Made by a program: the position numbers and the translations under genes. From a virus, in IMG/VR virus record IMGVR_UViG_3300030419_005622, positions 1 through 25,691 of that record: a DNA stretch of 25,691 nucleotides. One strand, written 5' to 3'. Position 1 is the first letter of the stretch; every line of letters begins with the position of its first letter. This document shows positions 1-25,691 of the stretch, piece by piece. The notes below the pieces were generated by a model. It did no database searches, was not told the DNA's origin, and worked only from the letters and a program-made list of their open reading frames with translations.

Positions 1-26
1 CCCCTTAATTTATTTAAAGATATTAT

Positions 27-332
27 TTATTTCCCTTCCTTTACATTGATATCAAAATTATCAATGTTTAAGCCATAATCAGCTAACCATTTTTCAAAAC
101 CCACACCCCCAAGAGCAGTAACCTTTTTTAAAGAACTTTTTAGCTCCTTAATTTCTGCCTTTACTTCCAAAACTTCATCTCCCCATTTCTCCCACTTTAC
201 ACTGATTTCAACACTATCAATGTTCTGAAGGGTTTTTAATTTTAGCTCTAACTGATAAAGCATAATGATTTTTTTCGCTATGCTAACTAATCGCCCCTTT
301 TGAAAAGCGTTTATTTTTATTACTTTCTGCAT
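27..332 (-). CDS. Hypothetical 101-aa protein of leftward module
   Basis: I do not recognise this protein and assign no function. It is 101 residues, charged, with a predicted helical middle (residues about 40-70, runs such as VKAEIKELKSSLKK) that could form a short coiled coil. The start is supported by GAAAGGAA a few bases upstream of the ATG; almost the same leader (GAAAGGAAT then A-rich) precedes the metallopeptidase gene that starts at 2060, so the two genes share a translation signal. It follows an intrinsic terminator at 441-475 and has its own promoter at 368-396, so it is transcribed separately from the genes to its right. Just past its stop the window begins with CCCC, which may be half of another G/C hairpin like those between the other leftward genes. 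Confidence 0.7.
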   Translation of the reverse strand: MQKVIKINAFQKGRLVSIAKKIIMLYQLELKLKTLQNIDSVEISVKWEKWGDEVLEVKAEIKELKSSLKKVTALGGVGFEKWLADYGLNIDNFDINVKEGK

Positions 333-367
333 TTTTAGTTCCTTTCACTTATTTAAATGCTACAATA

Positions 368-396
368 AATTTAACAATAAATTTTTTAATTGTCAA
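368..396 (-). promoter_or_regulatory. Sigma70-like promoter for the 27-332 gene
   Basis: On the minus strand there is a perfect TTGACA (391-396), a 17-base spacer, and TAAATT (368-373, four of six matches to TATAAT). It lies about 36 bases before the ATG of the 101-aa gene and just downstream of the terminator at 441-475. A second TTGACAAT promoter of the same style lies at 2326-2353. Confidence 0.6.
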
Positions 397-416
397 CTAA
401 AAAAAATGTTGCTGTG

Positions 417-426
417 GTAGTGTACA
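417..426. repeat. GTAGTGTACA motif, copy 1
   Basis: The ten bases GTAGTGTACA occur here and again at 2571-2580. Both copies are in promoter-bearing intergenic DNA. The core GTGTACAC is palindromic here. This copy lies about 20 bases upstream of the -35 box of the leftward promoter at 391-396, a position where a regulator could bind. Role is inference. Confidence 0.4.
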
Positions 427-440
427 CTTCTATAGAATAC

Positions 441-475
441 AAAAAAAAATAGGGGGGCTTTTCAGCCCCCCTATT
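441..475 (-). terminator. Intrinsic terminator ending the leftward operon
   Basis: Arms AATAGGGGGGCT (448-459) and AGCCCCCCTATT (464-475) pair perfectly over 12 bases around a 4-base loop. Read leftward, the stem is followed at once by a T tract (A run 441-449 on the plus strand). It begins only 8 bases after the stop codon of the 483-1055 gene. Confidence 0.9.
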
Positions 476-482
476 AATTTAT

Positions 483-632
483 TTACTTGGTTTTAGTTTT
501 TATAAACTCTGCTAAACAATCATTTATACCATTTAGTCTTTCAATTTCTTGGTTTAACAAGAAATTCTGCTTTTCTAAATAAAGAATATGCTCATCAGTT
601 CCACGCCATATTACGCCTTTATCTTTTTTCAT
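483..632 (-). CDS. Possible separate 49-aa gene inside the peptidase ORF
   Basis: In the same frame as the metallopeptidase, Met142 begins a 49-residue segment (MKKDKGVIWRGTDEHILY...) with a predicted helical, coiled-coil-like C-terminal half (LEKQNFLLNQEIERLN). Its ATG is preceded by CAAAGGAGAAAAA, nearly identical to the leader of the upstream gene's own ATG at 1055, and by a GGGG/CCCC hairpin at 657-674. These are the signals that start independent genes elsewhere in this module. It may be made by internal initiation, or be the real gene if the upstream ORF should end at the out-of-frame TAA just before the hairpin. No function recognised. Confidence 0.5.
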   Translation of the reverse strand: MKKDKGVIWRGTDEHILYLEKQNFLLNQEIERLNGINDCLAEFIKTKTK

Positions 633-1055
633 TCTATTTTTCTCCTTTGATTGCGTGGGGTTTTTCAGCCCCCCAGTTATGTAGTTGATAAATATATCTG
701 TTATCTCTTGATCTGAAACATTTTCTGTTGTTGCTGTATCATTCATAAGCTTACAGCCCTTAACATGTTTTTGATTGTATAGAGTATGAAGGATTTCATG
801 AAATACAGTAACCCTTAAATCTGATCTATTCAATCCCTTTTCAGTAATCCAAATATATTTTTTATTGCTATTCATAGTGGCTTGACCCAAAATACAATCA
901 TGATTTTCAGTAATTCTTACCTCTATCCTCTCATGATGGATACCAAACCTTTTAGCTATATTCTTGGCTTCGTAGATGTATTTCATCACTTGCCTTCTTT
1001 GAGGGAAGAAGCCCTCAGTTTTATTTTTTAGGTTTTTACTTTCTACTTTTTTCAT
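483..1055 (-). CDS. HExxH zinc metallopeptidase-like protein, C-terminal fusion
   Basis: A 190-residue ORF. Residues 86-90 are HEILH, the zinc-binding and catalytic motif of gluzincin-type metallopeptidases, in a hydrophobic helix (VTVFHEILHTLY). A candidate third ligand is Glu117 in SDQEITDIF, the arrangement used by ImmA/IrrE-like peptidases; no substrate can be inferred. The peptidase part is about 130 residues. From residue 130 on, the reading frame passes through DNA that looks like an intergenic hairpin and ribosome binding site, then into a distinct 49-residue tail starting at Met142, so this may be two genes fused or separated by a frameshift. AAAGGAG before the ATG supports the start; Met24 is an alternative. 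A terminator follows the stop. Confidence 0.65.
   Translation of the reverse strand: MKKVESKNLKNKTEGFFPQRRQVMKYIYEAKNIAKRFGIHHERIEVRITENHDCILGQATMNSNKKYIWITEKGLNRSDLRVTVFHEILHTLYNQKHVKGCKLMNDTATTENVSDQEITDIFINYITGGLKNPTQSKEKNRMKKDKGVIWRGTDEHILYLEKQNFLLNQEIERLNGINDCLAEFIKTKTK
657..674 (-). other. G/C hairpin at the internal gene boundary
   Basis: GGGG (657-660) and CCCCCC (669-674) flank an 8-base loop. On the minus strand it reads GGGGGGCTGAAAAACCCC, close to the terminator at 448-475 (GGGGGGCTGAAAAGCCCCCC), but without a T tract. It lies inside the open frame of the metallopeptidase yet is followed by CAAAGGAG and ATG, as an intergenic element would be. Confidence 0.5.
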
Positions 1056-1075
1056 TTTATTTTTTCTCCTTTGGT

Positions 1076-1101
1076 GGGGCTGTGTACACAGCCACAGCCC
1101 C
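1076..1101 (-). other. Intergenic palindromic hairpin
   Basis: Between two leftward genes. A perfect 16-base palindrome GGCTGTGTACACAGCC occupies 1078-1093; alternatively GGGGCTGTG (1076-1084) pairs with CACAGCCCC (1093-1101) over 9 bases. No T tract follows in the leftward direction; CAAAGGAG and the ATG of the 1055 gene follow instead. It contains GTGTACAC, the same core as the motif repeats at 417, 2494 and 2574. Possible roles are mRNA processing, stabilisation or a regulator site. Confidence 0.6.
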
Positions 1102-1115
1102 CCATTTTAATTTTT

Positions 1116-2060
1116 TTAGTATTCTGTGCCTTCTTCGTGGATTTCAAAATTTCCTGAAAGAAGGGCTTGGATTAGTCTTTGGTTTTTAGTTGTTGTGTGA
1201 TTGAAAGTAAAAACTTCATTTGTTTCAGTATCAATCACAATGTTTTTAATTCTCTTTTTCGGCTGTTCCTTTTTTTCAACTGCTTCGTGAGAGAATATTT
1301 TCTCTAGCTGCTTCATATCAAAATTCTTTTCCAACCATGAAAAGAACTCATCAGCCAAGCCTGTTGTTGAACAATGTCTTCTATCTTCATCCCAAAAGGT
1401 TTCCAATCCCATGCTAATTGCCAAAGCCTGAAATTGCCTATTGTGCAAGTCTTTTCCTTCAGAAGTGTCGCTTATCCCTAAGTAGTGGGCTATATTGTGA
1501 ACCTTCTCATGAACAGCAACCATCAAGCCAACTTCAAGCCAATTATTGGGCTGTAATACAGCTTCTTTAATTTGCATGATCCCAGCTCTGTTGTTGCCAT
1601 TAACTGGTCTGTAATGTCCCCCTTCGTGCCTGTTCTGTTTTACTTGAGAAAAAACAGGTTGTATTTCTAATTTCACATTGAATAGAATCTCCTGTTTTCT
1701 CTCTTCGTTCAAGAAGTGGTAATCCCCAAAAATTGAATTATTGTTTGGGTAATCCTTGTCACTTCTTTCTTCAAGTATTGAGAAAAAAGAAGCTTCATTG
1801 ACAGCATAGGATATTCCTTCATAGCTTGCTATTTCAGCTGTATCAATCTGTCTTGATGCATCTTCCCTTCCTAGTGTTGCTCCCACATTATCATTTAAGA
1901 TAGAAGGAAGAATCCCCCTAACATCCCTGTTTAAAGTCCATTCCTGAACAATAACCTGAACAGCCAGTTTTTGATCGTCTTCCCAGTTTACACCTGTAGG
2001 AAGTTCAATCTTGCCATCTTTGGCTTTCTTGAACTCGATCTTGTTTATTTTAGTAACCAT
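1116..2060 (-). CDS. SprT-like zinc metallopeptidase
   Basis: A 314-residue protein. HEKVH at 184-188 gives two zinc ligands and the catalytic Glu185; His206 in DLHNRQFQALAISMGLE fits the third ligand of SprT-like (Spartan-type) gluzincins, where a conserved 'HG..F......LGL' follows the HExxH. The N-terminal 150 residues are unlike anything I recognise; the C-terminus (residues 250-310) is a small basic then beta-rich appendix. SprT-like proteins in cells act on DNA-protein crosslinks, but a phage target is not known from this sequence. GAAAGGAATC before the ATG supports the start. It belongs to the leftward operon, downstream of the 47-aa gene and upstream of the HEILH peptidase, so two different metallopeptidases are co-transcribed. 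Confidence 0.7.
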   Translation of the reverse strand: MVTKINKIEFKKAKDGKIELPTGVNWEDDQKLAVQVIVQEWTLNRDVRGILPSILNDNVGATLGREDASRQIDTAEIASYEGISYAVNEASFFSILEERSDKDYPNNNSIFGDYHFLNEERKQEILFNVKLEIQPVFSQVKQNRHEGGHYRPVNGNNRAGIMQIKEAVLQPNNWLEVGLMVAVHEKVHNIAHYLGISDTSEGKDLHNRQFQALAISMGLETFWDEDRRHCSTTGLADEFFSWLEKNFDMKQLEKIFSHEAVEKKEQPKKRIKNIVIDTETNEVFTFNHTTTKNQRLIQALLSGNFEIHEEGTEY

Positions 2061-2115
2061 TTTTGATTCCTTTCGCTTATGGTTATTTCCTGTTTCGTTC
2101 TTTTGAACTCATCAG

Positions 2116-2133
2116 AGGGGATTAACATCCCCT
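2116..2133 (-). other. Intergenic hairpin between two leftward genes
   Basis: AGGGGAT (2116-2122) and ATCCCCT (2127-2133) pair perfectly over 7 bases with a TAAC loop. No T tract follows in the leftward direction. It is the same class of G4/C4 stem that marks the other boundaries of this module. Confidence 0.6.
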
Positions 2134-2143
2134 GACAGGTTTT

Positions 2144-2287
2144 TTATATTTGCTCCTTTACTATTTCTATCTCTGCTCCGAAAGCTTCTTGCTCTATTTT
2201 CCTAACCATTTTTTTTGCTTCCTGCAAGCTGTCTGCTTCGTAAAAACTCATTCCATCTAGTAGGATTATGTAAAAGTGGTTTTTCAT
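2144..2287 (-). CDS. Hypothetical 47-aa protein
   Basis: A 47-residue protein (MKNHFYIILLDGMSFYEADS...), beta-strand then amphipathic helix then short strand, with an acidic C-terminus. An ORF extending upstream to 2380 exists, but the ATG at 2287 has AAAGGAG at ideal spacing and lies downstream of the promoter at 2326-2353, whose predicted start site would exclude the longer form. It is the first gene of the leftward operon that continues into the SprT-like peptidase. Function unknown; the length and fold pattern fit small phage accessory proteins. Confidence 0.65.
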   Translation of the reverse strand: MKNHFYIILLDGMSFYEADSLQEAKKMVRKIEQEAFGAEIEIVKEQI

Positions 2288-2325
2288 TTGGTTCTCCTTT
2301 TGAACTCTATGTTTATTTAAGTTCA

Positions 2326-2353
2326 ATAGTACATAAATAAATATTATTGTCAA
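2326..2353 (-). promoter_or_regulatory. Sigma70-like promoter of the leftward operon
   Basis: Minus strand TTGACA (2348-2353), 16-base spacer, TACTAT (2326-2331, four of six matches to TATAAT). The predicted start lies about 32 bases before the ATG of the 47-aa gene. The TTGACAAT core is shared with the promoter at 368-396. Confidence 0.6.
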
Positions 2354-2493
2354 TACTTTTTTATGAATAATTTCATACATTTCAAAACAATCTTATGAAT
2401 ATTGTTATATATACAGGGCTAATCTTGGCTTTTAAGGTGTCTAGAAGCCCATTATACAAGCGTTCATCTTTTTTTTATCTTTTTAGTATGTCT

Positions 2494-2503
2494 GTGTACA
2501 TTA
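2494..2503. repeat. GTGTACATTA repeat, copy 1
   Basis: GTGTACATTA here and at 2574-2583, in the same orientation and exactly 80 bases apart. Flanks differ, so this looks like a short binding motif and not a duplicated block. Confidence 0.45.
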
Positions 2504-2570
2504 ACACGCTTATACATCATATCTTTAAAATGATATTTTCTACATAAAACTTTAAATAACATAAATTATA

Positions 2571-2583
2571 GTAGTGTACATTA
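2571..2583. repeat. GTAGTGTACATTA repeat, copy 2
   Basis: Contains both the GTAGTGTACA shared with 417-426 and the GTGTACATTA shared with 2494-2503. It lies 11 bases before the inverted repeat at 2594-2611. Confidence 0.45.
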
Positions 2584-2593
2584 CCATACTTAC

Positions 2594-2611
2594 CTGTTCC
2601 TTTTGGAACAG
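2594..2611. promoter_or_regulatory. Inverted repeat, possible operator
   Basis: CTGTTCC (2594-2600), TTTT, GGAACAG (2605-2611): a perfect 7-base inverted repeat. No T tract on either side, so a protein-binding operator is more likely than a terminator. Spacing does not match standard LexA boxes. Confidence 0.4.
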
Positions 2612-2700
2612 CTCACCGATACACATGCAACATTATATATACGACCTATGTAGTAGTCAGAGCGTTGAAAAATATGTTGCCCAAATATATAGACACAGCG

Positions 2701-2742
2701 TGGCAATTTCATAAAACCCCCTTAAGGGGTTTTAAAATGCCA
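2701..2742. other. Long hairpin upstream of terS
   Basis: Inner stem AAAACCCC (2713-2720) with GGGGTTTT (2726-2733) around CTTAA, extended outward, after a 3-base bulge and one mismatch, by TGGCA (2701-2705) pairing with TGCCA (2738-2742). It could be a bidirectional terminator insulating the two modules, a structured leader, or part of a packaging site. Confidence 0.5.
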
Positions 2743-2780
2743 TGCAATACATGGGGTAGAGATTATTAAGAGAAGGGGTG

Positions 2781-2786
2781 TATAAT
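2781..2786 (+). promoter_or_regulatory. TATAAT box, possible late promoter giving a leaderless terS mRNA
   Basis: A perfect TATAAT ends 7 bases before the terS ATG at 2794, so transcription from it would begin at or next to the start codon. No TTGACA-like box is seen at the right distance. The nearest Shine-Dalgarno-like stretch (AAGGGG, 2773-2778) is 15 bases from the ATG, too far for normal use. Confidence 0.35.
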
Positions 2787-2793
2787 ACTTTCC

Positions 2794-3297
2794 ATGGCAA
2801 AACAAAAAGGCTACGCATACATAGAAGAAAAGGTTTTGACAGCCATTCCTTGTTGGAATCAATGGACTAGACAACTAAGAAGAATATATCTCGCACTACC
2901 TGCCTTTGGTTCTTCTCCTGATGCCATTGAAGAAATATGCGAAGAATTGGGATTTGATTATGAAAAGGTAGAAAGAAAAATAATTACGACCCCAAGTTTT
3001 AAAAAATATCTTGATATGTACCGAAAAGATAATGCCTACCCCATTGTTTCTCAAAGGGAGGATGGTACATATACTTACAGAATAAAACATGATGATCTTA
3101 AACAGATTTATGGACAGTACGCAGATATTGTTAAGTATTTCCATATGGAAGATTTAAAGGCACAAGGCAAAGGTAGCGAATTTGCTTTGAGAGTTATCGA
3201 CCAAAGAAAACTTGTAGAAATGAACGCATCAGAGATAGAGGAAGAAAAGAAAAACGAAGATGGCTCAGTAGAGGTTAAGTTATTTGAGAGAACATAA
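2794..3297 (+). CDS. terS: Putative terminase small subunit
   Basis: A 167-residue protein placed directly before and overlapping the large terminase, the standard position of the small subunit, which recognises the packaging site and stimulates the large subunit. The N-terminal half is helical and fits a helix-turn-helix DNA-binding region (residues about 20-60, RRIYLALPAFGSSPDAIEEICEELGFDYEKV), the middle suits oligomerisation and the C-terminus is strongly charged (EIEEEKKNEDGSVEVK). Identification rests on context and fold pattern, not on a signature motif. The ATG is the only start after an in-frame stop at 2767; it lacks a well-spaced ribosome binding site (see TATAAT entry). It ends 14 bases inside the next ORF. 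Confidence 0.65.
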   Translation: MAKQKGYAYIEEKVLTAIPCWNQWTRQLRRIYLALPAFGSSPDAIEEICEELGFDYEKVERKIITTPSFKKYLDMYRKDNAYPIVSQREDGTYTYRIKHDDLKQIYGQYADIVKYFHMEDLKAQGKGSEFALRVIDQRKLVEMNASEIEEEKKNEDGSVEVKLFERT

Positions 3298-4828
3298 TTT
3301 TTATCCATGGCAACAGAACATGGTAGATTCAGATGCCAAAATAAAATGGGTACAAGCAGGTCGTAGAGCAGGAAAAACCCGAAGTTCTCTTATGGAAGCA
3401 ATGAGCGTTATTGAAAAAGCTGCTACCTCTCCTGTTGTTGTAGGTAACTCTTCTAAAAGACTTACTGCTATTCAAGCCAATCTTGTTCCACAGATTCATA
3501 TATGGACAGTTGCACCAACAAGAGCCCAGATGTTGCAGGTATGGAATGAAATGCAAACATTTATTCCTGAAGAATTTGTAAGAAAGACCAGAAGAAAGGG
3601 GCAAGCTGGAGGTAGAGGTGGTGGATTTAAACAAGATGATTTGCATGTTTGGCTTGATTTAAAAAATTCGTCAGGTACTACTGAAGGACTTTACAGAACT
3701 GAAGTGTTTTGGGAATTGAAGTCAGCAGATAACCCAGAATCATTACAGACTGTTGGGTTAGATTTTTTACATATGGCTGAAGCACAAGATATTAAAGAGG
3801 GGGCATGGAGTAAGGTGCGACCTACTTTAAACTCTCCGGGTAGATTGGGAAGAGCAATAGTCGAAGGTGTTCCACCAGAAAGTTCTCAACATTGGTTTGC
3901 AAGAAATTGCAAGATTGCAAAAGAAAATCCAAATAAAAGAAGAGAATATTTTCACGCAACTACATTTGATAATCCCGGTCTTACAGAAGAAGATAGAATT
4001 GAAATAGAAGATGAAAAGCAAGCACTTACAGAAGCTGTATGGGAGAGATTTTACCTTGCAAAACAACCTGAAGGTGCAGGTAACTTTTTTAGAAATATTC
4101 AATCTGCGTATTCAAAAGGTGCTGTAGAACTTGCACGACCAATAGATGGAAGGCACTATGTTGCAGGATTAGACTTAGGTAGAAGCAACGATCCAACTGT
4201 AATGATTGTAAAGGATAGGCAAACTAGAGAATCAGTAACTGTTGTTGAATTAATGAAAACTGATTGGTCTTTACAGGTTGAAACAATTAAGTCTTTAAGT
4301 GTAAGATGGAACATTGAAGAGATATATATGGACTCTACTGGGCTTGGTGGTAAATTTGGAGAAGATGTGCTTTACAGAGAGTTGATGGAAGAAAGTATTC
4401 CTGTGATAGGATATAATTTTACTCCGGGTAAAAAGTATCAATTATTTTTAGATTATGCTATATCTTTAGAAAAGGAAACTGTATCTTTTCCACAAAATTG
4501 GGTTAAACTGATAAGTCAGTTGGAAGATATAGGACACAAGGAAAGTGCAAATAGAGGACACACCTTTTTTAGTGTTTCAGGTGCACATGATGACTGGGTG
4601 GATGCAGAATGTTTGGCTTTAATGGCTTGTGATCCTGCTATGGAAGGAATAACGGGAGAAAGGGTTGTTCCAAATTCTATTTCAGGTATCAGACCATTAA
4701 ATCCTAGTAATAATTATTTTAATAAAAATTCTAGACTTCAAAAAGTAAAAAAAGCTAGAAAAGAAAAACAATTAGAAGATGCAGGCATCTCGATAGATGA
4801 ATACTTGCAAACTATAAGAAATACATAA
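3284..4828 (+). CDS. terL: Terminase large subunit (ATPase and nuclease)
   Basis: 514 residues, normal length. FYPWQ at 6-10 is the conserved N-terminal motif; GRRAGKT at 26-32 is the Walker A loop; LDFLHMAEAQ near 159-168 is the Walker B strand with catalytic Glu, Ala replacing the usual Asp. The RNase H-like nuclease domain shows AGLDLGRSNDP (Asp297), IYMDSTGLG (Asp350) and HDDWVD (Asp436, 437, 440), the metal-binding acidic residues that cut concatemeric DNA at the portal. The start is TTG: starting at the first ATG (3320) would delete FYPWQ, and AGAGG precedes the TTG. The gene overlaps terS by 14 bases and is followed after one base by the portal, with which it forms the packaging motor. 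Confidence 0.95.
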   Translation: MREHNFYPWQQNMVDSDAKIKWVQAGRRAGKTRSSLMEAMSVIEKAATSPVVVGNSSKRLTAIQANLVPQIHIWTVAPTRAQMLQVWNEMQTFIPEEFVRKTRRKGQAGGRGGGFKQDDLHVWLDLKNSSGTTEGLYRTEVFWELKSADNPESLQTVGLDFLHMAEAQDIKEGAWSKVRPTLNSPGRLGRAIVEGVPPESSQHWFARNCKIAKENPNKRREYFHATTFDNPGLTEEDRIEIEDEKQALTEAVWERFYLAKQPEGAGNFFRNIQSAYSKGAVELARPIDGRHYVAGLDLGRSNDPTVMIVKDRQTRESVTVVELMKTDWSLQVETIKSLSVRWNIEEIYMDSTGLGGKFGEDVLYRELMEESIPVIGYNFTPGKKYQLFLDYAISLEKETVSFPQNWVKLISQLEDIGHKESANRGHTFFSVSGAHDDWVDAECLALMACDPAMEGITGERVVPNSISGIRPLNPSNNYFNKNSRLQKVKKARKEKQLEDAGISIDEYLQTIRNT

Positions 4829-4829
4829 T

Positions 4830-6749
4830 ATGGTTACCACATACGGACAAATATCAGAAAATGTAAATCCTGAAGAGGAAATAGCGAGAGAAGCAGCCAA
4901 CCCCATTGACGAACCATTTGTGTCGATAGAATGGGTAATTGGAAAATTAAAAGAAGGTAAATTTAACTTTAGAGAATTTTACGACAACTGTAATGAATCA
5001 GAAGATTTTTATTTAAATAGATTTGATTTTTCTATTCCTGAAACAGGCACAATGCTTAGATTGGGAACAGCACAATCTGTTGTAAACTCTCTTGTTGCTC
5101 ATGTAACTCCACAGTTTATAGATATATCTGTTCCTGCTCCGGGAGCAAGAGGACAAGCAAGGGCAGAGAACATGGAGAAGTTTCTTACAGGTGCAAATCA
5201 TATGCTTGAACAATTTACTCCAACTAGGAGAGAAATTGCAAAACATATGGCACTTTATGGAATTGCATTTGAAAAAACAGAATTTGCTGCAAACAGATGG
5301 GAAGAGTTTCCAGAACCACCAGAAGGTGACAAAGGACTTACAGATTATAAGGAAAAATTAAACGATATATTAGATAAAAGAAATATATCTTTTCCAATGC
5401 AATCTACAGCCATAAACCCCAAAATGATGGTTTGGGATACTAACAATGGTCCAAGCCCAAGATGGGTAATACATTTTTACGAAGTAGAATCAGAATGGGT
5501 AAATGCACATTTTCCAAATTGGAAAGGCAAGCTTTCAGGAACTGTAGAGTTTGTAGAAGTTTGGACATATTCTCAGGTTGCCTACATGGCTGATGAAAAA
5601 TGGGCACTTAAACCTAAACGGCATGGATATGGAACTTTGCCATTTACTATTTATCATCCTAATACAGGATTATTTACAGAAGGTGCAAAACCAGAAGAAC
5701 TTTACAGAGGAATATTGCATGGCAACTTTGACATGATGAGAGCAGAGAGTAGACTTGCATCTCAATATCTTGACATAGTTGCACAAAGTGCTTGGCAAAC
5801 TAAAGACTTTACTGGTCCACCGGGTATTACCGAACAAGTAATGGAAATGTACGAAGAAACTCCGGGTGCAAAAAACTTTGTACCACAGAATGTAAGTATA
5901 AATCCATCTAAAGTTGTGGAGCCACCTGCTTCAATTAATATTGCTCAACAGATGATGAGTCAATCTATCGAAGCTAACACAGCACCTGCTGTAGTCAGAG
6001 GAGAAAGACCACAGGGTGCTGCTAGTGGTTATCATACAGCAGTTTTAGCTGGAATTGCAGCATTAAATTTTGGTCCATATGTAGAAGCAGCACAAAGAGG
6101 ATTGCAAAACAGAAATTCAATTATTTTAAACATTGTTGAAAATGTAATTAAAGACAAGGTAACTGTATTTGGTAAAACTGAAACAGGTCCACTTGATGCA
6201 ATTATTAGACCAAATGATATTAAAGGTCATTATGTAAATATGGTTCAACTTACTCCAACTTCTCCAGAGGAACAGGAAAGAAAGTTAAACTTGTGGAACC
6301 AGTTGTGGTTGTCAGGATTTACAGACCACGATACTGCACTTAGAAAAGCAGGTGTATCAAACGCATTTGAAGTTAAATCTAAGATACTTGCAGAACAATT
6401 CTTAAAATCAGAACAAGTACAGATGGCTTTGCAGCAAGCAGCAGCAGAGAGAGTTCCATTGCTACAACAGATAGTTGAAGCTGCTGGTGGTGGTCAAACA
6501 AGTGGACAACAAGCAAGTCAGATTGCTCAAAGTATTTACAACCAACAACCAAATGCTGGTCAGTTCTCTACAACTAACCAACCTGCTAGAACACTTGCAT
6601 CTGAACAACAAAGAGTGCAAACTAATACTAGACCGGTAATTCCGGGTAGTTTACAAGAACAAGATTTGGTAGCCAGAGAAATATCTTCTCCTGCTAGAAC
6701 AGGAAACAGAAGAGTACCAACCTCTGATTTGCCACCGGGGATGAGATAA
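4830..6749 (+). CDS. Portal protein
   Basis: 639 residues directly after terL, the usual place of the portal, the dodecameric ring at the capsid vertex through which DNA passes. Residues 30-130 (FREFYDNCNESEDFYLNR... GTAQSVVNSLVAHVTP) and the helical segments QQMMSQSIEANTAPAVVRGERPQGAASGYHTAVLAG (about 373-410) resemble podovirus-type portals, where such a stretch precedes the tunnel helix. The C-terminal 120 residues are Gln/Ala-rich and low-complexity, typical of the barrel and disordered tail. There is no clear ribosome binding site; the TAATATGG junction with terL suggests coupled translation. The length is compatible with podovirus portals. Confidence is high from position, moderate from motifs. 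Confidence 0.85.
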   Translation: MVTTYGQISENVNPEEEIAREAANPIDEPFVSIEWVIGKLKEGKFNFREFYDNCNESEDFYLNRFDFSIPETGTMLRLGTAQSVVNSLVAHVTPQFIDISVPAPGARGQARAENMEKFLTGANHMLEQFTPTRREIAKHMALYGIAFEKTEFAANRWEEFPEPPEGDKGLTDYKEKLNDILDKRNISFPMQSTAINPKMMVWDTNNGPSPRWVIHFYEVESEWVNAHFPNWKGKLSGTVEFVEVWTYSQVAYMADEKWALKPKRHGYGTLPFTIYHPNTGLFTEGAKPEELYRGILHGNFDMMRAESRLASQYLDIVAQSAWQTKDFTGPPGITEQVMEMYEETPGAKNFVPQNVSINPSKVVEPPASINIAQQMMSQSIEANTAPAVVRGERPQGAASGYHTAVLAGIAALNFGPYVEAAQRGLQNRNSIILNIVENVIKDKVTVFGKTETGPLDAIIRPNDIKGHYVNMVQLTPTSPEEQERKLNLWNQLWLSGFTDHDTALRKAGVSNAFEVKSKILAEQFLKSEQVQMALQQAAAERVPLLQQIVEAAGGGQTSGQQASQIAQSIYNQQPNAGQFSTTNQPARTLASEQQRVQTNTRPVIPGSLQEQDLVAREISSPARTGNRRVPTSDLPPGMR

Positions 6750-6923
6750 ATGGCAAGAACAGATAAAACAATACCAACGGCTTTTGGTCATTTCGATGAT
6801 TTAATAAAATCTTTTGTAAAAGAATCTGAAAATGTTCTTGGTAGTTATGTTAAACCGGAAGCACCTAAAATGAAAAAGAAACCAGTAGGGAAAAAATTTA
6901 GTAATCCCTTTTTTGAGAGTTAA
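6750..6923 (+). CDS. Hypothetical 57-aa basic protein
   Basis: A small gene whose ATG abuts the portal stop (TAA then ATG) and whose stop lies two bases before the next ATG, so it fills the gap exactly. The 57 residues start MARTDKTIPTAFGHFDDLIK and end in a Lys-rich stretch (PKMKKKPVGKKF). There is no convincing ribosome binding site; reinitiation after the portal is likely. The perfect fit between two structural genes and the sensible composition support it as real. Function unknown; small basic proteins of this kind occur among head genes and could contact DNA or another virion protein, which is only a guess. Confidence 0.65.
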   Translation: MARTDKTIPTAFGHFDDLIKSFVKESENVLGSYVKPEAPKMKKKPVGKKFSNPFFES

Positions 6924-6925
6924 AT

Positions 6926-9526
6926 ATGCCAAAATATGAAATAAATCTATTAGGAACTGACGGAAGGCAATATAGAGATTATATTGATGCCCCAAGCCAA
7001 GCTGATGCTTTAAGAATTGCAAATGCTATGACACAAGAATCAGGTGCTAGGGTTCTTTCAGCGTTTGACCCAACAACAGCAATCCAACACTCTGGAGGAG
7101 TAAGTAATTCATCATTTGCTGGTCAATATGGTGAGGAAATAGGTAGAACTCGGAATCCACAAGTTAGGGGGGGTGATACCTACTCCCTTGAACTTTCACC
7201 TTCAATAAATCCTAATACTTTTACGCCTTATCAGCCTGCAACTACTACAATAAATCCTTTTCAGCAAGAAACAATTCAAACTCAAATGCCTGATTTTGTT
7301 GATAGAGAAGAAGATGCAGAAATAGCACAAAATCTTAAAGAAGAAAAAATGTCAGACATCAATGATAAAATTATAGAAAAGGCTATTGAAAATAATTATA
7401 CAGACTTGCCCTCTGGTGACTTCGATTTACCATATCAAGTATTAAACAAGATGGTAATGGATGGTGATTTGGATGAAGGAAGTGCTCAATATTGGCTTAG
7501 GAATCAGGATACCACTATTCAAGGTCAAGAAATGAAAAAATCATTAAATCCTAGCAGTTTGGGAGAATTAAAGGCTTCTGAGCCACAACCTGCTTTTGCT
7601 GGCTGGAGTAAACAGCTTATAAAAGAACAGCCTAGTGGAAATCTTAATAGAACAAATGGTTCTGGTTCAAATTTTAGAGTTTATGAATATACAAAAGGAA
7701 ATCAATCTGTAAGAGTTTGGCATTTAATTTCTCCGGGTGAAGGTAATAATTTTTTAAATTCTTCCATAGAAATTCCTGTTACTCCTAATGTTTTCCAAGA
7801 AGGAAAAGGTTGGTCTGACATTGAATATGATGACTTTGTTATGTTTAATAACAGAAAGCCAGATGACATAGCAGAAAAGGGGATACCTTATGAGCAAAAT
7901 TTGCTTTATTCAGAATTAGGTGATTTTTTAGAAGAAGTTACAGTAGATCGGGGAGATGGTACTAACTTAAATCCTTATATTAACCAATTTTTAATAGCAA
8001 ATGAGCAAATCGACAGACCTCTTGATTATGAATCACTTAAAGAAGCAAATGTTTTTGGTCATGGAGTATTTCCACTATCTAGTAATCAAAAGGCAAACTC
8101 TGAACAACTAGAAAACTATATTAATACTCTGAAGGCAGACCCTGAAACAGGTTTTTATCTTCCATCTACTAAAGCAACAGATATTGAAACAGATATTGAA
8201 ACACAGATGGAAGGTTTTCAAGAATTTGATGGAGCAGGAACAGGTATTGAACCAGAAGTGCCTGCCTTTGTTGACCCGGCAGGAATAGGACAAGAAACAG
8301 GAATGGTACCGGGTTTTGCTACGGGTGCTGGCATGTTTAGTCAAACTGATATTGACCCTAGAACTCAAGTACCAGATTTGGAAAAAGAATTTGTAGAACC
8401 GAAAAAAGAAGTTGTAGATGCACAACCTTCTGCAAATCCGGGTAGCTTAGATGAACTTTTTAATAACTTTGGAATTGACACAGGACCATTTGGTTTAAAC
8501 GCAGATTCATTACCGGGGTTCCCAATAGATTTATTTGAAGGACAAGATTTATTTGTAGATGTTACTGAAATAGAACAAATACCAAATCCTTCTTATAAAG
8601 GAGTTAGAGGAAGTGGACAGCCAGACGAAAATGGAAATGTAGAATTTTATCAAATTACCAATACTAGACGAGTTGAAAACCCTGCAATTAAAGCAGCTTT
8701 AGATGCTTATTCAGAACAGTTGAGAGCAAGAACAGAACTTGAAGGTTCAACTGCTCAAATTATTTCACAACAAATTCAATCTACCAGAGGTATGGGTGTA
8801 GGTGCAGATAGACTATCACCACAAGAGTTAGCAGATTTAGAAAGAAATGTATCTTTAATTGGTGCTTCCGAAGGATTGTTAAGTGCACCGGGTCAGTTTG
8901 AACAACAACTAGGTGATTTTAGGTTACAACAATTAAGAGAATCTGGAAGACCTCAAGTTCAACAGACTTTAGCAGGAATATATTCTGACCCTGTTGCTTA
9001 TGGTCTTGCAACTTCTACTGAAGCAGGAAGAAGATTTTTAGAGAATCTTGAAAGACAAGCATTTCAGCAAAATCCTTTTGCACAACAACAAATGCAAGGA
9101 GCACCTGTTGAACCATTTGATCCTGAAACAGAACCATCAAGTAGTATACCTATTGGAAGACAAATTGCAGTAGATCAACCTTTTGGAGGAGTATTTCCAG
9201 TATCTAATAATCAAGGAAATTTTGCAGATTTTATATCTTCTAATCTGTCAAGTTCAGCAAGCCCTTTTGATATAAGCCCTATAAATGGCATGAACCCACA
9301 ATCTCAAACTATTAGTGCTAGAGATTATTCGCTGGCAGGACCTGCTGAAAGAGCAAGAGCATTAGCAGAAGCAGCACAGCGTGGAGTATATGGTGAAGAA
9401 GAACTTGTAAAAGAAATATTAGGAAAAACTCCAGCATCAGGTGCTGGAACAGGTATACTTGCACCTAGACAATTAAAAAAATCAGTTTCAGCTGACCCAT
9501 TTAGTGGTGCAGTTTTGCAAAGGTGA
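6926..9526 (+). CDS. Large uncharacterised structural protein, 866 aa
   Basis: I recognise no domain. The first 45 residues (MPKYEINLLGTDGRQYRDYIDAPSQADALRIANAM) form a compact beta-beta-alpha segment; the rest is rich in Pro, Gln, Asn, Gly and Ser with many 'NPF', 'PGF' and 'FDP' turns, suggesting a long, partly disordered protein. Helical segments appear around residues 595-700 (ALDAYSEQLRARTELEG, SPQELADLERNVSL). At 8176-8199 a 12-base unit coding TDIE is duplicated in tandem. It ends in tandem in-frame stops TGA TAA immediately before the next gene. Position between portal and scaffold, and pairing with the 1468-aa protein, suggests an internal virion or ejection component; this is inference. 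Confidence 0.7.
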   Translation: MPKYEINLLGTDGRQYRDYIDAPSQADALRIANAMTQESGARVLSAFDPTTAIQHSGGVSNSSFAGQYGEEIGRTRNPQVRGGDTYSLELSPSINPNTFTPYQPATTTINPFQQETIQTQMPDFVDREEDAEIAQNLKEEKMSDINDKIIEKAIENNYTDLPSGDFDLPYQVLNKMVMDGDLDEGSAQYWLRNQDTTIQGQEMKKSLNPSSLGELKASEPQPAFAGWSKQLIKEQPSGNLNRTNGSGSNFRVYEYTKGNQSVRVWHLISPGEGNNFLNSSIEIPVTPNVFQEGKGWSDIEYDDFVMFNNRKPDDIAEKGIPYEQNLLYSELGDFLEEVTVDRGDGTNLNPYINQFLIANEQIDRPLDYESLKEANVFGHGVFPLSSNQKANSEQLENYINTLKADPETGFYLPSTKATDIETDIETQMEGFQEFDGAGTGIEPEVPAFVDPAGIGQETGMVPGFATGAGMFSQTDIDPRTQVPDLEKEFVEPKKEVVDAQPSANPGSLDELFNNFGIDTGPFGLNADSLPGFPIDLFEGQDLFVDVTEIEQIPNPSYKGVRGSGQPDENGNVEFYQITNTRRVENPAIKAALDAYSEQLRARTELEGSTAQIISQQIQSTRGMGVGADRLSPQELADLERNVSLIGASEGLLSAPGQFEQQLGDFRLQQLRESGRPQVQQTLAGIYSDPVAYGLATSTEAGRRFLENLERQAFQQNPFAQQQMQGAPVEPFDPETEPSSSIPIGRQIAVDQPFGGVFPVSNNQGNFADFISSNLSSSASPFDISPINGMNPQSQTISARDYSLAGPAERARALAEAAQRGVYGEEELVKEILGKTPASGAGTGILAPRQLKKSVSADPFSGAVLQR

Positions 9527-9529
9527 TAA

Positions 9530-12500
9530 ATGACAACACCAAATCCTTTTCAAAGATTAGAAGATATAGAATCTGGAGAATATCTTAGAAGAAGATTAAA
9601 TCCTAAATCTTTACAGACAACTAGGAAATTTGAGCAGGCTGGTTATGCTAGACAAGCACAAGAACAAAGAGAACAAGACCCTCGAAATCCTTTTGATGTA
9701 CAACAAAAACTTCAAACACCTACTGAGCCACCTAAGCAAAAGAAAAAAGGTGCTTTTGCAAAATTCCTTGATGCTATAGGTTTTACTGCTGATTTAGTAG
9801 CAGGAACTGCTATGGCAGCACTTCCTTCTGGTGGATTATTGGAAGAAGAAACTGAAGATCAAATAAGAAGAGGTGGGTCTGGAACTGATGAACCTTTGTA
9901 TAAAAGACTTAGAAGAAGAAGAGCAGAATTATTAAATATAGACCCAGATGACCCTTGGGGTTCTGCTAAATATACTATTCCTTTTACCGGAGGTAGTTGG
10001 ATTGATTACGCAAAGGCAACTAGACAGGCATATATAGAAGCCAAAGATGATAAAGAGTTAGAGTTTGGGGCTGCACTTGGTTCTGAAATGTTATTAGACC
10101 CTCTTACATATACAGGTTTGGGGCTTGTTAAAGGATTTAAAGCAGGAAAAGCAGGCGTTAATTATATTAAAAGGGGTGGAAAAATTACAGATACTGCTGA
10201 AGCAGCAGGTGCAGATGATTTATTTAAGAATATTCCTTTTTCTAAAGCTAAAAGCACAAGTGAAATAGAAATGAGAATAGCCGGGCATACAGATGATATA
10301 GCAAAACCAGAGAACGGACTTTGGGGAATGTTTAAAAGAAGAATTGATAAAATTGCAGATCATATTCCTGAAAAAGGAATTGTAGGTTGGAACTCTGCTT
10401 CAGATAGAATTTTTGGAAGAACAAGAAGGTATTTAAAACAAAATAAACTTACTCAAGCTATTTTAAGAAAAGGTATAAGAGAATCAGATTCTATTACTCA
10501 AGGAAATATTGCAGGAATATCATTTAAAAATTCAGGTAGAAATGCAAAAATAACTGACCAAGATATGGATGATGTTTTTGAGAACTTTTTTAAAACAGGA
10601 TTTACTCCAATATTAAGAATAGGGGGGAAAATAATAAAAAATTCTAATTTTAACGATATATATAAAACATTAGGTAAAAAATTTCCAAAAGAATTTAAAA
10701 TATTTGCTACAAAAGATGGAAGATTGCATCAAGCTGACCTTATTGCAGGCATGTTTACTAAACCTATAAGAGTAATTGTAAAAGAACTAAGAGATGATGC
10801 TAAAGTTGCAGGTAGTTATCTTGATGAGTTTTCAGCAGCAGATTTAAAAAAATATGTAAGATTTGACGATTTAAAAACACCAGAATGGGATGCAATAGTA
10901 GTTGGAGCTGCACACGCAATGGGTCAACTTGCACATCAAAGAAATTTACTTAAAAAAGCAGGTCTTACTATTGCAGATTTATTTACAGATATTAAAGTTT
11001 CAAAAAGTGTAAGAGCATTTTTAGATACAGTAGAAATGGAACAAGTTTATTTTCCACACGAATTAATGATGGGAAAGACTTTTGACGATAATATTAAAAA
11101 AATATGGGAAATAAAAACAAGTAAAAAAATATCGCAAAATCAATTAAAAGAAATAGAAAATATACAAAAATCAAGAAATTTAACTTCTGAAACTATAAGT
11201 AGTGCAATAGTTTCAGGAAAATTAAAATTTAATCATGTAAGCACAGCTTTAACTCTTCAAAAAAGGCAAATTGATACTCTTATTAATAATCAAAAGTTTA
11301 TTGATGAAATTGGAGAAGAAATGTCAGGAAAAATAAATGTACTTGATAACGCTAATATGGAAGCACTTGAAAATATAGTAAATCTTTCAAAAACAGGTAA
11401 ATTAACAGGAAAGGTAATTAAAAAATTAGATAATAAAAATACTAAACATTTATATAAACTTCTTAGTGGTTTAAGCAAAAGTAAAAGAGTGACGAATGAA
11501 GATGTTGCAGAAGCTGTAGGAAGAAGATTAAGCACAAAAGATTCATTAAAATCATTTAATGATTTAGATGATTTAGCTATTAGAGAAAAACTTGGTCCAA
11601 AACAACTTAAAAATGTTTTTTTTAGAGATGAAAACCACGCAAAACAAATTGCAAAAGAATTTAATTTAAATCCAGAAACTAAATGGTGGGCAGGAATTAA
11701 AGGAGCAGAACAAGCATCAAATGTAATGCGACAAGTTGGTACTGGATTAGATTGGTCTTGGCATATGTTACAAGGTCTTGTAACTTTAGGTGCTGCTACT
11801 GTAGCTAATCCAAGATTATTTGGTGTGTATGCTTCTTCTATGAAACACGCTGCTTTAGCATTTGTAGATAAGTCTAATTTAGCATATGTAATATCTAAAA
11901 TGGACCCTGCAACTGTTAGAAGAGCAACAACCGATGGTAATTTAAGATTTACCCAAGAAGCAACAGATACTTTTGCTGGAATGGATAGAATAGGAAAAAT
12001 TGCAGGTGGCATAGAAGATTTTACTGGAAGATTTCTTCCCAAAAATCTTAATTTTGTATTAAATGCTCCTGTAAAAGTATTAGCAGCAGGATATAGAGGA
12101 GCACAAAGGTCATTTAATATATCTGGTGATATAATAAAATTAAAAGGATACGAGCTTTTTGAACCAATAATAGAAAGCCAAGCAGATGATATAATTGCAA
12201 AAGGTGCTTCTAAAGGTCTTAATAGAGAAGAACTTATTATTGATCTGCGAAAACAAATAGGTTCATGGTTAATGAAATCTACAGGTGGTATAGATGCAGC
12301 TGCTTTAGGATTGCCAGCTTCTCAAATGATGGTTGAAAGAGCATTTTTGTTCTTTTCACCATCTTATACAAGAGCATCACTTAGTCTTATTGCTGCTGTA
12401 GGAAAAGGTGGAATGGAAGGGGAATTGGCAAGGAAATCTCTTCTTGGTTTGGCTTTTTTTGGACATACTGTTTATGTAACAACAGCTGCTATTTCTGGTC

Positions 12501-13936
12501 AAGAACCTAAGTTAGACCCAACTAGAGGAGATTTTATGACTCTTAGATTTGGTGATAGTGATGTAGGTTTTGGAGGTTTCTATAGGTCATTTTTAGCATT
12601 TTTAGCAAGAAGTGGAGATGATTTTAAAGACAAAAGTGCTTTTGAGAAAGCACAGGGGCGAACTCTTCCATTAGTAAGTTGGTTTATGGGAAGAACTTCT
12701 CCTGCAACAAGTCTTTCTTGGGATTTGTTTTCAGGAACAGATGCACTTGGAAATCCAATAGAACGAAATTTAAATGGATATATAGGTAAAGATGGTGTTG
12801 TAAGTAAAAGACTAAGACCATTTTGGGCAGAAAATATAATGGTAACTGACCCACTTACAGGAAATTGGACTTGGAATTTAAATGAAAAAGGAATAATGCC
12901 CGAATTGCTTGGATTAAGAGCAGTACCTATAGATGTTTTTGATGAAAAAAGAAAAGTTCAAGATGAACTTGCTGAAGATTATTATGGAAAAAAATGGAAC
13001 GATTTGAGTAAAGTAGAAAGACTTGTATTAACTAGAGAATCAGAATATTTAAAAAAATTAATAGCAGAAGCAAGTCGGGTTTCATCGGAAAGAGGAAATG
13101 AAGTTTCTAAACAATTAAATAAATATTTTAATGAAAAAGAAATAGTATTATCTGAACAAAAAGAAATTATAGAAGAAGGCATAAAAATGCTAGACAGAGG
13201 TGTTATTGACCCAGCAGGTTTAAGAAATATTTATATTACTGATGCAGCAGATATTTATTATGATGCAATGTCATCGCTTAGAAAAAGAACAGAAGAAGGA
13301 GATTTAAATCTTCTTGCACCTTATTGGGCACAAGTTGCAGGAGATAAAGAAAATTTACCTAAATTGGATTACCAAGATGATGTATTGGATACAGCATATC
13401 AAGATTATTTAACAAATGTAATTTTAAATCCTGATATAGAAACAGTTACAGGAGAAACTGATTGGTATGCCAGAGATGAAGCCATAAAGCAATTTGTAAA
13501 TACATGGGAAAGCAAAGGTCTTGATAATATTTTAAATTATGTGAAAGCAAGAACATATGCTGCAAGAGATTTTCCTCCTATTGTTGCTGAATATTATTCT
13601 GCAAAAGATTATTTTTCTTATTATTGGAAAGAAACAGAAAGGGCAGTTCTTGAAAATGTAAATGAAAGAGATGCTTTAGCTTATAAAAGATGGAAATTAG
13701 AACCTAATGAAGTTACAAAAAAACAAATATTAAAAGATTATCCCGGCATAAGAACTATAAATTCTCAAATTACAGGTGCAAGAAAAGAACTTAGAAAAAT
13801 AGACAAACCTCTTGATGGATTCTTGTACAGATGGGGTTATACAACTACTTTTGAGCATGTTGATAATAGAAATAAAGAAGATGTTTGGAAGTATCCAGCA
13901 CCATTCACACTTGAAGAATATCAAGGTTCGGTGTAA
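9530..13936 (+). CDS. Very large putative internal virion / ejection protein, 1468 aa
   Basis: The longest gene in the window, 1468 residues, mostly helical and Lys-rich. Hydrophobic helices that could insert in a membrane lie near residues 85-105 (TADLVAGTAMAALPSG), 743-770 (HMLQGLVTLGAATVANP), 939-961 (FLFFSPSYTRASLSLIAAVG) and 970-990 (LLGLAFFGHTVYVTTAAIS). The 'FFSPSYTRA' segment resembles a motif I associate with very large phage virion proteins of short-tailed phages. No lytic transglycosylase or protease motif was found. There is no tape-measure context. In T7-like phages proteins of this size form the DNA ejection channel, but those genes lie after the tail genes, whereas this one precedes the scaffold. 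The function is therefore inferred from size, hydrophobic helices and neighbours. Confidence 0.7.
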   Translation: MTTPNPFQRLEDIESGEYLRRRLNPKSLQTTRKFEQAGYARQAQEQREQDPRNPFDVQQKLQTPTEPPKQKKKGAFAKFLDAIGFTADLVAGTAMAALPSGGLLEEETEDQIRRGGSGTDEPLYKRLRRRRAELLNIDPDDPWGSAKYTIPFTGGSWIDYAKATRQAYIEAKDDKELEFGAALGSEMLLDPLTYTGLGLVKGFKAGKAGVNYIKRGGKITDTAEAAGADDLFKNIPFSKAKSTSEIEMRIAGHTDDIAKPENGLWGMFKRRIDKIADHIPEKGIVGWNSASDRIFGRTRRYLKQNKLTQAILRKGIRESDSITQGNIAGISFKNSGRNAKITDQDMDDVFENFFKTGFTPILRIGGKIIKNSNFNDIYKTLGKKFPKEFKIFATKDGRLHQADLIAGMFTKPIRVIVKELRDDAKVAGSYLDEFSAADLKKYVRFDDLKTPEWDAIVVGAAHAMGQLAHQRNLLKKAGLTIADLFTDIKVSKSVRAFLDTVEMEQVYFPHELMMGKTFDDNIKKIWEIKTSKKISQNQLKEIENIQKSRNLTSETISSAIVSGKLKFNHVSTALTLQKRQIDTLINNQKFIDEIGEEMSGKINVLDNANMEALENIVNLSKTGKLTGKVIKKLDNKNTKHLYKLLSGLSKSKRVTNEDVAEAVGRRLSTKDSLKSFNDLDDLAIREKLGPKQLKNVFFRDENHAKQIAKEFNLNPETKWWAGIKGAEQASNVMRQVGTGLDWSWHMLQGLVTLGAATVANPRLFGVYASSMKHAALAFVDKSNLAYVISKMDPATVRRATTDGNLRFTQEATDTFAGMDRIGKIAGGIEDFTGRFLPKNLNFVLNAPVKVLAAGYRGAQRSFNISGDIIKLKGYELFEPIIESQADDIIAKGASKGLNREELIIDLRKQIGSWLMKSTGGIDAAALGLPASQMMVERAFLFFSPSYTRASLSLIAAVGKGGMEGELARKSLLGLAFFGHTVYVTTAAISGQEPKLDPTRGDFMTLRFGDSDVGFGGFYRSFLAFLARSGDDFKDKSAFEKAQGRTLPLVSWFMGRTSPATSLSWDLFSGTDALGNPIERNLNGYIGKDGVVSKRLRPFWAENIMVTDPLTGNWTWNLNEKGIMPELLGLRAVPIDVFDEKRKVQDELAEDYYGKKWNDLSKVERLVLTRESEYLKKLIAEASRVSSERGNEVSKQLNKYFNEKEIVLSEQKEIIEEGIKMLDRGVIDPAGLRNIYITDAADIYYDAMSSLRKRTEEGDLNLLAPYWAQVAGDKENLPKLDYQDDVLDTAYQDYLTNVILNPDIETVTGETDWYARDEAIKQFVNTWESKGLDNILNYVKARTYAARDFPPIVAEYYSAKDYFSYYWKETERAVLENVNERDALAYKRWKLEPNEVTKKQILKDYPGIRTINSQITGARKELRKIDKPLDGFLYRWGYTTTFEHVDNRNKEDVWKYPAPFTLEEYQGSV

Positions 13937-13975
13937 ATTATAAATGTATTTTAAACAATTAAGGAGTTACGGCTC

Positions 13976-14767
13976 ATGTTAGAAGAAAAAGAAGTTACGG
14001 CTTCAGAGGAAACTGTTAAGGCAGAAGAGCAAGAGATTGCTGAAAAAGTTGCAGAACAAGTAGAGCAGCAAGTTACTGAAGAGGTTACAGAGGAAGTCAA
14101 GGCACAAGAAAAACCTTTGTCACCAGAACAAATTCAACAAATGGTTGAAAATGCTACTACTAAATCTTTAAATAGTTTTAAAGGTAGTTTTGCAAACTGG
14201 ACAGCTTCTCAGCAAAAAGAACTTAAAAATCAAATAGACGAGGTGCTTAATCCTTTACGGGAGCAAGCCCAAATTATTGAACAATCTAGAGTTCAAGAAA
14301 TGTCACCTGAAGAACAGGCTGAGTATTATAAATCTCAGTTGGATAAAACAAAGGAAGTTCCACAACAGGAACCCCCAGTTCAACAACAGATGAGTAGTGA
14401 GCAGACTGTTTTAGCAGAAATGACTCAAGACTTAATAAACGAAAGTGGTCTTGGGATTGACATTAGAGATTCTAGGGTTTGGAAAGGTTATACTCAAGGA
14501 ATGTCAACTAGGCAAGCCTTAAAGTTAGCCGAAAAAAATATTGAGGAGATTAAAAATCCATCTCAACAAGAACAAAAACCTGTTCAAAAAGAAAAGCCTG
14601 CAGAAGAAGCACCTGTTCCGTCTACAACTGGTGCACCTAAAGGTGGGTCAGGGAGAATAACATCTCAATCTGATTTAGCAGAAATGATGGCAAATGGTCA
14701 AATTGATGCTACACAATTTAGGGCAGCTAGAAAAGAATTAAAGAATCAAGGTTACACAAACCTTTAA
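13976..14767 (+). CDS. Capsid scaffolding protein
   Basis: 263 residues directly before the coat gene. The composition is typical of phage scaffolds: very acidic Glu/Val/Gln-rich N-terminus (residues 1-60, EEQEIAEKVAEQVEQQVTEE), helical coiled-coil middle, Gln/Pro-rich linker, and a short basic helical C-terminus (ATQFRAARKELKNQGY) of the kind that binds coat subunits. Scaffolds guide coat assembly into procapsids and then leave. AAGGAG lies 9 bases before the ATG. The 39-base gap before it is one of the few in the late operon and contains a weak promoter-like pair, TTGAAG and TAAATT 17 bases apart, across the end of the previous gene. Confidence 0.85.
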   Translation: MLEEKEVTASEETVKAEEQEIAEKVAEQVEQQVTEEVTEEVKAQEKPLSPEQIQQMVENATTKSLNSFKGSFANWTASQQKELKNQIDEVLNPLREQAQIIEQSRVQEMSPEEQAEYYKSQLDKTKEVPQQEPPVQQQMSSEQTVLAEMTQDLINESGLGIDIRDSRVWKGYTQGMSTRQALKLAEKNIEEIKNPSQQEQKPVQKEKPAEEAPVPSTTGAPKGGSGRITSQSDLAEMMANGQIDATQFRAARKELKNQGYTNL

Positions 14768-14785
14768 AAATAGGAGAATAAAACA

Positions 14786-15685
14786 ATGGCAAGTGGACTA
14801 TCGCTATCGTCTAGTTCGAGTCTGTCAGATATGTCTAGGATTGTTATTGCTAATGCAATAGCAAACATAGAACCTGCTGGTCCTACAAACCAGCTTGTAG
14901 CAAGATATGATATTCCTCAAGGTGCAAAGCAAGTTAATATTCCAGTTTGGGGTAGAAACGATGCAGCAGCACTTACTGAAGGTATTGACATATCAGTTCC
15001 TCAACAATTATCTGTTACTGTGACAAGCATTACTGCTTCTGAGCATGGTATCATGACTTTTGTTTCTGATAGATTGAGCAGACAAAATAACGAAGACATA
15101 CTTTCTCATGTTGGTGAAGTACAAGGTGGTGCTTTAGGAAGATTACTAGAAAGTGATCTTACAACTCTATTCGATGGGTTCTCGAACTCAATCGGATCAG
15201 CAGGTAGCTACCTTACTTACTACCATGTAGCAGGTGCTGTGTCTTACTTAAAAACTGACAACAATGCTTCTTATGGAATGGCTCCGGGTACACCTTCAGG
15301 TGTATTCCACCCAGAACAAATTAGAGCATTCGTTCAAGAAGTAACTGGTATCCAAGGTGGTGGAACTACTGGTATGGCTGCACAGCCAATTCCAGAAGGT
15401 ATTACTGCTGATGTGGTACAAAACTACTTCAGAGGAAATGAAAAAGCCTTTGGTGTTCCAATTTACCAATCTGGTGTATTAAGCAGAGATGGTTCTGGTG
15501 ACTCTAAAGGTGCTATCTTCGTTCCACAGGCTTTAGCTTTGGCTATGGCTCATGAAATGGAAGCTGAAGAAGAGAGAGATGCTTCATTAAGAGGTACTGA
15601 GATGGTTATGGTTGGTGAATGGGGAGAAGCCGAAGTGGCTGACCCTTGGGGTGTTGAAATGCTCGGAGCATCAGACGCACTGTAG
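14786..15685 (+). CDS. Major capsid protein
   Basis: 299 residues following the scaffold, the normal order. The sequence fits an HK97-fold coat: Ser-rich N-arm, QVNIPVWGRNDAAALTEGIDI and VTVTSITASEHGIMTFVSDRLSRQ in the E-loop and P-domain region, a long helix EDILSHVGEVQGGALGRLLESDLTTLF, and the C-terminal A-domain strands GVPIYQSGVL and GAIFVPQALALAMAHEMEAEEERD. Codon choice has more C-ending codons than the neighbours (for example the first codons CTATCGCTATCG), as expected of the most abundant protein. AGGAG lies 9 bases before the ATG. The stop is TAG, which shows that amber is read as a stop in this genome. Confidence 0.9.
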   Translation: MASGLSLSSSSSLSDMSRIVIANAIANIEPAGPTNQLVARYDIPQGAKQVNIPVWGRNDAAALTEGIDISVPQQLSVTVTSITASEHGIMTFVSDRLSRQNNEDILSHVGEVQGGALGRLLESDLTTLFDGFSNSIGSAGSYLTYYHVAGAVSYLKTDNNASYGMAPGTPSGVFHPEQIRAFVQEVTGIQGGGTTGMAAQPIPEGITADVVQNYFRGNEKAFGVPIYQSGVLSRDGSGDSKGAIFVPQALALAMAHEMEAEEERDASLRGTEMVMVGEWGEAEVADPWGVEMLGASDAL

Positions 15686-15693
15686 GAGATTAG

Positions 15694-16017
15694 ATGACAA
15701 CCCAACAACAGGATTACTATACTAAAATGATCGACAGTAATGACGAACATTTGTATACAACTATCTATGATTCAACAAGTGGCGACCCTTTTCGTGTTAA
15801 AACGGATAGGGTTGGACACTATTTATCAAAGATAAAAAGGCAATCTAAGTTGGAGGGAAAACAATTAGTCTTCTCTGGCGAATACATACCAGCATTCGTC
15901 AAAACTAAACAAGAAATTATTGGTTCTCCGTCTTCCAGTGAGCCTAAACAGATCGCTTCTGTTGGGCAATCTAAAGCTGGGAAACGAAGACGAGGTAGGA
16001 GAGGTAGAAAGAAATGA
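15694..16017 (+). CDS. Hypothetical head-proximal protein with basic tail, 107 aa
   Basis: 107 residues, 8 bases after the coat gene, with TAGGAG (using the coat stop codon) before the ATG. The N-terminus is Gln/Tyr/Asp-rich, the middle contains FRVKTDRVGHYLSKIKRQ, and the last 14 residues are extremely basic (AGKRRRGRRGRKK), suggesting nucleic acid contact. The stop overlaps the next start in ATGA. I recognise no family. The position after the coat gene suggests a head or head-completion role, by context only. Confidence 0.6.
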   Translation: MTTQQQDYYTKMIDSNDEHLYTTIYDSTSGDPFRVKTDRVGHYLSKIKRQSKLEGKQLVFSGEYIPAFVKTKQEIIGSPSSSEPKQIASVGQSKAGKRRRGRRGRKK

Positions 16018-16388
16018 CTACTGACATAAAGACAGAACGATGGAATACCATTGTGAAAGAAATCAAGTTTGAGAACAGGTGGAATGAAATCCTAGAGAAA
16101 CATCTTGAAGATAACAATCTAACTGAACTTCCTGAACCTGAATGGTCTGAAGACCCTACTATGGCTTACATATACCTGCCTGCAAAATCTCTGAATGGAG
16201 ATGTTGTTAGGATGGACAAAACCAAAGCACGAATGTTTCCAGAAAGCATCGTTGGGTATCTTGAGAAAGGTGGTCTTATGAAGCTCCCTGCAAAGGTTGA
16301 AGCATCTAAGACAAAAGAGCAGCTCCCCAAGATGGAAACGGAGAAACCAAAACCTCAAAAAATTAAATTACCTAAAATAGGAGAATAA
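16014..16388 (+). CDS. Hypothetical 124-aa protein
   Basis: 124 residues overlapping the previous gene by ATGA. The N-terminal half is helical (WNTIVKEIKFENRWNEILEKHLED), the middle contains DPTMAYIYLPAKSLNGDVVRM, and the C-terminus is Lys/Pro-rich (PKMETEKPKPQKIKLPK), probably flexible. AGGAGAGG lies upstream. Not recognised. It is translated in step with the 107-aa protein, so the two probably act together near the head. Confidence 0.6.
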   Translation: MTTDIKTERWNTIVKEIKFENRWNEILEKHLEDNNLTELPEPEWSEDPTMAYIYLPAKSLNGDVVRMDKTKARMFPESIVGYLEKGGLMKLPAKVEASKTKEQLPKMETEKPKPQKIKLPKIGE

Positions 16389-16393
16389 ATACA

Positions 16394-16738
16394 ATGACTG
16401 TAGGTACTAGACAATACGAAAGTGTTAACTCTACTACTACTACCATGTCTGGAAACGCTGATTTGACACTTACTGCTGCAAGCGACAAGTTGCAAATAGT
16501 TGATCCCGGAGGTAGTGCTAGAAACTTAGACCTTCTTTTTGTTGATAGTTCTGAAACTGGTGTAACAACTGGTTTCGCTGAAGTATACATACAAAACGAA
16601 GCTGATGCAGACGAAGCACTTACTATCAGAGATGGAAACAACTCTGACAATGCTATCGGTGTTCTTGACCAGAACGCAGGTGGATGGTTTAGATTCTGTG
16701 AAGGACAATGGGTGTCTTCCACATCTGGACTTAACTAA
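16394..16738 (+). CDS. Putative head decoration protein, 114 aa
   Basis: 114 residues, beta-rich and acidic, with Thr/Ser-rich N-terminus (MTVGTRQYESVNSTTTTMSG) and a compact jelly-roll-like pattern of strands (NLDLLFVD, GFAEVYIQNE, ALTIRD, WFRFCEGQWVSST). Size, composition and position soon after the coat gene fit capsid decoration or stabilising proteins. TAGGAG lies before the ATG. It contains one Pro-Gly pair encoded CCC-GGA. The gene is followed by the structured element at 16756-16823, so transcript levels may change here. The decoration role is inferred from context and composition. Confidence 0.55.
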   Translation: MTVGTRQYESVNSTTTTMSGNADLTLTAASDKLQIVDPGGSARNLDLLFVDSSETGVTTGFAEVYIQNEADADEALTIRDGNNSDNAIGVLDQNAGGWFRFCEGQWVSSTSGLN

Positions 16739-16755
16739 AAATAATTAGTTTGATA

Positions 16756-16823
16756 ATAGTAGGAGAGGTTTTAGTACATGGTACTAAGGTTTAAATAGCC
16801 TTTTCATTTACCTCTCCTACTAT
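16756..16823 (+). promoter_or_regulatory. Folded RNA element with tiny leader ORF
   Basis: A perfect 14-base stem, ATAGTAGGAGAGGT (16756-16769) with ACCTCTCCTACTAT (16810-16823), encloses a second perfect 7-base hairpin, TTAGTAC (16771-16777), loop ATG, GTACTAA (16781-16787), and weaker pairing TAAAT/ATTTA. The left arm contains AGGAGAGG nine bases before an ATG in the inner loop, which opens a six-residue ORF (MVLRFK, stop TAG 16796-16798). No T tract follows, so it is not a standard terminator. The next gene's ribosome binding site starts right after the stem. Possible roles are attenuation, RNase processing or mRNA protection. Confidence 0.65.
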
Positions 16824-16834
16824 GAAGGAGTAAA

Positions 16835-16948
16835 ATGGCTGAATTTAAATTTGAAGAAGAACCTAAGAAAAAATCTTCCAAGAAAAAAAAGGAAGAAAAG
16901 GTGGAAGAAGAAACTGTAGAAGAAAAAACTACCGAAGATTCTGAATAA
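16835..16948 (+). CDS. Small highly charged protein, 37 aa
   Basis: 37 residues made almost only of Lys, Glu, Thr and Ser (MAEFKFEEEPKKKSSKKKKEE...), certainly disordered. GAAGGAG sits four bases before the ATG, and the stop runs into the next gene's ribosome binding site (GAATAAGGAG). Small KE-rich genes among head genes are common in marine phages and have no assigned role. It is the first gene after the folded RNA element, so its expression is the most likely to be governed by that element. Confidence 0.65.
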   Translation: MAEFKFEEEPKKKSSKKKKEEKVEEETVEEKTTEDSE

Positions 16949-16956
16949 GGAGAAAC

Positions 16957-17262
16957 ATGGCATTTGGACATCAAAAATTAACTGTTGATGCTACAGTAAG
17001 ATCACTTACAGTACCCAATGATGTGAACTTTGCACAGATTAAAGTTGAAACAGCAGCAATAAGGTACAGAATAGATGGCACAGACCCAGCAACTGCTGAA
17101 GGTGTGCTAGTTAGTGCAGGTGATGCTTTTACTGTTTATGGAGCAGATACTTTGGCTGAGATTAAAATGGTTGAAGCAACAAGCACAGATGCAGTTATAA
17201 ATGTATCTTACGGCACAGCTAATACTGGAATACATGGCGTTATTATAAATACGGCAGCGTAG
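16957..17262 (+). CDS. Putative virion-associated beta-sandwich protein, 101 aa
   Basis: 101 residues, beta-rich throughout. The stretch NFAQIKVETAAIRYRIDGTDPATAEGVLVSAGDAFTV matches a pattern I know from small phage virion proteins ('...V-E-x-A-x-I/V-R-Y-R-x-D-G-T-x-P-T-A...G...L...G'), often found near decoration or head-fibre genes. AAGGAG precedes the ATG. It ends in tandem TAG TAG codons. A decoration or fibre role is inferred. Confidence 0.6.
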   Translation: MAFGHQKLTVDATVRSLTVPNDVNFAQIKVETAAIRYRIDGTDPATAEGVLVSAGDAFTVYGADTLAEIKMVEATSTDAVINVSYGTANTGIHGVIINTAA

Positions 17263-17269
17263 TAGGCTT

Positions 17270-17734
17270 ATGGGTAAATATACTAAAGCCAACAAAAATA
17301 ACATATTTAAAGAAGAACCTGAAATATCAGTTTCAGAACATACTGTTACTAAAAATGGCAGAAGAATGAAAATGGTAATTCCAGAGGGCAAGATTGGATA
17401 TGGTGATGTAGAATCTCACGCTCAAATGGCTGGTGATTTAGCTACTAAACATTCTGACGATTCTAAAGCAGGTGAAAAGGCTTATGAAGAAGTTAGAAAG
17501 CATAGATCAGAAGATACTGGTTCTAGCGTAGAACAGCATAAAGCAAAAATGATTTACGATAAAATGGCAAGTCGTATGCCTGTTATTCAAACTTTTAATA
17601 TTGCTGACCCAATAACTGGAGAAGTTATAGCTCAAGAGTTTTTATTTATGAAAACTGAAAAAAGTGGTTTAACTAGACCTTTAAAGATTAGAGTTGATGT
17701 TCAAACAGGTAAAACTACGGAGGTTCCAGTTTAA
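17270..17734 (+). CDS. Hypothetical 154-aa protein
   Basis: 154 residues. The N-terminus is basic, then a polar region (VTKNGRRMKMVIPEGKIGYGDVESHAQMAGDL), a helical middle (KAYEEVRKHRSEDT...EQHKAKMIYDKMASRM), and a C-terminal beta region (VIQTFNIADPITGEVIAQEFLFMKTE...LKIRVDVQTGKTTEVPV). No motif recognised. The ribosome binding site is weak (TAGTAGG). The stop shares a base with the next ATG (TAATG), so it is coupled to the tail adaptor gene. The location between decoration and adaptor genes suggests a head-completion role, inferred only. Confidence 0.55.
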   Translation: MGKYTKANKNNIFKEEPEISVSEHTVTKNGRRMKMVIPEGKIGYGDVESHAQMAGDLATKHSDDSKAGEKAYEEVRKHRSEDTGSSVEQHKAKMIYDKMASRMPVIQTFNIADPITGEVIAQEFLFMKTEKSGLTRPLKIRVDVQTGKTTEVPV

Positions 17735-19050
17735 TGGCAACAACAACATTAGATACAATGCTACCTCAATTTGGAAGGTATATTGGTGCATACATAGGTT
17801 CATTTACCACTACAACTGCTATTGCAGCAAACACATCAGTAGTGTCTACGGAACTTACTGATTCTGGTTTTAACAATGATGATGCACTAAATGACACCTT
17901 TATTAAAATTACAAGTGCTAACAATGATGACACTGTAAGGCGTGTAACGGACTATACAGCAAGTTCTGGCACAATTACTGTATCAGGTACTGCTTTGACA
18001 TCAGATAGTAGCACACAGGCTACTTTTGAACTTTACAGGTATGACCCTGACCAATTAAGAGATACTTTAAACGATGCTAGATTAGAAGCATTTCCTGAAT
18101 TATATAAGCATGTTGAAGATACAACCTTAACATTAGAAGGTTCGCAACATAAATATGCTAGACCTACTTCTATAAGGCAAGGATTTGTTAGGCAAATATA
18201 TGAAGAACCCAGAATTGATGCTAAATCTTTTGCAAATAATATTGTTAATACTTTAAATTGTGATTTTGAAGAGTGGACTGATTCAACAACACCTGCTGAT
18301 TGGGTAAATGATAGTTTTACAAGCATAACTCAAGAAACAGAAACTACTGGACCAGATAATTGGATGGTATTTAGTGGTACTTATTCTGCACAATTCCAAG
18401 TTGCAGCAGGTTCTGTAAATACAGCCTTACTTACAGTTCCAAGTGGAACTAACTATAAAGGCGAAGAAATTAATGTAGGAATATGGGTATATTCAAGAAC
18501 AGCAAGTAGAGTATCAGCAGCAATTCAAATAGATTCAGGTACTATTTCAACAGGCACTACTCATTCCGGAGGTGGATGGGAAAGGCTTACTCATACTTTA
18601 GTTGCAACAGATTTAGCTACGAGTATTAAAGTTGGACTTCATGTAACAAGCACATCTGATGCTTTTGTATTTTATGCAGATGAAATAGTTGCTACAGCAG
18701 GACAAAGTGAAATACCTCAATCTTTAGGAAGTCCTATTATGGGATGGAGAGAAGAAACTGACAATATTATTATTCATGGAATTAGAAGTGCAAATAATTA
18801 CCAATTAAGAGTTAGAGGTATGGCTTTATTGTCTTCATTGTCAAGTGGTTCAGATACTATGGAAATAGAAGGAGATCAATTAAGATTATTATTTTCTTAT
18901 GCTGCGATGCTTTGGTTTCAACAAGATATTGACCAACTTGACGATACAGAATTTCAAATTGCACAAAGGAGATTTGGTCATTTTAGGAATATGGCAGCTA
19001 CTTCTAAGGGAAGAATGGCTCCTATTACATTGCTCAAAGGAGTATACTAA
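17734..19050 (+). CDS. Putative head-tail adaptor with inserted carbohydrate-binding-like domain
   Basis: 438 residues in apparent three parts. Residues 1-165 include a beta region (VVSTELTDSGFNNDDALNDTFIKIT...) and a helical adaptor-like segment (DPDQLRDTLNDARLEAFPELYKHVED). Residues about 170-322 (NCDFEEWTDSTTPADWVND ... VTSTSDAFVFYADEIVA) have the hallmarks of a jelly-roll carbohydrate-binding module of the CBM4/9 type: opening 'N.DFE.W...TP..W', closing 'V...SDAFVFYADEI'. Residues 345-438 return to adaptor-like helices (LRLLFSYAAMLWFQQDIDQLDDTEFQIAQRRFGHF). GGAGG is 10 bases before the ATG. Context before the large tail protein and the absence of a tail tube suggest a podovirus gp4-like or gp11-like adaptor carrying a sugar-binding insert. 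The adaptor call is moderate, the insert call good. Confidence 0.55.
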   Translation: MATTTLDTMLPQFGRYIGAYIGSFTTTTAIAANTSVVSTELTDSGFNNDDALNDTFIKITSANNDDTVRRVTDYTASSGTITVSGTALTSDSSTQATFELYRYDPDQLRDTLNDARLEAFPELYKHVEDTTLTLEGSQHKYARPTSIRQGFVRQIYEEPRIDAKSFANNIVNTLNCDFEEWTDSTTPADWVNDSFTSITQETETTGPDNWMVFSGTYSAQFQVAAGSVNTALLTVPSGTNYKGEEINVGIWVYSRTASRVSAAIQIDSGTISTGTTHSGGGWERLTHTLVATDLATSIKVGLHVTSTSDAFVFYADEIVATAGQSEIPQSLGSPIMGWREETDNIIIHGIRSANNYQLRVRGMALLSSLSSGSDTMEIEGDQLRLLFSYAAMLWFQQDIDQLDDTEFQIAQRRFGHFRNMAATSKGRMAPITLLKGVY

Positions 19051-21632
19051 TGCCAACTGCTAAATCTGATTCTGATATAGTTCTTAGCAAAACTGATGGT
19101 TCAAGTTCTATTGTAGGTATTAAACTTCATAAAAATTCTTCAGGATTACCGGGTGGATATAGGATTGAACATCTTTCACCAGCACCACCTAGGCAAGCAA
19201 CTGATGCAGCAAACTATCAACAACAATCTCCAGACATAGGACTTGTATTAGACCAGCAAACATGGCACAGAGGATTTGGAGCATCGTTTATAGAACAGTT
19301 TGGTACTGCAAGTGAAGCAAATGCTGCAAAAGCAGTTTATGGCTATACAGAGGATGCTTTGGCTATGTTTAAAGGCGAGATAACTACTGGCTACCTTATT
19401 GATGAAACAGACAGTATGCTTAGAAATGGTAGATTTGAAGCAATATCATCAGATGATTATACTATAGACCCTTGGTCTAAATCAGCATCTGGAATGACAT
19501 TTGAAGGCGATACAAGTTCTACATATATAAGAAACGGAAAAGCAGGAGCAAAAGTTGTAACTACAGGAACAAGTCAATATGTAGAGCAAACTCTTAATAA
19601 TGCTTCTTTATTTCAAAGTAGAAAAATATTTTTACATGGATATTTAAAAAGAGTATCAGGTTCTGGAAATGCTACAGTTAGCATTATAGAAAGTGGTGGT
19701 TCTAGCACACCAACTACATCATCTCAGGCTATTACAAATACAGATTGGCAAAATGCACATTCATCTGGGTCTTCTGGAACAGATTTAAATGTAACAATAC
19801 AAAGTGATACTACTGGTATCAAAATAAGAGTTACTTTTAGTGCATCTGGAGATACTTGGGCAATGGATGATTTCTCTATTATTCCAGAAGGTGGAGTAGT
19901 TGCAACTCAACCCCAAGAATTTGGTGGAAAAATATATGTTGGTTGTGGTAGACAAATACTTCAATGGGATGATGACAATAATTACTGGAAACCTGTTTAT
20001 TGGGATAGTGCATATTCAATTACAAGCCTTGCTAGCTATAAATCCGTTCTTTATGCAGCTTTAGGTGAATATTCAGCAAGTTCTACAACTGAAGGTAGCA
20101 TGATAGTTGCAACTGAAAGACCATATAAAAGGTCTTCAAATGGAACATCTTGGTCTACACCAAGTAATAGTGGAGATAATAATCAAAGCAAAGCATCTTA
20201 TTTTACTACTGCAAGAAATGCTAGTGGAGATATGGCTTTATTTAAAACTAGAGGAAATACAGTAAATGTTTGTACTGATGGTACCGATACAGCAAACTGG
20301 GGAACTGAAATAGATGCAGGAAATCCTGACAGGTCAATAGTAAGTTTATTTGGTTCAAATGATATTCTTTATGTAGGTAGAGAAGATGGACTTATGTCTT
20401 ATGACAGAGCAACTAATAAGTTTTTAGATTTACAGCCAGAAGCCAATTTCTTCCCTGATGAACATAACTTTAGAGTTGCTCAAGGTAGGTCAGGTTCAAT
20501 TTTTGCATCAGGTGGTGACCAATCTTTTTGGAAAATAAGTCCGGGTAGTTATAGTGGTTCGTATGTATGGGAAGACCAATCTTATTTATTTAAAGCACCA
20601 ACATTTAGAGGATTTGGTGGAAGAATTACAGGTTTAGCACAAGATAAAAATAATTTATTTGTCGCTCTTGCTGATGATTTAGGTAGAGAAGGTGGGTTTC
20701 CATATACTTTTCCGTTTGCTTTAGCAGGTGCAGGTATATCAAAAACAGTTAAATTATTATCAGTTAGAACTCAGAGAGAAAGTGGTTCTTCTGCTCCAGA
20801 AGAAATTGCACATACTATGGCTAGTTTTACTGTTACACAAGTTTATCAAATGGGTAAATTTCAAGGCTCAGAAAGAAATAGTTTATTTGTTTTTGGGTCT
20901 AATATTGATGACAATGCTAACGATTCAAGCAATAATAAAGAGCCAAGATTATTTAGAGTTAGGATGCCTGTAAGAAATGAAAATCCAGCATTAAATGCAG
21001 TTACAGAACAGCAGTTTTCAGGTAATTTTTATACACCATTTATAAACTTTAACTTCCCAGATGTTAATAAGACAGGAGTTAAACTTACTTTAACTGGTTT
21101 AAATTTAGATTCAAATAAATATGTAACTGTTTATTATAAAACAGATGATGATTCAGATGATGATGATGCAGGTTGGAATACTTGGGGAAGTGATGGACAA
21201 TTTACATCAAGTGGGCAGACAGTAGCAGCTTCTTTATCTACTCTTACAAATTTTGATCGTATTAGATTTAAAATTACTTTTACTAGCAATGTAAATAGTT
21301 CTGCTCCTAGGATAACTTCATTAGTATTTCACGCTGCTTGGAATCCTATTGATTATAGAAAATGGACTGCTGTTACAAAATTAACTGATAGAAGAAGTTT
21401 ACAATTAAGAAGAACAATAAAATCTGGATTATCAACTACAGATATAACTAATTTAGAAACATTAAGACAAGAACCATTTGTATTATTTACAGATATTGAT
21501 GGTACTTCACATTATGTTAATTTAAAATTCACAGATGACTTAATTTCTAATAGAATATATGCTAATAGAAATGTGTCACCTGACCAGACAAGGTTATTTA
21601 CTTTGGAAATGACGGAGGTTAAAACAAGTTAA
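19050..21632 (+). CDS. Large beta-rich tail protein (nozzle-like) with carbohydrate-binding-like domain
   Basis: 860 residues. Residues about 125-277 (NGRFEAISSDDYTIDPWSKS ... GDTWAMDDFSIIPEGG) form a second CBM4/9-like jelly roll resembling that in the preceding protein. Residues 280-620 repeat short strands typical of a beta-propeller (GGKIYVGCGRQILQWD, YKSVLYAALGEY, SNDILYVGREDGLMSYD, DKNNLFVALADD). A very acidic run (TDDDSDDDDAGW, about 698-708) sits in a C-terminal beta-sandwich followed by a final domain (WTAVTKLTDRRSLQLRR...). Nozzle proteins of T7 (gp12) and P22 (gp10) are propellers, so a tail tube/nozzle role is reasonable for a short-tailed phage. AAAGGAG precedes the ATG, which overlaps the previous stop. 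Confidence 0.55.
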   Translation: MPTAKSDSDIVLSKTDGSSSIVGIKLHKNSSGLPGGYRIEHLSPAPPRQATDAANYQQQSPDIGLVLDQQTWHRGFGASFIEQFGTASEANAAKAVYGYTEDALAMFKGEITTGYLIDETDSMLRNGRFEAISSDDYTIDPWSKSASGMTFEGDTSSTYIRNGKAGAKVVTTGTSQYVEQTLNNASLFQSRKIFLHGYLKRVSGSGNATVSIIESGGSSTPTTSSQAITNTDWQNAHSSGSSGTDLNVTIQSDTTGIKIRVTFSASGDTWAMDDFSIIPEGGVVATQPQEFGGKIYVGCGRQILQWDDDNNYWKPVYWDSAYSITSLASYKSVLYAALGEYSASSTTEGSMIVATERPYKRSSNGTSWSTPSNSGDNNQSKASYFTTARNASGDMALFKTRGNTVNVCTDGTDTANWGTEIDAGNPDRSIVSLFGSNDILYVGREDGLMSYDRATNKFLDLQPEANFFPDEHNFRVAQGRSGSIFASGGDQSFWKISPGSYSGSYVWEDQSYLFKAPTFRGFGGRITGLAQDKNNLFVALADDLGREGGFPYTFPFALAGAGISKTVKLLSVRTQRESGSSAPEEIAHTMASFTVTQVYQMGKFQGSERNSLFVFGSNIDDNANDSSNNKEPRLFRVRMPVRNENPALNAVTEQQFSGNFYTPFINFNFPDVNKTGVKLTLTGLNLDSNKYVTVYYKTDDDSDDDDAGWNTWGSDGQFTSSGQTVAASLSTLTNFDRIRFKITFTSNVNSSAPRITSLVFHAAWNPIDYRKWTAVTKLTDRRSLQLRRTIKSGLSTTDITNLETLRQEPFVLFTDIDGTSHYVNLKFTDDLISNRIYANRNVSPDQTRLFTLEMTEVKTS

Positions 21633-23449
21633 TGGCAAACGAATTAAAACACGCAAGCGTAGGTTCTCAGTTATCTCAGACTGAATACGAATCAATTACT
21701 GGACATACTTTAGATTCACAAGCTGCTGGAGATATTATATATGCTAGTTCTACTACACAATTATCAAGATTAGGCATAGGTAGTGCTGGTCAAGTCTTAA
21801 TGACAAACTCAGGGGCATCAGCACCTGAATGGTCAGCAGCACTAACAGGAGTAACTTCGATATATGCTACTGATTTAATAATAGGTGAGGACTCACAGAC
21901 TGCTATAGACTTTGGTACTGCTAACGAAATTGATTTTAAAGTAGATAATGCAAATAGATTAACATTGACTGCTAGTGCATTATATCCTGCAACTGACAAC
22001 CAAATAGACTTAGGTACAAGTTCACTTGAATTTAAAGATGCTTATTTTGATGGCACAGTAACAGCAGATGCCTTTGCAGGTCCTCTTACAGGTGATGTAA
22101 CTGGTACTGCATCTGTAGCAACTACAGTAACTATTACAGATAACGAGAGTACCGATGAAGATAATGCAGTTGTATTTACAGCAGGTGGAGATGTTGATGG
22201 TGGAGATTTAGGTTTAGAATCTGATGGTAATTTAACATATAACCCAAGTACAGGTAGACTTACGGCTACTCAACTTGCAGGTACATTACAAACAGCAAGT
22301 CAAACTAACATAACAGGAGTTGGTACTATTTCAACTGGTGTTTGGCAAGGAACTGCTATAGCTTCTAGTTATATAGCAGCCGATGCTATTACAGGAGCCA
22401 AGATAGCAGACGATGCTATTGATAGTGAACACTATACAGATGGCTCGATTGATACTGCTCATATAGCAGACGACCAAGTTACTCTTGCAAAAATGGCTGG
22501 ATTGGCTAGAGGTAAAATTATATATGGTGATGCAAGTGGTGATCCTGCTGCTTTAGCAGTTGGTTCTGCAAACTATGTATTAACATCAGATGGCACAGAT
22601 ATCGCTTGGGCAGCAGCAACTACAGGAGATATTACAGGCGTAACAGCAGGTGATGGTATTAGTGGTGGTGGAACTTCAGGTGGAGTTACAGTTGCAGTTG
22701 ATTTAGGTACAAACTCTGGACTTGAAATAGATAGCAATAAATTACAGATAGCCAAAGGAATATCACAACATGATGTGCCACAGTTTACATCAGGTGTAGC
22801 AGATGATGATTTCTTACGAGTAGACGGCACAGTCGTAGAAGGTAGAAGTGCATCAGAAGTTTTATCTGATATAGGTGCTTCAGCTGCAGCAGGTAGTTCA
22901 AGTATAGTTACAGTTGGTGCAGTAAACGCAGGTTCAATAACATCAGGATTTTCAAGCATAGATGTTGGGTCAGGTGCTATATCAACAACAGGAACAGTAA
23001 GTGCTGGAATAGTAGATATCACACAAGAAGCACATTTGGATTCATCACCAACAGACGAAACTGTATCAGGAATAACTGCTACATTTACAGCAGGTGAAGA
23101 TTTAGTAAGAGGTGAGGTAGTTTATTTTAAAGCAGCAGATTCTAAAATGTGGAAAGCAGTAGCTTCAGCTTCAGCTACTTCAAGATGTGTTGCTATGGCA
23201 GCAGCTGATATATCGGCAGATGCAACAGGTAAATTCTTATTGTATGGATTTTTAGGTGACAATGGTTCATTCCCAGCATATACAGTTGGTGGAACATTAT
23301 ATACTCCAGAAGCAGAAACAAGTAGCGAAAATGTGCCTGAACAAACAGCACCTGATAGTGATGGTGACTTTGTACAAGTTCTTGGTTTTGCAGTTACAGC
23401 AAACTCTGTATTTTTTAATCCAAGCAACGATATTATAGAACACGCATAA
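21632..23449 (+). CDS. Tail fibre protein
   Basis: 605 residues, Gly/Ala/Thr/Ser/Asp-rich with many short repeats of tail fibres: 'DNQIDLGTSSLEFKDAYFDGTVTADAFAGPLTGDVTGTASVA', 'IADDAIDSEHYTDGSIDTAHIADDQVTLAKM', and the 'GITGVTAGDGISGGGTSGGVTVAVDL' type, all common in trimeric phage fibres. The C-terminal 150 residues (FTAGEDLVRGEVVYFKAADSKMWKA... FVQVLGFAVTANSVFF) look like a compact virion-associated beta domain. It likely extends from the tail and contacts the host. The start overlaps the previous stop in TAATG, with GGAGG 13 bases upstream. Confidence 0.85.
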   Translation: MANELKHASVGSQLSQTEYESITGHTLDSQAAGDIIYASSTTQLSRLGIGSAGQVLMTNSGASAPEWSAALTGVTSIYATDLIIGEDSQTAIDFGTANEIDFKVDNANRLTLTASALYPATDNQIDLGTSSLEFKDAYFDGTVTADAFAGPLTGDVTGTASVATTVTITDNESTDEDNAVVFTAGGDVDGGDLGLESDGNLTYNPSTGRLTATQLAGTLQTASQTNITGVGTISTGVWQGTAIASSYIAADAITGAKIADDAIDSEHYTDGSIDTAHIADDQVTLAKMAGLARGKIIYGDASGDPAALAVGSANYVLTSDGTDIAWAAATTGDITGVTAGDGISGGGTSGGVTVAVDLGTNSGLEIDSNKLQIAKGISQHDVPQFTSGVADDDFLRVDGTVVEGRSASEVLSDIGASAAAGSSSIVTVGAVNAGSITSGFSSIDVGSGAISTTGTVSAGIVDITQEAHLDSSPTDETVSGITATFTAGEDLVRGEVVYFKAADSKMWKAVASASATSRCVAMAAADISADATGKFLLYGFLGDNGSFPAYTVGGTLYTPEAETSSENVPEQTAPDSDGDFVQVLGFAVTANSVFFNPSNDIIEHA

Positions 23450-23450
23450 T

Positions 23451-23822
23451 ATGGGTAACGAAATAGAAAAATTAAATGGAATTGCACTAGCAAGTATTGA
23501 AAAATTAAATGGATTAACTGATGCCAACATGGAGCATGTTAACGGATTAGATTTCGTAGGTTTAGTGCAAGGTGATACATTTTCTACATCTAGTGCTACC
23601 TTAGACACAGCAAGAAGTAGACTATTTGGATTTGGAGTGAGCAGGGATGCAATTATTATTGGTGGTGGAAAAAATAGTTCTGGAACGAAATTAACATCTT
23701 GTGAAGGATATAATGGTTCTACTGGAGCAACTGATGCTGTGGCAGCCATAGGAACGGCAACTCATTCTTTAACTGGGTGTGGTTCAGAAAGTGCAGGATT
23801 AATTCATGGAGGGGCAACTTAG
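23451..23822 (+). CDS. Kelch-repeat tail protein, part before the in-frame TAG
   Basis: 123 residues. The N-terminus carries a three-fold 11-residue repeat (IEKLNGIALAS, IEKLNGLTDAN, MEHVNGLDF) which often begins marine-phage tail proteins and may be the virion anchor. Residue 45 onward is kelch-like: FGFGVSRDAIIIGGGKNSSGTKLTSCEGYNGST, then GTATHSLTGCGSESAGLIHGGAT, where a TAG interrupts the repeat. The frame continues in phase into the next gene, whose first residues complete the broken repeat, so the true protein may be 325 residues. Read-through, a C-to-T nonsense mutation (CAG to TAG) and assembly error are all possible. There is no strong ribosome binding site; the TAATATGG junction suggests coupling. 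Confidence 0.7.
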   Translation: MGNEIEKLNGIALASIEKLNGLTDANMEHVNGLDFVGLVQGDTFSTSSATLDTARSRLFGFGVSRDAIIIGGGKNSSGTKLTSCEGYNGSTGATDAVAAIGTATHSLTGCGSESAGLIHGGAT

Positions 23823-24428
23823 ATGGCAGAAATAAGAACATCGTATGAATATACTGGTGGTGGCACAGATAGCTGGGGAAGTAGTGCAAACTCTAATACC
23901 AATGGTGGCGAATGTACTGCTATTGGTGGAACACAAGGTAGTGCGTTATCAAATGGTGGGTACATAGGTGGTTATAATGCTGAATCTGAAAGTTATGATG
24001 GTTCATCTTGGTCAACTACTCCTGCAAACTTAAGTGCAAACCAAGCGTATGGTTCTGGAACAGGAACATCTAGTTCAGATTATTTAATAGTTGGTGGTTA
24101 CAATGGTTCTGTCTTAGATACATCATATACATTTGATGGTAGTAGTTGGTCATCTAGTTATGATCTTGCAAATGCAAGGAATGTAGGAAGTTTAATGGGT
24201 ACTCCAGCAGATGCTTGTCTTACTGGTGGTGGCAGGATTGCTAATAATGATAGCGAAATATTTGCAGGTACAAGTTGGGCAACTGGTCCAACTCCTAGTG
24301 ATGATAGACACCATACAAACCCTAGCACTAATTGTGGTGGCACAAATGGTAGTGCAACTTTAGGTGGTGGTACTACATCATCTACAAGTTCAGCAACAAA
24401 TCTAATAATGCACTTGGATAAATCTTAA
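23823..24428 (+). CDS. Kelch-repeat tail protein, part after the in-frame TAG
   Basis: 201 residues in the same frame as the preceding ORF, separated only by TAG, with ATG as the very next codon. It continues the kelch series: SYEYTGGGTDSW, GGYNAESESYDGSSW, GGYNGSVLDTSYTFDGSSW, GGGRIANNDSEIFAGTSW. Such blades usually make a beta-propeller at a tail tip that binds a receptor sugar or protein. GGAGGGG lies 8 bases before the ATG, so independent initiation or reinitiation is possible, although those bases are also the normal coding of the 'HGGA' repeat element. The first blade lacks its opening strand here, which argues that this part is not a complete protein by itself. Confidence 0.7.
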   Translation: MAEIRTSYEYTGGGTDSWGSSANSNTNGGECTAIGGTQGSALSNGGYIGGYNAESESYDGSSWSTTPANLSANQAYGSGTGTSSSDYLIVGGYNGSVLDTSYTFDGSSWSSSYDLANARNVGSLMGTPADACLTGGGRIANNDSEIFAGTSWATGPTPSDDRHHTNPSTNCGGTNGSATLGGGTTSSTSSATNLIMHLDKS

Positions 24429-24429
24429 T

Positions 24430-24708
24430 ATGGTATATTTTCACAAAGAACAACTTACACAATTTACTTATGCAGATGCAGAAAGGTGTACTCTTAAAGG
24501 TTATCCGGGCAATGTTTATAAGATAGAAGATAAAGTAGATGGCTCAGGTGAATCATCAACTTTTATTTCAAAACACAGCCTTGACGAAAAAACTAGATCA
24601 CAAGCACAAACTTTAGTAAATCAGGGAATTATAGACTTAAATAATTTTATGGCAGATGCTGAGCTTCCTAGTGGTACATTTACGCAAGGAGCAATAACAC
24701 TTGAATAA
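24430..24708 (+). CDS. Hypothetical 92-aa protein
   Basis: 92 residues beginning MVYFHKEQLTQFTYADAERC, mixed alpha/beta (LKGYPGNVYKIEDKV, helix LDEKTRSQAQTLVNQGII), no motif recognised. It follows the kelch gene through the same TAATATGG junction used by the portal and the kelch gene. Its last eight bases overlap the next ORF if that starts at TTG. A role as a small tail or fibre accessory protein is suggested only by position. Confidence 0.6.
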   Translation: MVYFHKEQLTQFTYADAERCTLKGYPGNVYKIEDKVDGSGESSTFISKHSLDEKTRSQAQTLVNQGIIDLNNFMADAELPSGTFTQGAITLE

Positions 24709-25354
24709 CTTTCCAATGTTAAAAAAAGAAGATTCGGATTTCCTTAAAGATTTAAGGGAAGAAATAGATGATGCTTACTTTAAAAATCAAATATATAGAA
24801 CTGAATCTGAAATGCGTTATTCAATTTTGCAAGATGGTAAGCATCCGACACCTGCTAGTAAATATTGGCAATGTGTAAGAGAACAAGTAATGATGTACAA
24901 GAATCTTAGGCGTGAATCGTATGACTATAGAAGATTGACAATAGAAATAAAAATGCTAGAACGAGCCATTGAAAATGAACAAGATGATCTTAAAAAAGAA
25001 ATGTTACAAGTAGACTTAGATGAAAAAAATTGGCAAAAAATTGATTTAGAAAGAGTAAGTACAGATAGGGTGCGAGAAATAGAACATTGGTCTAGGCTAA
25101 AGAAAGAGTTAGACGATGGTTCATTCGATACACAGAATGTAGAAACTCACAGAAAAGAAGCCATGACATTAGCATTAAAACATAGAGCAGCTTCTATATC
25201 GCAAGGTAGTAGTCAAGGTGAAATTTTGAATGTATTGGGTCCATTGGCTACAATAGATAGCGATTATAAAAAATTATTAGTTGATAGGGAAGATGCAGCA
25301 ATAGGAAGTGCTAAACGAAATCAACTAAAAAATGGTCATAAGGAGGAGAAATGA
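24701..25354 (+). CDS. Hypothetical coiled-coil protein, 217 aa
   Basis: A charged, almost wholly helical protein. Residues about 65-130 (YDYRRLTIEIKMLERAIENEQDDLKKEMLQVDLDEKNWQKIDLERVSTDRVREIEHWSRLKKEL) form a long coiled coil. The start is TTG at 24701, supported by AAGGAG nine bases upstream and an 8-base overlap with the previous gene; the first ATG (24716, residue 6) has no ribosome binding site. The stop overlaps the next ATG in ATGA. I do not recognise the family. It sits at the tail-to-lysis junction, so it could be a late accessory protein. Confidence 0.65.
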   Translation: MNNFPMLKKEDSDFLKDLREEIDDAYFKNQIYRTESEMRYSILQDGKHPTPASKYWQCVREQVMMYKNLRRESYDYRRLTIEIKMLERAIENEQDDLKKEMLQVDLDEKNWQKIDLERVSTDRVREIEHWSRLKKELDDGSFDTQNVETHRKEAMTLALKHRAASISQGSSQGEILNVLGPLATIDSDYKKLLVDREDAAIGSAKRNQLKNGHKEEK

Positions 25355-25560
25355 CTACTGAGGAGCAAATTAAACATGATTTGCTAACAATAATACAAGT
25401 TAGAAATCAAAGAATAGCCGAACTTGAATTGGATAAATTATCTTTGGTTAGAAATCAATGCAAAGGAGAGTGCAACAATGCCAATGGGGAAAGCATACAA
25501 GTACAAAAAGCCGATAGTAAAGACAAGAAAGTCTTCGGTGAAAAAGAAAAAGCCAAATAG
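25351..25560 (+). CDS. Hypothetical 69-aa protein
   Basis: 69 residues: an N-terminal helix (MTTEEQIKHDLLTIIQVRNQRIAELELDKLSL) that looks like a short coiled coil, then Cys-containing NQCKGECNN, then a polar Lys-rich tail. AAGGAGG is immediately upstream and the start overlaps the previous stop (ATGA). The C-terminal third shares its DNA with the out-of-frame basic peptide at 25478-25570. The stop is TAG and coincides with the start of the ribosome binding site for the following gene. Confidence 0.6.
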   Translation: MTTEEQIKHDLLTIIQVRNQRIAELELDKLSLVRNQCKGECNNANGESIQVQKADSKDKKVFGEKEKAK

Positions 25561-25570
25561 GAGGAGATAA
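25478..25570 (+). CDS. Small, very basic 30-aa protein, out of frame
   Basis: Start ATG with AAAGGAG nine bases upstream, 30 residues starting MPMGKAYKYKKPIVKTRK and ending KKKKPNRRR, nearly half Lys and Arg. It overlaps the 69-aa gene in another frame and its TAA shares one base with the next ATG (TAATG), the junction style of real genes here. 'MPMGK' followed by a Lys-rich tail is a type of small protein I recall from marine phages, so it is probably real. Function unknown; nucleic acid binding is a guess. Confidence 0.6.
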   Translation: MPMGKAYKYKKPIVKTRKSSVKKKKPNRRR

Positions 25571-25691
25571 TGATGAAAATATTTACATCATTAATGCCAT
25601 TAATACCACAACCATATAAGAATATTATCAAGTTCTTCTTGGCTACACTTAAAAATGTAGATGAAAAGGAAGAACTAGAGAGAATAGGTAA
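25570..25691 (+). CDS. Hypothetical protein, partial at right edge
   Basis: Begins MMKIFTSLMPLIPQPYKNIIKFFLATLKNVDEKEELERIG and runs off the window without a stop (40 codons seen). AGGAGG lies 6 bases before the ATG, which overlaps the TAA of the basic peptide. The first 27 residues are hydrophobic and amphipathic with prolines, then a charged stretch follows. A holin-like or membrane-associated small protein is possible after the tail genes, but too little is visible to decide. Confidence 0.6.
   Translation, partial: MMKIFTSLMPLIPQPYKNIIKFFLATLKNVDEKEELERIG

Follow-up and report, generated by a model that had tools for sequence, protein, structure and literature searches.

We find that the kelch gene of an uncultivated phage is divided by an in-frame TAG that is directly followed by an ATG and preceded by a sequence of the Shine-Dalgarno (SD) type, and we consider it on balance probable that this arrangement arose by gene fission, tolerated or selected, with the second chain made by reinitiation or fresh initiation and both chains closing one six-bladed propeller. 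The window, by which we mean the whole stretch of DNA analysed (25,691 nucleotides of the IMG/VR record IMGVR_UViG_3300030419_005622), holds two open reading frames (ORFs) that lie in the same frame and are parted only by the TAG, at the coordinates that an earlier note on this DNA had given for them (Table 1).

We suggest that a single ancestral kelch-propeller gene would have fissioned into two cistrons, and that ribosomes would complete the 123-aa N-chain and terminate at the TAG. The GGAGGGG formed by the Gly-Gly codons could then act as an SD within the end of the N-chain ORF, so that the adjacent ATG would be used, by termination-reinitiation or by fresh initiation, for the 201-aa C-chain, and the two chains may close one propeller that is cut at a surface loop. 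Reinitiation leading to two chains in one propeller had been put forward in the earlier note as one of two possible outcomes of the break, and it is the best supported mechanism. For the window itself, we infer that the C-chain is translated, that the two chains assemble and that the product has a binding role.

Table 1. Position of the split kelch gene, its parts and its neighbours in the window, with uninterrupted kelch genes from the same position in other phages
Feature	Position	Strand	Description
Preceding structural gene	21632..23449	+	605 aa, of the fibre or stem type; TAA-T-ATG couples the N-chain to it
N-chain ORF	23451..23822	+	123 aa; virion anchor and first part of the kelch propeller
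Conserved N-terminal anchor	23451..23585	+	Residues 1-45; 91% identical in L006
GGAGGGG	23808..23814	+	Encodes the Gly-Gly of the blade; matches the anti-SD; 10 nt between its GGAGG core and the ATG
In-frame TAG	23820..23822	+	In a blade, at the loop joining the Gly-Gly strand to the Tyr strand; residue 84 of the AlphaFold2 model
C-chain ORF	23823..24428	+	201 aa; remaining kelch propeller; PHROG 27227 match spans the TAG
Next small gene	24430..24708	+	92 aa; similar gene after the uninterrupted kelch gene in L181
Conserved downstream gene	24701..25354	+	217 aa; marks the same genome position in other phages, including L262
Syntenic single-ORF kelch genes			L169, 340 aa; L178, 310 aa; L179, 320 aa

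Stop, start and Shine-Dalgarno sequence at the junction

The C-chain ORF begins with the ATG at 23823, which abuts the TAG, and it runs in the frame of the N-chain ORF to a TAA at 24426-24428, with zero additional stops or frameshifts in its 201 codons. The blade unit has the form GG-x-SYEY...DSW, and the TAG falls inside its loop at an exposed surface position; the kelch unit is in fact broken in its middle, as had been claimed. An ATG is found as the next codon at 4 of the 324 codons of the joined frame. The energy of pairing with the anti-SD is -9.8 kcal/mol for the junction ATG, which is stronger than at any of the other 148 ATGs that lie in frame in the genes of the window (1st percentile, -8.7), and the only annotated starts with a stronger SD are those at 17734, 21632 and 25351. 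There are 15 Gly-Gly codon pairs in the joined frame, and the pair at the junction is the only one that does not begin GGTGG.

When the junction peptide was back-translated, 22% of the draws equalled its SD energy because Gly-Gly favours such sequence, and GGAGG accounts for 38% of the post-Gly-Gly loops of this type in the kelch genes that were fetched. The SD alone is therefore no proof of a split, and since the zero-distance ATG and the strong SD were picked after the fact, we regard them as supportive and not as a clean test. The RNA of the junction forms no structure of unusual stability (z = +1.0) that would mask it.

It has been reported that reinitiation requires overlaps or very short distances (PMC10666635) and that the SD is important in most of the E. 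coli gene pairs tested (PMC6728339). At the junction the start adjoins the stop of the upstream ORF and the SD lies within that ORF, two of the features expected of a termination-reinitiation pair. The N-chain is itself without an SD of its own (0.2 kcal/mol), and its ATG stands one base after the TAA at 23447-23449 that ends the previous gene; coupled translation therefore seems to be a local habit.

The predicted propeller and its place in the genome

PHROG 27227 aligns with residues 46-208 of the joined frame, across the TAG (E=1.8e-16); Pfam gave no match for the joined frame. An alignment of 73 domains shows repeats of ~45 aa that carry the Gly-Gly, the Tyr and the Trp. AlphaFold2, given the 72 kelch relatives from the fetched loci (73 sequences in all) as input alignment, returned a kelch propeller for residues 41-325 (pLDDT 88.3, pTM 0.87) with the joined frame modelled as a single chain rather than as two chains, and a confident model needed the 73-sequence alignment, as four sequences gave a pLDDT of 29. 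The best PDB matches of the model in Foldseek were designed six-bladed kelch proteins and the kelch domains of KLHL12 and Keap1, and among viral predicted structures it matched phage and poxvirus kelch proteins. From this model, the joined frame is predicted to be a six-bladed kelch propeller. The view that both ORFs belong to one continuous kelch protein is thus borne out by the PHROG match across the TAG, by the propeller model and by unsplit syntenic homologues.

Such homologues occupy the same position in four other phages, where the kelch gene is in each case one uninterrupted ORF, and the ancestral state was therefore probably a single uninterrupted gene. The kelch domain closest to that of the window (45% identity) is part of a 797-aa ORF in a different phage (L181, 1450-3843), in which it is joined to another domain of ~500 aa, and the downstream genes of the window come after this ORF. 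As the four syntenic relatives are unsplit, the cut is known in the lineage of the window from one assembly only. L006 comes nearest to a second assembly of the same phage, but its contig stops at residue 45. The nearest isolate by terminase is distant, with at most about 30% identity among the matches listed. The bacterial genomes encoded no C-chain relative, and the pattern scan found no split kelch gene in them.

The anchor formed by residues 1-45 is attached to unrelated C-terminal domains in L008, L013, L016, L021 and L065. The source contig of L008 carries a terminase 100% identical to that of the window, and L008 has, at 7431-8855, a wholly different 474-aa tip behind the same short anchor, a case that is uninformative on the TAG. 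With identical terminases and different tips, the tip has been swapped between close relatives. A conserved virion anchor with an exchangeable tip is what is expected of a receptor-binding protein, and the kelch protein is, judging from sequence comparison, probably a host-binding tip, which residues 1-45 would attach to the virion.

Split kelch genes in other phages

Other uncultivated phages yielded eight more split kelch genes, two each in L209 and L262, one shared by L266 and L270, and one each in L289, L426 and L430. All nine junctions, that of the window included, cut the same type of post-Gly-Gly loop in different blades, and at every one of them a GGAGG lies 9-15 nt ahead of the ATG. 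In the eight others the stop is a TAA that touches the start; seven overlap by 1 nt as TAATG, and L430 is split in frame (TAA-ATG) with zero spacer, like the window. Homologues consistently encoding two genes with a spacer, which according to the earlier note would have spoken against a broken single gene, are thus not what is found: the syntenic relatives have one ORF, and it is distant kelch genes that are made of two, either overlapping or directly adjoining.

The N-chains of the split genes are 123, 129, 169-177 or 220 aa long, in keeping with cuts in different blades, and in the pairs with two complete chains the summed length is 324-335 aa, close to that of unsplit genes (310-344 aa). 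The junctions fall into five types, represented by the window, by L430, by the second L209 gene, by the first L262 gene together with L266 and L289, and by the first L209 gene together with the second L262 gene and L426. Between split orthologues dS ranges from 0.09 to 1.1, with dN/dS of about 0.1 to 0.7 for both chains, values that come from diverged orthologues of other phages and not from the window's own C-chain. Given that both chains are under purifying selection in those phages, their C-chains are evidently being made and retained. The split gene has the same sequence in L266 and L270, which stem from two metagenomes, and this argues against an assembly error for that split.

In L262 (reverse strand, 380-3398), L266 (6876-9943) and L209 (3-1966), two or three kelch genes stand in tandem. 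Where kelch genes adjoin one another in the loci, they mostly form ordinary arrays of whole genes with no split. The second gene of the array is whole in L266 and its counterpart is split in L262; this suggests that split and whole forms may have been swapped between paralogues in such arrays. The conserved downstream gene of the window has a counterpart in L262, the locus with two split kelch genes, with 53% identity over 183 aa.

The search for recurrence started from an unplanned match in L209 and was then targeted. The pattern scans required an ATG near the blade motif and are biased toward the GGAGG-stop-start arrangement; three of the splits, those of the window, of L430 and of the second L209 gene, came to light by other routes than such a pattern. 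Among 758 distinct kelch ORFs one other mid-blade break was found, in L296 (reverse strand, near 471), where a TAG has no nearby start codon and the arrangement resembles a frameshift or an error and not a split gene.

We propose, as an idea falling slightly short of an even chance, that kelch propellers of uncultivated phages have repeatedly been cut at the Gly-Gly loop, whose codons would double as an SD, and that they form a class of two-chain receptor-binding proteins with halves that could be made unequally or exchanged separately.

Alternative readings and known systems

A recent nonsense mutation, confined to one lineage or population variant, could have left a decaying gene of which the C-terminal part is lost or negligibly made. 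We consider this unlikely, yet the most plausible of the alternatives, as it agrees with the uninterrupted syntenic relatives and with the quick exchange of tip modules, which extends to a relative as close as L008, and as the TAG is seen in one assembly only; no second assembly of the same phage was present in viral_contigs or the phage records, which leaves room for a unique mutation. A random stop would, however, precede an ATG at just those 4 of 324 places, and an ATG with an equally strong SD at one, the 201 codons that follow are intact, and the same type of split has been maintained across long divergence in other phages.

The other outcome named in the earlier note, amber suppression with one short and one long product, is not supported. 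Partial readthrough, by a suppressor tRNA of the host or at a leaky stop, would yield the short N-chain and some full-length protein of 325 aa, and it is true that the ORFs share one frame and that the full length agrees with the homologues. We nevertheless find it improbable, and more so than a nonsense mutation. No tRNA genes, suppressors included, were found in the phage record, and the adjacent ATG and the SD would be left unexplained. The stop of the comparable splits is TAA, and in most of them the halves are out of frame (TAATG), so that suppression cannot join these. The column of the TAG is mostly Pro, Gly, Thr, Ser or Asn in the 72 kelch relatives, with no codon typical of suppression, and Gln occurs in none of them (0/72); an ancestral CAG is therefore not indicated, and the single CAG-to-TAG change that had been suggested was a guess.

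A sequencing or assembly error at 23820-23822 is less probable still. The sequence is known from one metagenomic scaffold, in which a run of ten Ns (25692-25701) marks a gap directly past the end of the window, but an error would have had to land immediately ahead of an ATG that has a strong SD, and like junctions occur in other contigs, identically in the two assemblies L266 and L270. Reassignment of TAG to an amino acid, for which only the open frame speaks, was rejected and we give it practically no weight, since three other genes of the window end in TAG (the coat-type ORF 14786-15685 that the earlier note had rightly cited, 16957-17262 and 25351-25560; gene stops in all, 17 TAA, 4 TAG and 3 TGA), the frame runs into a stop within a few codons after two of them, and no internal TAG occurs in ~8,100 other codons of the window's genes.

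With cuts in the same loop in other phages and a stop that sits beside an SD-preceded start, we favor fission into two chains that probably assemble, and not readthrough. If the chains do assemble, a minimal step would have sufficed to give a natural split propeller: the Gly-Gly motif needed by the fold can already encode a ribosome-binding site, and one stop plus one start would make two cistrons of a receptor-binding gene. Breaks in the ORFs of phage tail genes from metagenomes need then not always be errors or readthrough. No earlier description of such a split propeller was found in the open-access literature searched.

The predicted propeller shares the Gly-Gly/Tyr/Trp repeat and the predicted fold (TM about 0.7 to solved kelch propellers) with KLHL12, Keap1, the designed SAKe6 and the phage kelch proteins of PHROG 27227, and differs from them in being encoded by two ORFs with the cut within a blade after Gly-Gly. 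Programmed stop-codon readthrough likewise places an in-frame stop within a continuous domain, whereas here no suppressor was found in the phage record, an SD and a start stand at the stop, and the parallel cases have TAA and are mostly out of frame. The products of gene pairs coupled by reinitiation are often subunits of the same complex (PMC10666635), and the window resembles the known termination-reinitiation pairs (Huber et al. 2019, 2023) in that stop and start touch or overlap, the SD lies inside the upstream ORF and the products are expected to be partners. In contrast to those pairs, the two ORFs here each encode one half of a single ancestral domain, and the SD is built from codons that the fold needs. 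The closing of one propeller by several polypeptide chains has a designed counterpart in Pizza2 (PMC7337062), a trimer whose identical chains, each of two repeats (two blades), together form a full propeller, whereas the window would combine two unequal chains with the cut inside a blade.
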